NCBI GenBank assembly: GCA_009699245.1
Contig: WLOQ01000005.1
Location: forward strand, 1 to 64,000
Reading direction: 5' to 3'
DNA: 64,000 nucleotides
Source of the DNA: Actinomycetota bacterium
GTDB taxonomy: Bacteria; Actinomycetota; Thermoleophilia; Solirubrobacterales; Solirubrobacteraceae
The notes below the pieces were generated by a model, which was given only the letters and a program-made list of their open reading frames with translations, did not search any database and was not told where the DNA came from. Shown piece after piece: positions 1 to 64,000 of this stretch (the first letter of the stretch is position 1; every line of letters begins with the position of its first letter). A program made the position numbers and the translations under genes.

Positions 1-457
1 CATTGTCCGAGAAGTAGTTGGCGGTGTAGATGTTGCCGGCCGAATCAACCGCAATCCCGAGCGGGCTGCTGCCGGTTGCGGCCCAGTTGGTGGTAGAGAC
101 GCCTTCGGGCGTGATCTTCGACACATTGTCCGAGCCAGCGTTGGCGGTGTAGATGTTGCCGGCCGAATCCACCGCAATCCCGAGCGGGCCGTTGCCGGTT
201 GCGGCCCAGTTGGTTGTAGAGACGCCAGCCGGCGTGATCTTCGACACATTATTCGAGCCGTAGTTGGCGGTGTAGATGTTGCCGGCCGAATCAACCGCAA
301 TCCCGCGCGGGCTAGTGCCGGTTGCGGCCCAGTTGGGGGTAGAGACGCCACCGGGCGTGATCTTCGACACATTATTCCAGCCGTAGTTGGCGGTGTAGAT
401 GTTGCCGGCCGAATCCACCGTAATCGCGATCGGGCTGCTGCCGGCTGCGGCCCAGTT
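1..457 (-). repeat. 123-bp tandem coding repeats (three full, one partial)
   Basis: Units begin at the AACTGG (Asn-Trp) codons and occupy 335-457, 212-334, 89-211 and 1-88 (cut by the window edge). The period is exactly 123 bp, or 41 codons. Synonymous positions are also conserved between units: the stretches encoding NIYTAN, VSKITP and NWAATG are nearly identical at DNA level. This points to recent duplication or gene conversion rather than old, diverged propeller blades. Variation is concentrated in a few codons, such as YGS, AGS, YGW and YFS. It is not a CRISPR array: the units are contiguous and in frame. Confidence 0.9.
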
Positions 458-577
458 GGCGATGCTCGCCGCATTAGCCGAACTAGCGAATGTTGTCGCG
501 CAGAGCAGCGAAGAAAAGGCCACAGCAAACACGGTTGCGTAGCGACGCGAAGAAGAACCCACAGCCAAATTCATCAT
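1..577 (-). CDS. Secreted NHL/SMP-30-like beta-propeller repeat protein, 3' end outside window
   Basis: The reading frame opens at ATG 577-575 (a second ATG follows directly) and runs off the window edge without a stop, so only the first 192 residues are seen. Residues 1-38 look like a Sec signal peptide, with arginines near position 10, a hydrophobic core and an ANA-A cleavage-like site. From about residue 41 the protein is a series of 41-residue repeats with the core GIAVDSAGNIYTANYGS followed by NNVSKITP and an NWAATG linker. This matches NHL/SMP-30-type beta-propeller blades. Such proteins are usually extracellular or wall-associated; the ligand cannot be told. Codon use (AAT, GCT, AGT, TCT) is less GC-biased than in all neighbours, suggesting recent acquisition or repeat expansion. 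Upstream on the minus strand there is only a weak G-rich stretch as a ribosome site. Confidence 0.8.
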   Translation of the reverse strand, partial: MMNLAVGSSSRRYATVFAVAFSSLLCATTFASSANAASIANWAAAGSSPIAITVDSAGNIYTANYGWNNVSKITPGGVSTPNWAATGTSPRGIAVDSAGNIYTANYGSNNVSKITPAGVSTTNWAATGNGPLGIAVDSAGNIYTANAGSDNVSKITPEGVSTTNWAATGSSPLGIAVDSAGNIYTANYFSDN

Positions 578-804
578 CCCCCGACCCCTCGATCCCAAAC
601 AACGTTGGTTTGTCACGAGTCAGTGGAGGCGACCGATGTCGCGCGCCAACAGATGACTTGGAAATATCTCTAGGTGCAAACTACCGAATGTCACCGCAGA
701 ACGCGCCAGTTGAGCTCCCGTGTGGTCTTGGGAACGGTTCCCCGGAGGCAGGCTAAACGCGCCGACCCTCCCCACTCACTCTCATCCAGCCCGCGCGATT
801 CGCA

Positions 805-834
805 AAGACCGCTGCCCTAACCGGCGGCGGTCTT
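805..834 (-). terminator. Inverted repeat, possible second terminator behind tRNA-Gln
   Basis: The arms AAGACCGC (805-812) and GCGGTCTT (827-834) are perfectly complementary. The stem continues for three pairs after one mismatch and leaves a short loop. On the minus strand it lies downstream of tRNA-Gln and of the stronger hairpin at 869-898. It has no long U tract. Confidence 0.4.
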
Positions 835-861
835 AGCATTTCTGGGCTCTGAGTGATGTAC

Positions 862-898
862 AAAACAGCTCCCGGCCGACCTCGCGGCGGCCCGGGAG
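862..898 (-). terminator. Rho-independent-like terminator downstream of tRNA-Gln
   Basis: On the minus strand CTCCCGG (898-892) pairs with CCGGGAG (875-869) around a G+C-rich loop. After a short spacer it is followed by TTTTG (865-861). It lies about 65 nt past the 3' end of the tRNA and no other minus-strand gene intervenes. Confidence 0.6.
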
Positions 899-961
899 AC
901 TCAGCACAGCCCGTGCTTGCTGACTTTCGACTTTTGTCGTCTGTTCTGTCGTCTCTCCGAA

Positions 962-1032
962 CTGCGGGACTAGGATTCGAACCTAGACTAAAGCGTCCAG
1001 AGCGCTTCGTGCTGCCATTACACCATCCCGCA
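962..1032 (-). tRNA. tRNA-Gln (anticodon CTG)
   Basis: The minus strand folds into a complete cloverleaf of 71 nt. The acceptor stem is TGCGGGA / TCCCGCA with discriminator G. The anticodon stem is AAGCG / CGCTT with loop CTCTGGA, giving anticodon CTG, which reads CAG glutamine codons. The variable loop is four bases, and the T arm is CTAGG-TTCGAAT-CCTAG. CCA is not encoded. It stands alone, with its own -10-like TATACT upstream and a hairpin terminator downstream. Confidence 0.95.
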
Positions 1033-1043
1033 CAGCGGGGCGG

Positions 1044-1049
1044 AGTATA
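1044..1049 (-). promoter_or_regulatory. -10 box TATACT of tRNA-Gln
   Basis: TATACT on the minus strand lies 11 nt before the 5' end of the tRNA, so transcription would start a few bases ahead of the mature end. No clear -35 element is visible at the usual spacing. Confidence 0.55.
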
Positions 1050-1107
1050 GGCACCGCGGGATGACTGCGCGGTCAGGCGGTGTGGCGCGCTGCGGCGCCG
1101 CAGCCGG

Positions 1108-1764
1108 TCAGGTCGTGAAGAGCGGTGTGACGGTGCTCTCAAGGCCCGGATCGAGGCAGATCAGCACCTCGTCACCTGCGTGAATCACGGTGTCGGCCTG
1201 CGGCACGAAGCCGCCGCTCTCACGCAGGACGGAGATCACGAGGCTGCCGTCGGGCATGTCGAGATCCTGAACCGTGCAGCCGTCGGCCGGTGCGCCGGCC
1301 TCGACCTCGATCTCGATGATCTCGAGGTGGTCCTCCGGGAGGTCCAGCAGATGGATGAGCCCCTGCTGCGGGACCTCGTGCTCGATGAGCCGCAGAATGA
1401 GATCCGTGGCCGAGAATGCGGGCCGGATGTCGAGCAGCTCGAAGTACTGGCGGTTGCGCGGGTTGTTGACGCGCGCGACGATCCGCTCGACGAGGTACTT
1501 CTCGCGGGCGATCTGCGAGATGAGGATGTTGTCCTCGTCGTCCCCCGTCACGGCGATGACAAAGTCCGCGCGCTGGATGCCGGCGCGCTCGAGCACCCAG
1601 AGCTCGGTCCCGTCGCCGTACTGGACGACGTGCGCGAACTCGGACTCGATCGTGAGGTAGCGGTCGCGACGCTGCTCGATGAGCGCCACCTCGGTGCCGG
1701 CGTCGAGGAGCTCGCGTGCGAGGTTGAGACCGACCTTGCCGCCTCCGACGATGATCGCGTACAT
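1108..1764 (-). CDS. TrkA/RCK-type NAD-binding protein with TrkA-N and TrkA-C domains
   Basis: A cytoplasmic regulatory subunit of a cation (probably K+) transporter. The 218 residues begin with a Rossmann fold: MYAIIVGGGKVG holds GxGxxG at residues 7-12 and E30 ends strand 2, a pattern expected for NAD(H) binding. Residues about 135-218 form the TrkA-C/RCK_C ligand-binding domain. The length is normal for a single TrkA-N/TrkA-C unit. The start ATG shares one base with the TGA of the preceding gene (TGATG), so the two are translationally coupled. No TrkH or TrkG pore subunit is in the window; the genes transcribed just before are APC-type permeases, the likely partners. Confidence 0.85.
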   Translation of the reverse strand: MYAIIVGGGKVGLNLARELLDAGTEVALIEQRRDRYLTIESEFAHVVQYGDGTELWVLERAGIQRADFVIAVTGDDEDNILISQIAREKYLVERIVARVNNPRNRQYFELLDIRPAFSATDLILRLIEHEVPQQGLIHLLDLPEDHLEIIEIEVEAGAPADGCTVQDLDMPDGSLVISVLRESGGFVPQADTVIHAGDEVLICLDPGLESTVTPLFTT

Positions 1765-2201
1765 CAGGCGGCGCCCGTGACGCGCTCAAGGCGCTGCTGG
1801 AACTCGCAGATGGCGAAGTGGGTCGGGCAGATAGTCTGCAGCCCCTGTGCCTCGTACCACTCGGCACGGGCCGGGTCCATGACGCGCACGAGCACGCTCT
1901 CGACCCCGAACATCTTCTGCGCGATCTGGGCGATCGTGAGGTTCGTGTTGTCCCCGTCCGTGGTGGCGAGGAAGACGTCGGCCTGCTCGATCCCCGCCTC
2001 GACCAGCGCGTCGCGTTCGATCGCGGCACCGATCGTGAAGCGTCCGCCGGAGTCCTCCCAGCTGGACGGCTGACCGGCGTCGAGGCGCTCGTGGGAGAGC
2101 GGATCCTCGTCGAGCACAGAGACCTCGTGGCCTGCGGCGAGCATGGAGCGCGCGACGGAGGATCCGACCCGTCCGGCGCCGACGATGAGGATGAAGGCCA
2201 T
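1764..2201 (-). CDS. TrkA-N (RCK_N) domain protein lacking TrkA-C
   Basis: A 145-residue single-domain protein. ILIVGAGRVGSSVARSML carries the GxGxxG nucleotide-binding loop near residue 8, and D31 closes strand 2. The fold continues to about residue 130 and then stops, so the RCK_C ligand-binding half found in the next gene is missing. It probably forms hetero-oligomers with the 218-residue TrkA protein encoded downstream (overlap TGATG). A TAGCAT hexamer 9 nt before the ATG suggests a leaderless promoter within the operon, so the two RCK proteins could also be made without the permeases. Confidence 0.8.
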   Translation of the reverse strand: MAFILIVGAGRVGSSVARSMLAAGHEVSVLDEDPLSHERLDAGQPSSWEDSGGRFTIGAAIERDALVEAGIEQADVFLATTDGDNTNLTIAQIAQKMFGVESVLVRVMDPARAEWYEAQGLQTICPTHFAICEFQQRLERVTGAA

Positions 2202-2210
2202 CGAGCGCGG

Positions 2211-2216
2211 ATGCTA
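2211..2216 (-). promoter_or_regulatory. -10-like TAGCAT 9 nt before the TrkA-N start, fused with a stop codon
   Basis: Minus-strand TAGCAT; the first three bases are the TAG stop of the upstream permease gene. The distance to ATG is 9 nt, which predicts transcription starting at or next to the start codon. The same hexamer stands at the same distance before the genes at 12219 and 29143. Confidence 0.55.
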
Positions 2217-4187
2217 GCGCTCGGCCCCGGCGTCCGACTCCTCAGGGTCGGTCGCAGAGGCGAGGGCCTGGTCACCGACGGGCGGGGCCGTGAGGATGAC
2301 GGCGCAGTGGGCGCGCGAGATGACGGTCTTCGTCGCCGCGCCGATGAAGGTCTCGGACTGTCCGCCACCCAGTCGCGCGCCGCCGCGGATGCGTGAGGGC
2401 TCCTCCGCCGCGAGGACGATCGCCTGGACACCGCGCCGGCGTGCCTCCTCGACGATCGCGTGCCCGATGCTGCGTGCCCGCACGGTCGCCGTCGCAACCT
2501 CGATGCCCTCGTACTCCTCCCCCACAGACTTGGCGCGCGCGAGCGCGGCACGGGCGCGCTGGAGCTCCGCGTCCGGGAGGCGGGCGTCGATCGGGAGCGA
2601 CATCGGCACCTCGAAGATCCAGATCGCCTCGATCGTCGGGCGCTCCCCGACCTCGTTCTCCTCGCCCGCCACGAGTCGGCCGGCGGTCTGGATGATGTCG
2701 TCGTCGAGCGGCGTGCCGAGGATCGGCACGAGGATCGATCCGTACTCGACCTCGATGTGCTCCCCGAGCAGCGCCTCACGGGGGACGAGGACCCGCTTCG
2801 TCAGCGACTTCCCGGAGGCCAGGCGGTAGGCGACATAGAGCACGATGCCGAACGCCATCCAGCCGATGCCGACCCAGCGCGCCGAGTCGTGGGTGATGAC
2901 GACGCTGAGCCAGGCCGCGACGCTGAGCACGATGCCGAAGACGGCCGGGATGGGCAGGACGCCCCGGCCGACGCGCACACCACCGGGGATGACGTACGGG
3001 CGCGGCCGGTCCGGCTCGGTGAAGCGGAGCTTCACGATCGACACGTGGGCGATCGTGAGGCCGAGCAGCGCGCCGAAGGCGTAGAGGCCGAGCAGCATGT
3101 CGAGATCGCGCGGCGCGGCCAGGGCGGCTGCGGCGAGCGTCGCGAGGACGATCAGCACCCACGGCGTGAACCGCGTCGGGTGCAGGCGCCCGAGCGCTGC
3201 GGGGATCTGCCGGTTCGTCGAGAGCGAATATGCCAAGCGCGAGAGGCCGAGCATCGCGGAGTTCGCGGCGGCGATGAGCGTCACGGCGGCGATCGCTGCG
3301 ATGACGTACTTCAGCGTCTCGCGCAGCCACTCCTCGTGGAACGCTGCGGCGATGCCGAGCATCGGCGCGTCGCGGTAGGTCGTGGCGAGCTCCGTCGTCC
3401 CATTGACCACAGGGACGGCGCTGACGGCGACGAGCGCGATCCCGATGTAGACGACGAAGACGGTGAGCGATGAGGCGCTGACAAGGCGCGAGAGGCCGCG
3501 GCGGCCGACTGCGACCTCGCCGGCGAGCCCGGATGCCGACTCAAGGCCCGTCGAGACGACGGTGGCGATGCCGAAGGCGACGATGAGGTTCTGAACCGTC
3601 GGCGTCGAGCCGAGGTGGATCGTGCTCGTGATCGCGTCCTTGTCGAAGAGCAGCACGAGGCCGAGGACGATCAGCAGCAGCTGGAGTGCGACATCGGCGA
3701 CGACGAGCAGGCCGATGCGGCTCGAGCGTGCCGACGAGAACCCCCGGATGTTGCGCGCGGCGACGTACAGCAGGATGGCGAGGACGGCGAACAGTTCGAC
3801 GGCGCCGCGCCCGAGCGGAGCCCAGAACGCACCGAGGTAGTTCGTCGCCGAGAACGCCGTCGCTGCGATGAGGATGACGTAGTCCAGGAGCACCGCCCAG
3901 CCGGCGCCGAAGCTCCAGAACTCGTTGAAGGCGTAGCGCGCGAAGACCGTCGAGCCACCGCGGTCCTGGTGCAGCGATGAGCCCTCGACGTACGTCATCG
4001 CGGCGAGCACGAACATGACGCCCGAGACGAGGAACACGAGCGGGGTGAGCCCGAGGGCGTAGCCCGCGACGACGCCCAGCGCGAAGTAGATCGCGCTCGC
4101 GATGACCGTGTAGATGATCGCGAAGAGGACCGGCGAGCCCATGCCGCGGCGGTAGAGCTGGTCGCGCTCCTCCGAGAGCGGCGTCAT
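2214..4187 (-). CDS. APC-superfamily permease with cytoplasmic UspA-like C-terminal domain
   Basis: 657 residues. About twelve hydrophobic segments fill residues 18-455, with the APC hallmark around GLTPLVFLVSG and YAFNEFWSFGAGW. Residues about 475-640 are soluble and resemble a universal-stress-protein domain, although the ATP-binding glycine pattern is degenerate. Substrate is not shown by sequence; amino acids are the default for APC, but two RCK proteins directly downstream make a KimA-like K+ (or other cation) role possible. It overlaps the preceding 68-residue membrane protein by ATGA. It is a diverged paralogue of the permease at 4387-6288, sharing the FNEFWSF motif. Confidence 0.8.
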   Translation of the reverse strand: MTPLSEERDQLYRRGMGSPVLFAIIYTVIASAIYFALGVVAGYALGLTPLVFLVSGVMFVLAAMTYVEGSSLHQDRGGSTVFARYAFNEFWSFGAGWAVLLDYVILIAATAFSATNYLGAFWAPLGRGAVELFAVLAILLYVAARNIRGFSSARSSRIGLLVVADVALQLLLIVLGLVLLFDKDAITSTIHLGSTPTVQNLIVAFGIATVVSTGLESASGLAGEVAVGRRGLSRLVSASSLTVFVVYIGIALVAVSAVPVVNGTTELATTYRDAPMLGIAAAFHEEWLRETLKYVIAAIAAVTLIAAANSAMLGLSRLAYSLSTNRQIPAALGRLHPTRFTPWVLIVLATLAAAALAAPRDLDMLLGLYAFGALLGLTIAHVSIVKLRFTEPDRPRPYVIPGGVRVGRGVLPIPAVFGIVLSVAAWLSVVITHDSARWVGIGWMAFGIVLYVAYRLASGKSLTKRVLVPREALLGEHIEVEYGSILVPILGTPLDDDIIQTAGRLVAGEENEVGERPTIEAIWIFEVPMSLPIDARLPDAELQRARAALARAKSVGEEYEGIEVATATVRARSIGHAIVEEARRRGVQAIVLAAEEPSRIRGGARLGGGQSETFIGAATKTVISRAHCAVILTAPPVGDQALASATDPEESDAGAER

Positions 4188-4390
4188 CGCCGCGCACCGC
4201 CCGTCCGCGCGACCCAGATGCGCCCGATGCCCGCTGCGATGAAGAGGACGCCGAGCAGCAGCCCGACCGCAAGCGCTCCCCCACCCGCGGTGACGGTGCG
4301 CACGATCATCGCGATGCCGAGCACGACGAGCGCGAGCGAGGTGAGCGTCGTGATGCGCTGCCGCATGCTCTGCTGTCCGTCGTCGCTCAT
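4184..4390 (-). CDS. Small two-span membrane protein between two APC permeases
   Basis: 68 residues starting MSDDGQQSMR. Two hydrophobic segments (about 15-31 and 37-55) are joined by a short TAGGG turn, and the C terminus is basic. It overlaps both neighbours by 4 nt: ATGA with the permease upstream (4387-4390) and ATGA with the one downstream (4184-4187). This strict coupling and its size suggest an accessory subunit of the permease pair. I do not recognise a named family. It is easy to miss because a longer open frame in the same phase begins far upstream, inside the neighbouring permease. Confidence 0.75.
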   Translation of the reverse strand: MSDDGQQSMRQRITTLTSLALVVLGIAMIVRTVTAGGGALAVGLLLGVLFIAAGIGRIWVARTGGARR

Positions 4391-6288
4391 GCGCTGCGGC
4401 TCGGGGCCGGGGCGCGCCGCGCCTCGGGGTCGGTCTGGATGATGACGCGGCAGGGGCGCTCCTGGAGCACCGTCTCGAGCGTGCGGCCGAAGACCGCTCC
4501 GGCCTGCCGCGGCGGCAGCGGCATGACGATCGCGCGGGCCCGCAGCTGGAGCGCCTCGTCGATGATCAGGCGCCCAGCCTGGCCGGCGCGGACCTTCTGC
4601 CAGCGCCCGGTGACCTGGCGGCTGCCTTCGAGCCGAGCGCGCTCGATCATCGCCTGGGCTGCGGCCTCCTGCTCCGGCATCTCCGCGTCGATCGGCGACG
4701 ACGCCGGGACGACGATCGGGACGAGGAGATGGATGCCACGGCGCCTGCGAGCGGCCATGCGCACCGCGGTGGCGAGGGCGCCCGGCGAGTAGGTCCGCGG
4801 GTCGAGGACGAGCAGCACCGACTCGTACTCGGCCTCGTGCGCGACGAGGGAGACCTGCTGCTCGATCCGGACCGTCTCGGTGAGGCTCAGCCCATGGTGG
4901 CGACGGAAGAGCGGATAGAAGACGCAGCCGACGACGAGCCAGGTGATGCCCGCGGCGGCGACGTCGATGTGGAGGAACGTGACGACGAGGAACGCGAGTC
5001 CGGTCCCGATCGCGCCGAAGACGGCGAACAGCGGGACGTCCACCCCACGGAAGCGCATGTTGCCCGGCCCGCGGAACGGTCGCTCGACATCCGCCTTGGT
5101 CCGCCGCAACTGAATGACGGCGAGGTTCGCGATCGTGAACGACAACATCGCGCCGAAGGCGTACATGTTGCCGAGGAAGTCGGCCTTGCCGGGGATCATC
5201 GCGACGCAGGCGATCGCGCCGAACATCACGATCCCGATCCACGGCGTGCCGAACCGCGGGTGTAGACGCCGCATGGCGTCGGGGACCTGACGATGGACGC
5301 CCATCGAGTAGACGAGGCGCGAAACGCCGATGATGCCCGCATTGGTCGCGATGACGAGGATCGTCGCGGCGAGCAGGCCGACATAGATCTCGGCTGCGCC
5401 CTGGAACGGACCGAGGCTGATCTGCTTCACCACGCCGAGGATCGGGTCGCCCGCGAAGCCTCCCTGGCTCTCAGGCAGGCCCAGGAGCGTGCTGTAGCTC
5501 CCGTCCGGCTGCTTCGTGACCGGGAGGGCGGAGAGCGCTACAGCCGGCAGGACGGCGTAGATCGCGAAGACGGCCACGACGACGCGGTTGATGGCCTTGG
5601 GGATCGTGCGCCGCTCGTCCTTCGCCTCCTCGGCCATGTTCGAGATCGTCTCGATCCCGGTGTAGGCGATCATGCCGACCGGGATCGCGATGAAAAAGTC
5701 CTTCCACGTCGGGGCGATCCCGAACTGGACGTTGTCGATCAGCGTGTTCGGTGAGAAGACGAGCAGGACGCCGACGAGGACGAGCAGGATCTGCGTCGCG
5801 AAGTCGAGGACCGCGAGGAGGATGTTGACCCCCGCGGACTCCTTGGCGCCGACGACGTTGACGATCGAGAGGACGACGACCACGCCGACGCCGAAGATGA
5901 TGTCCGCCGGCGAGGAGCGCAGCGGCTCCCAGAAGAGACCGCCGATGTAGTGCGGCACGAAGAACGCGGAGATCGCGATCGTGATCGTGTAGTTGAGCAT
6001 CTGCGCCCAGGCGGCGAAGAAGCTCCAGAACTCGTTGAAGGCGTGCCGGGCGAAGCTCGAGGAGCCCCCGGCCTCGGGATACATCGCGGTCGCTTCGGCG
6101 TAGGTCGACGCGACGAGATAGAAGAGGAACCCCGAGATGATGAAGACGAGCGGGGTGAGGCCGAGCGCGAGCGACGCGACGAGCCCGAGCGCGTAATAGA
6201 TCGACGACCCGACGTTGCCATAGGCGGTCGAGAACAGCGCGTTGACACCGAGAACGCGCTGCAGTCCGTGGAGGCGACGCTGCGCCAT
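4387..6288 (-). CDS. APC-superfamily permease with cytoplasmic UspA-like C-terminal domain
   Basis: 633 residues; about twelve transmembrane segments between residues 15 and 462, with the APC signature region around STAYGNVGSSIYYALG and GLTPLVFIISG. A soluble tail (about 490-620) ends in FGRTLETVLQERPCRVII, which resembles the C-terminal part of UspA proteins. It is the first gene of the permease-RCK run and is followed by the 68-residue membrane protein with a 4-nt overlap. In the 61 bp upstream I see no good Shine-Dalgarno; TAG directly precedes the ATG. Substrate unknown: amino acid transport is the family default and cation transport is suggested by context. Confidence 0.8.
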   Translation of the reverse strand: MAQRRLHGLQRVLGVNALFSTAYGNVGSSIYYALGLVASLALGLTPLVFIISGFLFYLVASTYAEATAMYPEAGGSSSFARHAFNEFWSFFAAWAQMLNYTITIAISAFFVPHYIGGLFWEPLRSSPADIIFGVGVVVVLSIVNVVGAKESAGVNILLAVLDFATQILLVLVGVLLVFSPNTLIDNVQFGIAPTWKDFFIAIPVGMIAYTGIETISNMAEEAKDERRTIPKAINRVVVAVFAIYAVLPAVALSALPVTKQPDGSYSTLLGLPESQGGFAGDPILGVVKQISLGPFQGAAEIYVGLLAATILVIATNAGIIGVSRLVYSMGVHRQVPDAMRRLHPRFGTPWIGIVMFGAIACVAMIPGKADFLGNMYAFGAMLSFTIANLAVIQLRRTKADVERPFRGPGNMRFRGVDVPLFAVFGAIGTGLAFLVVTFLHIDVAAAGITWLVVGCVFYPLFRRHHGLSLTETVRIEQQVSLVAHEAEYESVLLVLDPRTYSPGALATAVRMAARRRRGIHLLVPIVVPASSPIDAEMPEQEAAAQAMIERARLEGSRQVTGRWQKVRAGQAGRLIIDEALQLRARAIVMPLPPRQAGAVFGRTLETVLQERPCRVIIQTDPEARRAPAPSRSA

Positions 6289-6349
6289 CTAGTGAAGAAC
6301 GTCCATTGGGCCGCGCTGAAGTCTACGGCCGCCCCGCTCGTCCCCCGTG

Positions 6350-7627
6350 TCAGCCGACGCCGAGGTCGGCGGCGACCGCCGCGGCCGCCTCGCCGATCGC
6401 CGTCGCGGCGTGCTCGATGTCCTCCCGCGTGGCGACGAGCGCCGGAGAGATCGCGACTGCATCGCCCAGCGCACGGGTCAGCACGCCGCGCGCCTTGGCC
6501 TGCGCGAAGACGCGCATCGGGATGTCGGGGTGCTCGGCGAGCGCGGCTTTGTCGAACGCGACCGCCGCGAGCGCGCCGATCCCGGTGCGCACGTCACCGA
6601 CGAGCCGGGCACCGGTGAGCGTGTCGAACGCCGTGGTGATCTCCTGCTCGAGCTCGATGCCGCGGTCCAGCAGCCCGTCGCTCTCGAGGATGTCGAGGTT
6701 CGCGTGCGCGGCCGCGCAGGCGGTCGGGTGCCCCGAATATGTCTGCCCATGGCGGAACCAGAGCCCGTCGCCTTCCCAGAAGGGTGCCGCGACGTTCCCA
6801 CCGATGACGACGCCGCCGAGCGGCAGGTAGCCGCTCGTGATGCCCTTCGCGAACGTGATCATGTCCGGCTGCAGACCGAAGCGGTCGACACCGAGCATCG
6901 TCCCCATGCGCCCGAACGCCGCGATGACGCAATCGGCGATGAAGAGCGCCCCGTGGCGGCGGCAGAGCTCCTGGACGCCCTGGAGGTAGCTCGCGGGCAC
7001 GCGGTGGACGCCGCCCGCGCCGATCACCGGCTCCGCGAACACCGCCGCGACACGGTCGGGCCCGACCCGCTCGAACTCGGCCTCGAGCGCGCCGAGGTCG
7101 TCCCAGGCGACGTGCGAGGTGCTCGGATCGAGCGGGCCCATCCCCTCCTGGTTGACCGGGATGCCGCCGATGCTCGTCCCGAGACCGTGCGTGCCGTGGT
7201 AGCCCTGGGTGCGCCCGATGAGGTGCATGCGCTCGGGCTGCCCGATGGCATGGAAGTAGCGGCGCGCGAGCTTCGCCGCAGTGTCGATCGCGTCGCCGCC
7301 GCCGAGACCGAAGAAGACGCGCGGGTCTTCGACGATCCCGTCGGCGTAGCCCGCGACCCGCTCGGCGAGCGTCACCGCCGGCGTCGTCGCAAATGCTCCG
7401 AACGCCGAGTAGCTGGCGAGCTCGCGCATCTGCGCGGCGGCTGCGTCGACGATCTCGTCGCGCCCGTGGCCGACGAGGACACACCAGAGGCTCGCCGTGG
7501 CGTCGAAGTAGCGCTTGCCGTCGGAATCCCAGACGTAGGCGCCGTCCCCGCGCGTGATGATGAACTCGTTGGAGCGCACCTGCGCCATGAGCGCGAAGGG
7601 GTGCCAGAAGCGTGTGTCAGCGGCCAT
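6350..7627 (-). CDS. Class III PLP-dependent aminotransferase (omega-type)
   Basis: 425 residues, normal for subgroup III aminotransferases acting on omega-amino acids or amines. The PLP lysine is K261 in FAKGITSGYLPLG, and the Asp that binds the pyridine nitrogen is D232. The usual DEV motif reads DCV here: the conserved Glu is replaced by C233, in IADCVIAAFGRMG. The cofactor-phosphate region is GLGGGDAIDTAAK (near 107-119). Residues 4-10 (DTRFWHP) resemble taurine/beta-alanine/putrescine-type transaminases. A TAGGCT hexamer lies 6 nt upstream of the ATG. Neighbours give no pathway hint, so the substrate stays open. Confidence 0.85.
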   Translation of the reverse strand: MAADTRFWHPFALMAQVRSNEFIITRGDGAYVWDSDGKRYFDATASLWCVLVGHGRDEIVDAAAAQMRELASYSAFGAFATTPAVTLAERVAGYADGIVEDPRVFFGLGGGDAIDTAAKLARRYFHAIGQPERMHLIGRTQGYHGTHGLGTSIGGIPVNQEGMGPLDPSTSHVAWDDLGALEAEFERVGPDRVAAVFAEPVIGAGGVHRVPASYLQGVQELCRRHGALFIADCVIAAFGRMGTMLGVDRFGLQPDMITFAKGITSGYLPLGGVVIGGNVAAPFWEGDGLWFRHGQTYSGHPTACAAAHANLDILESDGLLDRGIELEQEITTAFDTLTGARLVGDVRTGIGALAAVAFDKAALAEHPDIPMRVFAQAKARGVLTRALGDAVAISPALVATREDIEHAATAIGEAAAAVAADLGVG

Positions 7628-7652
7628 CGCGCAAGCCTATCCAGGGAACGAC

Positions 7653-7678
7653 GGAGGGCCGCCTCTCGGCGGCCCTCC
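7653..7678 (-). terminator. Perfect 11-bp hairpin downstream of the pyrophosphatase gene
   Basis: GGAGGGCCGCC (7653-7663) and GGCGGCCCTCC (7668-7678) are exact inverted repeats around a four-base loop. It lies 29 nt beyond the stop of the minus-strand pyrophosphatase gene. There is no U tract, as is common for terminators in high-GC actinobacteria. Confidence 0.7.
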
Positions 7679-7706
7679 GGGCCTGCGGGGACGTGTCCCC
7701 AGAGAC

Positions 7707-9788
7707 TCAGGTGATGATCGGAATGATGAGGATCGCGACGATGTTCGCGACCTTGATCATCGGGTTGATCGCCGGGCCGGCCGTGTCCTTGAACGGATCG
7801 CCGACCGTGTCACCGGTCACCGACGCAGCGTGGGCCTCAGAGCCCTTGCCGCCGAACGCGCCGTCCTCGATGAGCTTCTTGGCGTTATCCCAGGCACCGC
7901 CGCCGGCGGTCATCATCACGGCGAAGAAGAAGCCGACGATGATGACGCCCATCAGCAGGCCACCGAGGGCCGTGATGGAGATGAGGCCGACGATCGTCGT
8001 GATGACGATCGGGATCAGCGACGGGATGATCATCTCGCGCTGAGCAGCCTTCGTGACGATGTCCACGCACGCTGCGTAGTCCGGCACGTCGGTGCCCTCC
8101 ATGATGCCGGGCTTCTCGCGGAACTGGCGACGGACCTCCTCGACGACGGCGCCGCCGGCACGGCCGACAGCCTCCATCGAGAGGGCGGCGAACAGCGTCA
8201 CCATCATGCCGCCGACGAGCAGGCCCATGAGGACGGCCGGATCGTCGATGCCGAAGCCACCGACGCCGATCTCACCCTTCGGCAGCTCGGCCTTGAAGCC
8301 GGCGAACAGCACAATCGCTGCAAGCACCGCGGAACCGATCGCGTAGCCCTTCGTGACGGCCTTCGTCGTGTTCCCGACCGCGTCGAGCGGATCGGTCACG
8401 TCGCGGACCTCCTGGGGCATGTCTGCCATCTCGGCGATGCCACCGGCGTTGTCCGTGATCGGACCGAACGCGTCGAGCGCGACGATGAGGCCGGTCAGCG
8501 AGAGCTGACCCATGACCGCGACGCCGATGCCGTAGATGCCCTGCGAGCCGCCACCGGCGAGCTTCCAGGACACGAGGATGCCGAGCACCAGCACGATCGC
8601 CGGGAGCGCCGTAGCCTGCAGGCCCTGCGCGAGTCCGGAGATGATGTTGGTCGCGTGACCGGTCTGCGAGGCCTCAGCGGTCTTGCGCACCGGCCCGAAG
8701 CGGGTCGACGTGTAGTAGTCGGTGATGACGAACAGCAGCGCCGTGACGACGATGCCGACGATCGAGCAGAGGTACAGGTCCGTGACCGACGGGACCGACA
8801 CGTTGCCGGCCGCGCTGGAGAAGCCGAGGTCGCTCATCATCCACTTGGTGATGGGGTAGAACGCGGCGGCGGCGATGATGCCGGAGACCGCGAGGCCCTG
8901 GTAGAGCGCACGCTCGACGTTGCCGACCTTGGTGCGCACCGCGAAGGTGCCGATGATCGACGCGATGATCGCGACGCCACCGAGCACCAGCGGGTAGAGC
9001 GCGACAGCCGTCTGATCGGCGGCGCCGAAGGTCAGGACACCGAGCAGCATGACCGCGACGGCGGTGACCGCGTAGGTCTCGAAGAGGTCGGCTGCCATGC
9101 CAGCACAGTCGCCGACGTTGTCGCCGACGTTGTCCGCGATCACGGCCGGGTTGCGGGGGTCATCCTCAGGGATGCCCGCCTCGACCTTGCCGACGAGGTC
9201 GGCGCCGACGTCAGCGGCCTTCGTGAAGATGCCGCCGCCCAGTCGGGCGAAGACGGAGATCAGCGAGCCACCGAAGCCGAGGCCGATGAGCGCGTCGACG
9301 GCGTCCTTGGGGGACTTGTCGAACGCCCACGTGAGCAGGCCGTAGTAGCCGGCGACGCCGAACAGCGCCAGGCCGACGACGAGCATGCCGGTGATGGCAC
9401 CGCCGCGGAAGGCGACGCTGAGCGCCGGGCTGACGCCACCGCGGGCTGACTCAGCGACGCGCGCATTGGCGCGCACCGAGACGTTCATCCCGATGTAGCC
9501 GGCGGCGCCGGAGAGGATGCCACCGATGAGGAAGCCCGCTGCGACGGAGAAGTCCTGAATGAAGATCAGCGCGACGAAGAGGACGATGCCAACGCCCGCA
9601 ATCACGGTGTACTGGCGGTTGAGGTACGCGCGGGCACCCTGCTGAACCGCGATGGAGATGCGGCGCATCTCGTCGTTGCCGGGCGAGAGCGCCAGCAGCT
9701 GGGTGGTGGTCACGACGCCGTATGCAACGGCGACGAGCGCACAAACCAGGGCGATGAGCACCCCGTGGTCAGTCAGGAAAGCAGTCAA
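7707..9788 (-). CDS. hppA: Membrane-bound proton-pumping pyrophosphatase (H+-PPase), K+-independent type
   Basis: It hydrolyses pyrophosphate and pumps H+ across the cytoplasmic membrane. The protein has about 693 residues and some 16 membrane spans. The substrate-binding signature is present as [20 protein letters not shown]476, in [10 protein letters not shown] (codon 8361-8363), is the residue that marks K+-independent H+-PPases; K+-dependent enzymes have Ala there. I chose TTG at 9788-9786 because AAGGAT precedes it at a good distance and it begins at the first hydrophobic helix (LTAFLTDHG). An upstream in-frame ATG at 9836 would add 16 unlikely residues. A TAGCAT box at 9888-9893 implies a leader of about 90 nt with a UUCG hairpin. 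Confidence 0.93.
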
Positions 9789-9850
9789 CGGATCAGATCC
9801 TTCGTAGTGGGGATGCGCCCGCGGCTGCGATGCCACGGCGCGAAAACGTG

Positions 9851-9868
9851 GCGCACACGAATGTGCGC
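9851..9868 (-). promoter_or_regulatory. UUCG-tetraloop hairpin in the hppA leader
   Basis: On the minus strand GCGCACA and TGTGCGC form a 7-bp stem closed by the very stable UUCG tetraloop. It lies between the predicted promoter (9888-9893) and the hppA start. It may stabilise or regulate the leader; no known riboswitch is recognised. Confidence 0.45.
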
Positions 9869-9887
9869 ACCGGCTGAAGCGGCAGCG

Positions 9888-9893
9888 ATGCTA
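9888..9893 (-). promoter_or_regulatory. -10-like TAGCAT upstream of hppA
   Basis: The same TAGCAT seen close to other starts, here about 100 nt before the TTG start. hppA would therefore be a leadered transcript with a Shine-Dalgarno (AAGGAT), unlike the leaderless genes in this window. Confidence 0.4.
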
Positions 9894-9938
9894 CCGATCC
9901 GCCCGGCGAACCGTCGTTCGACGCGCGTGGCCGGATCC

Positions 9939-10388
9939 CTACTGCCCGGGAACCCAGAGCCGCCCGGAGCTCTGTGCGGGACCACCGCCGCCGGCATCGG
10001 GTGCCGGCGCATCGGGCCCACCAGGCGGCGTCCCCGGCCCGGGAGCACCCTCCCCGCCGGCCTCGCCGGAGAGCTGGACGTACGCGAGCTGCAGCTGCGA
10101 CAGGGCATCGCGGATCGGAGGACCGTCGGGGCCGAGCGCCGGCTCACAGAGAGCGAGCATCGCGCGCGCACCCTCGACCGCGAGGTGCAGCTGCTCGAGG
10201 TCGCGCTCGTCCTCAGTGCCGGGAGCGAGCCCCGCCTTGCGAGCCCCGAGGTTCAGGAGCGAGACGAGCGTCTGGGCGAGCACCTCTTCCACGCGCATGA
10301 GCTTGATCTCGGCCTCATAGGCGGCGCGCAGCTCGTCCTCAGTGGGCTCGCGTCCGTCGGCGAACGGGTCGGTCGGCTGATCGGTCAC
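9939..10388 (-). CDS. DUF1844-like small soluble protein
   Basis: 149 residues starting at GTG (10388-10386), which overlaps the TGA of the glutamate-cysteine ligase gene as GTGA. Residues about 18-105 are helical and leucine-rich, with EEVLAQTLVSLLNLGARKAG followed by a second helix pair; this resembles the DUF1844 family. The last 40 residues are a Gly/Pro/Ala-rich, probably disordered tail ending in SSGRLWVPGQ. No catalytic motif or membrane segment is visible and the function is unknown. Translational coupling to the ligase suggests co-expression only. Confidence 0.7.
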   Translation of the reverse strand: MTDQPTDPFADGREPTEDELRAAYEAEIKLMRVEEVLAQTLVSLLNLGARKAGLAPGTEDERDLEQLHLAVEGARAMLALCEPALGPDGPPIRDALSQLQLAYVQLSGEAGGEGAPGPGTPPGGPDAPAPDAGGGGPAQSSGRLWVPGQ

Positions 10389-11548
10389 GGTGTCGGTCCC
10401 TCCGGGGTCGTTGCGCCTGCGTAGGTGTCCTGGGTGTCGTCGACGGCGTCGCGGAAGACCTCGCGCGGCGTCTGCCCCTGCGCGATCCCCGCGCGCTGTC
10501 GCTGCGCGCCGTTCTGCCCTGGGAAGCGCGGGTCGATCCCACCTTCCGCACGGACGGGCGCGGTCCAGGCGAGCAGACGCTCGATCGCCGCCGGCGCAGG
10601 CTCTTCGACGGCGCGATCGAGGTCGATCAAACGCCCGTCCATCCCCCAGCGAATCGCGCGCCAGACGTTCTCCTCGATGAGGCGCCGCGGGTGATCGATC
10701 GCGGGGACGCCCTCGGCTTCGTCGCGGGCGGCCTGCAGCACACAGGCGACGATGAGCTCGGTGAGCGCGTCGGATTCGCCGGCCCGCGTCTGGGCGTCGC
10801 AGATGCGTACCTCGACGGTGCCGAAGGCCAGATGCGGCCGCACCGACCACCAGACCTGCGTGTCCTCGACGATCGACCCGGTCGAGACGAGGAGTTCGAG
10901 GTAGCGGCGGTATTCAGCCCACGAGCCATACGGATCCGGGATGCCGCACCGCGGAAAAGACTTCGTGAAGGTCTGTGTACGCACCGAGTGCAGCCCGGAG
11001 TCCAGGCCTTCGAGGAACGGGCTATTGGCCCCGAGCGCGAGCAACACCGGCAGCACGGGCCGCAGGCGATCGCAGGTCCGCACCGCACGGTCGGCGCCGT
11101 GGACGCCGACGTGGACGTGGAGGGCGAAGGTGTTGTTGCGCCGCGCGACGTACTGCAGCCCATCAACGACGCGGCGGTAGTGCTCGGTGTCGATGTTGCG
11201 CTGCTCGCGGTAGTCGGCCCACGGGTGTGTGCCCGTGGCGCCGAGTGCCACGCCATGCGCTGCCGCGAGCGTGACGAGGCGCGCGCGCACCTCGCGCTGC
11301 TGGCTGATCGCGTCGTGCACGTCGGTCCCGACACCGGAGCGGATCTCGATTTCCGAGGAGATGAGCTCGCCGGCGATCGATGTGCTCAGAAGGCTGTCGC
11401 CGGCCGCCGCACCGCGGAGCTCCTCAAAGCGCGGGACGAGATCGAGCGTGCCTGCGTCGAGAACGGCGAACTCTTCCTCGATGCCCACCGTGCCGTCGGT
11501 GGAGCCGGCGAATCCCGCCTCGGCGCGTTCCAGATCGATGGTGCTCAC
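10385..11548 (-). CDS. YbdK-type carboxylate-amine ligase (glutamate-cysteine ligase 2 family)
   Basis: 387 residues of the GCS2/YbdK family, which joins glutamate to cysteine or another amine using ATP, weakly in the enzymes studied. The ATP-grasp-like N-terminal strand VGIEEEFAVLD (about 21-31) carries the metal-binding glutamates, and HVHVGV near residue 145 is the second hallmark. The C-terminal 40 residues include the conserved QRQRAG segment. In actinobacteria without glutathione the physiological product is uncertain; it may belong to a low-molecular-weight thiol or ergothioneine-like pathway. It overlaps rex by 4 nt (ATGA) upstream and the DUF1844-like gene downstream, so the three form one transcript. 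Confidence 0.85.
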   Translation of the reverse strand: MSTIDLERAEAGFAGSTDGTVGIEEEFAVLDAGTLDLVPRFEELRGAAAGDSLLSTSIAGELISSEIEIRSGVGTDVHDAISQQREVRARLVTLAAAHGVALGATGTHPWADYREQRNIDTEHYRRVVDGLQYVARRNNTFALHVHVGVHGADRAVRTCDRLRPVLPVLLALGANSPFLEGLDSGLHSVRTQTFTKSFPRCGIPDPYGSWAEYRRYLELLVSTGSIVEDTQVWWSVRPHLAFGTVEVRICDAQTRAGESDALTELIVACVLQAARDEAEGVPAIDHPRRLIEENVWRAIRWGMDGRLIDLDRAVEEPAPAAIERLLAWTAPVRAEGGIDPRFPGQNGAQRQRAGIAQGQTPREVFRDAVDDTQDTYAGATTPEGPTP

Positions 11549-12219
11549 GAGAGGTAGAAGTAGAGCGCGTGCAGAAGGTCGATGGCAGGGCTCGAGGTAT
11601 GGACCGTCACGTCCGACGGCACCTGAAGCAAGGTGTCTGAGTAGTTGAAGATGATGCGCACCCCGGCGGCGACCAGCGCGTCCGCCAGCTCCTGCGCGGC
11701 GCTCGCCGGCACGGCGAGAACGCCGACGACGACACCTTCCTCACCGACGACCTGCCCGAGATCGGCGATGTCGCGCACACGCTGACCGCCGACGCGCGAA
11801 CCGATCTTGCGCACATCCGCATCGAAGATCGCGACAACGTTGAACCCGTGGTCGGCGAAGATCTCCGAAGACGCGATCGCCTTCCCGAGGTGCCCGGCAC
11901 CGAAGAGGGCGATGTTGTGCTGCCCCCCGGTCTGCAGGATCCGGCGGATCTGCAGGATGAGGGCCTCGACGTTGTAGCCGACACCGCGCTTGCCGAACTT
12001 GCCGAAGCCCGACAGGTCGCGCCGAATCTGCGTCGAGTTGACGTGCGTGTAGTCGGAGAGCTCCTGCGAGGAGATCGTCTCGCGGCCCATCTTGCGGGCC
12101 TGCGTGAGGACCTGGAGGTAACGCGACAGCCGTGCGGCGACCCCCAGCGAGAGGCGCTCGGCGTGGACGCCGTCCTTGTGCCGATCCACCGGCGGGGCTG
12201 CGACCTCTCCGATCGTCAT
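11545..12219 (-). CDS. rex: Redox-sensing transcriptional repressor Rex
   Basis: A 224-residue dimeric DNA-binding protein that senses the NADH/NAD+ ratio. The winged-helix domain spans about 20-100, with the recognition region IRRDLSGFGKFGKRG and the wing VGYNV. The Rossmann domain (about 105-210) has GAGHLGKA for NADH binding. The length matches the family (about 210-230). A TAGCAT hexamer 8 nt before the ATG predicts a leaderless mRNA. It heads the rex-ybdK-DUF1844 transcript. I saw no clear Rex operator (TTGTGA-N-TCACAA type) in the window, so its targets lie elsewhere. Confidence 0.93.
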   Translation of the reverse strand: MTIGEVAAPPVDRHKDGVHAERLSLGVAARLSRYLQVLTQARKMGRETISSQELSDYTHVNSTQIRRDLSGFGKFGKRGVGYNVEALILQIRRILQTGGQHNIALFGAGHLGKAIASSEIFADHGFNVVAIFDADVRKIGSRVGGQRVRDIADLGQVVGEEGVVVGVLAVPASAAQELADALVAAGVRIIFNYSDTLLQVPSDVTVHTSSPAIDLLHALYFYLS

Positions 12220-12227
12220 CGAGCGCG

Positions 12228-12233
12228 ATGCTA
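12228..12233 (-). promoter_or_regulatory. -10-like TAGCAT 8 nt before rex
   Basis: Minus-strand TAGCAT; its TAG is also the stop codon of the glutaredoxin-like gene. The 8-nt spacing to the ATG predicts leaderless transcription of rex. Confidence 0.55.
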
Positions 12234-12497
12234 GCGGGCGCCGGGGCGAGCGCCGGCAGCCAGTCGCGAGCGCAGGTCGGCCGCATCGACGTGGAAGTCG
12301 TAGAGCTCCTCGCCGTCGAGCGCGATCACCGGGATCCGCTCGAGATAGCGCGCGTGGAGCACGTCGTCGGACTCGATGTCGATGCGCTCGAGCGTGAACG
12401 GCTGGTCCGCCGCGATGGTCTCAAGGACGGCCAAGGCCTGCGCGCACAGATGGCAGCCGGGCCGCAGGTGGATCGTGATGACGGGCACCGCGCTCAC
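12231..12497 (-). CDS. Glutaredoxin-like (DUF836) thioredoxin-fold protein
   Basis: 88 residues with a thioredoxin fold. The redox motif is C15-H-L-C18 in LRPGCHLCAQA, and the cis-proline loop reads RIPVIALDG near residue 54. This matches the small glutaredoxin-family/DUF836 proteins of actinobacteria. The start overlaps the tsaD stop by 4 nt (ATGA), so it is co-transcribed with the t6A genes. The rex gene follows, separated only by a promoter-like box. The likely role is thiol-disulfide exchange; the partner is unknown. Confidence 0.82.
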   Translation of the reverse strand: MSAVPVITIHLRPGCHLCAQALAVLETIAADQPFTLERIDIESDDVLHARYLERIPVIALDGEELYDFHVDAADLRSRLAAGARPGAR

Positions 12498-13489
12498 AGG
12501 TCGCGCTCCCCTGTGGCGTAGGCGTCCAGTGCGAGCGCCGAGCTGCGGTCCACCGCGGCGGTATCGAGCGCCGCGAGCCCGACCATCGCCGCGTTGTCGG
12601 TGCAGAGCTCCATCGGCGGGATGTGGACCTCGGCGCCGAGCGCCGCGATCCGGGCGCGCAGCGGCCCGTTGGCCGCGACACCGCCGCCGATCGCCAGCCG
12701 ACCGAGGCCGGTGATCTCGAGCGCCCGGGCGGCGCGCTGTGCCAGGGCGTCGACGATCGCCTCCTGATATGAGGCGGCGAGATCGGCCCGGCGGCGCTCC
12801 GTCTCCTGCGGTCCGAGGTCGCGGATCGCGTACAGCAGTGACGTCTTGACGCCCGCGAAGCTGCAGTCGAGTCCGGGAACCCCGTCCCCACGCGGGAATG
12901 TGAATGCCGTGGGATCACCCTCGCGTGCGAGCCGCTCGAGGTGCGGACCTCCGGGGAACGGCAGGCCGAGCATCCGCGCGCCCTTGTCGAAGGCCTCCCC
13001 TGCGGCGTCGTCGAGGGTTGCGCCGAGCACCTCGAAGCCGCTGCGCTCGTCGACCCGGGCCAGGAAGCTGTGCCCCCCGCTCGCGATCAGGCAGACGAAT
13101 GGCGGCTCGAAGGGCGCGGGCGCCGCGAAGTTCGCGCTCACATGCGCCTGGAGGTGATCCACGGCGATCAGCGGCAGTCCCCGCGCTGCGACGATCGCCT
13201 TGGCGGTCGCAACACCGACGAGGAGCGCACCGACGAGGCCCGGCCCCTGTGTCACCGCCACGGCGCCCAGGTCGTCGAAGGTGATGCCGGCGCGCCGGAG
13301 CGCATCGTCGATCGCGGGATTGATCAGCTCGAGATGGGCGCGCGCGGCGATCTCCGGCACGACACCGCCATAACGGTCGTGGATGCCCTGCGAGGAGACG
13401 ACGTTCGAGCGGATCTCGCCGCCCGGACCGACGACCGCCGCGCAGGTGTCGTCGCAGCTCGTCTCGAGCGCGAGAACCGGAGCGCTCAC
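12494..13489 (-). CDS. tsaD: tRNA N6-adenosine threonylcarbamoyltransferase TsaD
   Basis: It transfers the threonylcarbamoyl group to A37 of ANN-decoding tRNAs, together with TsaB and TsaE encoded just upstream. 331 residues from GTG 13489-13487, chosen because it makes a GTGA overlap with the rimI stop and begins directly at VSAPVLALETSCDDT. A longer in-frame ATG start at 13558 lies inside rimI. The metal-binding HxxxH is H112-LQA-H116, and the ATP-binding glycine-rich loops follow the ASKHA-fold pattern (QGPGLVGALLVG, ASGGHSF). Length agrees with the family. Confidence 0.95.
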   Translation of the reverse strand: MSAPVLALETSCDDTCAAVVGPGGEIRSNVVSSQGIHDRYGGVVPEIAARAHLELINPAIDDALRRAGITFDDLGAVAVTQGPGLVGALLVGVATAKAIVAARGLPLIAVDHLQAHVSANFAAPAPFEPPFVCLIASGGHSFLARVDERSGFEVLGATLDDAAGEAFDKGARMLGLPFPGGPHLERLAREGDPTAFTFPRGDGVPGLDCSFAGVKTSLLYAIRDLGPQETERRRADLAASYQEAIVDALAQRAARALEITGLGRLAIGGGVAANGPLRARIAALGAEVHIPPMELCTDNAAMVGLAALDTAAVDRSSALALDAYATGERDL

Positions 13490-13986
13490 GACTCCGGCTG
13501 CGGCCACGGGTTCGGGACGTCGTCGAGACGCCCGTCGAGCGTGGCCGGGGTGCGCCACATGATCAGTGCGTCCTCGCCGTTGTCCTGGTAGTAGCGCTTG
13601 CGGCGCCCCGCCGCGAGGAAGCCGTAGCGCTCATACAGCGCGATCGCACCGTCATTCGACGGGCGCACCTCGAGTGTCAGGCGTGACCCGGGACCGAGCT
13701 CGTGGATGAGCGCTTCGATCAGCGCGCTCGCCATGCCGGTCCGGCGCAGGTCCGGGTCCACGGCGATGTTCATGAGGTGCCAGACCTCGTCGAACGGTGA
13801 GCAGATGACGTAGCCCGCGACCCGCTCGTCCCGCCGCGCGACGAGGCAGTGCCCACCCGACTTGCTGAGCTCGAGCACGAACATCGCGAGTGACCACGGT
13901 GCGGCGAACGCACGACGCTCGATCGCGATCACCTGGACGAGGTCCGCGTAGGTCAGGCGCTGGATGTCGACGGCGGTGTCGGTCAT
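13486..13986 (-). CDS. rimI: Ribosomal-protein-alanine N-acetyltransferase RimI (GNAT)
   Basis: 166 residues with a GNAT fold (about 8-150). The acetyl-CoA loop is DLRRTGMASALI (R-x-x-G-x-A type) and the C-terminal strand reads YERYGFLAAGRRKRYYQDNGEDA, typical of RimI. It lies between tsaB and tsaD with 4-nt overlaps on both sides, the conserved tsaB-rimI-tsaD order. It would acetylate the N-terminal alanine of a ribosomal protein (S18 in model organisms). The product is slightly long because of a C-terminal extension of about 15 residues. Confidence 0.92.
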   Translation of the reverse strand: MTDTAVDIQRLTYADLVQVIAIERRAFAAPWSLAMFVLELSKSGGHCLVARRDERVAGYVICSPFDEVWHLMNIAVDPDLRRTGMASALIEALIHELGPGSRLTLEVRPSNDGAIALYERYGFLAAGRRKRYYQDNGEDALIMWRTPATLDGRLDDVPNPWPQPES

Positions 13987-14690
13987 TGGTGATCCGCGAG
14001 GCGTCGGGCGAGCTCGGCGTCGGGGAGCCGCAGGTAGTCCGGGACGAGGTTCTCCGCGGCGACGACCGCACCTGCCGCGGCGAGGGCGCACAGCGCGGCC
14101 GGATCGACACGGTGGAGTGGGTCGGCGTCGCCCGGAACGAGCAGCCCGGCGGCCTCCAGCGGAGCCCGAAATCGTACCGCGCCATCGCCGACCGCCACGA
14201 TCGTGCCGGATCCGTTCGGCACGAGCCCCGCGAGTGCCTCGGGGGCGACGGCGACCGGCTGCGCGAGCTGCTCTCCGGCCGCGTCCCAGACAGCGGCGAA
14301 GGCCTCGCCGCGGCGCGCGTCGATGACGGCGAGCACCTGCTCGGCGCCGTGGGCGCCCGCGGCCCGGGCTGCATGGGCGAGCGCCTCGAGGGTGGACACG
14401 GGGACGAGCGGGGCGCCGGATGCCTGCGCGAGCCCGCGGGCGCTCGCGACGCCGATGCGCAGGCCGGTGAACGTGCCGGGGCCCACACCGACGCCGATGC
14501 GAGTGACATCGCCCCACTGAGCCCCAGCCTCGACGAGGAGCTCGTCGGCGAGCGCCAGCAGCGTGCTGGCATGGGACGGTCGTTCCCCCGCCGCAGGATC
14601 GTCACGGCGGCCGCGCACGACGCCCGTCGCGTCGCGCAGCCCCACGACGGTGGCTGCGGTCGCCGTGTCGAAGGCGAGGACGAGGCTCAT
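13983..14690 (-). CDS. tsaB: tRNA threonylcarbamoyladenosine biosynthesis protein TsaB
   Basis: 235 residues, starting MSLVLAFDTATAATVVGL. The N-terminal ASKHA-like domain contains the hallmark VGVGPGTFTGLRIGVASARGL near residue 80. TsaB is the non-catalytic partner of TsaD. The ATG overlaps the tsaE stop by 4 nt, and the stop overlaps the rimI start by 4 nt. The C terminus (LVPDYLRLPDAELARR) carries the usual YLR motif. Confidence 0.92.
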   Translation of the reverse strand: MSLVLAFDTATAATVVGLRDATGVVRGRRDDPAAGERPSHASTLLALADELLVEAGAQWGDVTRIGVGVGPGTFTGLRIGVASARGLAQASGAPLVPVSTLEALAHAARAAGAHGAEQVLAVIDARRGEAFAAVWDAAGEQLAQPVAVAPEALAGLVPNGSGTIVAVGDGAVRFRAPLEAAGLLVPGDADPLHRVDPAALCALAAAGAVVAAENLVPDYLRLPDAELARRLADHQ

Positions 14691-15124
14691 GCTGCGCGGC
14701 GCTCGATCCGCACGCTGCGCCGCTCGCCGGGGAGATGCTCGAGGTGGACCCGCGCGGCGATGCGCTCCTCGGCGAGACCGCCGAGCCCCGCGCTCGGCCA
14801 TTCGATGAACGCGACGCGGTCCGCGCTGAGCTCGTCCTCGAGCAGCGCGGCATCGTCCACCCCATCCGCGAGGCGATAGAGGTCGAGGTGCGACACGGGG
14901 ACCCGTCCGTCCTCATAGCGGCGCACGATCGTGAACGTCGGACTCGTCACGCGTCCGGTGATGCCCAGTGCGCGGCAGGCGCCGCGCACGAACGTCGTCT
15001 TCCCGGCACCGAGGTCGCCGGAGATCAGGACAACGTCGCCGGGAGTGAGCGCGCGCGCGAGGTCCGCGGCGAGCTGCGCGGTCTCCTGCGGGTCGGCGGT
15101 GATGCGCAGCTCAGCGTCGTCCAT
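14687..15124 (-). CDS. tsaE: tRNA threonylcarbamoyladenosine biosynthesis ATPase TsaE
   Basis: 145 residues. Walker A is GDLGAGKTTFVRG near residues 36-48, followed by SPTFTIVRRYE and HLDLYRL, the standard TsaE blocks. It is the ATPase that resets the TsaB-TsaD complex in t6A synthesis. The start ATG 15124-15122 lies inside the end of the small wall-protein gene (14-nt overlap). The order tsaE-tsaB-rimI-tsaD forms one coupled transcription unit. Confidence 0.93.
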   Translation of the reverse strand: MDDAELRITADPQETAQLAADLARALTPGDVVLISGDLGAGKTTFVRGACRALGITGRVTSPTFTIVRRYEDGRVPVSHLDLYRLADGVDDAALLEDELSADRVAFIEWPSAGLGGLAEERIAARVHLEHLPGERRSVRIERRAA

Positions 15125-15452
15125 GGCCAGCGCGGCGCAGGCCGAGGCCCGCGACCAGCAGCAGGAGGCCCATGCCGGTGATGAGCCGAAGATCGACGCC
15201 GGTGCGCGCGAGCTCGGTGGGTGCCGCGGTGTCCTGGGCGCTCGTGGTCTCGACCGGGGCGGACTCGGCCGACATCTGCTGATCCGGTGTGCCGGTATCG
15301 CTCGGCTGCGGTGACGGCGTCGTCTGCGTCGTCGGTTCGTCGGCGAGCGGATCGGAGTACTGGTCATCTCCGGCGTTCTGCGCCAGGGCCGCCGAGGGCG
15401 CACCCAGGGCGGCGGCGAGGAGGAGCAGCGCGGCGCAGCGACGCAGAGGCAT
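15111..15452 (-). CDS. Small exported protein with LPxTG-like (LARTG) wall-anchor signal
   Basis: 113 residues. The N terminus is a signal peptide (MPLRR then a Leu/Ala-rich core, cleavage near ALA-QN at residue 24). A Thr/Ser/Pro/Asp-rich low-complexity stretch covers about 25-80. LARTG (81-85) follows, then a hydrophobic helix and a basic end RRAGHGRR. This is the layout of sortase-anchored proteins, with Ala in place of Pro in LPxTG. No sortase gene is in the window. The core is very short, so it may be a spacer or stalk protein. Its 3' end overlaps tsaE by 14 nt. Confidence 0.72.
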   Translation of the reverse strand: MPLRRCAALLLLAAALGAPSAALAQNAGDDQYSDPLADEPTTQTTPSPQPSDTGTPDQQMSAESAPVETTSAQDTAAPTELARTGVDLRLITGMGLLLLVAGLGLRRAGHGRR

Positions 15453-15490
15453 GGCCGGAGCGTAGAGGACGCGCCCGCGCCCCGGGGCGC

Positions 15491-16339
15491 TCAGAGTTGC
15501 TCGGCGATCCGCGGAGCCTCGCGCCGGAAGACCCACACACCGAGGGCGCAGACGCTCGCGAAGATCGCTCCCGCTGCGACGAGCTGCCAGGCGCCGATCC
15601 CGAGCTCGCCGAGTGTCGGGGCTGACGGGTCGATGATCCAGCGCCGTCCGAGGTGGAAGAGCGGCGTGAGCGGGTTGAGGACGAGGACGTCCCGCAGTCC
15701 TTGCGGCGCCACCTCGAGCGGGTAGAGCACGGGGGTGCCATAGAAGAGCACCGTCGTCAGGACGCCCCAGATGATCGCGAGGTCGCGCAGGCGCGGGTAC
15801 AGCGCCGAGAGCAGCATCGACACCCCGGTCGTGAGCACGAGCAGCAGCGCGGCGAAGACCGGGAAGAGCAGCCAGGTCCACGTCGGCGTGACGCCCCAGG
15901 CGAGAATGAAGATGAGCACGACGACGAGGTTCAGAGCGAGGTTGAACAGGGTCGTGAGGACGACGGAGAGCGGAATCACCGCGCGCGGGAACTGCGTCTT
16001 GCGCACGACCCCCTCCTGCGCGACGACGGAGGTCACCGCGGTGGTGGTCGCCTCCTGGAAGAAGGCGAAGAGGACGATGTTGAAGAGCAGGAGCACCGGG
16101 TAGTCCGGCACGTCCGAGCCGATCCTGAAGACCTGCGTGAAGACGAGGAGGAGCACGCCGAACAGCAGCAGCGGCTTGGCGAGCGCCCAGAGGTAGCCGA
16201 GCGCCGTCCCGAAGTACGTCTTCTTGAAGTCGGTGACCGCGATGATCCAGAGCAGCTCGAGCGCGCGTCGACGGCCACCACCGAAAGGGCTCGGGCCGGG
16301 GACGTCGAGGAGCGGCGGAGATTGCGATTCGGTGCTCAT
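15491..16339 (-). CDS. wzm: ABC-2 type polysaccharide export permease (Wzm/TagG-like)
   Basis: 282 residues with six predicted membrane segments (between about 45 and 270) and the ABC-2 membrane fold. The start of the first helix region FKKTYFGTALGYLWALAKPL is typical of O-polysaccharide and teichoic-acid exporters of the Wzm/TagG/RfbD group. The N-terminal 30 residues are cytoplasmic and proline/glycine-rich. The ATG overlaps the stop of the Wzt-like ATPase gene by 4 nt, confirming a two-gene ABC exporter. It would move lipid-linked glycan across the cytoplasmic membrane. Confidence 0.88.
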   Translation of the reverse strand: MSTESQSPPLLDVPGPSPFGGGRRRALELLWIIAVTDFKKTYFGTALGYLWALAKPLLLFGVLLLVFTQVFRIGSDVPDYPVLLLFNIVLFAFFQEATTTAVTSVVAQEGVVRKTQFPRAVIPLSVVLTTLFNLALNLVVVLIFILAWGVTPTWTWLLFPVFAALLLVLTTGVSMLLSALYPRLRDLAIIWGVLTTVLFYGTPVLYPLEVAPQGLRDVLVLNPLTPLFHLGRRWIIDPSAPTLGELGIGAWQLVAAGAIFASVCALGVWVFRREAPRIAEQL

Positions 16340-17571
16340 CGCGACCCGCCTCCGTCGACGACCGCTGCCAGGTCGTGTGTCAGGTGGAGCATGCCGTCCG
16401 TCGCCGCCCCGGTGACCTCGAAGCCCAGGAGGCGGATGTGCTGCATCGCCAAGGACCCGGGAGCGTCCTCGGTGGCGATGAAGCAGTCGACGATGTAGTG
16501 GCCCGGGGCCAGCGGATTGGCGATCGCCCCGCCGAGCTGCAGGCGCTCGCCGCGCGCGATCGCATCCGGGAGCTCGAGGTCGAAGACCCCGACGGGCAGC
16601 CCCGACTCCGGGCGCAGCTGGATGCGGGCAGCCGCACCGGCGAGGTCCGCCACCGCCTGGAGCCCGACTGCGAGTCGGATCGGGTCGCCCGCCGCCACCG
16701 CTTCGACCGGCCGCCCGTCCGCGCCGTGGAGTTCGGCATGCTCGAGATGGAGGTGATGCACCGCGGTGATCGCCTGACCGTCCGGGCCGGTGGCAGGCAT
16801 CTCCTGCGCGAACTGCAGGCTGTTGTACGCGAGTGCGACGTCCGCGGGGTCCCCGATCTGCCGGATCACCCCATCCTCGATGAGCATCGCGCGATGGCAG
16901 AGCTGCTGGACGGTCGCCATGTCGTGCGTCACGAGGACGATCGTCGTCCCGGCAGCGCGGCGCTCGCGGAAGACCTCCATGCAGCGGCGCGCGAAGGCGG
17001 CATCACCGACGGCGAGCACCTCGTCGACGAGCATGATGTCGGCCTCGGCCTGGACCATCACTGCGAAGGCGAGGCGCACGAGCATCCCCGACGAATAGTT
17101 CTTGAGCTTCAGTTCATCGAAGCCGTGCAGCTCGGCGAAGTCGAGGATGGCGTCCACCCGCGCGAGCGTCTCGCGGCGGGTCAGTCCCATGAGGACGCCG
17201 TTGAGCTCGATGTTCTGTCGCCCCGTGAGTTCCGGGTTGAAGCCGACGCCGAGCTCGATGAACGGCGCCATGCGTCCAGCGACGCGTACGCGACCGGCGT
17301 CGGCGCGATAGATGCTCGCGAGGATCTTCAGCAGGCTGCTCTTGCCCGAGCCGTTGCGCCCGACGATCCCGAAGAACTCGCCCTGATGGACGTCAAACGA
17401 GATGCCCTTGAGCGTGTCGAGCGTGCGGTAGTCGGCGCGGGTCAGCGGGCGTGCGAGCCGCTCCATCAGCGAGTCGACGCGGTGCTCGGGGACGCGGAAG
17501 CTCTTGCGCAGGTCGCGAACCTCGATGGCGACGGGGCCTGCGGAGTGCTGCTGTCGGGGGTTCGCGGCCAC
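16336..17571 (-). CDS. wzt: ABC transporter ATPase with C-terminal glycan-recognition domain (Wzt-like)
   Basis: 411 residues from GTG 17571-17569, preferred because a TACGCT hexamer lies 10 nt upstream; an ATG at 17724 would extend into the divergent gene. The ATPase has Walker A GRNGSGKSS (71-79), signature NYSSGMLVRL (159-168) and Walker B IMLVDEVLAVGD (179-190). Residues about 255-411 form a second beta-rich domain as in Wzt proteins, where it binds a modified non-reducing end of the O-polysaccharide before export. That makes the nearby methyltransferase a candidate for the end-modifying enzyme. It couples to wzm by a 4-nt overlap. Confidence 0.88.
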   Translation of the reverse strand: MAANPRQQHSAGPVAIEVRDLRKSFRVPEHRVDSLMERLARPLTRADYRTLDTLKGISFDVHQGEFFGIVGRNGSGKSSLLKILASIYRADAGRVRVAGRMAPFIELGVGFNPELTGRQNIELNGVLMGLTRRETLARVDAILDFAELHGFDELKLKNYSSGMLVRLAFAVMVQAEADIMLVDEVLAVGDAAFARRCMEVFRERRAAGTTIVLVTHDMATVQQLCHRAMLIEDGVIRQIGDPADVALAYNSLQFAQEMPATGPDGQAITAVHHLHLEHAELHGADGRPVEAVAAGDPIRLAVGLQAVADLAGAAARIQLRPESGLPVGVFDLELPDAIARGERLQLGGAIANPLAPGHYIVDCFIATEDAPGSLAMQHIRLLGFEVTGAATDGMLHLTHDLAAVVDGGGSR

Positions 17572-17581
17572 GGCGCGGCGC

Positions 17582-17607
17582 AGCGTACCGGGCCGCCGAT
17601 CTATCGT
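17582..17607. promoter_or_regulatory. Divergent promoter pair between wzt and the first StrF-like gene
   Basis: Minus-strand TACGCT (17587-17582) lies 10 nt before the wzt GTG. Plus-strand TATCGT (17602-17607) lies 10 nt before the ATG at 17618. Both fit the TAnnnT pattern at leaderless spacing. The whole divergent region is only 46 bp. Confidence 0.4.
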
Positions 17608-17617
17608 CCGGCCCCCG

Positions 17618-18496
17618 ATGATCGCCTTCGCGAGCGCCATCACCCAGCCGAACGTGTTCGATGCGTGCGCGGCGCCCGGCATCCGGCGAGCGGCGGAGCC
17701 CGACTCGGCGACCCTGGAGATCACCTCGACGGGGACGCTCTTCAGCGCCTACAACGAGGCGCTCGACTGGGCGCGGGGGCTCGACGACCTCGAAGCCCTG
17801 GTGCTCCTCCACCAGGACACCGAGGTCATGGATGAGGACTTCTGCGCGAAGGTCCGCGCCGCGCTCACCGATCCTGACGCAGCGATCGTCGGCTGTGTCG
17901 GCGCCGTCGGTGTACGCAGCATCGCCTGGTGGGAGTCTTCGATCGTCACGGCATCCTTCGTCCACCGCTACTCGGAGTTCGACGGCGGCGACCTTCCGTC
18001 GATGAGCTGGGACTGGGCCTTCGCGCCCGCGTATGCACGTCTGGGCGAGGTCGAGACCGTCGATGGGTTCCTGCTCGTCCTCTCCCCCTGGGCCGTCGAG
18101 CACCTGCACTTCGACGAGTCCCTCGGCCAGATCCACGGCTATGACCTCGATCTCTGTCTCCAGGCGCGCGCCGCTGGACGCAAGGTCGTCACCGCCGATC
18201 TGCGTGCCATCCATCACCGCTCGCTCGAGCTCATCCGCGACCTCGACGACTGGGCGCAGGCGAGTGTGCGCGTCACGGCCAAATGGGAGGACACGTTCCC
18301 GCAGATCGGTGCCGGCACCGGCACGTGGCGGGACCGCGCGCTGCGCGCTGAGGCGGACGCCGATGCGGCGATCCTCTTCGCCCATTTGCTTGAGCGCCGC
18401 GGCGAGGCGCACGCCGGCGCTCTGCGACGGCGCATCGTGCGCCTGCGCAGGCGCCTGACGCCGTCGCTGCTGCAGCGCGCAGGGACCGCACGATGA
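17618..18496 (+). CDS. StrF-domain/GT2-like glycosyltransferase, copy 1
   Basis: 292 residues from the ATG at 17618. The protein has a GT-A-like core without a signal peptide: LEALVLLHQDTEVMD (about 70-84) supplies the acidic motif, VGCVGAVGVRSIAWWE follows, and VDGFLLVLSPWAVEHLHFDESLGQIHGYDLDLC contains the ED/FDESL acceptor-site region seen in GT2 enzymes. This resembles the streptomycin biosynthesis StrF-type domain family common in Solirubrobacterales. The C-terminal 50 residues are Arg/Ala-rich helix. It overlaps its paralogue downstream by ATGA. The donor and acceptor are unknown; the setting implies surface-glycan assembly. Confidence 0.75.
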   Translation: MIAFASAITQPNVFDACAAPGIRRAAEPDSATLEITSTGTLFSAYNEALDWARGLDDLEALVLLHQDTEVMDEDFCAKVRAALTDPDAAIVGCVGAVGVRSIAWWESSIVTASFVHRYSEFDGGDLPSMSWDWAFAPAYARLGEVETVDGFLLVLSPWAVEHLHFDESLGQIHGYDLDLCLQARAAGRKVVTADLRAIHHRSLELIRDLDDWAQASVRVTAKWEDTFPQIGAGTGTWRDRALRAEADADAAILFAHLLERRGEAHAGALRRRIVRLRRRLTPSLLQRAGTAR

Positions 18497-19365
18497 TCGC
18501 CTTCGGCACCGCCATCGGGGACCCGAGGGCGTACCGGCGCCACGCCGAGCCGGGGATCGCCGCCGTCGCCGAGCCGCAGAGCCCGGTCATCACGTTCATG
18601 GACGCGGGAGGCCCCGGCCGCACGCTCAACCTCATCCTCGACGAGGCTCGCCGCATTGCGGACCTTGAGGCGCTCGTGCTCGTCGAGGACCACACCGAGA
18701 TCACCGACCCGGCGTTCTGTGCCCGCGTCCGCGAGCTCGTCGCCGACCCGCAGCTCGCGATCGCCGGGTGCATCGGCGGCTCGAACTTTCGCGGCATCGC
18801 GTGGTGGACCGGAACCGTGCGCGGCACACCCGTGCGTCAGCGGCACCACGACGCGGGCGGCGGCGAGCGCCTCGCGTTCGACTGGGGGCCGCCGCCCGGC
18901 CCTCCGGGCGAGGTCGAGGCGGTGGACGGTCTGCTGCTCGTGCTCAGCCCGTGGGCGGTCGAGCACCTGCGCTTCGACGAGTCGCTGCCGTCGCGCTACG
19001 GCGTCGCGATCGATCTGTGTAGGCGCGCGCGTGCCGCGGGGCGCACCGTGTTCGCGGCACGCCTCGACGTCCTCACCCATCGGCCGCTCGAACCGCTCCA
19101 GCCTGAGGATCAGCCGGAGTGGGTCCAGGCGCACATCGCCGCCGCGGACCGGCGCGAGGATGCGGGCGACCCCGATTCCGCCGCGTGGAAGGAGCGCGCC
19201 CGCCACGCTGAGGCGCGGCGCGAGGCCTCACGGCTTCACTACTACTCGACCGATCTGCGCTACGACGCGCAGCGCCTGCGGATGCTCCGGCGCGTTCAGT
19301 GGCTGCCGCTCGGCAGGCTTCATTCGCTCGCGCGGCGTGCGCGCGACGCGGCCCGCGATCTCTAG
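18493..19365 (+). CDS. StrF-domain/GT2-like glycosyltransferase, copy 2
   Basis: 290 residues, a diverged tandem duplicate of the gene before it. Shared blocks are MIAFGTAIGDP at the start, LEALVLVEDHTEITDPAFCARVREL, the WW pair after the glycine-rich strand, and VDGLLLVLSPWAVEHLRFDESL. The catalytic-region HQD of copy 1 is EDH here, so donor or acceptor may differ, or the copy may be inactive. The end overlaps the convergent methyltransferase gene by 4 nt. The C-terminal region (Arg-rich helix) differs from copy 1. Confidence 0.72.
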   Translation: MIAFGTAIGDPRAYRRHAEPGIAAVAEPQSPVITFMDAGGPGRTLNLILDEARRIADLEALVLVEDHTEITDPAFCARVRELVADPQLAIAGCIGGSNFRGIAWWTGTVRGTPVRQRHHDAGGGERLAFDWGPPPGPPGEVEAVDGLLLVLSPWAVEHLRFDESLPSRYGVAIDLCRRARAAGRTVFAARLDVLTHRPLEPLQPEDQPEWVQAHIAAADRREDAGDPDSAAWKERARHAEARREASRLHYYSTDLRYDAQRLRMLRRVQWLPLGRLHSLARRARDAARDL

Positions 19366-20279
19366 CTGCGAGCGACCCGTGCGCGGGTCTTGGCGATCGC
19401 CCGCCGCAGGACCGGCGGTGCGGCGTTCACGAGCCGTCGCGCGCGCCCGCCGCCCGTCGCCTGGGGGACGAACCGGCGCGTCAGATGATGGACGCGGTTG
19501 GCCTCGAGCGCTTCGAGGACCGGGTGACGGTCCCACGGCCCGAGGACACCCTCGACCGCAGCCGACCACGGTGCATCGGTGTGCCAGAGGGCGCCGAGGC
19601 CGAAGAAGCCGGGGATGACGACGAGTCGCAGGCCGGGCGTCTCGGCGACGACATCCTCGATTGCGGTGAGGACGCCGTTCCGCGCACCGCCCTCAAAGGT
19701 CGCTGAGCGCTCATAGAACAGACCACCTCCGGGAACGAGACCCGGCTCCTCGGGAAGGACGCCACCCTGGAAGCCCGCGACGGGATGGCGGTACTCCTGC
19801 GGGATCTGCGTCACGTCGAAGTAATCGTCCCGGCGTGCGTGCGGCCAGCAGACGTCGTGGAAGAAGACGAGCGGCAGCGTGCCGCCGGGAAAGCGCTCGA
19901 CGAGAATCTCGACCTCGCGGCGCACCGTGAAGTAGTTGTGGTCGCCGTCGATGACGATCGCATCCGGGCGCTCCATGACCGGCATGGCGTCGAGGCTCGT
20001 GTGCTCGGTGAGCTCGACGACCTCGCGCGCCGCGGCGAGCTCGCTCAGGCCGGGCTGGGGCGACGGATCGATCGCCTCCACATGGGCACCTGCCCCCTCG
20101 GCCCAGTTGGCGAGGACCTCAGTGAGGTCGCCGGCGTAGGCGCCGACCTCGACGATCCTGCGCGCGCCGACCGCTTCCAGCGCTGGGAACATGAGCGGCG
20201 CCATGTGCGCCAGCGACACGCCCCAGTGCGCGGGATCGCGCCGGTAGGGGTCGGGAACGGTGGTCGGGGCGGTGGTCAT
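19362..20279 (-). CDS. Class I SAM-dependent methyltransferase (Methyltransf_24-like)
   Basis: 305 residues. Motif I is RRIVEVGAYAGDLTEVLANW (about 40-59) and the acidic ribose site is VEAIDPSPQP. DAIVIDGDHNYFTVRREVE matches the DGDHxY block of the Methyltransf_24 family, often involved in sugar or polysaccharide methylation. FFHDVCWPHARRDDYFD follows. A TATGAT hexamer 9 nt upstream predicts its own leaderless promoter. It sits convergent to the StrF-like pair inside the glycan region, so glycan methylation is a reasonable but unproven role; capping for Wzt recognition is one option. Confidence 0.75.
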   Translation of the reverse strand: MTTAPTTVPDPYRRDPAHWGVSLAHMAPLMFPALEAVGARRIVEVGAYAGDLTEVLANWAEGAGAHVEAIDPSPQPGLSELAAAREVVELTEHTSLDAMPVMERPDAIVIDGDHNYFTVRREVEILVERFPGGTLPLVFFHDVCWPHARRDDYFDVTQIPQEYRHPVAGFQGGVLPEEPGLVPGGGLFYERSATFEGGARNGVLTAIEDVVAETPGLRLVVIPGFFGLGALWHTDAPWSAAVEGVLGPWDRHPVLEALEANRVHHLTRRFVPQATGGGRARRLVNAAPPVLRRAIAKTRARVARS

Positions 20280-20288
20280 GGTCGCGGG

Positions 20289-20294
20289 ATCATA
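20289..20294 (-). promoter_or_regulatory. -10-like TATGAT 9 nt before the methyltransferase
   Basis: Minus-strand TATGAT differs from the consensus TATAAT by one base and stands 9 nt before the ATG at 20279, in the leaderless position. Confidence 0.55.
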
Positions 20295-20297
20295 GAC

Positions 20298-20319
20298 CCG
20301 GCTCGGCGCGGCGAGCCGG
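20298..20319 (-). terminator. Hairpin after the PhyH-type dioxygenase gene
   Basis: CCGGCTCG (20298-20305) and CGAGCCGG (20312-20319) form a perfect 8-bp stem with a 6-nt loop, starting 4 nt beyond the stop of the gene at 20323-21357 and just before the methyltransferase promoter. No U tract. Confidence 0.6.
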
Positions 20320-20322
20320 CGC

Positions 20323-21357
20323 TCAGACGGCGATCGGAACGTAGGCCTCAGGAAAGCCCGACGGCCCGAAGAACCAGTTCTCGACGGCGAAGCGCGGATT
20401 CGGCATCGACGGGTCGGAGCCCGTCTTGTGCAGGTTCATCTCGTCGAAGAAGATCGCGTCCCCCGGCTCGAAGATGGGGCGGATGATCGGGCGGTCCCCG
20501 GCGGCCTCCTCGGCCAGCGCCTGCGAGACCTGGATCGTGAGCACGGCCTCCTCGGTCTGCGTGCGCACCATCTCCTCGAAGCGGCGGGCGACGATGTCGA
20601 GGCCCGGCGCGACGTCACCGCAGCGCGAGAGCGACAGCCACAGGTTGAGTGCGCGCACGTCGCCCATGAACTTGCCGTCCTGATGCCAGCCCCCGGGGAC
20701 GTCCGGCGTGGCCTTGCGCAGCGTCGTCTTGTCGACCGAGAACACGGCCGGCTCGCCGAGGTAGCCGGCCGCGAGCGCGGGGACGCCGGCGTTGATGAAG
20801 AGCTCCTGGAGCTCGAACGCAAGGCTCGGGCAGTCGGCGGCGAGGATGCCACCGCCCGCGCGAATCCAGTCGCGCGTGCCGATCGGCTGGTACGGCCGCT
20901 CGGGCACGAACTCGCGGTAGACGTCGGCGTCGCCTGCGCCGGTGTCCCCCGCCTCGCGCACCGCGAACGCCGCGTCGATGCCGGCGGCGAGGTGGAGCGC
21001 ATCGTCGCGCGGGACGAGCCCGCGCACGATGATCCCGCCGTCGCGCAGCATCGCCGCGCGAATGATGCCCGGCGTGACCGCGCTCGCCGGGAGCTCGAGC
21101 AGCCCGTCCTGCGGCTGCGGCGGCAACGCTGCCTCGTCGGGGGCGACGAACGACGCGCCGGATGCCGCTTCGACGAGCCGGATCCCCGCGAGGTGGCGCA
21201 ACCACAGCAGGCGGCGGTCTGCCTCGGGGCTGCGTTCGCTGCGACGCAGGTCGGTCAAGCGGTCGATCTCGGCGCGCAGCTCGGCGTCGGTCCCATCGAA
21301 GCCGGTGTCAGCGCTGTCGCGGGCGTCGCCGCGGCGCCGGAGAAAGGTCAGGGCCAT
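20323..21357 (-). CDS. Phytanoyl-CoA dioxygenase (PhyH)-family Fe(II)/2-oxoglutarate oxygenase
   Basis: 344 residues with a jelly-roll oxygenase core from about 90 to 340. The iron ligands appear as H225 and D227 in GGWHQDGKFMG and H310 in DEMNLHKTG; R322 in NPRFAVEN is placed to bind 2-oxoglutarate. The N-terminal 85 residues are a charged helical extension. The family hydroxylates lipids, sugars or secondary metabolites; the substrate here is unknown, but the setting among glycan genes suggests sugar or lipid tailoring. Upstream TAGGA could serve either as a Shine-Dalgarno (AGGA 8 nt before ATG) or as a promoter box. A strong hairpin follows the stop. Confidence 0.78.
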   Translation of the reverse strand: MALTFLRRRGDARDSADTGFDGTDAELRAEIDRLTDLRRSERSPEADRRLLWLRHLAGIRLVEAASGASFVAPDEAALPPQPQDGLLELPASAVTPGIIRAAMLRDGGIIVRGLVPRDDALHLAAGIDAAFAVREAGDTGAGDADVYREFVPERPYQPIGTRDWIRAGGGILAADCPSLAFELQELFINAGVPALAAGYLGEPAVFSVDKTTLRKATPDVPGGWHQDGKFMGDVRALNLWLSLSRCGDVAPGLDIVARRFEEMVRTQTEEAVLTIQVSQALAEEAAGDRPIIRPIFEPGDAIFFDEMNLHKTGSDPSMPNPRFAVENWFFGPSGFPEAYVPIAV

Positions 21358-21396
21358 GCGGCAATTCCTACCACGCGCGCGACCGGCAGCGATCGC

Positions 21397-21990
21397 TTAT
21401 CGGCCGAGGACGCGCGCCGGGACGCCCCCGACGGTGGCGCCGGCGGCGACGTCGTGGATGACCACGGCGTTCGCCCCCACACGCGCACCGTCGCCGATGG
21501 TGATCGGGCCGAGGATCCGGGCGCCCGTGCCGATGTGCACGTCGTCGCCGATCGTCGGCCCGCGGACGTCTCCGGCGATGAGCCCGAGCGTCGTGAACGG
21601 CGCGATCACGGCACCTTCACCCACGACGATGAGCCCGTCCATCACGACCTGCCCGTGCAGGAGGTACAGCCCCGGCCGGACGACGACGGGATCCCCGATC
21701 ATCACCTGACCGGTGATGATGGCGAGGCGGTGGGCGACCCGCGGGAGCAGCGGCACACCGAGCGCCTGCAGGCGAGCCTTGACGCGGTAGAGCACCTGCG
21801 CGAGGAAGGCGTCGCTGACGAGGCAGAGGCGCACCAGCTGGTAGACGAAGCTCACCGGGGTGAGTCCGCGCCACTCGCCGCGATGGATGAGCGTCACGCG
21901 GACGTCCGCCGGGAGCGCTGCGCGCAGCCGCGGGTGCTGCGCGCGCAGCTCGCGCCAGAAGGCGCGGCGCTCGGAGGGGGACTGCGACAT
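21397..21990 (-). CDS. Serine O-acetyltransferase-like hexapeptide-repeat acetyltransferase
   Basis: 197 residues from ATG 21990 (MSQSPSERRAFWREL). The C-terminal half (about 85-195) is a left-handed beta-helix of hexapeptide repeats with GDPVVVRPGLYLLHGQ, IGDDVHIGTGARILG and VGANAVVIHDVAAGATVGGVPARVLG, as in serine acetyltransferases and CysE-like sugar acetyltransferases. The N-terminal half resembles the SAT helical domain only weakly. In this neighbourhood a surface-sugar O- or N-acetyltransferase is as likely as cysteine synthesis. TATCCT 6 nt upstream may be its -10. Confidence 0.75.
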   Translation of the reverse strand: MSQSPSERRAFWRELRAQHPRLRAALPADVRVTLIHRGEWRGLTPVSFVYQLVRLCLVSDAFLAQVLYRVKARLQALGVPLLPRVAHRLAIITGQVMIGDPVVVRPGLYLLHGQVVMDGLIVVGEGAVIAPFTTLGLIAGDVRGPTIGDDVHIGTGARILGPITIGDGARVGANAVVIHDVAAGATVGGVPARVLGR

Positions 21991-21996
21991 TGGCGC

Positions 21997-22006
21997 AGGA
22001 TACGGT
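21997..22006. promoter_or_regulatory. Overlapping divergent -10-like boxes
   Basis: Minus-strand TATCCT (22002-21997) is 6 nt before the acetyltransferase ATG. Plus-strand TACGGT (22001-22006) is 7 nt before the ATG at 22014. The two genes start only 23 bp apart, so neither can have a leader of any length. Confidence 0.45.
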
Positions 22007-22013
22007 TGCACCG

Positions 22014-22394
22014 ATGCGCGTGGCACTCGTCCTCCTCGCGACCGCGGTGCTCGCGTGGTCGGCGGTCCTGATTCGCGATGCCCGTGTGGCCGACGTCACC
22101 GACCCGCACGCCCTGAACGCCCCGACCGGCCCCGCCGCCATGGCCGCCGCCGACGACCTGCGCCGTGCGCGCCTGCTCAACCCGGACGGCACGCTCGAGG
22201 CCTGGCAGGCGCTCTATGAGGTCCGCGGGGGTGAGCTGCGCGGAGCCCTTGCGCGCGGCCTCGCCGTCACACGCCGCGAGCCGGACAACCTCGATGCGTG
22301 GGTCGCCGTCTGGGCGGCGTCAGGCCGGCTCGGCGACCGCGCGAGCCTCGCCCGTGCGAGCAGCCAGATCCGGCGTCTCACCGGACGCAGCTAA
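22014..22394 (+). CDS. Small membrane-anchored TPR-like protein
   Basis: 126 residues starting MRVALVLLATAVLAW, an N-terminal signal anchor ending near residue 22. Residues about 45-120 form antiparallel helices with the spacing of tetratricopeptide repeats (AAADDLRRARLLNPDGTLEAW, then GALARGLAVTRREPDNLDAWVAV). Its last 75 nt overlap the 3' end of the convergent O-antigen ligase gene, unusual for this compact region. It may be a chaperone or partner of the polymerase/ligase, but nothing specific shows this. Confidence 0.65.
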   Translation: MRVALVLLATAVLAWSAVLIRDARVADVTDPHALNAPTGPAAMAAADDLRRARLLNPDGTLEAWQALYEVRGGELRGALARGLAVTRREPDNLDAWVAVWAASGRLGDRASLARASSQIRRLTGRS

Positions 22395-23840
22395 GTCCTC
22401 ATCCGCGACCGCCGCGAGTGCGCCGACGAGCAGCACGAACGGGAGCGCGACGGCCGGCATCTGCCAGCCCCAATCCATAAAGGCGTGGAGCAGGAAGACC
22501 GCGCACGCCGCGACCCACCCGGCGCTGAGGCCGGGCCGCCGAGCGAGGGCACGCATCGCCGCGAGCCCCGCACCCCCCAGCAGCGCGAGCAGCGCGAGCA
22601 GTCCGACGAGCCCGAGCTCCGCCGCCGTCTCCAGCGGCAGGGAATGAGCGTTGCGCACCACCTCGGGGATGGGACGCTCCTCAAGCCAGCGCACACGGAA
22701 GCCGCTTGAGCCCAGCCCCTGCACCGGGCGATCGGCGAACGCCCCGGCCGCCACGCGCCAGTACTCGTAGCGGTTCGACTGCAGCGACGTGAGGCGCCCC
22801 GCGCTCTGGAGATCGGTCCGCGCCGCGTCGCCCGCGCGCTCCGTGAGCCCGCCGATCACGACGACGCACAGGGCGGCGACGAACGCCGTTGCGGCCGCGG
22901 CCGGGAGCAGGCGCGCGCCCGGAAGGCGCGACGCGTCGGCGGCTTCGGGTCTGCGCGCATCGCTGCGGGTGAGCCAGACCGCTGCCACCGCCCCGACGAG
23001 CATCACGCCGATGAGCAGCGCGAGCGCGACGAGGCCCTGACGTTCGCGATGGCCCAGCGAGCCGGTGAGATCGGCGACGCCGTCGAACGGCGCGCACGCG
23101 AGGACCCCTGCGGCGCCGACGCCCGCCGCGACGGCGAGCGCACGCAACGCGCTGCGCGTCGGATCGAGGGCGAGGATGACCAGCAGCCCGACCACGAGTC
23201 CGGCGATCGCGCCGCGGGAGTAGGAGAGGTAGAGCCCGGCCGAAAGCGGCGCACAGGCGGCGATGGCGAGCGCTCGCAGCCTGGCCGAGCGTGTGCGGTC
23301 GGCGCCGAGATGGACGCACAGGACGACGCCGATCGCGGCGAGCGCACCCATGCCGTTCCAGTACGTGAGCGGCTGGTCGAGGCGCCCGCCCGCGCGCAGC
23401 GAGACGTCGGGCTGCAGGACGCCGGGGAGCAGTCGGCCCGCGACGCCATAGGCGACGACGAGACAGGCGCCGAATCCGAGCGCGGGCTCAATGGCACGCG
23501 CCATGCGGTCACGGCGCAGGAGCGCGATCGCCGCGATCAATGCCCCGAGATACAGCAGCAGGCGCTGCACATCGTCCAGCGCCGCTCCAGAGAGCGGTGC
23601 CCAGGCGATCGAGATGGCCGTCGACGCAGTGAGCGCCGCCATCCCGCCGAGCACGAGCCGCCCGGGCAGCGCGCGCGGCAGTGGCCGTGGTGCGCAGAGC
23701 GCCGCGATCAGCACGAGCACCCACGCGAGCGCAAGCCCCCACAGCCGCGGGGTGTCGAAGTACCCACCGGAGAAGAAGGCGATCACCGTCGGTCCGGCGA
23801 GGAGCACGGCCGACGCGAGCGCGAGTGCGGCCTGACGCAT
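22320..23840 (-). CDS. O-antigen ligase/polymerase-type membrane protein (Wzy/WaaL fold)
   Basis: 506 residues with about 11-12 hydrophobic segments. The large extracytoplasmic loop (about 325-400) carries RLTSLQSNRYEYWRVAAGAF and GSSGFRVRWLEER, then NAHSLPLETAAELGLVG, the conserved H-S-x-x-L-E-x-x-x-E-x-G-x-x-G motif of the O-antigen ligase family. It would polymerise or ligate lipid-linked glycan outside the membrane. TAGATT 8 nt before the ATG predicts leaderless transcription. It lies divergent from the flippase gene, its usual partner. The 3' end overlaps a convergent small gene by 75 nt. Confidence 0.85.
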   Translation of the reverse strand: MRQAALALASAVLLAGPTVIAFFSGGYFDTPRLWGLALAWVLVLIAALCAPRPLPRALPGRLVLGGMAALTASTAISIAWAPLSGAALDDVQRLLLYLGALIAAIALLRRDRMARAIEPALGFGACLVVAYGVAGRLLPGVLQPDVSLRAGGRLDQPLTYWNGMGALAAIGVVLCVHLGADRTRSARLRALAIAACAPLSAGLYLSYSRGAIAGLVVGLLVILALDPTRSALRALAVAAGVGAAGVLACAPFDGVADLTGSLGHRERQGLVALALLIGVMLVGAVAAVWLTRSDARRPEAADASRLPGARLLPAAAATAFVAALCVVVIGGLTERAGDAARTDLQSAGRLTSLQSNRYEYWRVAAGAFADRPVQGLGSSGFRVRWLEERPIPEVVRNAHSLPLETAAELGLVGLLALLALLGGAGLAAMRALARRPGLSAGWVAACAVFLLHAFMDWGWQMPAVALPFVLLVGALAAVADEDLAASGETPDLAARTGEARAVAEPA

Positions 23841-23848
23841 CGGCGGTG

Positions 23849-23883
23849 AATCTATCGCCGCCGAGCGTCAATGCGCCTAGCAT
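23849..23883. promoter_or_regulatory. Divergent leaderless promoters of the O-antigen ligase and flippase genes
   Basis: Minus-strand TAGATT (23854-23849) lies 8 nt before the ligase ATG at 23840. Plus-strand TAGCAT (23878-23883) lies 8 nt before GTG 23892. The plus-strand box supports the GTG rather than the upstream ATG at 23871 as the flippase start. Confidence 0.55.
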
Positions 23884-23891
23884 GGGCGCCG

Positions 23892-25253
23892 GTGCCGGAG
23901 ACGATCGCGACCGGTGACCCGCTCGACGATGCGGGTCTGCCCGCGCCCCTGCGCGCGCGGCTGCGCGCGCTCATGGACGACGATGGGTCCCGCTCCGCCG
24001 CAGGTCTCGCCGCCGCGACGCTCCTGAACAACGCGATCCAGCTGGTCTTCGTGGTCGCATTCACGCGGATCCTCGGGGCGTCGGGCTACGGCTCGCTGGC
24101 CGCGCTCGTCTCGGCGTTCCTCATCCTGCTCGCCGTCGGCTACTCGCTCCAGGCCACCGCGGCGCGTGAGACCGCGATGGATCGCCTCGGCAGCGCGGCC
24201 GTCCTGCGGCGCACGCTGCGCTCATGGACCGAGTGGCTGCTGCTCGCGCTCGTTGCGTCGATCGCGATCGCCGCGGTCCTGCGTGACCCGATCGCCCAGC
24301 TCATCGGCGTCGAGGATCACCCGTGGGCGGCCGCCACGGTCCTGCCGACGGGCGTGCTGTGGCTGCTGCTGTCGCTCCAGCGCGGCGCGCTCCAGGGCCT
24401 CTCCGCCTATCTCCCGGTGGGGGCGAGCATCGTCGGCGAGGCGGCCGGGCGTCTGCTCATCGCGCTGCTCCTCGTCTCAGGGTTCGGGATGGGCGTCGGC
24501 GGCGCCTTCATCGCGCTGCCCCTGAGCTTCATCGTGATGATCGTGGCGCTCGAGGTCGTGCTGCTGCGCCGAATCGGCCCTGTTGAACGCACCCATGCGA
24601 GCGCCCGCTCGCTGCGCGCGCTCACGACCGGCGGCCGCGTCCCGGTCCTCGCGCTGCTGCTCCTCGCGGCGCTGCAGAACGTGGACGTCATCATGGCCGC
24701 GCGCGAACTGCCCGCAGCGACCGCCGGCGCCTACGCGGCCGCCTCCGTGGCCGCGAAGTCCGTCGTCTGGGTCGCGATCGGGCTGGGGCTCCAAGTGCTG
24801 CCGGAGGCCGCGCGGCGCTCAGCCCGCGGTCTTGATCCGCTCCCGATCCTCGGGCGCGCTCTCGCAGCGCTCCTCGCGCTCGCCATGCCCGCGATCGTGG
24901 TCTTCGCCGCGGCGGGCGAGCCGCTCATGCGGCTCGGATTCGGTGAGGAGCTCGCGCAGGGTGCCGATGCACTCCCGCTGCTGGCGGCCGCGATGACGCT
25001 GCTCGCGGCCACCTACCTCACCGTCCAGTACCTCCTGGCGACGCATCACGCGGGCTTCCTCTGGGTGCTCGCGCCGCTCGCCGTCGCCGAGCCGCTGCTG
25101 CTGTCACTCGGCGGACTCGGCATGACGACCTTCGCGCTCTGCGTCCTCGCGGTCCAGGCCGCTGGCGCAGCGGGTGTGGGGATGTTCGCGCTCGCCGCAC
25201 GCAGGGCGACGTTCGCGGCGACCGCCGCCCCGCTCACCGCGACGGCCGACTGA
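23892..25253 (+). CDS. Wzx-type polysaccharide flippase (MATE/MVF superfamily)
   Basis: 453 residues from GTG 23892; the in-frame ATG at 23871 would lie upstream of the predicted promoter box. About twelve membrane segments begin at residue 42 (SAAGLAAATLLNNAIQLVFV) and a TRILGASGYGSLAAL motif follows, the pattern of lipid-linked oligosaccharide flippases (RfbX/Wzx). It would flip undecaprenyl-linked repeat units for the divergently transcribed polymerase/ligase. Together they make a Wzx/Wzy-like route, separate from the Wzm/Wzt ABC exporter in the same region. Confidence 0.82.
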   Translation: MPETIATGDPLDDAGLPAPLRARLRALMDDDGSRSAAGLAAATLLNNAIQLVFVVAFTRILGASGYGSLAALVSAFLILLAVGYSLQATAARETAMDRLGSAAVLRRTLRSWTEWLLLALVASIAIAAVLRDPIAQLIGVEDHPWAAATVLPTGVLWLLLSLQRGALQGLSAYLPVGASIVGEAAGRLLIALLLVSGFGMGVGGAFIALPLSFIVMIVALEVVLLRRIGPVERTHASARSLRALTTGGRVPVLALLLLAALQNVDVIMAARELPAATAGAYAAASVAAKSVVWVAIGLGLQVLPEAARRSARGLDPLPILGRALAALLALAMPAIVVFAAAGEPLMRLGFGEELAQGADALPLLAAAMTLLAATYLTVQYLLATHHAGFLWVLAPLAVAEPLLLSLGGLGMTTFALCVLAVQAAGAAGVGMFALAARRATFAATAAPLTATAD

Positions 25254-25255
25254 CG

Positions 25256-26449
25256 TCAGGGCCGCCGCGCGCGTGCCACGGGGCGCGCGAGCCCACGAGC
25301 GCGGCCGCTGCTGCGCGGAGCTACCGCGCGACCCGCGGAGGCCCGGCGGTCGATCGTGGCGTCGACCACCGCGGCGAACTCCTCGCGAAAACGCTGCGGG
25401 CCGAACTCCGCAGCCCGGGCGACGCAGCGCTCCGGGCTCACGGCCAGCGGGTCGAAGGCCTGCACCGCTTCGATGAGTGACTGCGGGACGTCGGCGTCGT
25501 AGAACACGCCGGTCTCGCCGTCCACGACGCTCTCCAGCACGCCGCCGCTGCGATGCGCGATCACCGGCCGACCGGAGGCTTGCGCCTCCACGGCCGCGAT
25601 GCCGAACTCCTCGGTGGCGGTGACCACCAGCGCCCGCGCCGAACGCAGGAGCTCCTCGACCTCACGATCGCTGACGCGCCCCGTGAATCGCACCGTCGGC
25701 CCGGCGAGCCCTCGGAGACGGCGCAGGTCCGGTCCATCACCGGTCACGACGAGCGGGAGTCCGAGCTGCGTGAACGCCCGCACCGCCACGTCGAGGCGCT
25801 TGTGGGCCATGACCTCGGAGAGCGTCATGTAGTGCTCGCCGACCGCCCCGGGTGCGAAGCGGTCGACCGCGACCGGCGGGTGGATGACCTGCGACTCACG
25901 GCCATAGGAGCGCTCAATCCGCAGCCGCGTGATCTCGGAGTTCGCGACATACGTGTCGACCCGCTGAGCCACGGTCGCATCCCATTGGCGCCAGCGCCGC
26001 ATGATCCCGGCGAGGATCGGGCGGGTCAGCGGACCACGCGCGGCGAGCGTCGCCTCGCGCTCGTTCCACGCGTACCGGAACGGGTTGTGGCAGTAACAGA
26101 CATGGGCTGCACGCTCGTGCGGGAGCACGCCGTGCGCCCAGGCGGACGAGCTGGAGACGACGAGGTCGTATGGCCGCAGGTCGATCGCCTCCATCGCCGT
26201 CGGGTAGAACGGCAGCAGCGCCCGGAAGGTCGGCGCCGTCGGGCGCAGGCGCTGCAGCGCCGACGTGACGATCCGCCGGTCGGCGAAGCGGCCCTCGGTC
26301 CCCCGCTCGTCATAGACGGCGGTGACGATGTCGGCCTGCGGAAAGAGCCCGGCGAGCTCGAGCAGCACCCGCTCGGCTCCACGCAGGTCGAGCAGGAAGT
26401 CGTGGACGAGGGCAACGCGCCCGTGGTCCGTGATCGGGGTCGAGCCCAT
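25256..26449 (-). CDS. GT4-family glycosyltransferase
   Basis: 397 residues from ATG 26449 (MGSTPITDHGRVALVHDFLL). It has a GT-B fold: the N-terminal domain contains GAERVLLELAGLFP and SSSAWAHGVLPH, and the C-terminal domain has the GT4 signature ATEEFGIAAVEAQASGRPVIAHRSGG (E-x7-E), with VTGDGPDLRRL before it. CHNPFRYAW is typical of mannosyl/rhamnosyltransferases of this group. The C-terminal 30 residues are Arg-rich and probably disordered. TAGGCT lies 10 nt before the ATG. Convergent to the flippase gene, with only 2 bp between stops. Confidence 0.83.
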   Translation of the reverse strand: MGSTPITDHGRVALVHDFLLDLRGAERVLLELAGLFPQADIVTAVYDERGTEGRFADRRIVTSALQRLRPTAPTFRALLPFYPTAMEAIDLRPYDLVVSSSSAWAHGVLPHERAAHVCYCHNPFRYAWNEREATLAARGPLTRPILAGIMRRWRQWDATVAQRVDTYVANSEITRLRIERSYGRESQVIHPPVAVDRFAPGAVGEHYMTLSEVMAHKRLDVAVRAFTQLGLPLVVTGDGPDLRRLRGLAGPTVRFTGRVSDREVEELLRSARALVVTATEEFGIAAVEAQASGRPVIAHRSGGVLESVVDGETGVFYDADVPQSLIEAVQAFDPLAVSPERCVARAAEFGPQRFREEFAAVVDATIDRRASAGRAVAPRSSGRARGLARPVARARRP

Positions 26450-26459
26450 GGCGCGGGCG

Positions 26460-26499
26460 AGCCTACATGCGCGCCCCGGCGCGCGCACGGCGATAGCGT
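26460..26499. promoter_or_regulatory. Divergent promoters between two GT4 genes
   Basis: Minus-strand TAGGCT (26465-26460) is 10 nt before ATG 26449. Plus-strand TAGCGT (26494-26499) is 7 nt before ATG 26507. The same TAGCGT at 7 nt precedes polA. The 57-bp region also has a GCGCGCC-rich inverted repeat near its middle. Confidence 0.5.
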
Positions 26500-26506
26500 C
26501 GCCGTC

Positions 26507-27580
26507 ATGCACGTCGTCGTCGATGGGCGCCATATCGGTGGCGGCCGGGGGGTCGCCCGCTACAGCGAGCGGGTTCTCGCCGCCATGGCCGCACTCGATG
26601 AGGACGTGCGCTGGACGGTCGTCTGCCCAGGCGGACCCGTGCCGGGCGGCGTGCGCGCCGTGCACTCCCGACTGCCGCGGCGTGCGTTCCATGGCGCCGG
26701 CGCACTGCTCGGCCGGCCGACGCTCGACGGGCTCGCGGGCGCAGCCGACGTCGCCTGGCTCCCCGCCCCCGCCCCGGTCGCGCTGTCCCCCGGCCTCCCG
26801 TACGTCCTCAACGTCCACGACCGCTCGTTCGAGGCGCGCCCCGGGGACTTCACCGGCTATGAGCGCGTCTGGCACCGCTTCGCCCGGCCGCGCGCGCTCG
26901 CGGGTGGCGCCGCGGCCGTCATGACGCTCACGCGCAGCGGCGCCGACGAGCTCGTCGCGGCGGGCTGGCCGGTGCCCCCGCAGCGCCTGATCGTCGGCGG
27001 CGCCGGTGCGCAGTTCGGTCCGACCGATGAGCTCGCTCAAGGCACGCCCCCCGCCGGCGTACCCGAGCGCTACCTCCTGACCGTCGGCGCCCTGGAGCCG
27101 CGCAAGGGCAGCGACGTGCTCGCGGGCGCCTATGCCCAGGCGCGGATGCAGGGCCTCGACGCGACGCTCGTCGTCGCCGGACGCGGGCGCCTGCGCCACC
27201 TCTTCGATGGCGCCCCGGGGGTCGTGCTGCTCGACGACGTCGATGACGCCGCGCTCGAGGCGCTCTACCGCAACGCCCTCGCGGTCGCGCATCCCGCGCT
27301 CCTTGAAGGATTCGGCCTGCCGCCGGTCGAGGCGGCGGCATACGCGGTGCCGTCGATCGTCGCCGATCTGCCGGTGTATGAGGAGACGCTCGGCGCCGCT
27401 GCGCTGCGCGTGCCGGCCAGCGACGGGCCCGCGCTCGCCGCGGCGATGCTGCAGCTAGCAGACGATGAGACCCTCCGGCGCGGGCTCGGCGAGCAGGCTC
27501 GGGATGCCGTGGCCGCCCACTCGTGGGACCACACCGCACAGGTCGTCCTTGAGGCGCTGCGCACCGCGGCGGGGCGATGA
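26507..27580 (+). CDS. GT4-family glycosyltransferase
   Basis: 357 residues, GT-B fold. The N terminus MHVVVDGRHIGGGRGVARYSERVL has the GxGxxRY donor-domain loop of mannosyltransferase-like GT4 enzymes. YLLTVGALEPRKGSDVLAGAY (about 188-208) and HPALLEGFGLPPVEAAAYAVPSIVAD (about 265-290) are the conserved GT4 blocks, with the E-x7-E pair in the second. It overlaps the following GT2 gene by ATGA, so both act in the same pathway. Confidence 0.85.
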   Translation: MHVVVDGRHIGGGRGVARYSERVLAAMAALDEDVRWTVVCPGGPVPGGVRAVHSRLPRRAFHGAGALLGRPTLDGLAGAADVAWLPAPAPVALSPGLPYVLNVHDRSFEARPGDFTGYERVWHRFARPRALAGGAAAVMTLTRSGADELVAAGWPVPPQRLIVGGAGAQFGPTDELAQGTPPAGVPERYLLTVGALEPRKGSDVLAGAYAQARMQGLDATLVVAGRGRLRHLFDGAPGVVLLDDVDDAALEALYRNALAVAHPALLEGFGLPPVEAAAYAVPSIVADLPVYEETLGAAALRVPASDGPALAAAMLQLADDETLRRGLGEQARDAVAAHSWDHTAQVVLEALRTAAGR

Positions 27581-28446
27581 GCTTCAGCGTCGTCATCGTG
27601 CTCCACGACTCCGGTGAGCACCTGCGCCGCCTGCTCGCGTCCTTCGACCGGGTCGCGCTGCGGCCTCAGGTGATCTGCGTCGACAGCGGCTCCAGAGATG
27701 ACGGTCCCCAGATCGCTCGGACCTGGGGTGCCGAGCTGCTGACGCTCGATGGCAATCCCGGCTTCGGCGCGGCAAACAACGCCGGGCTTGCGCTTGCGCA
27801 GCACGAGGTGACCGTGCTGCTCAACCCGGACTGCGTGCTCCTCGACGACGGTCTCACCCGCCTCGCCGCGCTCGCGCAGCGGCGAGAGGCGCTCATCGTC
27901 CCGCGGCTCCTGAACCCCGATGGCAGCGTGCAGCGCAGCGCACACCCGCGGCCCGGCACCATCGAGGGCCTCATCGCCGCGGTCGTCCCGCCGCGCATCC
28001 TCCCGGCGCGGCTGCGCGTGCGCCTTGAGCCGTACCGCGCCGAGGCTCCTCGGACCGTCGGCTGGGCGATCGCTGCGTGCGTCGCCGGCCGCACGACGCT
28101 GCTGCGGCGCCTTGGGCCGTTCGACGCGCGCGCCTTCCTCTTCTACGAGGACCTCCAGCTCTGTCTGGACGCGCGCGCTGCGGGCGTGCCGACGGTGCTC
28201 CATCCGCAGATCGAGCTGACCCACGTCGGCGGGCACGCGACCGGGCCCGCGCTCGGCACAGGCGTCCTCGAGCTCGAAGCCGCGCGGCGTCGGACGGTCG
28301 TTGGCGCCGCCTGCGGCCCACGCGCGCTGCGCATCGACGACCTCTCGCAGTGGCTCACCTTCCGTCTACGGGCCCTGGTCCGTCGCGAGCCGAAGCGCAA
28401 CCGGGCCATGGCGGCGGCGCTGCGGCTCGCTCGCCGGAGCAGCTGA
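27577..28446 (+). CDS. GT2-family glycosyltransferase (rhamnosyltransferase-like)
   Basis: 289 residues with a GT-A fold: SFSVVIVLHDSGEHLRRLL at the N terminus, VICVDSGSRDDG (the first Asp motif), NPGFGAANNAGL, and LLNPDCVLLDD with the metal-binding D-x-D-like site. FLFYEDLQLCLDARAAG provides the ED acceptor motif. These blocks match the rhamnosyltransferase/WbbL-like subgroup. There is no membrane helix, but the C-terminal 30 residues are strongly basic, which may help membrane association. It is the last gene of the two-gene GT unit. Confidence 0.85.
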   Translation: MSFSVVIVLHDSGEHLRRLLASFDRVALRPQVICVDSGSRDDGPQIARTWGAELLTLDGNPGFGAANNAGLALAQHEVTVLLNPDCVLLDDGLTRLAALAQRREALIVPRLLNPDGSVQRSAHPRPGTIEGLIAAVVPPRILPARLRVRLEPYRAEAPRTVGWAIAACVAGRTTLLRRLGPFDARAFLFYEDLQLCLDARAAGVPTVLHPQIELTHVGGHATGPALGTGVLELEAARRRTVVGAACGPRALRIDDLSQWLTFRLRALVRREPKRNRAMAAALRLARRSS

Positions 28447-28450
28447 GGAC

Positions 28451-29143
28451 TCAGAAGAGCCCGAGCTGGTCGCCGGAATCCTCGGCGGGCTCGACGACGG
28501 ATGGCGCCTCCGGCTCCGGCTCCGCGACCGCCTGTTCCTGCGGCGGAGGCCCCGCCGCGATGAGATCCGGGATCAGGCCGAAGTCCGCCTCGAGCAGCGC
28601 TCGGTTGGACGGCGTGTAGAGCGCGGCCGCGGGGTGTAGGACCGGAAGCAACCGCACCGTCCGAGGACCGATCGTGCGGATCTCCGCGGCGCCGCGGACT
28701 TTGGTGATGCCGGCCGTGTCCTCGCGCAGCAGGCGCGTCGCGAAGTTCCCGAGCGTCACGACGACGATCGGCTCGATGAGCTCGAGCTGGCGCATGAGCC
28801 AGGGAGCGCAGTGCGCGATCTCCTCGGCGCTCGGATTGCGGTTCTCCGGCGGACGACATTTGAGGACGTTCGCGATGAACACGTCGTCGCGCGAGAGGCC
28901 GATGCCCGCGAGCAGCTCGCTCAGCAGACGTCCGGACCGCCCGACGAAGGGGACGCCCTGCGTGTCCTCATCCGCACCCGGAGCCTCGCCGACGAAGAGC
29001 AGATCGGCATCGGGATCCCCCGCCCCGAAGACGACCTGGGTGCGGGTCGCGACGAGATGCGGGCAGCGTTCACAGATGGACGCCTGGGCACCGACCTCGG
29101 CGAGGTCCGCACGGCGTGCCGGAGCGGTCGCTGAATCGGCCAT
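28451..29143 (-). CDS. Family 4 uracil-DNA glycosylase (Fe-S)
   Basis: 230 residues. The four iron-sulfur cysteines are visible as C24-x2-C27 and C96/C112. The catalytic motif is GEAPGADEDTQGVPFVG (52-68), and the second active-site motif is LPVLHPAAAL near residue 170. This layout is the thermostable family 4 UDG, which removes uracil from DNA. A Pro/Glu-rich tail of about 30 residues follows. TAGCAT stands 9 nt before the ATG, so the mRNA is probably leaderless. Convergent with the GT2 gene (4 bp between stops). Confidence 0.92.
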   Translation of the reverse strand: MADSATAPARRADLAEVGAQASICERCPHLVATRTQVVFGAGDPDADLLFVGEAPGADEDTQGVPFVGRSGRLLSELLAGIGLSRDDVFIANVLKCRPPENRNPSAEEIAHCAPWLMRQLELIEPIVVVTLGNFATRLLREDTAGITKVRGAAEIRTIGPRTVRLLPVLHPAAALYTPSNRALLEADFGLIPDLIAAGPPPQEQAVAEPEPEAPSVVEPAEDSGDQLGLF

Positions 29144-29152
29144 CGAGCCGCG

Positions 29153-29158
29153 ATGCTA
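29153..29158 (-). promoter_or_regulatory. -10-like TAGCAT 9 nt before the uracil-DNA glycosylase
   Basis: Minus-strand TAGCAT at leaderless spacing (9 nt) from ATG 29143. The sequence around it is nearly identical to that before the TrkA-N and rex genes. Confidence 0.55.
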
Positions 29159-29288
29159 CCCGGGTTCCCCAGCACTTCCGGACCACCGCCGCGGGTGCTA
29201 CCTTTCGGATCGATCGGGGCCGTCACCGCAAGGGCCGGACCCTGACCCCAACGCCTCACCCCGGAGCGCCTTCCCCCCTCAGCCCGCG

Positions 29289-29309
29289 CCGGTATCCCAT
29301 GGGAACCGG
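29289..29309 (+). promoter_or_regulatory. Hairpin directly upstream of the pantothenate operon
   Basis: CCGGTATCCCA is almost the exact reverse complement of TGGGAACCGG, leaving one bulged A at 29294. The hairpin ends 8 nt before ATG 29318, so it would cover or abut the ribosome site. It lies in a roughly 100-nt leader if transcription starts from the TACCTT-like box near 29198-29203. It could be a protein operator or an RNA switch controlling the pantothenate genes. The bulged A recalls the reported pan RNA motif of pantothenate leaders, but identity is not shown. Confidence 0.4.
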
Positions 29310-29317
29310 ACCGAGAG

Positions 29318-30037
29318 ATGCGAGAGACCATCGCCACCGTCGGCCCAGGACGCCTGGGCACCGCGCTCACGGACGCCCTGCGCGCCGCGGGCCTCACCGT
29401 CACCGGACCACACGGCCGCGGCTTCGACGGCACCGGCGCGGACGTGGTCCTGCTCTGCGTGCCCGACGCTGAGATCGCCGCGGCGTGCGCGTGCATCGCT
29501 CCGGGCCCGCTCGTCGGCCACTGCTCCGGCGCCACGGGCCTTGATGCGCTCGCTCCGCACGCCGCGTTCGGCCTTCACCCGCTGATGACCGTCACCCCTG
29601 CCGGGGCGCGCTTCTCCGGCGCGGGCTGTGCCATCGCGGGTTCAGACGGCGCAGCGCTGCGGTGTGCGACGGACCTCGCGGCCGCGCTCGGGATGGACCC
29701 GTTCGTCGTCGCCGACGGCGACCGTGCCGCCTACCACGCTGCGGCGTCGATCGCCTCGAACTTCCTCGTGACACTCGAGGGCGCCGCCGAGCGCCTTGCG
29801 GCCGCTGCCGGCGTGCCGCGCTCCGCGCTTGCGCCGCTCGCGCGCGCCGCGTTCGACAACTGGGCCGCGGTGGGGGCGCAGGAGGCGCTCACCGGGCCGA
29901 TCGCCCGCGGCGACGAGGCCACCGTGGCGCTCCAGCGCGAGGCGATCGCGCGCACCGCTCCCGACCTGCTCGCGCTCTTCGACGCGATGGCGGACGCGAC
30001 CCGCGCTCTGGCCGGCCGTGTGGAGGCCCACGCATGA
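29318..30037 (+). CDS. Rossmann-fold DUF2520 protein (ketopantoate-reductase-like context)
   Basis: 239 residues. The N-terminal NADP-binding domain starts TIATVGPGRLGTALTDALR (G-x-G-x-x-G), followed by DVVLLCVPDAEIAAACACI. The C-terminal helical domain (about 120-235) is the DUF2520 type, with YHAAASIASNFLVTLEGAAE. In many actinobacteria this gene directly precedes panC, and it is a candidate for the missing ketopantoate reductase (panE) step; this is context, not proof. It overlaps panC by 4 nt. The weak ribosome site (GAGAG) sits just after a hairpin. Confidence 0.8.
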   Translation: MRETIATVGPGRLGTALTDALRAAGLTVTGPHGRGFDGTGADVVLLCVPDAEIAAACACIAPGPLVGHCSGATGLDALAPHAAFGLHPLMTVTPAGARFSGAGCAIAGSDGAALRCATDLAAALGMDPFVVADGDRAAYHAAASIASNFLVTLEGAAERLAAAAGVPRSALAPLARAAFDNWAAVGAQEALTGPIARGDEATVALQREAIARTAPDLLALFDAMADATRALAGRVEAHA

Positions 30038-30933
30038 CGCTCGTGCACACCGTCGCCGAGCTGCGCGCCGCGCTCGCACCCGCGCGCGCTGAGGGCGCGT
30101 CGATCGCGCTCGTCCCGACGATGGGTGCCCTGCACGACGGCCACGGGTCGCTGATCCGCGCGGCGCGGGACGAGGCGGACGTCGTCGTGGTGTCGGTGTT
30201 CGTCAACCCCACCCAATTCAACGAGGCCGCCGATCTCGCCGCCTACCCCCGCACGCTCAGCGAGGACGTCGCGCTGGCGCAGGCCGCGGGCGCGGACCTC
30301 ATCTTCGCTCCCGCCGCCGACGGCATTTACCCCGAGGGGTTCGCCACGACGGTCGCCCTGCGCGGCACGCTCACGGAGACCTTCGAAGGCGCCGAGCGAG
30401 GTGTCGGGCACTTCGACGGCGTGACGACGATCGTGGCGAAGCTCCTGGCGATGGTCGGCCCCGACTGCGCGTACTTCGGAGAGAAGGACGCGCAGCAACT
30501 CGCGGTCGTGCGGCGGGTGGTCGCCGACCTGAGTCTCCCCGTGCGCATCGTCGGGTGCCCCATCGTCCGCGACCCGGACGGCCTCGCGATGTCCAGCCGC
30601 AACCGCCACCTCTCCCCTGCCGCACGCGAAGCCGCGCTCGCGCTTCCGCGCGCCCTCGCCGCCGCAGCGTCCGGGGTCGAGAGCGGTCGCCTGACCGATG
30701 GCGACACGCTCGAGCAGGAGGCCTTCGCGTCGCTGCGCGACGCCGGCCTCGAGCCCGAGTATGTGCGTGCCGTCGACCCCGAGTCGTTCACGTCCGTGCA
30801 GGAGCTTGACGGCGCCGTCCTGATCGTCGGCGCGGCCCGCGTCGAGGACGTGCGCCTGATCGACAACCTTCCCGCGGCATCCGCCGCGCCCCGCCGTACC
30901 CGCGTCCCCACTGCGCAGGCGGTGACCGCCTGA
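30034..30933 (+). CDS. panC: Pantoate-beta-alanine ligase PanC
   Basis: It condenses pantoate with beta-alanine using ATP to give pantothenate, the precursor of coenzyme A. 299 residues from ATG 30034; the HxGH nucleotidyl-transfer motif is H34-D-G-H37 in PTMGALHDGH. VFVNPTQFNEAADLAAYPRT and YFGEKDAQQLAVVRR are the expected blocks, and SSRNRHLSPAAR is the KMSKS-like loop (SSRN). A C-terminal extension of 25 residues is low-complexity. It overlaps the DUF2520 gene by ATGA and precedes panB. Confidence 0.95.
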   Translation: MTLVHTVAELRAALAPARAEGASIALVPTMGALHDGHGSLIRAARDEADVVVVSVFVNPTQFNEAADLAAYPRTLSEDVALAQAAGADLIFAPAADGIYPEGFATTVALRGTLTETFEGAERGVGHFDGVTTIVAKLLAMVGPDCAYFGEKDAQQLAVVRRVVADLSLPVRIVGCPIVRDPDGLAMSSRNRHLSPAAREAALALPRALAAAASGVESGRLTDGDTLEQEAFASLRDAGLEPEYVRAVDPESFTSVQELDGAVLIVGAARVEDVRLIDNLPAASAAPRRTRVPTAQAVTA

Positions 30934-30968
30934 GGGCGGCATCGACCTTCGAACGACAGGAGCCAGAC

Positions 30969-31868
30969 ATGTCCACTCTCCCCACCACGCTCAACGTCCC
31001 CGCCGACGCCTCGAGCCTGCCGATGACGCTGCCGCGCCTGCTCGAGAAGAAGCGCCTCGGGGAGCCGATCGTCATGGTCACGGCCTACGACCACCCGAGC
31101 GCCCGCGCCGCCGAGCGCGCCGGTGTCGACCTCGTCCTGATGGGGGATTCGGGGGCGATGACCGTCCTCGGCTACGACTCGACCGTCACCGTCGAGCTCG
31201 ACGAGCTGCTCGTCCTCGCCCGTGCGACGCGGCGCGGCCTGACCACCCCGTTCCTCGTCGGCGACCTGCCCTTCGGCTCCTACGAGATCAGCGACGAGCA
31301 GGCCATCACGACCGCGATGCGGTTCGTGAAGGAGGCGGGCTGCGACGCGGTGAAGCTCGAGGGCGGCGGCGAGACCTCGGTCGCCCGCGCCCGCGCCATC
31401 GTCCGGGCCGGCATCCCCGTGATGGGCCACGTCGGCCTCACGCCGCAGACCTCGACCGCGCTCGGCGGCTACAAGGCGCAGGGCCGCACGGCGCAGACGG
31501 GTGTGCGCATCGCCCACGAGGCGCTCGCGCTCCAGGAGGCCGGGTGCTTCTCGATCGTCTTCGAGGCGATTCCCTCTGCGCTCGCGGCCGAGATCATGCC
31601 GTTGATGACGATCCCGGTGATCGGGATCGGCGCCGGCCCCGCCGTCGATGGCCAGGTGCTCGTCTTCCACGACCTGCTCGGCATCCGCGAGGGGCTCGGT
31701 GCGCGGTTCGTCAAGCGCTACGCCCACCTGCTCGACGAGATGGTCGCCGGCGTCGCCGCCTACGCGGATGACGTGCGCGAGCGCCGCTACCCCGGGCCCG
31801 AGCACGGGTACTCTATCGACGAGGCCGAGCTGCGCGAGCTGCGGGCCGCGCTCACCCCGCCGGTCTAG
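30969..31868 (+). CDS. panB: 3-methyl-2-oxobutanoate hydroxymethyltransferase PanB
   Basis: It makes ketopantoate from 2-oxoisovalerate and methylene-tetrahydrofolate, the first committed step to pantothenate. 299 residues with a TIM barrel: PIVMVTAYDHPSARAAERAGVDLVLMGDS near the N terminus, VKLEGGG (about 131-137) and the Glu/His-containing GHVGLTPQT block follow the family. There is a clear Shine-Dalgarno (AGGAG) 8 nt upstream of the ATG, 35 nt after panC. It is the third gene of the pantothenate operon; panD is not in the window. Confidence 0.95.
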   Translation: MSTLPTTLNVPADASSLPMTLPRLLEKKRLGEPIVMVTAYDHPSARAAERAGVDLVLMGDSGAMTVLGYDSTVTVELDELLVLARATRRGLTTPFLVGDLPFGSYEISDEQAITTAMRFVKEAGCDAVKLEGGGETSVARARAIVRAGIPVMGHVGLTPQTSTALGGYKAQGRTAQTGVRIAHEALALQEAGCFSIVFEAIPSALAAEIMPLMTIPVIGIGAGPAVDGQVLVFHDLLGIREGLGARFVKRYAHLLDEMVAGVAAYADDVRERRYPGPEHGYSIDEAELRELRAALTPPV

Positions 31869-31881
31869 GTCGCGTCGCCCC

Positions 31882-31914
31882 GTTCACGGGGTGTTCACAT
31901 CACGTTCACAAGTG
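31882..31914 (+). promoter_or_regulatory. Triple 11-bp PHO box (PhoP site) of the phosphate uptake operon
   Basis: Three contiguous 11-bp units begin with the same hexamer: GTTCACGGGGT (31882-31892), GTTCACATCAC (31893-31903) and GTTCACAAGTG (31904-31914). This is the direct-repeat architecture of actinobacterial PHO boxes bound by phosphorylated PhoP. The third unit ends 16 nt before a TAGGCT -10-like hexamer, so it occupies the -35 position, as expected for an activator site. The genes behind it encode a DUF47 protein and a PiT phosphate transporter. Confidence 0.75.
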
Positions 31915-31930
31915 GGCCACACGGTCGGCG

Positions 31931-31936
31931 TAGGCT
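31931..31936 (+). promoter_or_regulatory. -10-like TAGGCT of the DUF47-PiT operon
   Basis: TAGGCT follows the last PHO-box unit by 16 nt. It predicts a transcript with a leader of about 30 nt and a GGAG ribosome site (31967-31970) just before ATG 31973. Confidence 0.5.
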
Positions 31937-31972
31937 GCGCGCGTCCGTGCAACCGTACCCCCGCCTGGAGCC

Positions 31973-32602
31973 ATGGCCAGCCTCACGAATCTCCTCACGT
32001 CGCGCGATCGGGTCTTCTCCGAGTTCTTCGCGCAGTTCGCCGCGACTACCGTGCGCGCCGCCACGCTGCTCGACAAGATGCTCGAGCACTATCCCGAGCG
32101 TCGTGAGGAGCTGCTCGCGCAGATCATCGAGTGCGAAGGCGAAGGCGACACGATCCTGCACGGCATCCGTGCGCGCCTGAACGCGACCTTCGTCACACCG
32201 ATCGATCGCGAGGACATCCTGGAGCTCGGCTCGGCCTTCGACGACATCATCGACTTCGCCGAAGAGACCGCGGACTATCTCGTCATCTACGGCATCGAGG
32301 CCCCGATGGAGTCGGCCCAGCGCCTCTCCAAGGTCCTGCTCGCAGCCACAAAGGCGCTTGAGAAGGCCGTGCCGTCGGTCCGGGACTTCTCGGACGCATC
32401 TGCCGCGATTTACGAGGTGCACCGTCTGGAGAACGAGGGCGATCGCATCAGTCGCGACGCCATCGCCTCCCTCTTCCACAACGGCATCGACCCGATGGTC
32501 GTGATCCGGTGGAAGGACGTCTACGAGCGTATGGAACAGGCGATTGACGCCTGTGAGCACGCCGCAGACGTCATTGACGAGATCATCATCAAGAACGCCT
32601 GA
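31973..32602 (+). CDS. DUF47/PhoU-like accessory protein of a PiT transporter
   Basis: 209 residues, all helical and acidic, starting MASLTNLLTSRDRVFSEFF. It has the PhoU/DUF47 pattern of two helix bundles with metal-binding E/D motifs, seen in EDILELGSAFDDIIDFAEE (about 82-100) and HRLENEGDRISRDAIASLF. DUF47 genes usually precede pit genes and are thought to regulate them (pitA-associated regulator). Here the stop is 2 bp before the PiT start. The PHO box upstream ties expression to phosphate starvation. Confidence 0.88.
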   Translation: MASLTNLLTSRDRVFSEFFAQFAATTVRAATLLDKMLEHYPERREELLAQIIECEGEGDTILHGIRARLNATFVTPIDREDILELGSAFDDIIDFAEETADYLVIYGIEAPMESAQRLSKVLLAATKALEKAVPSVRDFSDASAAIYEVHRLENEGDRISRDAIASLFHNGIDPMVVIRWKDVYERMEQAIDACEHAADVIDEIIIKNA

Positions 32603-32604
32603 GC

Positions 32605-33735
32605 ATGACCGGCGACGTGATCCTGGTCATCGTCGTCCTGACGGCGCTGGCATTCGACTTCACCAATGGCTTTCACGACACCGCGAACGCGGTCGCCACC
32701 GCCGTCGGGACGCGCGCCATGTCCCCGCGGTTCGCAGTCTCGCTCGCAGCCATTCTGAACTTCGTCGGCGCGTTCATCTCGCTGAAGGTCGCCGCAACGA
32801 TCGGCAAGGGGATCGTCGACTCCGGTGTCGTCACCCCAACCGTGATCTTCGCGGCCCTCATCGGAGCGATCAGCTGGAATCTCATCACGTGGTGGTTCGG
32901 ACTCCCATCGAGTTCCTCGCATGCGCTGATCGGCGGCGTCGTCGGCGCTGTGATCGCCGCGGCGGGCACCTCAGGAGTCGAGTTCTCCGGCCTCGTCGAC
33001 AAGGTGCTCGTCCCCGGGCTCGTCGCGCCGATCCTGGCATTCGTGGTCGCTGGACTCTGCATCCTCGTCGCGTACCTGATCGCGGGCCGGCAGCGCCCTG
33101 GACCGGTGGCCCGCGGGTTTCGCCTCGGGCAGCTTGGGACGTCGAGTCTCTTCGCGCTCGCGCACGGGACAAACGACGCACAGAAGACGATGGGCATCAT
33201 CACCCTCGCCCTCATCGCGAACGGGAACCTGCCATCCGACGGCTTCGACGTTCCGACCTGGGTGATCATCTCGTCGGCCGCCGCAATCGCCCTGGGAACG
33301 TGGTCGGGTGGCTGGCGCATCATCAAGACGATGGGCACGCGCATCATCAAGATGGATCCGCCGCAGGGGTTCGCCGCTCAGGGAGCCGGTGCGGCGGTCC
33401 TCTTCAGCGCGACGTCGCTCGGCTACCCGCTCTCGACCACGCATGTGATCTCCGGAGCCGTGATGGGTTCGGGTGCCGCGAAGAGCGTCTCAGCCGTGCG
33501 CTGGGGCATCGCGGGGAACATCCTCATCGCGTGGATCCTCACCCTGCCGGCCGCAGCGCTCATCGGCGCGGCGGCCTACGGCTTCTGTGCGATCTTCGGC
33601 GACTCGGTCGCCGGCCCGCTGCTCGTGACGGTCTGCGCCATCGGCTTCGGCCTCCGCGTCGCTGGACACCGGTCGCGCAGGATCCGCGATGCCGCTGCAG
33701 CCGCAGCCGCTGAGCGCGAGGGGGTCATCGCATGA
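32605..33735 (+). CDS. PiT-family inorganic phosphate transporter
   Basis: 376 residues with about ten membrane segments. The two PiT signature repeats are FTNGFHDTANAVATAVGTRAM (about 15-35) and FALAHGTNDAQKTMGI (near 183-198). This is the inverted-duplication pattern with the conserved GxxDxxN/GTNDAQ motifs. It takes up metal-phosphate with H+ in model bacteria. It follows the DUF47 gene by 2 bp and overlaps a small membrane-protein gene by ATGA. The operon lies behind a triple PHO box, which is notable because pit genes are often regarded as constitutive. Confidence 0.92.
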   Translation: MTGDVILVIVVLTALAFDFTNGFHDTANAVATAVGTRAMSPRFAVSLAAILNFVGAFISLKVAATIGKGIVDSGVVTPTVIFAALIGAISWNLITWWFGLPSSSSHALIGGVVGAVIAAAGTSGVEFSGLVDKVLVPGLVAPILAFVVAGLCILVAYLIAGRQRPGPVARGFRLGQLGTSSLFALAHGTNDAQKTMGIITLALIANGNLPSDGFDVPTWVIISSAAAIALGTWSGGWRIIKTMGTRIIKMDPPQGFAAQGAGAAVLFSATSLGYPLSTTHVISGAVMGSGAAKSVSAVRWGIAGNILIAWILTLPAAALIGAAAYGFCAIFGDSVAGPLLVTVCAIGFGLRVAGHRSRRIRDAAAAAAAEREGVIA

Positions 33736-33986
33736 TGCGCCCGCTGCTCGGCTCGACGTCGGCACTCGGCCCCGACCTGCTGCAGCTCATCTGGGAGGGC
33801 ACGGCCGTCGCGGTCGCCGTCACACTCGCCTTTTCGCTCGCCGTCGTCGGCATCACGCGCGCCGGCGAGGCCAAGGAGAGCGGCAGAACCATCGCGCTCG
33901 CCGGCTGGTCGCTGCTCGGCGTCCTGGGGCTCCTCGGCTTCGTCGCAGCCGCAGTCCTCGCCGTGCACGTCGTCACAAATAAGTGA
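33732..33986 (+). CDS. Small two-span membrane protein in the phosphate operon
   Basis: 84 residues with two hydrophobic segments (about 20-42 and 56-80) separated by a charged cytoplasmic loop AGEAKESGRT. It overlaps the PiT stop by 4 nt (ATGA), so it is the third member of the phosphate operon. No family recognised. Its position suggests an accessory subunit of the transporter, but it could be unrelated. Confidence 0.65.
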   Translation: MMRPLLGSTSALGPDLLQLIWEGTAVAVAVTLAFSLAVVGITRAGEAKESGRTIALAGWSLLGVLGLLGFVAAAVLAVHVVTNK

Positions 33987-34010
33987 CGACGCCGCACCGC
34001 TGACGCCTGC

Positions 34011-34594
34011 TCAGACGGAGCGCAGGACGCGCGCGGGCGCGCCGGCGGCGACTGTGCTCGCCGGGATGTCGTGCGTGACGACGCTGCCCGCACCGATCAC
34101 GCAGTGCGCGCCGATCGTGACGCCGCTCGTGATCACGACGTTGGCGCCGCACCACACGTTGTCGCCGATCACGGTCGGCCCCTTCGACGTGAACCCCTGC
34201 CAGGTGATCGGCAGATCCGGCTTGTCGAAGCGGTGATTTGCGTCGGTGATCACGCAGCCGTTGCCGAACATGCAGTGGTCGCCGATCGACACGAGGTCGG
34301 TTGCGGCGATCATCACGTTCTGGTTCAAGAAGACGCCGCTGCCGATGCGGATGCGGCCCGTCTCGTTCCCCGTGATCCAGACGCCCGGCTCGAACAAGGT
34401 CCCCTCGCCGATCTCCAGGCGCCCAGCGCGGAACATCTCGAGCGGCTCGCCGTTGATCGGCCACTTGCAGAACGCCCGGCGGCGTAGGAACTCGCGATGC
34501 AGTCGCACGCGGTTCCACGGCAGGCTGAGCCGTCGGTACCAGCGCCACTTCACCCACCAGAGACGCAGGTCGCTCCAGCCGGCGATGTCGTCGC

Positions 34595-34598
<4 letters not shown>
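34011..34598 (-). CDS. Hexapeptide-repeat acyltransferase (maltose/galactoside acetyltransferase-like)
   Basis: 195 residues. The N-terminal 60 residues are basic and Trp-rich ([20 protein letters not shown]), a membrane-surface type of segment. From about residue 62 a left-handed beta-helix follows with [41 protein letters not shown] and the C-terminal cap [14 protein letters not shown]. The catalytic His is expected in ITDANHRFD. The acceptor is unknown; family members acetylate sugars. It overlaps the uvrA stop by 4 nt (ATGA). Confidence 0.8.
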
Positions 34599-37522
<2,924 letters not shown>

Positions 37523-37530
37523 GGCCGACC

Positions 37531-37536
37531 ATGATA
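37531..37536 (-). promoter_or_regulatory. -10-like TATCAT 8 nt before uvrA
   Basis: Minus-strand TATCAT (two mismatches from TATAAT) at leaderless distance from ATG 37522. No SOS-box-like (LexA) sequence was seen next to it. Confidence 0.55.
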
Positions 37537-37601
37537 CGAGCGGGATCAGCAGCTTCCCGCCATGCGCGACCGCCCCGGCGCGTGTGCGCCATCATCGGGT
37601 C

Positions 37602-38444
37602 ATGGCCCCGCTCCGCGCCGTCCTGGGCACCGTCGCCGTCGTGCTCGCCGCAGCCGCCCCGCCGGCCTCGACGGCCGTCGCCGCGATGCCTGCCGCAACG
37701 ACCATCTGGGCGGTCGGCGACGCGGACCGCACCCCCTCGGGCGAGACACTCGCCACCTGGCTGCGCGCGCGCCAACCCGCTCGCCTGCTCTATCTCGGCG
37801 ACGTCTACGAGCACGGCACGGGCGCAGAATTCGCCCGGCGCTTCGACCCGCTCTACGGCGCCATCGCCCGCCGCGTCATCCCGACCCCCGGCAATCACGA
37901 GTGGGCCAATCACGCGACGGGCTACGACCCGTACTGGCTCGCTCGCCAGGGCCGCACCCCCGCGCCGTGGTTCGCGCGGACGGTCGGGTCGTGGCAGATC
38001 CTCTCGCTCAACAGCGAGGAAGCGCACGACGCCGGGTCGCCGCAGCTCGCCTGGGTGCGGCGCGCGACACGCACGCCGGGAACCTGCCGCATCGTGATCT
38101 GGCACCGCCCGCGCTGGAGCACCGGCTGGCATGGCGATCAGGCGGACATCGCTCCGCTCTGGAATGCCCTGAGGGGCCATGCACGGCTGGTCCTCTCCGG
38201 CCACGACCACGACCTGCAGCGGTTCGCCGACCGTGACGGGCTGCGCCAGTACGTCTCGGGCGCCGGCGGCCGCTTCAACGTGCCGCTGACCCGTGCCTCT
38301 CGCGCCACTGTGCGGTTCGCCGATCGGACGAGCCGCGGCGCGCTGCGACTGCGGCTCTCGCGCGGGCGCGCCGAGCTCGCGTTCGTCGCCTCGGGCGGCC
38401 GCGTGCTCGACCGCAGCGTCGCGACCTGCACCCCGCTCGGCTAA
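37602..38444 (+). CDS. Exported metallophosphoesterase
   Basis: 280 residues. A signal peptide ([18 protein letters not shown], cleavage near AVA-AM at about residue 28) precedes a calcineurin-like phosphoesterase domain. Visible motifs are [10 protein letters not shown] (motif GD), PGNHEW (GNHE), WHRPRW and [10 protein letters not shown] (GHDH). The first motif is VGDAD rather than the usual D-x-H, as in some purple-acid-phosphatase-like relatives. It probably acts outside the membrane on a phosphoester. Convergent to the glycoside hydrolase gene and divergent from uvrA. Confidence 0.82.
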
Positions 38445-38447
38445 AGG

Positions 38448-39560
38448 TCAGTGCGCGCGGGTGAGCCGCGTGACCGTGCTGCTGAACGCGGCGAGCGCGG
38501 GCTTGGAGACCGCGCCATCCGCCGTGAACCGCCGGAGGCCGGTGTAGTCGAACGAGTACGGGGAGCCGATCGGCGGAGAGATCCAGGTCGCCCAGTCGAG
38601 GCCGGCGAGGCGGTCGGGCACCCGTCGGGCGGCGAGCGCCGTGAGCAGCGCGCGCACGCGCTGCGCCTGGCCTGCCTCAGACGTCTCCCAGCCGTAGTTC
38701 AGCGTCGAGCGTCCTTTGCCGGAGCTCCATGCGATCTCGCTGAGCAGCAGCGGCTTGCGCGCATCCCCGGCGCGGCGCATCTCCGCACGGACGTACCGCA
38801 CGATGCGCAGGACCTTCGGCACGGTGCCGCTGAATGGGTGTGCTGCCGCGACGTCGAAGGCCCCACGGCCGCCTGCCCGGTAGACGCTGCGCAGATCGAT
38901 CCACGAGCGGTTCGTTAGCCCGGCGAGCACGATCGTCGCCCCAGGGTCCTGTGCCTTGATCGCCTGTCGTGCGGCGCGCAGCAGCCGGACATAGTCACTC
39001 GCCCAGCCCAACGCCGACGGTGCCCAGAACTTCGGCAGGTCCGGCTCGTTCCAGATCTGCCAGCGCCGGATCGGGGCCGCTTGCCCCACGTGGGTCGTCC
39101 AGAAGGTCCCCGCGGGCTTGTAACGACGGGCGAGCAGCCCCACGAAGGCGGCGTAGGTCGCCGGATCGGCCGGAGGTGAGGCGACATCTGAAGGATTGCG
39201 CGACGCCCACGCCGGTGTCCCGAGCACGACCGGCAGCACCTCAAGTCCCGCGTCGGCTGCAGCGACGAGGAATGCGTCGAGCGCCTCGAAGCGCCGGACA
39301 CCCTGCTGCGGCTCGATGTCGCGCCAATAGACCGGCAGGCGCACCGAGCCGGCTCCCGAGGCCTTCATCAGCCGCATCTCGGCAGCGGCATCGACGCGGC
39401 CATCGAGCATCGGACCGTCGGCGAGGACGCCGAAGAAGCGCGCCGGCGGCGGCGCAGCCGCACCGGCCGTCGGAACCACGCAGGCGACGAGCACTGCGAC
39501 CGCCAAGACGGCGAGGATCGCGCGGCGGCGCAGCACGACCGCTCGAACCGCCTCAATCAC
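38448..39560 (-). CDS. Secreted glycoside hydrolase, clan GH-A-like (GH5/GH39-type)
   Basis: 370 residues from GTG 39560, which overlaps the preceding small gene by 8 nt; no ATG is available in frame before the signal peptide. The signal peptide (RRRAILAVLAVAVLVACVV) ends near residue 36. A TIM-barrel follows with RLPVYWRDIEPQQG and the acid/base E172 in IWNEPDLP; the likely nucleophile is E275 in LLLSEIAWSSG. This NEP...E pairing is the clan GH-A layout. The substrate is unknown; it may remodel the cell's own glycan or degrade plant sugars. Confidence 0.78.
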   Translation of the reverse strand: MIEAVRAVVLRRRAILAVLAVAVLVACVVPTAGAAAPPPARFFGVLADGPMLDGRVDAAAEMRLMKASGAGSVRLPVYWRDIEPQQGVRRFEALDAFLVAAADAGLEVLPVVLGTPAWASRNPSDVASPPADPATYAAFVGLLARRYKPAGTFWTTHVGQAAPIRRWQIWNEPDLPKFWAPSALGWASDYVRLLRAARQAIKAQDPGATIVLAGLTNRSWIDLRSVYRAGGRGAFDVAAAHPFSGTVPKVLRIVRYVRAEMRRAGDARKPLLLSEIAWSSGKGRSTLNYGWETSEAGQAQRVRALLTALAARRVPDRLAGLDWATWISPPIGSPYSFDYTGLRRFTADGAVSKPALAAFSSTVTRLTRAH

Positions 39561-39843
39561 CGAGCGTTGCGGCGGCATCGTCGAGCATGGCGGCCGCGTC
39601 GACCCCGGGGAAACTCGCGCGCAGGCGCTGTTCGGCGACGTCGCGCTGCGTCTCGGAGAGCAGGAGGTCCAGGGCGACGAGCCGCGCGCCCTCCACGTCG
39701 ACCGGGGCGATTGCCGGGACGGCGCGCTCGACCTCGAGCGCCTCGCGGAGCTGCAGCAGGTCGTGGCGCACGGCAGCGACCTGGGCCTCGATGCCCGCGA
39801 GGCGGGTGAGGACACCGTCCAGGTGGTCGTTCGGTGCGGCCAT
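39553..39843 (-). CDS. Small coiled-coil protein of unknown function
   Basis: 96 residues (MAAPNDHLDGVLTRLAGIEAQ...). Residues about 8-40 have heptad spacing of Leu/Val/Ile and would form a coiled coil; the rest is helical and acidic. There is no cysteine, membrane segment or signal peptide. Its stop overlaps the glycoside hydrolase GTG region by 8 nt, and the mutY stop lies 19 bp upstream, so it may belong to the uvrB-mutY transcript. Not recognised. Confidence 0.55.
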   Translation of the reverse strand: MAAPNDHLDGVLTRLAGIEAQVAAVRHDLLQLREALEVERAVPAIAPVDVEGARLVALDLLLSETQRDVAEQRLRASFPGVDAAAMLDDAAATLGD

Positions 39844-39862
39844 CGCGCCAGCGTAACGCCCG

Positions 39863-40633
39863 TCAGGCCAGTCGCGCGCCGTCCGGCTCGAGGACGATCA
39901 GCCCATCACGCTCGAGCCCGGCGAGCGCAGGCGCGAGCCGCTCCGGCGGGATCTGCGGAAGGCTCGCGCCGGAGCTCAGCGCGGCTATGACGCGGCCACG
40001 AACCCAGCGGGACGTGTCCTCAAAGCGCTCGCGCGACCCGACCGGGGCGCGGGGAGCCACGGTCACCTGACCGCGCGATGCGCACCATTCGGCGACGGGG
40101 CAGGCCTCGCAGCGTGCCGTTCGCGCCTGGCAGATGGTCGCGCCGAGTTCCATCATCGCCTGGTTCCAGTCGGCCGCCCGGCCCGCGGGCACGAGCGCCT
40201 CCGGCCTCCCCTGATCGAGCCGCTGCGCGACGCGTCGCACGTTGGTGTCGACCGCGGCGACCTGCTCACCGAACGCGAACGAGGCGACGGCGGCGGCGGT
40301 GTACGGGCCGATGCCCGGCAGGCGGCGCAGGCCGGCGGCATCGGTGGGCCAGCCGTCGCGAGCGACGATCGTGCACGCGTCGTGGAGCCGGACGGCGCGG
40401 CTGTTGTACCCGAGCCCCACCCAGGCCGTGAGGACTTCGGCCCGCGAGGCCGCGGCGAGCTCGGCCTCACCCGACCAGCGCTCAAGCCAGGCGACGAAGC
40501 GCGGCACCACCCGCGACACCTGCGTCTGCTGGAGCATGACCTCCGACACGAGGATCGCGTACGGATCGGTGGTCCGCCGCCACGGCAGGTCGCGGCGCTC
40601 CCGCGCGTACCAGGCGAGGAGCGCGTGCTGCAT
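39863..40633 (-). CDS. mutY: A/G-specific adenine glycosylase MutY (short actinobacterial form)
   Basis: 256 residues. It removes adenine mispaired with 8-oxoguanine. Catalytic E31 is in ILVSEVMLQQTQV, the helix-hairpin-helix is LPGIGPYTAAAVASFAFG, and D129 is in VDTNVRR. The 4Fe-4S cluster is C168-x6-C175-x2-C178-x5-C184. The large C-terminal NUDIX-like 8-oxoG domain of E. coli MutY is missing; instead a short winged-helix-like segment (TSRWVRGRVIAALSSG to the end) is present, as in other actinobacteria. The start lies 3 nt after the uvrB stop. Confidence 0.93.
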   Translation of the reverse strand: MQHALLAWYARERRDLPWRRTTDPYAILVSEVMLQQTQVSRVVPRFVAWLERWSGEAELAAASRAEVLTAWVGLGYNSRAVRLHDACTIVARDGWPTDAAGLRRLPGIGPYTAAAVASFAFGEQVAAVDTNVRRVAQRLDQGRPEALVPAGRAADWNQAMMELGATICQARTARCEACPVAEWCASRGQVTVAPRAPVGSRERFEDTSRWVRGRVIAALSSGASLPQIPPERLAPALAGLERDGLIVLEPDGARLA

Positions 40634-40636
40634 CGG

Positions 40637-42670
40637 TCAGCCTCGGGTGTCCTCGACCGGCTCGAGGCCCATCTCGCGGACCATGTCGAGTTCGCGGCGC
40701 AGCTCGCGCAGCTCGTCGCGCAGGCGTGCCGCGTACTCGAAGCGCAGGTCTTCAGCGGCGGCGAGCATCTCCTCCTCCGTCTCGATGATCGCCCGCTCGA
40801 GCTCGCTCGGGGCGAGGTCCTTGCGCCGCTTGCGATCGGAGCGACGCTTGCCCTTCGGGGTCTTGCTCTCCCCCATGAGGAACTCGGCGATGTCGCTGAC
40901 CCCCTTCACGATCGAGGCCGCGGTGATGTTGTGCTCGGTGTTGTAGGCGAGCTGGATCTCGCGGCGCCGCGCCGTCTCGGAGAGTGCCGCGCGCATCGCC
41001 GCCGTCTCGCGGTCCGCGTACATGATCACCGTGCCGTCGACGTTGCGGGCAGCGCGCCCGATCGTCTGGATCAGCGAGGTCTCCCCGCGCAGGAACCCCT
41101 CCTTGTCGGCGTCGAGGATGGCGACGAGCGAGACCTCCGGGAGGTCCAGGCCCTCGCGTAGGAGATTGACGCCGACCAGCACGTCGTACTCGCCGAGGCG
41201 CAGGTCGCGGATGATCTGGATCCGCTCGAGCGTATCGACCTCACTGTGGAGGTAGCGCACGCGAAAGCCCATCTCGAGGAGGTAGTCGGTGAGGTCTTCG
41301 CTCATCTTCTTGGTGAGCGTCGTCACCAGCACACGCTCGGAGCGCTCGACGCGCACACGGACCTCATTCATGAGGTCGTCGATCTGTCCCTCGGTGGGGC
41401 GCACGTCGACGATCGGGTCGACGATCCCCGTCGGACGCACGATCTGCTCGACGACACGCCCTGAGTGCTTTCGCTCGTACTCGCCGGGCGTCGCGCTGAC
41501 GAAGACGATCGATGGCGTGATCGACAAGAACTCGTCGAAGGTCTGCGGACGGTTGTCGAGCGCGCTCGGCAGCCGGAACCCATAGTCGACGAGCGTCATC
41601 TTGCGGCTGCGGTCGCCCGCGTGCATCGCGCCGATCTGCGGAACCGTCTGATGGGACTCGTCGATGAAGCAGACGAAGTCATCAGGGAAGTAATCGATGA
41701 GGCAGTAGGGGCGGTCGCCCGGCTTGCGGCCATCCAGGATGCGCGAGTAGTTCTCGACCCCGTTGCAGAACCCCATCTCGCGCAGCATCTCCATGTCGAA
41801 CTGGGTGCGCTGGCGCAGGCGATGCGATTCGAGCAGCTTCCCCTGGGCCTCAAGTTCAGCGCAGCGGGCGGTCATCTCCGCACCGATCTCCTCGACCGCA
41901 CGGTCGATCGTGTCCTCCTGGACGTTGTAGTGCGTCGCGGGCCAGACGGCGATGTGTTCGAGATCGTCCTGCAGCAGCTCGCCGGTGAGTGGGTCGAACT
42001 CCTGGAGGCGCTCGACTTCGTCACCGAAGAGCGTCGCGCGATACGCCGTCTCGGCGTACGCCGGGAAGACCTCGAGCGCCTCGCCGCGCACGCGGAAGGT
42101 GCCACGGCCGAGCGCCGTGTCGTTGCGCTGGTACTGGATCGCGACGAGTTTGCGCAGCAGCACGTCGCGATCGACGGTGCCGCCCTTGGTGAGGAGCTGG
42201 ACGTTGTTGTCGTACGTCTCCGGCGACCCCATGCCGTAGATCGCGGAGACCGACGCGACGATGATCACGTCGGGGCGCGCGAAGAGCGCCGCCGTCGCAG
42301 CATGCCGCAGACGATCGACCTCCTGATTGATCGCCGAGTCCTTCTCGATGAAGAGGTCCTTACTCGGGACGTACGCCTCAGGCTGGTAGTAGTCGTAGTA
42401 GCTGACGAAGTACTCGACCGCGTTGTCGGGGAAGAACGTGCGGAACTCGTTGCAGAGCTGCGCGGCGAGCGTCTTGTTGTGTGCGAGCACGAGCGCCGGG
42501 CGCTGGAGCTGTTCGATGGTCGCGGCCATCGTCATCGTCTTGCCGGTGCCGGTGGCACCGAGCAGCGTGATGAAGCGCTCACCCGCAGCGACGCCCTCGG
42601 CGATCTCGGCGATCGCTCGCGGCTGGTCGGCGGCGGGCTCGAACCCGGCCTGCAGCTTGAACGGCGGCAC
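40637..42670 (-). CDS. uvrB: Excinuclease ABC subunit B
   Basis: 677 residues from GTG 42670. UvrB is the helicase-like strand-opening subunit of nucleotide excision repair. Walker [15 protein letters not shown] (about 37-50), the beta-hairpin [12 protein letters not shown], helicase motifs with DESHQT and [12 protein letters not shown], and a C-terminal UVR domain ([27 protein letters not shown]) are all present. TACGGT lies 6 nt before the GTG; the GGAGGG between them is too close to act as a ribosome site, which favours leaderless expression. mutY follows by 3 nt. Confidence 0.97.
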
Positions 42671-42712
42671 CCCTCCACCGTACCGCCACGCCCTGCTGCA
42701 GCTGCGCCGGGA

Positions 42713-43294
42713 TCAGGCTGCGCCGAGGACTCTCGGGTACGCCTTGCGGTAGCGCCGGCGCGCATCGAGCACCTTGCGCACGTAGGCGCGTGTCTCCGGA
42801 AAGGGAATGTCGTCGACCCGCAGCTTGCTCCCGCCCCACCGGTCGGCGTTGCCGGGCCCGGCGTTGTAGGCGGCCAGGGCCGCGGCCGTGTCGCCGTCGT
42901 AGCGATCGAGGAGCTCGCGCAGCAGGTATGACCCGTAGGCGATGTTGACCTGCGGCGTCGCGAGGTCCGAGAGCACGAAGCGCAACCCGCCGGAACGCCG
43001 CGCGATATCGCGTGCCGTCTCGGGCGTGATCTGCATCAGGCCCTCCGCGCCGGCGCTCGACGTACGTCCCTCGACGAAGCGCGATTCCGCGTAGATCACC
43101 GCGGCGACGAGCGCCGGATCGAGCTGCTTGTCGCGCGCCTGCTGACGGATGATGTCCTCGTGGCGCAGCGGCAGGCTGATCTCACGCACCGCCGTGTGAA
43201 ACGTCCCGCTGACCAGGAGGATCAGGCCGAGCACGACGGCGAGTCCCGCGACGGCTGCGAACCGGCGGCGGCGGATGGTGCGGTTTCGTGGCAT
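42713..43294 (-). CDS. Lytic transglycosylase (SLT domain), membrane-anchored
   Basis: 193 residues. A basic start MPRNRTIRRRRF then one hydrophobic segment (about 13-30) anchors it in the membrane. The SLT domain (about 45-165) has the catalytic E70 in VIYAESRFVEG, GAEGLMQITPETA and NIAYGSYLLRELLDRYDGD, and the AYNAGPGN motif. It cleaves peptidoglycan to 1,6-anhydro products outside the membrane. The start overlaps the coaE stop by one base (TGATG). Confidence 0.9.
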   Translation of the reverse strand: MPRNRTIRRRRFAAVAGLAVVLGLILLVSGTFHTAVREISLPLRHEDIIRQQARDKQLDPALVAAVIYAESRFVEGRTSSAGAEGLMQITPETARDIARRSGGLRFVLSDLATPQVNIAYGSYLLRELLDRYDGDTAAALAAYNAGPGNADRWGGSKLRVDDIPFPETRAYVRKVLDARRRYRKAYPRVLGAA

Positions 43295-43911
43295 CAGCTC
43301 AGGCTGGTCAGGATCACGGCGAGCGCAGCCTCGAGATCCTCGGTGCTCCCGTCGTTCTCCACGACATACGTCGCGCGCTGCGCCTTCTCCTGCTGACTGA
43401 GCTGCCGAGCGGCGCGCTCATCGACCGCCTCGTGTCCGCGATCGGCCGCTCGCTGGGCGCGGAGGTCCTCGCGCGCGATGACGGCGATCGTGGCGTCATA
43501 GGCACCCTCGCCGCCGGACTCGAAGAGCAGTGGAACCTCCACGACGCAGGCGAGCGGGCGCGGCGTGCGCCCCTGAGCCTCAGCGCGCCAGGCGGTGACA
43601 TGCGCGCGGACGAGTGGCCAGATCAGCTCCTCGAGCCAGGCTCGCTCCGCCGGGTCGGCAAAGGCGTGGCGCGCGACTGCCGCGCGGTCCACGACCCCAT
43701 CAGGCGCGACCTCGGGACCCCAGCGGGCGATGACCGCGTCGCGCACCTGCGGCCCCGCATAGAGCTCGTGGACGACGGCATCCGCGGACAGCGTCGCCGC
43801 ACCGCGGCGCTGGAGCGCCGCGAGCGCGGTCGACTTGCCCGAGCCGAGCCCCCCGGTCAGTCCGACGAAGGGGATGCTCGGCTCGGAGCTCAGGTCGGTG
43901 CGGGCCCTCAG
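43294..43911 (-). CDS. coaE: Dephospho-CoA kinase with CTG start codon
   Basis: It phosphorylates dephospho-CoA, the last step of CoA synthesis. About 205 residues. The P-loop is GGLGSGKST (about 20-28), followed by SADAVVHELYAG and EVPLLFESGGEGAYD (CoaE lid/substrate blocks). Upstream of the P-loop there is no ATG, GTG or TTG in frame before the rpsA stop or for a long way inside rpsA. The CTG at 43911-43909 overlaps the rpsA TGA as CTGA, mirroring the ATGA/GTGA overlaps elsewhere, so I take it as the start; a second CTG at 43893-43891 is the alternative. A GTG at 43746 would lose the P-loop. Confidence 0.85.
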   Translation of the reverse strand: MRARTDLSSEPSIPFVGLTGGLGSGKSTALAALQRRGAATLSADAVVHELYAGPQVRDAVIARWGPEVAPDGVVDRAAVARHAFADPAERAWLEELIWPLVRAHVTAWRAEAQGRTPRPLACVVEVPLLFESGGEGAYDATIAVIAREDLRAQRAADRGHEAVDERAARQLSQQEKAQRATYVVENDGSTEDLEAALAVILTSLS

Positions 43912-45371
43912 CCCTGCTCGGAGTCGACGTCCGCGGGTGCGTCGGCCGGCTCGGGTGCCTCGTCGGCGGCTGCCTCGGGCTCCTCGGCGGCCTGCGCGAC
44001 CTCAGCCTCGGGAGCATCAGCCTCAGCGACCTCAGCCTCAGCCTCGGGAGCATCAGCGGCGGCTTCAGGAGCCTCGGCGACCTCAGCCTCAGCGGACTCG
44101 ACGGGGGCTTCAGCCTCCGCGTCCGCGGCGGCCGGCGTGACAGCGTCGATGGCCGACGTGTCGGACGCCGTGTACGCCTCGAGGCCGGACTCGTCGTCCA
44201 GCTCGAACGACGTGACGGTGCCGGTGTGGGCCGAGAGGATCTGACCCTCGACACGCTTGACGGAGAGCGAGAGGCGGCGGCGCTCGGAGTCGATCTCGAG
44301 GACCTTCACGCGGACGGTGTCGCCGGGCGCCACGACCTCGCGGGGGTTCTCGACGTGATGATCGGCGAGCTCGGAGATGTGGACGAGGCCCTCGACGCCG
44401 TCGAGAATCTCGACGAAGGCGCCGAACGTCACGACCTTCGTGACCTTGCCCTCGAGGTCGTCCCCGATGCGGTAGGTGTCGACGACGCGCTGCCACGGGT
44501 CGGCCTGGGTCTGCTTGAGACCGAGGGAGATCCGTTGACGGTCGCGGTCGATGTCGAGCACCTTGACCTGGACGGTCTCGCCGATGCTGAGGAGCTCGCT
44601 CGGGTGGTTGACGTGCGACCAGCTGAGCTCGGAGATGTGGATGAGGCCGTCGATGCCGTTGAGGTCGACGAACGCGCCGAAGTCGACGATGTTGGAGATC
44701 TGGCCCTCGACGACGAGACCCGGCTGGAGGCGGTCCAGGATCTCCTGGCGCTGCTCCTTGCGCTCCTCCTCGAGGACGGCGCGGCGGGACAGGACGACGT
44801 TGTTGCGCGAGCGGTTGAGCTCGATGACCTTGCACTCGATGGTCTGGTGCAGGAACTCGTCGAGGTTCGCGACGCGGCGGATGTCGACGAGCGAGGCGGG
44901 CAGGAAGCCGCGAACCCCGAGGTCGATGATGAGGCCGCCCTTGACGACCTCGATGACGTGACCCTCGACCGGCTCGCCGGACTCGGCGGCGGCCTCAATG
45001 CGGCGCCAGGCCTTCTCGAAGCGCGCACGCTTCTTGGAGACGATCAGGCGGCCGTCCTGGTCCTCCTTGGTGAGGACGAGGACGTCGACCTCCTCATCGA
45101 GCTCGACCTCCTCATTGGGGTCGACGTTCTTGCGAATCGACAGCTCGTGCGAGGGAATGACGCCTTCGCTCTTGTAGCCGATGTCGACGAGGACCTCGTC
45201 CTTGTCGATGCGCACGACACGGCCGGTGACCACCTCGCCCTCGCTGAAAGGGTTGAAGGTGGCGTCGTAGTTGGGGACGATCTGCCCGTCGACCTCGAGA
45301 AGGAGGCCGTCGCTGCCAGGAACGATCTTGGCGTCGATAGGGGTGTCAGCGTCGGTAGAGGTGGTGGTCAT
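43908..45371 (-). CDS. rpsA: 30S ribosomal protein S1
   Basis: 487 residues with four S1 OB-fold repeats starting near residues 45 (GEVVTGRVVRIDKDEVLVDIG), 132, 218 and 305. The third and fourth carry the classical DFGAFVDL / TFGAFVEI and GLIHISELS / GLVHISELA motifs. From about residue 395 onward the protein is an Ala/Glu-rich low-complexity tail without prolonged structure. Four-domain S1 is typical of actinobacteria. TACCCT lies 10 nt before the ATG. It overlaps coaE (CTGA), as rpsA and coaE are neighbours in many actinobacteria. Confidence 0.95.
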   Translation of the reverse strand: MTTTSTDADTPIDAKIVPGSDGLLLEVDGQIVPNYDATFNPFSEGEVVTGRVVRIDKDEVLVDIGYKSEGVIPSHELSIRKNVDPNEEVELDEEVDVLVLTKEDQDGRLIVSKKRARFEKAWRRIEAAAESGEPVEGHVIEVVKGGLIIDLGVRGFLPASLVDIRRVANLDEFLHQTIECKVIELNRSRNNVVLSRRAVLEEERKEQRQEILDRLQPGLVVEGQISNIVDFGAFVDLNGIDGLIHISELSWSHVNHPSELLSIGETVQVKVLDIDRDRQRISLGLKQTQADPWQRVVDTYRIGDDLEGKVTKVVTFGAFVEILDGVEGLVHISELADHHVENPREVVAPGDTVRVKVLEIDSERRRLSLSVKRVEGQILSAHTGTVTSFELDDESGLEAYTASDTSAIDAVTPAAADAEAEAPVESAEAEVAEAPEAAADAPEAEAEVAEADAPEAEVAQAAEEPEAAADEAPEPADAPADVDSEQG

Positions 45372-45381
45372 GAGTCCGGCA

Positions 45382-45422
45382 AGGGTAGCGTGATTCGGGG
45401 TGCACCGGAGGGCGCCTAGAAT
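45382..45422. promoter_or_regulatory. Divergent promoters of rpsA and a flavoprotein gene
   Basis: Minus-strand TACCCT (45387-45382) is 10 nt before the rpsA ATG. Plus-strand TAGAAT (45417-45422), one base from TATAAT, is 9 nt before ATG 45432. Confidence 0.5.
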
Positions 45423-45431
45423 GCCCGCGCG

Positions 45432-46547
45432 ATGCCCGTTCGAGCAACCAAGCGCGGCGCTGAGCGCACACCCCTGACCGGCGACGCCGATGTGATCGTC
45501 TGCGGCGCCTCATTCGCGGGCCTCACGATCGCCCGTGAGCTCGCGGGTTCCGGTGCCGACGTCCTCGTCCTCGACCGCTATGAGATCGGTGAGAAGCAGA
45601 CCTCCGCGTGCGCCGCGCCGACCGAGTGGCTCGAGCGCCTCGGCCTCGCCGCGTCGGTCCGTCAGACCTTCTCGGACCTCGTCTACCACACCCCACGTGC
45701 CTCGCTGCGCTGGACGCTGCCGTGGCCCTTCTCGACGTTCGACTACCAGGGACTCTGCGAGCTCCTGTGGGCGCAGGCGGGCTCCGCGAGCTTTGAGACG
45801 GCGACCGTGAGCGGGCGCTCCGCGGCCGGCGACGGCTCGTTCACAGTCCACACGGACCGCGGCGACCTGACCGCCCCCCTCGTGGTCGACGCCCTCGGCT
45901 GGCGGCGGGTGCTCTCGACGGCGCCCGATGCGATCCAGCCGCCGGATGCCCGGCTCTCCCGCGGCCTTGAGGTCCATCCGAAGGGCACCGGCGAGGACCT
46001 CGAGCTCTGGCTCGACCCGCAGTACGTGCGCGCCGGCTACGGCTGGAGCTTCCCGGCGCAGGACGAGGTCCGGGTCGGCGTGGGCTCGTTCGACCCGCAC
46101 GACCACGTGAAGGAGCCGACCGTGCGCCTCGCAGCCGACCTCGGCGTCCCGCCGGACGGCTACCAGGGCAACTGGATCCCCCACCAGATGCGCGACGCGA
46201 CCGAGGACGGCGTCTTCTTCGCCGGCGACAGTGCCGGGCATTGCCTGCCGACGACCGCCGAGGGCATCCGGCCCGCCTTCTACTTCGGCCTCGCCTGCGG
46301 GCGCGAGCTGCGGCACGTCGTCGAGGGCCGCCAGACGCGCGAGCAGGCGCTCCAGCGCTATGCGGAGTTCTGCGACGACCACCGCTACGCCTGGCGCTGG
46401 CTCCTGCGCGTCCAGCACGCCGTCGGGCACGTGAACCCGCGGCCGCGCGCCATGACCGGGATCCTGCGCGCGCTCAGCCACCCACGCACGGTCGACTGGG
46501 CCTTCACCCACTACGGCGAGATCTGCCCGCCGTCCTACGCGCGCTGA
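45432..46547 (+). CDS. FAD-dependent oxidoreductase, geranylgeranyl-reductase-like
   Basis: 371 residues. The FAD-binding start is [22 protein letters not shown] (G-x-S-x-x-G variant) with E/D at the end of strand 2 (VLDRYEIG). The second FAD motif is [28 protein letters not shown], the GD...GxxPxxxEGI block typical of the geranylgeranyl reductase family and related menaquinone/lipid reductases. A paralogue sits at 61803-62942, sharing [10 protein letters not shown] at the start. TAGAAT 9 nt upstream predicts a leaderless transcript. The substrate may be an isoprenoid lipid or quinone. Confidence 0.8.
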   Translation: MPVRATKRGAERTPLTGDADVIVCGASFAGLTIARELAGSGADVLVLDRYEIGEKQTSACAAPTEWLERLGLAASVRQTFSDLVYHTPRASLRWTLPWPFSTFDYQGLCELLWAQAGSASFETATVSGRSAAGDGSFTVHTDRGDLTAPLVVDALGWRRVLSTAPDAIQPPDARLSRGLEVHPKGTGEDLELWLDPQYVRAGYGWSFPAQDEVRVGVGSFDPHDHVKEPTVRLAADLGVPPDGYQGNWIPHQMRDATEDGVFFAGDSAGHCLPTTAEGIRPAFYFGLACGRELRHVVEGRQTREQALQRYAEFCDDHRYAWRWLLRVQHAVGHVNPRPRAMTGILRALSHPRTVDWAFTHYGEICPPSYAR

Positions 46548-46560
46548 CGGCGTGGCGGCC

Positions 46561-47004
46561 CTAGCGGTCGCGGACGATGAGCCACACGCCGACGGCGAGC
46601 AGCACGATGCCGATGATCTTGCCCGCTGTGAGCGGCGACGCGCGCATCCCGAAGAGCCCGTAGCGGTCGATCACCACGGAGGCCGCGAGCTGCCCGCCGA
46701 TCGTCGCGGCCGTCACGCCGGCGGCGCCGAGCGGCCCGATTCCGACGATCACCGCGCTGACGATCGCGACGCCGGTCGCGCCACCCAGGAACGCCCACCA
46801 TGGCGCGCTCGTGATCGATCCGAGCCCCCCGAATCCGCCTGCGAACGTGCAGACGACGATCAGAATCAGGCCGCCGACGACGAAGCTCACGAGCGCGGCC
46901 GGCCAGATTCCGACGTGCCGCGCCATCGCGCCGTTGAAGGGACCCTGCGCGGCGACCGCAGCGCCCGCGGCGACCACCAGCGTCGTCGCGGCGACGCGGT
47001 CCAC
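46561..47004 (-). CDS. DMT/YdcZ-family (DUF606) membrane protein
   Basis: 147 residues from GTG 47004-47002, which shares one base with the polA TAG stop. Five hydrophobic segments fill nearly the whole chain; GPFNGAMARHVG and TIGGQLAASVVIDRYGLFG match the DUF606/YdcZ family of the drug/metabolite transporter superfamily. Many of these are single-unit transporters that dimerise. The substrate is unknown. Co-transcribed with polA by position only. Confidence 0.8.
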   Translation of the reverse strand: MDRVAATTLVVAAGAAVAAQGPFNGAMARHVGIWPAALVSFVVGGLILIVVCTFAGGFGGLGSITSAPWWAFLGGATGVAIVSAVIVGIGPLGAAGVTAATIGGQLAASVVIDRYGLFGMRASPLTAGKIIGIVLLAVGVWLIVRDR

Positions 47005-49589
47005 TACTTCGCCTCCACCCAGGTGCTCCCTGAGCCGCCCTCGACCTCCAGCGGCGGCTGGCGGTCACCCCACGGCGCCGTCATCTCCTCGCGGGCGAGG
47101 GCCATGACCTCCTCCGCCTCCTCGGGCGGCCCCTCGAAGAGCAGCTCGTCGTGGATCGAGAGCAGCAGGCGGCTGCGCAATCCGCGCCCTGCGACGGCGC
47201 GGTGCGCGCCGATCATCGCGAGCTTCATGACGTCGGCGGCGGTGCCCTGGACCACTGTGTTGACGGCGAGGCGCTCCCCGAGCTGACGCGTCTGACCGTT
47301 GCGCGCACGCAGCTCCGGGATGTTGCGGCGGCGACCGAAGAGCGTCGTGACGTAGCCCTGCTCGGTCGCCTGCTCGATCGTCTCCGCCATGAAGTCGCGC
47401 ACGCGACTGAAGCGGGTGAGGTAGGCGGCGATGAACTCGGACGCCTCCGGGATCGGGATGTTGAGGCGATCGGCGAGACCGTAGTCGGAGAGGCCGTAGA
47501 CGATGCCGTAGTTGATCATCTTCGCCTTCGAGCGCATGCTGGCGTCGATCTCGGACTCCGCGACGCCGAACACCTCCCGGGCCGTGGCGGTGTGGACATC
47601 CTGCGACTGGAGGAAGATCTCCTTGAGCACAGGCTCGTCGGCGACATGCGCGAGGACGCGCAGCTCGACCTGCGAGTAGTCGGCGGAGACGAGGACGTTG
47701 CCGGGCGCCGCCTCGAAGCACCCGCGGATCTCGCGCCCGAGCGGCGTGCGCACCGGGATGTTCTGCAGGTTCGGATTGATCGAACTCAGGCGACCCGTCG
47801 CGGTCAACGCCTGCACGAAGGTCGTGTGGATCCGGCTCTCACTGTCCACGAGCTGGGGCAAGGCGGCGAGATAGGTCTTCAGGAGCTGGTTGAGCTCGCG
47901 CCAGCGCTCGATCATCGGAATGACTTCGTGCTCGTCGCGGATCGACTGGAGCACCCGCGCGTCCGTGGAGTAGCCCGTCTTCCCGCGACGCTTGCGCGAG
48001 AGCCCGAGTCGTTCGAAGAGCACGGCGCCGAGCTGCTGTGGCGATGCGATGACGAACTCTTCGCCCGTCACCCGCCAGATCTCCCGCTCGAGCTCGTCGA
48101 TCTCGAGGCGCACGCGACCGCCGATCTCCGCGAGGCGTTCGATGTTCAGGCGCACACCGGCGAGCTCGAGGTCGCGCAGGACGTGGACGAGCGGGAGTTC
48201 GATCTCGTCGAGCAGGCGCTCCTGGTCGCGCTCGGCAAGCTCCGTGCGCTGGAGGCGCGCGAGCTCCTGGACGAGGACGGCCTCGCGCGCGGCCGGCTCC
48301 TCGAGGTCGCAGCGCAGGCCGCGCTCCTCGCACAGCTCCTCGAGCGGGAACGCACGGCGCGCCGGGTCGAGGAGGTACGCGGCGAGCAGCGTGTCGTGCA
48401 CGAGCACCTGCGGCACGGCTCCGAGCGCCTTCGCATCATGCGCGATGACCGGGCGCTCACCGAGCGCGCCGGCGAGCTCGTCACGGGCGGAAAGGGTCCC
48501 GCCGAGCACCTGATCGCCGCACGCGGCGCCGAACTGCAGCCCGGGCTGCGCGGCGAAGAGCTCGCCCTCCGCCGCCGGCGGCTCGTGGATGGCGACCGTG
48601 AGTGGCGCGGTCACGTCGCCGAACGTCGCCGCCTCACCGGCCCCTCCGGACGTGAGCGTCGCGGCGACGTCGGTGCTTCCGGCTGGGGTTGCACCCTCCA
48701 GGCCGGCCTCCTCGCCGAGGGTCTCCTCCAGACGGCGGAGCGGGTCGCGCAGCTCGAACTCGCGGAACAGCTCGCGCAGTCGCGCGCGATCGGGCTCGCG
48801 GTCGAGATCGGCGGTCGGGTCGAGGTCAACGGGGACGTCGCGCTGGATCCGCGCGAGCTCGCGGCTCATCCGCGCGTCGTCGGCGTGGTTCGTCAGGTTC
48901 TCCTTGCGCTTGGCACCGGAGATCTGATCGACGTTCGCGAGGATCTCGTCGAGCGACCCGAACTGCTGGAGGAGCTGCGCGGCGGTCTTGTCACCGATTC
49001 CCGGCACGCCCGGGATGTTGTCCGAGCTGTCGCCCTTGAGCCCATAGAAGTCGGGGATGAGCTCCGGGGGGATGCCGTAGCGCTCGGTGACGGCGGCGTG
49101 GTCGTAGAGCGTCGTGTCGGTGATGCCGCGGCCGGTCGCCATCACGCGGATTTGCGAGTCCGGATCGATGAGCTGGAAGCTGTCGCGGTCCCCGGTGAGG
49201 ACGATCACCGGGATCCCGGCCACCCGGGCGCGCTCGGCGAGCGTGCCGATCACGTCGTCGGCCTCGTAGCCCTCGGCCTTCGCGTTGCGCCAGCCGAACG
49301 CCTCCACGAGCGGCTCGAACGCCGGCCACTGCTCGCGCAGGAGGTCCGGCTTGCTCGGGCGGTGTCCCTTGTACTCCTCGAAGATCTCCTTGCGCCCCGA
49401 CGAGCCGGCGTCCCAGCAAACGATGGTGGGCCGCTGCCCGTGCTCGGAGAGGAGCTTCACGAACATCGAGGCGAGTCCGAAGATCGCGTTGGTCGGCTGC
49501 CCCTTCGACGTCGCGATCGACTCGGGCAGCGCGAAGAACGCGCGGTACGCGAGGCTGTTGCCGTCAATGAGATACAGCTCGTCCGACAC
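47004..49589 (-). CDS. polA: DNA polymerase I
   Basis: 861 residues from GTG 49589, chosen because TAGCGT lies 7 nt upstream and the protein then begins at VSDELYLIDGNSLAYRAFF; an ATG at 49646 adds 19 odd residues. A 5' nuclease domain (about 1-300) has the acidic residues and the helix-hairpin-helix GVPGIGDKTAAQLL. The 3'-5' exonuclease region (about 310-480) lacks the DxE motif (VAIHEPP in its place), so proofreading is probably absent. The polymerase domain has SADYSQVELRVLAHV, the O-helix RSKAKMINYGIVYG and LLLSIHDELLFE. Tyr at the Phe762/Phe667 position predicts good dideoxynucleotide incorporation. Confidence 0.96.
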   Translation of the reverse strand: MSDELYLIDGNSLAYRAFFALPESIATSKGQPTNAIFGLASMFVKLLSEHGQRPTIVCWDAGSSGRKEIFEEYKGHRPSKPDLLREQWPAFEPLVEAFGWRNAKAEGYEADDVIGTLAERARVAGIPVIVLTGDRDSFQLIDPDSQIRVMATGRGITDTTLYDHAAVTERYGIPPELIPDFYGLKGDSSDNIPGVPGIGDKTAAQLLQQFGSLDEILANVDQISGAKRKENLTNHADDARMSRELARIQRDVPVDLDPTADLDREPDRARLRELFREFELRDPLRRLEETLGEEAGLEGATPAGSTDVAATLTSGGAGEAATFGDVTAPLTVAIHEPPAAEGELFAAQPGLQFGAACGDQVLGGTLSARDELAGALGERPVIAHDAKALGAVPQVLVHDTLLAAYLLDPARRAFPLEELCEERGLRCDLEEPAAREAVLVQELARLQRTELAERDQERLLDEIELPLVHVLRDLELAGVRLNIERLAEIGGRVRLEIDELEREIWRVTGEEFVIASPQQLGAVLFERLGLSRKRRGKTGYSTDARVLQSIRDEHEVIPMIERWRELNQLLKTYLAALPQLVDSESRIHTTFVQALTATGRLSSINPNLQNIPVRTPLGREIRGCFEAAPGNVLVSADYSQVELRVLAHVADEPVLKEIFLQSQDVHTATAREVFGVAESEIDASMRSKAKMINYGIVYGLSDYGLADRLNIPIPEASEFIAAYLTRFSRVRDFMAETIEQATEQGYVTTLFGRRRNIPELRARNGQTRQLGERLAVNTVVQGTAADVMKLAMIGAHRAVAGRGLRSRLLLSIHDELLFEGPPEEAEEVMALAREEMTAPWGDRQPPLEVEGGSGSTWVEAK

Positions 49590-49596
49590 GTGCCGG

Positions 49597-49602
49597 ACGC
49601 TA
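49597..49602 (-). promoter_or_regulatory. -10-like TAGCGT 7 nt before polA
   Basis: Minus-strand TAGCGT at leaderless spacing from GTG 49589. It decides the polA start. The same hexamer at the same distance precedes the GT4 gene at 26507. Confidence 0.5.
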
Positions 49603-49703
49603 GCGCGGCGAGCGGCGACCGCGGGCGTGCAGCGCCGGTGCGCCAAATCGCTCCACCGCTCGTATCCCCGTCAGCACGACCTCCCACCAAAGGACCGACG
49701 ACC

Positions 49704-50606
49704 GTGAACGTGACCATCACCGGAGCCACCGGCCTCATCGGCCGCCGACTCGTCACCGCCCTCAAGGAGCGGGGCTACGAGGTGACCGTGCTCTCCCGCA
49801 ACCCGGACCGTGCGCAGCGTGAGCTCGGGGTCGACGCCGTCGCCTGGGAGCCGCTCGCCGGCCCCGCGCCTGTTGCGGCGCTCGCCGGTCGCGATGCCGT
49901 GATCCACCTCGCGGGCGAGCCCGTCGCACAGCGCTGGAGCGCCAAGGTGAAGACGGCGATCCGCGAGAGCCGTGAGCTCGGCACACGCAACCTCGTCGCC
50001 GGCATCGGCGCCGCCGACCCGCGTCCCGGCGTGCTGCTCTCCTCGTCCGCCGTCGGCTTCTACGGCAAGCACGGCGACGAGCGCGTCGACGAGAGCGCGC
50101 CCGCTGGCAGCGACTTCCTCGCCGACGTGTGCGTCGCCTGGGAGCGCGAGGCGCTGGCGGCCGAGGCGCTCGGCCTGCGCGTCGTGCTCATCCGCACAGG
50201 GGTCGTCCTCGACCCGAGCGGCGGAGCCCTCAAGACGATGCTGCCGCCCTTCAAGCTCGGCGTCGGCGGCCCGGTCGCCGGTGGCGGCCAGTACATGCCG
50301 TGGATCCACGTCGACGACATCGTCGGGCTCTACCTCGCGGCGCTTGACGATGCGAACTGGAAGGGGGCCGTCAACGGCACGGCGCCCGAGCCGGTCACCA
50401 ACGCGGCGTTCTCCAAGGCGCTCGGTCGCGCTCTGCACCGCCCGGCCTTCGCGCCCGTCCCAGGCTTCGCCCTGCGCCTCCTGTACGGCGACATGGCGGA
50501 GATCGTTACGGAGGGGCAGCGCGCAGTGCCTGCGCGGGCGCTGGCCGCGGGCTACAGCTTCAAGCACCGGGACCTCGACGAGGCGCTCGCGTCGGCGCTG
50601 TCCTAG
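49704..50606 (+). CDS. TIGR01777-family NAD(P)-dependent epimerase-like protein
   Basis: 300 residues from GTG 49704, preceded by AAAGGA at 9 nt (a leadered gene, unlike many here). The short N terminus NVTITGATGLIGRRLVTALKERG carries the GxxGxxG cofactor loop of extended SDRs, and the family hallmark LLSSSAVGFYGKHGDERVDES (S...YxxK-like YGK) follows. The C-terminal domain has MPWIHVDDIVGLYLAAL and KHRDLDEAL. TIGR01777/YfcH-like proteins are conserved but their substrate is not known. It is divergent from polA. Confidence 0.85.
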   Translation: MNVTITGATGLIGRRLVTALKERGYEVTVLSRNPDRAQRELGVDAVAWEPLAGPAPVAALAGRDAVIHLAGEPVAQRWSAKVKTAIRESRELGTRNLVAGIGAADPRPGVLLSSSAVGFYGKHGDERVDESAPAGSDFLADVCVAWEREALAAEALGLRVVLIRTGVVLDPSGGALKTMLPPFKLGVGGPVAGGGQYMPWIHVDDIVGLYLAALDDANWKGAVNGTAPEPVTNAAFSKALGRALHRPAFAPVPGFALRLLYGDMAEIVTEGQRAVPARALAAGYSFKHRDLDEALASALS

Positions 50607-50609
50607 CGG

Positions 50610-51833
50610 TCAGACGCCCGCGTCGAGCACGCGGGCGAACCGCAGGGTCCCGCCGGAGACCGTCCACCCGCCGAACCGCGCGAGGGTCGTGTCCCCGTCA
50701 GCGCGGATCGCATAGGTGCCGAGCGTGGAGCTCGGGCGTCGCACACGGTGCAGCGCCCGAGCGACCGCCGTGCGGCTCTGCGCACCGTCGCCGGCGAGCC
50801 GCACCGCCTCAAGGATGACCTTCATCGCCTCGTAGCCGAGCAGCATCTCCGGCTCGGGCGCGCGGCCGAAGGCCTTGCGATACCGGGCCTCGACCGCGTC
50901 GGCGGTAGCCGGCTGCTCGCGAGCGCCCACCACTGGTCGCGTCACGCGCGTCGCGGCCTGCGCACCGGGGTCCAGCGCGGCGACCGCGTCGGCCGTGAGC
51001 AGTCCTGCGGGTGCGAAGAGCAGGGCCTTCGGCAGCTGGCGGTGCAGCGTGTTCCACATCCCGACCGGATCGTCCGACCCGGTGACGAGGACGCAGTTCG
51101 GCTCGGCGAAGAGTGCCGTGGGCGGAGCGCCCGCATACGGGTTGGTGGCGTCGCCCTTCCAGGGACCCTGGCTCGTCACCCCCGCAGCCTTGAGGGCATC
51201 TTTCGCAGCCGCGCCGAACGCGGTCGCTGCGGGAGAGCCGTCCGTGACGATCAAGGTGATCCGGCAGCCCTGCGCGGCCTGCCAGGTGGCCTGGACGACC
51301 GCCTCCTGCGTCGCGCTCGGCACGACCCGCGCGAAGGTCCGCACGCCCGACGGGTACCAGAGGTCAGGCTCACCGGCCGGGACGCCCGGAGCGCGCGCGG
51401 TGAACCCGGCGTACGCCGCTCCCGGCGACACCTGCGCGACCCCACCGGCGTTCAGGAGCGGGATGCTGATCGCCGACGCGTCGTAGTCGAGCTCGCCGAT
51501 GTAGCCGATCGTGGAGGCGTCGCGGATCGCGGCGCGCGCGTTGAGCGCCGCGACCGTCGGATCGATTCCGGCGTCACCGCTCGACGAGTCGAGCGAGACG
51601 AACTTCACCGTGAGGCCGCCGATGGTGCCGCCCGTCTCGGCAAGGGCGAGCTTCTCGCCGCCGACCATCGACTCGGCCACCGCTGCCTGCGGTCCACGCA
51701 ACGGCAGGCTCGAGTAGATCGTGAGGGTGTCCCCGGGGGTCTTCCCGCCGGGCGTGCCGGGGCTGTGCCCCCCGCACGCCGAGAGCGACGCGGCGACGGC
51801 TGCGGCCACCAGCGCGCCGACCGCGAAGCGCAT
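50610..51833 (-). CDS. Type I periplasmic-binding-fold substrate-binding lipoprotein
   Basis: 407 residues from ATG 51833. The lipobox is LSAC with C20 after a hydrophobic signal. Residues about 38-395 form the branched-chain-amino-acid-binding-protein fold (LTIYSSLPLRGPQAAVAESMVGG at the start, IGYIGELDYDASAISIPLLNAGG after the first crossing). It is a clear paralogue of the lipoprotein at 57861-59117: both share LTxYSSL, the AxxIPxLNA block and the C-terminal GTYxxxxxGDTTL. There is no permease or ATPase nearby, so it may be an orphan receptor or use a shared transporter. Lies after trpA in the trp run. Confidence 0.82.
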   Translation of the reverse strand: MRFAVGALVAAAVAASLSACGGHSPGTPGGKTPGDTLTIYSSLPLRGPQAAVAESMVGGEKLALAETGGTIGGLTVKFVSLDSSSGDAGIDPTVAALNARAAIRDASTIGYIGELDYDASAISIPLLNAGGVAQVSPGAAYAGFTARAPGVPAGEPDLWYPSGVRTFARVVPSATQEAVVQATWQAAQGCRITLIVTDGSPAATAFGAAAKDALKAAGVTSQGPWKGDATNPYAGAPPTALFAEPNCVLVTGSDDPVGMWNTLHRQLPKALLFAPAGLLTADAVAALDPGAQAATRVTRPVVGAREQPATADAVEARYRKAFGRAPEPEMLLGYEAMKVILEAVRLAGDGAQSRTAVARALHRVRRPSSTLGTYAIRADGDTTLARFGGWTVSGGTLRFARVLDAGV

Positions 51834-51843
51834 CCGCGGTCCG

Positions 51844-52002
51844 TCAGTCCTGCGGGTCGCGGCGCGCCAGCAGCGCCCTGGCGCCCGCACCGACGACCAC
51901 GATGATGAGCGCCAGCAGGGCGCCATCGAAGGACTTGGCGCCGATGGACCAGAGGACGATCCAGAGGCAGAGTGCGAATGTGACAACGATGGCGAGGCCC
52001 AT
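51844..52002 (-). CDS. Small two-span membrane protein (52 residues)
   Basis: 52 residues, MGLAIVVTFALCLWIVLWSIGAK then a second hydrophobic segment and a basic end LLARRDPQD. TAGGAT lies 10 nt before the ATG and shares its TAG with the trpA stop. It may be co-transcribed with the downstream lipoprotein (10 bp gap) and could be a helper subunit. Too small and hydrophobic to assign to a family. Confidence 0.6.
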   Translation of the reverse strand: MGLAIVVTFALCLWIVLWSIGAKSFDGALLALIIVVVGAGARALLARRDPQD

Positions 52003-52012
52003 AAGGACGCGA

Positions 52013-52018
52013 ATCCTA
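52013..52018 (-). promoter_or_regulatory. -10-like TAGGAT overlapping the trpA stop codon
   Basis: Minus-strand TAGGAT; TAG is the trpA stop. It lies 10 nt before ATG 52002 and would allow separate transcription of the small membrane protein and lipoprotein. Confidence 0.45.
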
Positions 52019-52815
52019 CCGAAGGGCCCCGGCGAACGACCGCACGAGCTCTTCGACCGCCGCAACCGGGTCCGCCGCGTCGGCGGCCTCGCGCACGAGC
52101 CGGCTGCCGATGATGACACCGTCGGCGCCGGCATCCGCCGCGGCCGAGGCCTGCTCCGGGGTCGCGATGCCGAACCCGAGCGCGACCGGCGCGCTCGTGG
52201 CGCCGCCGGCGCGGCCGACGATCTGCGCGAACTCGTCGGACAGCGCGGCGCGCTCGCCGGTGGTGCCGGTGACCGACACGGTGTAGAGGAAGCCCTGAGC
52301 GAGCGCACCGATCCGCGCGAGCCGCTCGTCGGTCGTCGTCGGCGCGACGAGCGGGACGAGCGCGATGCCGGCAGCCGCGCAGGCAGCCTGGAGCGCGGGC
52401 GCCTCCTCGAGCGGGACGTCCGGGACGATCAGGCCGCTCGCGCCGGCGGCGGCCGCATCCGCGGCGAATCGGTCAGCCCCGCGCGCGAGGACGAGGTTGG
52501 CGTACGTCATCAGGACGACGGGGACCTGCGGCGAGATGGCTCGCGCGATCGCGAACACGTCCTCCACCCCGGTCCCCGCCGCGAGCGCGCGTCCCGCAGC
52601 AGCCTGGATGACCGGCCCGTCGGCGATCGGGTCGGAGAACGGCATGCCGAGCTCGATGAGGTCGGCGCCGCCGTCGACGTACGCCTGGGCGATGCGCAGC
52701 GAGGTCGCGGGATCCGGGAAGCCGCCCATGAGGTAGGGCATCAGTGCGGCTCGGCCGGGCGCCTGTGCAAAGGCCTGGGCGATGCGCTGCTCGCCCGGAG
52801 TCGTCACGGCATCGG

Positions 52816-52822
<7 letters not shown>
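52016..52822 (-). CDS. trpA: Tryptophan synthase alpha subunit
   Basis: 268 residues, TIM barrel. It cleaves indole-3-glycerol phosphate to indole, which is channelled to TrpB. The catalytic pair is E57 and D68 in [16 protein letters not shown], with GFPD near residue 34 and the phosphate loop [10 protein letters not shown]. The start overlaps the trpB stop by 7 nt. Length and motifs are standard. Confidence 0.97.
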
Positions 52823-53993
<1,171 letters not shown>

Positions 53994-53997
<4 letters not shown>

Positions 53998-54689
53998 TCC
54001 GTGCCCTCCGTAACCTCGGCGATGACGGCTTCGAGGTCTTCCTCGGCCTCGGGATCGCCGGTCCGCGCGACCGCGGCGGCGAAGTCCGCGAGCCGCTGCG
54101 GGTCCTTGCGGCCCGGCTCGGCCTCGGTCCCGCTGGCGACGTCGACGGCGTACGGGTAGACCGTGGCGATCGCCGCTTCGACGTTCTCCGGGTGCAGCCC
54201 GCCGCTGAGGATGAGCGGGACCTTCGAGCGCCGCTGCGCGACGAGCTCCCAGTCCCACGTCTCCCCCGTGCCGCCGCGCAGCGTCGGGTGGTGCGCGTCG
54301 AGGAGGTGAAAGTCGACGTGGTACGGCGCGAGCAGGCGCAGGTCGGCGCCGCTGTGCACGCGCACGGCCTTGATGATCTTCGCGCCGGTGCGGCGACGCA
54401 CCTCGTCGCAATACGCAGGGCCCTCGTCGCCGTGCAGCTGGATCATCGTGAGCCCGATCGCATCGGCGAGCTCGGTGAGGTCGTCGAGCGGCTCATTGAC
54501 GAAGACCCCGCAGATCTCAGCCCGGCGGCGCAGCGTTCGGGCGATGAGCTCGGCCTCGGGGAGCTCGCAACGGCGCGGCGACTCAGCGACGAAGACCATC
54601 CCGAGCGCCCACGCACCGACCCCGACTGCGCGCTGCGCGTCCTCAAGGCCGGTGAGGCCACAGATCTTCATGCGGGGGGCGGCGGGCAC
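53994..54689 (-). CDS. trpF: Phosphoribosylanthranilate isomerase
   Basis: 231 residues if started at GTG 54689; an ATG at 54671 (MKICGLTG) is the alternative and would give 225. The active-site Cys is in KICGLTG and the general acid Asp in [22 protein letters not shown] and [14 protein letters not shown] are the usual blocks. A C-terminal acidic tail of about 20 residues extends past the barrel. It lies 9 nt after the htrA-like stop. The GAGGGG next to the GTG is too close to be a normal ribosome site. Confidence 0.9.
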
Positions 54690-54698
54690 CCCCTCAGG

Positions 54699-55895
54699 TT
54701 ACGGGGTCGTCGGCTGGGTCTGGTTGCCGGGGGCGGTCTGGGGCCGGGCGGCGAGCGTCACCGTCACGACCTTCTCCTTCTTCCCCCGGATGACCGTCAC
54801 GGCGACCTTGTCACCGCGGCGCTTGGACGCGATGTAGTTCGTGAGGTCTGCGGACGTCTTGATCACACGACCATCGACCTTCGTGATCACGTCGCCCCCG
54901 ATGGCGACGTCCTGGCCGTCGATCTGCGCGGGGACGTTGCCGCCGCGGATGCCGGCGCGGGCGGCGGGCTGTCCGGGATACGCATCGATGACGAGGACAC
55001 CGGTCTTCACGCCGAGCTTGAGCTCATCAAGGCTCGCGTCGATCGTGCGGCCCGAGATGCCCATGTAGCCGGTCTCGATCGTGCCCTTCTCGAGCTGCGG
55101 CAGGAGCGCGCGTGCCGTGTCGATCGGGACCGCGAACCCGATGCCGATGTTGCCACCGGTGCCGCCACGCGTCTCGATCTGCGAATTGATGCCGATGACT
55201 GCGCCGGTGCTGTCGATCAGCGGACCGCCCGAGTTGCCGGGGTTGATCGCCGCGTCCGTCTGGATGACGTCGCTGATCTGGAAGCCGTTGAGGCCGCTGA
55301 TCTCTCGCTGGAGCGCGGAGACGACCCCCGTGGTGAGCGTGCGGTCGAGCCCGAAGGGGTTGCCGATGGCGACGACCGGGTCGCCGACCTCGACGTTCTT
55401 GGCCGAGCCGAGCCGCAGCGGCTGAAGGTCCTGTCCGCTGGGGTCGATCTTCAGGAGCGCGACGTCGGTCGAACGGTCGCGTCCGAGGATCTTCGCCTCG
55501 ACGGCCTTCGCGTCGCCGAACTTCACGGTGACCTTCGTCGCCCCGTCGACGACGTGGGCGTTGGTGAGAATGCGGCCCTCGCGGTCGATGACGAAGCCCG
55601 ACCCGGTCGCGATGCCCTGCTGCGTACTCGGCATACCGAAGGACGACTGCGTCGTCTGCGTGATGGTCGCCGTGATGAAGACGACGCCGGGGGCGTCGCG
55701 CTTGTAGATGTCCCGCGCGCTGAGGACGACGCCGTCGCTCGCGGTGCGCGGGGTCGAGAGCGGCGCGCCGGCGGGCTGGACCACGGTCGTGGTCTCGGTG
55801 CCGCCGATGCCGATCACGACCGTCAGGACGACCGCGACCGCGCCGCCCAGCAGGGCGGAGAAGAGCGCGACGGGCCACAGGCGGGAGTTCGTCAT
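54699..55895 (-). CDS. HtrA/DegP-family membrane-anchored serine protease with PDZ domain
   Basis: 398 residues. A single N-terminal membrane helix (about 7-31) anchors it outside the membrane. The trypsin-like domain has H114 in TNAHVVDGA, D144 in STDVALLKI and S222 in GNSGGPLI, so the catalytic triad is complete. A PDZ domain (about 290-380) follows with GYMGISGRTI and GDVITKVDGRVI. It degrades or refolds misfolded exported proteins. Its 5' region has an 11-bp-phased direct repeat. It sits between trpC and trpF, an unusual position. Confidence 0.93.
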   Translation of the reverse strand: MTNSRLWPVALFSALLGGAVAVVLTVVIGIGGTETTTVVQPAGAPLSTPRTASDGVVLSARDIYKRDAPGVVFITATITQTTQSSFGMPSTQQGIATGSGFVIDREGRILTNAHVVDGATKVTVKFGDAKAVEAKILGRDRSTDVALLKIDPSGQDLQPLRLGSAKNVEVGDPVVAIGNPFGLDRTLTTGVVSALQREISGLNGFQISDVIQTDAAINPGNSGGPLIDSTGAVIGINSQIETRGGTGGNIGIGFAVPIDTARALLPQLEKGTIETGYMGISGRTIDASLDELKLGVKTGVLVIDAYPGQPAARAGIRGGNVPAQIDGQDVAIGGDVITKVDGRVIKTSADLTNYIASKRRGDKVAVTVIRGKKEKVVTVTLAARPQTAPGNQTQPTTP

Positions 55896-55915
55896 GAGCG
55901 GGAGGATGCGACGGG

Positions 55916-55934
55916 TTCGTGAAGCATTCGTAAA
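55916..55934 (-). promoter_or_regulatory. 11-bp-phased direct repeat upstream of the HtrA-type protease
   Basis: On the minus strand TTTACGAA (55934-55927) and TTCACGAA (55923-55916) repeat with an 11-bp period, ending 20 nt before the ATG. Such spacing is typical of OmpR/PhoP/MprA-type response regulators. A GCATCC-like hexamer at 55908-55903 would put the repeats at the -35 position. Confidence 0.5.
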
Positions 55935-55979
55935 TGATTGCTGAGGATCAGCTGACCGGTCGCAGTGCGGCGCGAAAGC

Positions 55980-56786
55980 TCAGTGTGTGTGCCCGTTGCC
56001 GTGGCTTTCGCCACCACGCAGCACGCGCAGGGCGAGGCCGGGATCGGGCGAGCGCATGAGGCCCTCACCGACCAGCACGGCGTCGACACCGACGCGCTCG
56101 AGCTCGAGGACCTGCTCGCGCTCGCGGATCCCTGATTCGCTGACGACGGTCTTGCCCGCGGGGATGTCCGTGAGGAGCTCGTAGGTCCGCTCGATGTCGA
56201 CGGTGAAGTCCGCAAGGTTGCGGTTGTTGATCCCGATGACGTCGGGGTCGATGACGCCGAGTGCGCGACGCAGTTCCTCGTCGTCATGCACCTCGACGAG
56301 CACGTCGAGATCGAGCTCGGTGGCCTGGCTGTGCAGGTCGGCGAGGAGGTGGTCGTCGAGTGCCGCGACGATCAGGAGAATCGCGTCGGCGCCGGCGACC
56401 GCCGACTCGACGACCTGGTAGGGCTCGACGATGAAGTCCTTGCGCAGGATCGGCAGACGACTGGCTGCGCGTGCCGCGCGCAGGTCGGCGAGCGAACCCT
56501 TGAAGTGCCGCTCCTCGGTGAGGACCGAGAGGGCGACCGCCCCGCTCGCCTCGTAGGCGGCGACGATCTCCGCGACCGTCGCGCCGGGGCGGATCTCCCC
56601 GGCACTCGGCGACGCGCGCTTGAACTCCGCGATCACGCCGACTCCTGGGCCGGCGAGCCCCTCTTGGAAGGGACGCTCGGTGCTGCGCGCGTGGAGATGG
56701 CGCTCGAGTTCCGCCAGCGGCACCTCGCGGCTGCGGCGGGCGACGTCCTCGCGCGTGGAGTCGATGATCCGGTCGAGGACGCTCAT
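55980..56786 (-). CDS. trpC: Indole-3-glycerol phosphate synthase
   Basis: 268 residues, monofunctional TrpC. VIAEFKRASPSAGEI, LRKDFIVEPYQVVES and INNRNLADFTVD carry the expected Lys/Glu/Asn residues of the barrel. The C terminus ends in a short His/Gly-rich tail (GESHGNGHTH). The ATG overlaps the trpD stop by 4 nt. The 84-bp gap after it holds the protease promoter. Confidence 0.96.
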   Translation of the reverse strand: MSVLDRIIDSTREDVARRSREVPLAELERHLHARSTERPFQEGLAGPGVGVIAEFKRASPSAGEIRPGATVAEIVAAYEASGAVALSVLTEERHFKGSLADLRAARAASRLPILRKDFIVEPYQVVESAVAGADAILLIVAALDDHLLADLHSQATELDLDVLVEVHDDEELRRALGVIDPDVIGINNRNLADFTVDIERTYELLTDIPAGKTVVSESGIREREQVLELERVGVDAVLVGEGLMRSPDPGLALRVLRGGESHGNGHTH

Positions 56787-57811
56787 GCAGCGAGCTCCCG
56801 ACTCAGCGCGACGTAGGCATCGAGCGTGCGCTGCGCGGCTCCCGACTCGATCGCGGCGCGCGCGAGCTCGACGCCGCTCGCGATGTCGTCCGCGCGCGCG
56901 GCAGCGTAGATCGCAGCGCCCGCATTGAGGACGGAGAGCTCGAGCGCTGGGCCAGGCTCCCCTGCAAGGACGGAGCGCGTGATCTCGGCGTTACGGGCCG
57001 GATCGCCACCGTCGGTCTCGTGTTGGCCTGCGGGCCGCACGCCGACCTGCGCTGGCTCGACGACGTACCGGCGGATGCTGTCTTGGTTGACCTCGACCAC
57101 GTGTGTGGGGCTGGAGATGCTCAGCTCGTCCAGCCCGTCGTCGCCGGACACTACCAGCGCCCGTTCGACGCCCAGGCGCTGCAGGGCGCCCGCGACGATG
57201 TCGAGCGCTCCAGGGTCGGAGATGCCGACGAGCTGGCGGCGCGCACCCGCGGGGTTCGTCAGCGGACCGAGCAGGTTGAAGACGGTGCGGACCGCGAGCG
57301 CCTTGCGGACCGGCACGACGTGGCGCATCGCCGCGTGGTGCGCAGGAGCGAACATGAACCCGAAGCCCGTCTCGTCGATCGCGCGCGCCTCAGCCTCCGG
57401 GCCGAGATCGAGCCGCGCGCCGAGCGCCTCGAGGACGTCGGCCGAGCCGCTGAGCCCGGTGGCCGAGCGGTTGCCGTGCTTGGCGACGACACAGCCCGCG
57501 CCGGCGGCGATCAGCGCAGCGGTCGTCGAAACGTTGAAGGTCCGCCGTCCCCCGCCCGTGCCGGCCGTGTCGAGCAGGTCCTCGTGGAGCGGATGCACCT
57601 GCGTCGCCTGGCCGCGCAGCGCCTCGGCGAGTCCGGTCAGCTCGTCCTCCGTCTCCCCCTTGGTGCGCAGCGCGATGAGGAACGCGGCGATCTGCGCGTC
57701 CGAGGCGCGCCCATCGAGGATCTCGCCGAGCACGGCGGTCGACCGCTCGCGGCCGATGTCGCGGCGCGAGGCGAGGTCGTCGATGGCAGTGGTGAGGAGG
57801 TCGTGGGACAC
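56783..57811 (-). CDS. trpD: Anthranilate phosphoribosyltransferase
   Basis: 342 residues from GTG 57811 (VSHDLLTTAIDDLASRRDIG); a start at 57949 would overlap the lipoprotein gene and adds 46 non-homologous residues. PRPP-binding DTAGTGGGRRTFNVST (GTGGD-like with GGG) and KHGNRSATGLSGSADVLEALG are the family signatures. NLLGPLTNPAGARRQLVGI follows. The length is normal. It overlaps trpC by 4 nt and lies 49 nt after the lipoprotein stop. Confidence 0.95.
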   Translation of the reverse strand: MSHDLLTTAIDDLASRRDIGRERSTAVLGEILDGRASDAQIAAFLIALRTKGETEDELTGLAEALRGQATQVHPLHEDLLDTAGTGGGRRTFNVSTTAALIAAGAGCVVAKHGNRSATGLSGSADVLEALGARLDLGPEAEARAIDETGFGFMFAPAHHAAMRHVVPVRKALAVRTVFNLLGPLTNPAGARRQLVGISDPGALDIVAGALQRLGVERALVVSGDDGLDELSISSPTHVVEVNQDSIRRYVVEPAQVGVRPAGQHETDGGDPARNAEITRSVLAGEPGPALELSVLNAGAAIYAAARADDIASGVELARAAIESGAAQRTLDAYVALSRELAA

Positions 57812-57860
57812 GAGGTGGGACAGGATGGCAGCCCGACTGGCCGGTTGTAGGCGTGAGGCG

Positions 57861-59117
57861 TCAGGGAGCCTGGTGAATGGTGCGCTCGAAGGTGGGAAGT
57901 CCATCGGATCCCACGCGATAGAGGCCGTAGTCGGTGAGGGTCGTGTCACCGCTGCGCTTCACCGAATAGGTGCCCAGAACCGACCGGCGGCCGCGCACCT
58001 GGAGCAGCGATCGGGTCAGCGACCCGCGCGTCGTATAGCCGGCGGAGATCTGGTCGAGGATGAGGCGCATCGCCTCGTAGCCATACACGGCGTACGGGTC
58101 AGGGTCGGCGGGTCCGTAACGCGCCCTGAAGGCGTCCAGGAACGCCGCGCCGCCGGGAATCTCGCGCAGATCGACGGTCGGAAGGGTGCAGCGGAAGCGC
58201 GCTCCGACGGCTGCGGGTAGGCCCCCGATCGACGGGTCGGTGAAGCCCGGCTGGCAGAGGCCGTCGGACCCGTAGAGGCGGGCGGCGGGCAGCGCCGCGG
58301 CCGCAGCGACGAGGAGCCCGCGCGCGACCGATCCCGGCAGGCCGGTGTAGACGACACAGTCGGCGCCGAGCTTCGCAAGGCCCCGCGCCTGCGACTGCAG
58401 CTCCAGCGGCCTGCTGCCCGCCGAGAGATCCGCGACAAAGGTGATGCCGGCCGCCCGGCCCTGTTCTTCGAGGATGCGCGAGAGACCGGCGCCATAGCTC
58501 TCGTCGCCATGGACCAGCGCGGGCCGCGAGCACCCGTCCCCCGCGAGCTGCGAGACGAGCGCCGCCCCCTGAATCGTGTCGCGCGGGACGAGCCGCACGA
58601 AGGTGCGTCGGCCGGTCGGGTAGTACTTGTCCGGCTCACCCTTCGTCGAGCCGGGCTCGGCGGTGGTGAGCCCGACGTACGTATTCGAGGGCGACACCTG
58701 CGCGAGGTCCGCCGCGTTGAGGATCGGGATCGTGACGGCCGATGCACGCGACTCGAACTCGCCGATGTAGGCGATCGCGTCGGGGTCGAGGACGGCCCGG
58801 CGCGCGTTGGCCGCAGCGAGCTCGGGCATCCAGGACTCCTCCTCGGCCGACGAGTCGTCGAGGGCGACGTAGCGGATCCGCCTGCCGCCGGCCATCCCGC
58901 CCGCCTCGTGCAACGCCAGGCGGATGCCCTGCATGATCGCGAGCGTCTGCACCCGCGACTCCCCCTGGAGCGCAAGCGACGAGTAGACAGTCAGCCGATC
59001 GCCGGTCGGCAGGTCGGCGGTCGAGCCGCTCGCCCCGTCGCTCCCCCCGCATGCGCCGAGCGTGAGGGCGGCGAACACCACGAGCACCGTCGGGAGCGCC
59101 GCCCCTCGAAACCGCAC
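57861..59117 (-). CDS. Type I periplasmic-binding-fold substrate-binding lipoprotein within the trp run
   Basis: 418 residues. The signal MRFRGAALPTVLVVFAALTLGAC has the lipobox cysteine at 23. The binding-protein core follows: LTVYSSLALQGESRVQTLAIMQG, IAYIGEFESRASAVTIPILNAAD and LSAGSRPLELQSQARGLAKLG. It is paralogous to the lipoprotein at 50610-51833 over the whole length. It is inserted between trpG and trpD (14 nt after trpG), an unusual place. Ligand unknown; an aromatic amino acid or its precursor is a guess from context. Confidence 0.82.
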   Translation of the reverse strand: MRFRGAALPTVLVVFAALTLGACGGSDGASGSTADLPTGDRLTVYSSLALQGESRVQTLAIMQGIRLALHEAGGMAGGRRIRYVALDDSSAEEESWMPELAAANARRAVLDPDAIAYIGEFESRASAVTIPILNAADLAQVSPSNTYVGLTTAEPGSTKGEPDKYYPTGRRTFVRLVPRDTIQGAALVSQLAGDGCSRPALVHGDESYGAGLSRILEEQGRAAGITFVADLSAGSRPLELQSQARGLAKLGADCVVYTGLPGSVARGLLVAAAAALPAARLYGSDGLCQPGFTDPSIGGLPAAVGARFRCTLPTVDLREIPGGAAFLDAFRARYGPADPDPYAVYGYEAMRLILDQISAGYTTRGSLTRSLLQVRGRRSVLGTYSVKRSGDTTLTDYGLYRVGSDGLPTFERTIHQAP

Positions 59118-59131
59118 CGCCGATCCGTCCC

Positions 59132-59700
<569 letters not shown>

Positions 59701-59704
<4 letters not shown>

Positions 59705-61194
59705 GACCAGTCCGCCTGTGTCGCTGCGAGTTCGATCGCCCGACGCACGGCACGCGCCTTGTTGACCGACTCCTCGTACTCGTACGCGGGCTTGGCATCG
59801 GCGACGGTGCCGCCACCCGCCTGGATGTGCGCCTTGCCGTCCTTGACGACCACGGTGCGGATGTGGATGCAAGTGTCGAGGTCCCCGGTGTAGCTCAGGT
59901 ATCCGATCGCGCCGCCGTACCCCCCGCGCTTGACGGGTTCGAGCTCGTCGATGATCTGCATCGCGCGGACCTTCGGCGCACCGGAGAGCGTCCCGGCCGG
60001 GAGCACCGCCCGCAGCGCGTCCATGGGCCCGATGTCCGGGCGCAGGGTCCCCGAGACCGAGGAGACGATGTGCATGACGTGCGAGTAGCGCTCGACCGCC
60101 ATGAACGAGTCGACGTGGACGCTGCCGTACTCGCAGACACGGCCGAGATCGTTGCGCCCGAGATCGACGAGCATGATGTGCTCGGCACGCTCTTTCTCGT
60201 CCTCGAGCAGCCCCTTGGAGATCTCGGCGTCCTCCGCCGCATCGGCGCCGCGCGGGCGAGTGCCGGCGATCGGTCGTGTGGAGACGGTGCGGTCGTGGAC
60301 CGTGAGCAGCGGCTCGGGGCTCGCCCCGACCACCTGGAAGTCCCCGAAGTCGAGGAAATACATGTACGGGCTGGGGTTCACAACGCGCAGCCCGCGGTAG
60401 ATCGCGAACGGATCGAGGTCCGTCTGCGCCGTCCAGCGCTGGCTCGGCACGACCTGGAAGGCGTCGCCCGCGTAGACGTACTCGATGATCCGCTCGACCA
60501 TCGCCTCGAACGCGGGCTGGTCGAGATTCGACGTGAACTGCGGCTGGGCGATCGGCGTGTCGCGCTGCGGGCGCCGCGGCACGGGCCCCGCGAGCAGCTC
60601 GCGCACCTCGGCGATCGTCGCGCACGCGGCCGCGTAGGCGGCTGCGAGATCGGCCCCGGCCTCGGCGAAGACGTTGACGATGATCGACACCGTGTGCTTC
60701 AGGTGGTCGAAGACGACCAGCACATCGCTGAGCATGAGCGCCATGTCCGGCAACCCGATGGTGTCGGGGTTCGGGGGGCCGAGCGGCTCGACGGTCCGCA
60801 CGAGGTCGTACCCGAAGTAGCCCACTGCCCCGCCCGCGAACGGCGGCAGGTCGGCGAGCGGCGCCTGTGTCCAGCGCGCCACCTCGGCGGCGGCCAGCGC
60901 GTATGGGTCTCCCTCATCCCCGAGCGACCAGCGCAGGACCGACCGCGGGCGGATGCCGATGAAGCTGTAACGACCGACGCGCTGGCCCTGCTCGGCGGAC
61001 TCGAGGAGGAAGGCGGGCTCCTCGGGCGAGCTCGCGCGGAGCTTCAGGAACGCCGAGACCGGGGTCTCGCAGTCGTCGATGAAGCTGTGGCGCAGCGGCA
61101 CGAGCGTGTGCTGCTCGGCGAGCGCGCGCACCTCCTCCAGCGAGGGTTCGATCGTCAGGGTGTGCGCGTGCGTGTCGCTCACGGAAGGCAGCAT
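59701..61194 (-). CDS. trpE: Anthranilate synthase component I
   Basis: 497 residues from ATG 61194 (2 nt after the hisIE stop); GTG 61182 is another possible start. Chorismate-utilising domain with [47 protein letters not shown] and [39 protein letters not shown] closes the active site. The N-terminal domain includes the tryptophan feedback region ([18 protein letters not shown], close to the LLES/S40 motif), so feedback inhibition is likely. Confidence 0.96.
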
Positions 61195-61195
61195 G

Positions 61196-61792
61196 TCAGC
61201 GCCGGCGCGCCAGCAGGACGCCGGCGGCGTCCGCAAGGCGACGCCCGCGTCCGTGCAGCAGCACGGTCAGGTGGTAGAGCAGGTCGGCGGCCTCCGCGTC
61301 GACACGGTCGTCCGTCTCCTCGCGCGCCGCGCGGGTGACCTCCTCCGCCTCCTCCTGGACCTTCTCGCCGATCAGCGCCGGGTTGTCGAGGAGCTCGACG
61401 GTGTACGACCCGGCGGGCCGCTCGACGGCGCGCAGCTCGAGGGTGCGCTCGAGGCCCGGCAGCGCCTCGAACGGCGCGGGCGGCTCAAGCTCGCCGGTGT
61501 GGAAGCACGTGCGCTCGCCCGTATGGCATGCGGGACCCGCCGGCTCGACGAGCGCGAGCAGCGTGTCGCCGTCGCAGTCGAGGCGCAGGGCGCGGACACG
61601 CTGAACGTTCCCGCTCGTCGCGCCCTTGTGCCAGAGCTCGTCGCGCGAGCGCGACCAGAGATGGAGTTCGCCGGTCTCCTGCGTGCGGCTGACCGCCTGC
61701 GCGTTGGCGTACGCGAGGGTCAGAACCTCGCCGGTGGCCCAGTCCTGGATCACGACGGGAACCAGCCCGCGGTCGTCGTAGCGGATCTCCAT
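61196..61792 (-). CDS. hisIE: Bifunctional phosphoribosyl-AMP cyclohydrolase / phosphoribosyl-ATP pyrophosphatase
   Basis: 198 residues, the HisI-HisE fusion. HisI (about 1-105): [35 protein letters not shown] and [11 protein letters not shown] with [12 protein letters not shown] for the Zn/Mg site. HisE (about 110-198): [14 protein letters not shown] and [10 protein letters not shown] with the acidic helices. It catalyses steps 2 and 3 of histidine biosynthesis. It lies 10 nt after the flavoprotein stop and 1 nt before trpE, so it is in the middle of an otherwise trp/isoprenoid run. Confidence 0.95.
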
Positions 61793-61802
61793 GGGCGCTG
61801 AT

Positions 61803-62942
61803 TCAAGCAGCGAGCCGGGAATCCCGCTGCGGGAGCCCCGCCGGATGCGCCTGACGCAGGTACCAGCCGAACGAGCGATCGACGAGCCACTGGCGGCCGA
61901 TCACACGCAGGACGCGGGTCAGGACGCGCGGCGGGAGCGCCGGAATGAGGCGCTGAAGGGCCGCTGCGACCCGAAACGCGCGGGCGTGGCGGGCGCTGAA
62001 GGCCGCGTAGGCCGCGAGCGCCGCATCGCGCTCGACGTGGCCCTCGACCACGCTTCGCAGCTGCCGCCCGGCGGCGCAGCCGAAGTAGAACGCCGTGCGG
62101 ATCCCCTCCGCGGACAGCGGGAAGCAGTGGCCCGCGCTGTCGCCCGCGAAGAACACCCCGTCCTCGACCGCCGCACGCAGGCGGTGCGGCACCCAGTTGC
62201 CCTGGAATCCGACGGGCTCGCCGCCGAGGCGTGCGACGTGCTCGCCGACCGGGGCCCGCACGTGCTCGGACGGGTCATAGGAGGCGACGCCGATGCGCGC
62301 CTCGCGGCCCGCGGGCACGCGCCAGGCGTAGCCGCGACGGACCGTGGGCCGCTCGATCCAGAGATCCAGGGCGTCGCCCGTGCCGTCGTGCGGCGGGTGC
62401 ACTTCGAGCGCACGCGTGAGCGGCGCCGCAGGCGGCTGGACGCCAGAGCCGGCGAGCACGCGGCGCCACCCCAGGGCATCGAGCACGAGGGGCGCCCGCA
62501 CCACGCCGCGATCCGTCGGGACGGCGAGGTCGCCGTGCGGATCGCGCTCCGCGGGCCCCGCGACGGTCGCCGTCTCGAAGCGCACGCCGTCGCACTGGGC
62601 CCAGAGCAGGTCGCACAGCTCGCGGTAGTCAAAGGCGGACCACGTCCATGGAAGCCGGTAGCGCGCGGTCCCGTGCGGGGTCGTGAAGCTCATGAACGGG
62701 AGCTCCTGGCGGATGGACGCCTCGACCCCCATCTCCTCCATCCAGGGGCGCGGACAGGCGCATGCGGAGGTCTGGCGCTCGCCGATCGCATAGCGGTCGA
62801 GCAGCAGCACCTCTGCCCCGCTGCCCGCCAGTTCGCGCGCCGCCGCCAGGCCGGCGAAGCTCGCACCACAGATCAGCACGTCGACGCGCGTCCCGTCGAG
62901 CGACGTGCGCTCGGCGCCGCGCTTGGTGGCGCGCACGGTCAT
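61803..62942 (-). CDS. FAD-dependent oxidoreductase, geranylgeranyl-reductase-like
   Basis: 379 residues, a paralogue of the protein at 45432-46547. The start is [15 protein letters not shown] then [22 protein letters not shown] for [13 protein letters not shown] follows. The second FAD block is [29 protein letters not shown]. Being coupled to phytoene synthase (4-nt overlap) supports an isoprenoid lipid or carotenoid substrate, for example reduction of prenyl chains. The C-terminal 60 residues are helical and basic. Confidence 0.8.
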
Positions 62943-63775
62943 CCGCGCAGCGCCCCCGCGACCGCGACCGCCGACTCCCAGGGCCGCAGCGCCGTCGATC
63001 GGGTGAGCACGTCGCAGCCCTGCCGCTCGATCCGGTCGAGCACGGCGCTGTAGACGGCGACCGCCATCCGCACACCGCGGCGCACCCGCACCGGCAGCGC
63101 CTGCGTGAGGAGCTCGGTCTCGGCGAAGAGCCCGCGGGCACGGTCGATCTGCCAGGCGATGTGCTCGCGCAGGCGCGCGGTGGCGAGACCGCGCAGGAGA
63201 TCTTCCTCCTCGAGCCCGGGGAGATAGACGCGCCCGAGCGCCCAGTCGGGGCCGACATCGCGAATGAGATTCGCCAGCTGGAACGCGACTCCCAGGCGCT
63301 GGAGCCGTGCCTCCTGGGCCGCCGGGGCGCCGAGGAGCGGGGCGACGACGGGGCCGACGGTCGCCGTGCCGTCCATGTAGGCGTCCAGCTGCTCCTGCGT
63401 GCGCATCCGCACGGGCTCATCGCAGTCGGACCGCATCGAGTCCATGTAGCCCCCGAGCAGGTGCAGGGGCAGCGCGTGGCGCGGACCGGCGTCCACGAGC
63501 GCCGCGATCACCGGGTGCGCGGATGCCCCGGATGCGAGCCCCGTCTCGAGCTCGTGCTGCCAGGCGTCGAGGGCGGCGCGGCGATCGGCACACGGGACGC
63601 GAGCGTCGGCGATATCGTCCGCGCCGCGCACGAATCCATAGAGCGCATGGAGTCCGGGACGGCGGTCCGCCGGCAGGCACCGGACGGCCCACCAGTAGGT
63701 CGGATCACGCCGGAGCTGCATCCGCGCGCAGCGCCGGTAGGCCTGCTCGACGTCGGTGTCGGGACGGTGGGCCAT
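62939..63775 (-). CDS. Phytoene/squalene synthase family protein
   Basis: 278 residues. The two aspartate-rich prenyl-diphosphate motifs are present: YGFVRGADDIADARV near residue 50 and QLANLIRDVGPDWALGRVYLP near residue 170. It joins two C20 (phytoene) or C15 (squalene) units head to head. CrtB-like proteins of this length in actinobacteria usually make phytoene. The flavoprotein gene follows with a 4-nt overlap. TACCGT lies 9 nt before the ATG, suggesting leaderless transcription and the start of the long downstream run. Confidence 0.88.
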   Translation of the reverse strand: MAHRPDTDVEQAYRRCARMQLRRDPTYWWAVRCLPADRRPGLHALYGFVRGADDIADARVPCADRRAALDAWQHELETGLASGASAHPVIAALVDAGPRHALPLHLLGGYMDSMRSDCDEPVRMRTQEQLDAYMDGTATVGPVVAPLLGAPAAQEARLQRLGVAFQLANLIRDVGPDWALGRVYLPGLEEEDLLRGLATARLREHIAWQIDRARGLFAETELLTQALPVRVRRGVRMAVAVYSAVLDRIERQGCDVLTRSTALRPWESAVAVAGALRG

Positions 63776-63784
63776 CGCCGTCGT

Positions 63785-63790
63785 ACGGTA
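63785..63790 (-). promoter_or_regulatory. -10-like TACCGT 9 nt before the phytoene synthase gene
   Basis: Minus-strand TACCGT at leaderless spacing, weaker than TAGCAT. The region between the era stop (63808) and ATG 63775 is only 32 bp, so any promoter must be here or inside era. Confidence 0.35.
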
Positions 63791-63807
63791 CGTGATTGAG
63801 CGCCCGG

Positions 63808-64000
63808 CTACTGGATCCCGAGGCGGTCGAGGAGGCGCTCGTCGCCCCGCCAGCCGCGCCGTGTGCGGACCGACAGCTCAAGGTGCACGCGGGTCCCGAG
63901 CTCGCGCTCGAGCTCCTTGCGCGCGGTCTCACCGATCTTCTTGATCATCGAGCCGCCCGCACCGATGAGGATGCCCTTCTGCGACTCGGTCTCGACCCAG
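63808..64000 (-). CDS. era: GTPase Era, C-terminal KH domain (5' part outside window)
   Basis: The frame runs in from the window edge and stops at TAG 63810-63808. The 63 visible residues read WVETESQKGILIGAGGSMIKKIGE and on to a basic C terminus ending DRLGIQ. The KH motif GAGGSMIKKIG and the following ARKELERELGTRVHLELSVR are the typical end of Era, which binds the 3' end of 16S rRNA during 30S assembly. The GTPase domain lies beyond the window, so only the KH part is certain. Confidence 0.9.
   Translation of the reverse strand, partial: WVETESQKGILIGAGGSMIKKIGETARKELERELGTRVHLELSVRTRRGWRGDERLLDRLGIQ

What the first reader, a model, noticed from the sequence alone, without database searches (positions are those of the whole stretch)
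31882..31914. Three perfectly phased 11-bp PHO-box repeats controlling a DUF47-PiT operon
GTTCACGGGGT, GTTCACATCAC and GTTCACAAGTG follow each other without a gap and end 16 nt before a -10-like TAGGCT. This is the direct-repeat organisation of actinobacterial PhoP sites, placed exactly where an activator would cover the -35. Pit transporters are often described as low-affinity and constitutive, so strong Pho control of a PiT operon in this lineage is worth testing. It also defines a species-specific PHO-box sequence for genome scans.
Basis: partly seen in the sequence, partly recalled or inferred. Interest (0 to 1): 0.6.

Follow-up and report, generated by a model that had tools for sequence, protein, structure and literature searches.

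The report
PHO box before a phosphate-transporter operon
Just before a phosphate-uptake operon in an actinobacterium lies a genuine three-unit binding site for a phosphate-starvation regulator, of a kind already known in Streptomyces, and related genomes suggest that the same site may act as an off-switch in one genus.

Summary
In detail: GTTCAC-N5 three times at 31882-31914, a degraded fourth unit (GGCCAC) at 31915, and TAGGCT at 31931-31936. In the host genome (1.95 Mb) the three-unit pattern (up to 3 mismatches) falls at only three loci: this operon, pstS, and the gap between a second DUF47 gene and a stand-alone PhoB-type DNA-binding domain beside pstSCAB-phoU. The reversed-pattern control gives none. 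In the order, 45 of 201 genomes carry the pattern (up to 1 mismatch) with zero control hits; 26 of 29 inspected sites adjoin Pho genes. A box precedes 17 of 30 orthologous DUF47-PiT operons. It is very probably a real PHO box. PHO-box control of pit is already known (Streptomyces pitH2, Microlunatus pit, Sinorhizobium orfA-pit), so this is a new member of a known kind. Added here: (i) the DUF47-linked PiT carries the box and the genome's other PiT does not, the reverse of Streptomyces; (ii) in one genus the box lies between -10 and start codon, a repressor-like position; (iii) the gene most often behind such boxes in this order is a receiver-less PhoB-type regulator, so "PhoP binds it" is unproven.

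The parts
31882..31914 (+). PHO box: three contiguous 11-bp direct repeat units (GTTCACggggt, GTTCACatcac, GTTCACaagtg)
   Evidence: sequence; genome-wide restriction to phosphate loci; recurrence upstream of orthologous operons
31915..31925 (+). degraded fourth repeat unit, GGCCACacggt, in register
   Evidence: sequence; a degraded fourth unit (often GTAAC) follows many related boxes
31931..31936 (+). -10-like TAGGCT, no TTGACA-type -35 upstream
   Evidence: the same hexamer or TANNNT follows the box in 11 of 17 boxed orthologues
31973..32602 (+). DUF47 (PhoU-like, Pit accessory) gene
   Evidence: PF01865, E 6.4e-25
32605..33735 (+). PiT phosphate transporter gene
   Evidence: PF01384, E 8e-93
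33732..33986 (+). 84-aa hydrophobic ORF overlapping the PiT stop (ATGA), probable third operon member
   Evidence: tblastn homologues behind PiT in many relatives; no Pfam family above cut-off
30969..31868 (+). panB, the upstream co-oriented neighbour; 104 nt between its stop and the DUF47 start
   Evidence: PF02548, E 8e-100; order conserved in relatives

Best explanation
The three repeats (plus one degraded unit) are a PHO box: tandem sites for an OmpR/PhoB-family winged-helix regulator, one subunit per 11-bp unit. Bound regulator would cover the missing -35 and recruit RNA polymerase to the -10 TAGGCT, so that the DUF47-PiT-small-ORF operon is switched on at low phosphate together with pstSCAB-phoU and a second DUF47 gene. 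Shown from sequence: the site, its restriction to phosphate loci in the genome, its recurrence before orthologous operons, and the promoter geometry. Inferred: binding, response to phosphate, and activation as the sign (about 0.75). The binder is open between three candidates: a RegX3-like regulator with an adjacent kinase (C1:175016), an atypical response regulator encoded next to phoU, and a stand-alone DNA-binding domain encoded at the pst locus.
For: Genome-wide triplet hits only at this operon, pstS and the DUF47-2/wHTH gap, control zero (genes). Order: 45 of 201 genomes, control zero in all; 26 of 29 inspected loci beside Pho genes. Orthologous promoters: 17 of 30 boxed, 14 of 30 at p<=0.01 against shuffles; all three genomes of the own genus that have this DUF47 gene have a box. 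TANNNT follows the box in 11 of 17. No TTGACA -35. Same motif footprinted upstream of pit in Microlunatus (PMC6754071) and 11-nt units at pitH2 in Streptomyces (PMC7866108).
Against: No binding or expression data. 13 of the 30 orthologous operons have no recognisable box. In genus g10 the box lies downstream of a -10-like element. No box was seen at the RegX3-like regulator's locus, so autoregulation of an orthodox phoP is not seen. -10 assignments rest on a short match.
Confidence: 0.8

Rival explanations
1. The box is a repressor site: the regulator shuts the DUF47-PiT operon down in phosphate starvation and leaves uptake to Pst.
For: S. meliloti orfA-pit is repressed on Pi starvation and has its PHO box just upstream of the start codon (PMC3131613). 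Five of seven g10 orthologues have the box between a TACACT -10 and the start codon.
Against: In the window the box lies upstream of the -10, over the -35, with no -35 hexamer of its own; most boxed orthologues share that layout.
Confidence: 0.17
2. The repeats are read by the stand-alone PhoB-type domain or by the atypical phoU-linked regulator rather than by a phosphorylated PhoP/RegX3-type regulator.
For: The stand-alone domain lies directly behind the box in 19 of 29 triplet loci of the order and shares its recognition helix with the phoU-linked regulator. A PhoB effector domain without receiver binds DNA constitutively (reviewed in PMC4415409).
Against: A RegX3-like regulator with adjacent kinase is present. 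Sequence similarity of recognition helices does not prove shared sites. Several regulators may share the box.
Confidence: 0.45
3. The repeats are the site of another OmpR-family regulator with 11-bp spacing (MtrA or GlnR type), not part of a phosphate response.
For: Eleven-bp direct repeats are common to this family, and other such regulators use similar spacing (own knowledge). The fourth unit is often GTAAC.
Against: The hexamer is that of PhoP (GTTCACC in S. coelicolor, PMC4415409), and its targets in the genome and order are Pho genes.
Confidence: 0.05
4. The repeats are a chance or structural feature of the panB-DUF47 gap with no regulatory role.
For: 31879-31892 is also a small inverted repeat (CCCCGT-TC-ACGGGG, visible), and panB is co-oriented 104 nt upstream.
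Against: Near-zero chance expectation, restriction to Pho loci, and recurrence across genera. No terminator or Rfam match.
Confidence: 0.02

Closest known systems
Streptomyces coelicolor pitH2 PHO box (PhoR-PhoP)
   Same: Tandem 11-nt GTTCAC-type units (four core plus two weak) in the promoter of a Pit transporter, needed for expression at low phosphate (PMC7866108)
   Different: pitH2 is described without an accessory gene, and pap-pitH1 is not PhoP-controlled; here the DUF47-linked PiT carries the box and the other PiT does not
Microlunatus phosphovorus pit promoters bound by PolR
   Same: Identical consensus GTTCACnnnnnGTTCaC, footprinted upstream of pit, also at pstS (PMC6754071)
   Different: PolR is a DevR-like regulator proposed to answer oxygen; no such regulator was tested for here
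Sinorhizobium meliloti orfA-pit PHO box
   Same: PHO box at a pit operon with an accessory gene in front
   Different: Repressed on Pi starvation, box just upstream of the start codon (PMC3131613); the window's box is upstream of the -10, although genus g10 resembles S. meliloti
Escherichia coli PhoB pho box
   Same: Direct repeat units of 11 bp bound head to tail (PMC4415409)
   Different: Unit sequence CTGTCAT; orthodox PhoR-PhoB pair, whereas the pst locus here has an atypical regulator and a receiver-less domain with no HisKA kinase beside them

Membership tests
PHO box (actinobacterial PhoP/RegX3 type) | at least two direct repeat units with 11-bp period and GTTCAC-like core | tested here: met
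   three perfect cores in register plus a degraded fourth
PHO box (actinobacterial PhoP/RegX3 type) | the same motif at pst and other phosphate genes of the genome | tested here: met
   pstS and DUF47-2/wHTH at the pst locus; control zero
PHO box (actinobacterial PhoP/RegX3 type) | conserved upstream of orthologous genes | tested here: met
   17 of 30 orthologous operons; absent in 13
PHO box (actinobacterial PhoP/RegX3 type) | bound by the phosphate response regulator | not testable with these tools
   needs EMSA or footprinting; three candidate regulators
PHO box (actinobacterial PhoP/RegX3 type) | phosphate-dependent expression of the gene | not testable with these tools
   no expression data held
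PhoR-PhoP / SenX3-RegX3 two-component system | orthologous response regulator with adjacent histidine kinase in the genome | tested here: inconclusive
   C1:175016 regulator is closest to RegX3 in the PDB (8e-63) with a HisKA kinase beside it; orthology not tested by a tree
DUF47-PiT (pap-pit) operon | DUF47 gene directly upstream of PiT | tested here: met
   DUF47 stop at 32602, PiT start at 32605; PF01865 and PF01384

The most novel reading that the evidence does not exclude
In Solirubrobacterales the PHO boxes, this one included, are read partly by a receiver-less PhoB-type DNA-binding domain of about 115-120 aa that is itself made from a PHO-box promoter at the pst locus, giving phosphorylation-independent amplification or damping of the Pho response; and the box at the DUF47-PiT operon occupies an activating position in most genera but a repressing one in another.
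Probability: 0.4. Interest if true: 0.62.

Novelty: new member of a known kind. Interest (0 to 1): 0.42.

Why it matters
It gives a sequence-level outline of a Pho regulon in Thermoleophilia, a deep actinobacterial class for which the open-access search turned up no Pho study. It shows that a transporter often called constitutive can be placed under Pho control, and perhaps be inverted, by where one site lies. It also points to a stand-alone DNA-binding domain as a regular member of the regulon.

Tried and rejected
A variable-gap search for GTTCAC pairs gave a long, truncated list with many coding-type matches and is not used as evidence. The alignment of three same-genus promoters used the wrong strand for two loci and is discarded. 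The first Pfam scan of the third ORF (protein 3) was in the wrong frame and was redone. One-mismatch doublets at C12:65284, C12:165871 and C14:138179 were not followed up and are treated as probable chance. Three of 29 triplet loci in the order (L044, L055, L057) have no Pho gene at hand. Terminator and known-RNA readings of the region found nothing relevant. MtrA/GlnR-type sites were considered and set aside because of the hexamer and the target set. The MIX shows that most small same-genus genomes lack this DUF47 gene, so conservation had to be judged at family level.

Full report
What is there. At 31882, 31893 and 31904 the + strand reads GTTCACggggt GTTCACatcac GTTCACaagtg without a gap, followed in the same register by GGCCACacggt and then TAGGCT at 31931. 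Downstream lie DUF47 (31973-32602), PiT (32605-33735) and an 84-aa hydrophobic ORF (33732-33986); upstream is panB, ending at 31868.

Chance. In 300 Markov shuffles of the window no triplet appeared, and exact doublets averaged 0.003 per 64 kb. In the 1.95-Mb genome (99.4% complete) the triplet with up to 3 mismatches falls at three loci and the reversed pattern at none. Besides this operon, one is about 100 nt upstream of the pstS start (first unit at L019:8549, ATG at 8449). The other is a near-perfect triplet between a second DUF47 gene and a divergent stand-alone winged-helix gene. These belong to one cluster, wHTH-pstS-pstC-pstA-pstB-phoU-response regulator. A weaker doublet in reverse orientation lies in the phoU-regulator gap, and another follows a phosphoesterase gene in the same region.

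Across the order. With up to 1 mismatch the triplet occurs in 45 of 201 genomes, and the reversed-pattern control is zero in every one. Of 29 loci inspected, 26 adjoin Pho genes. In the unit, GTTCAC is strongly conserved, position 7 is A>G>C and position 11 is often C.

The orthologous operon. DUF47 homologues at 1e-60 or better were found in 77 of 146 genomes of the family. Among the 30 best, 17 have at least a two-unit box just upstream, and 14 of the 30 score at p no more than 0.01 against shuffles. In the own genus only three of 17 genomes have this close DUF47 gene, and all three have a box. In 11 of the 17 a TANNNT follows the box, usually 7-10 or 15-17 nt after the start of the last unit. 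In nine of these it ends 7-9 nt before the start codon, as in leaderless transcripts. In the window the -35 position falls inside the third repeat and there is no TTGACA. This is the layout of an activator-dependent promoter.

A second layout. In genus g10 five of seven orthologous operons have TACACT immediately upstream of the box, so that the box lies between the -10 and the start codon; the other two keep a TAGACT -10 but have no box. A protein bound there should block initiation. S. meliloti orfA-pit, repressed on Pi starvation, has its PHO box just upstream of the start codon (PMC3131613). I infer, but cannot show, that the sign of control differs between genera; the -10 assignments rest on short matches.

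Who binds. The genome has nine PhoB-type DNA-binding domains. The regulator at C1:175016 is closest to RegX3, the mycobacterial phosphate regulator, among PDB chains (8e-63), and a HisKA kinase lies beside it. The regulator next to phoU keeps the phosphate-accepting Asp, the Thr and the Lys, but one residue of the acidic pair is Thr or Arg (read by eye from the sequences), and no HisKA kinase lies near it. The stand-alone domain has a recognition helix much like that regulator's (GDRTVDVYVRKLRVKLE against GDRSVDVFVRKLRQKLE). In 19 of 29 triplet loci it is the gene directly behind the box; in 13 of those an in-frame stop between box and gene rules out a receiver domain, and in eight DUF47-2 is divergent. 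A PhoB effector domain without its receiver binds DNA constitutively (reviewed in PMC4415409), so this domain is a plausible PHO-box reader.

Against what is known. Pho-linked Pit genes are known: S. coelicolor pitH2 (four core plus two weak units; pap-pitH1 not controlled; PMC7866108), Microlunatus pit (GTTCACnnnnnGTTCaC; PMC6754071) and S. meliloti orfA-pit. The present case is a new member. Its twist is that the DUF47-linked PiT carries the box, while the genome's other PiT (C12:217828), with no DUF47 gene directly before it, has none in the 3.9 kb around it. No paper on Pho regulation in Thermoleophilia turned up in the open-access library; that is not a complete search of the literature.

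Verdict. The box is real, very probably functional, and ordinary in kind. The interesting parts are the possible difference in sign between genera and the receiver-less regulator behind PHO boxes.

Noticed in passing
L019:8512-8874 (-) = G000:C12:132511-132873, box at C12:132934-132961: A stand-alone PhoB-type winged-helix gene (about 120 aa, no receiver domain) sits behind a near-perfect three-unit PHO box beside pstS; the same arrangement recurs in 19 of 29 triplet loci of the order, in eight with a divergent second DUF47 gene.
   Followed up: partly
L092, L093, L097, L101, L104 (genus g10), upstream of DUF47: The PHO box lies between a TACACT -10 and the start codon, a repressor-like position, opposite to the layout in the window and in most other genera.
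   Followed up: partly
window 33732-33986 (+): An 84-aa hydrophobic ORF overlapping the PiT stop codon is conserved behind PiT in many relatives and has no Pfam family above cut-off: a possible third component of the DUF47-PiT operon.
   Followed up: partly
L019:2998-3873 (-) = G000:C12:126997-127872: The response regulator next to phoU has an atypical acidic pair (Asp-Thr here, Asp-Arg in relatives) while keeping the phospho-acceptor Asp; no HisKA kinase lies beside it.
   Followed up: partly
L019:11830-17418: A second Pst-like set (substrate-binding protein, permease, ATPase) and a PF04185 phosphoesterase lie a few kb from the pst operon, with weak PHO-box-like sequences near 15752 and 17427.
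   Followed up: partly
window 30969-33735: The order panB-DUF47-PiT is conserved across many genera of the family although panB has no evident link to phosphate.
   Followed up: no
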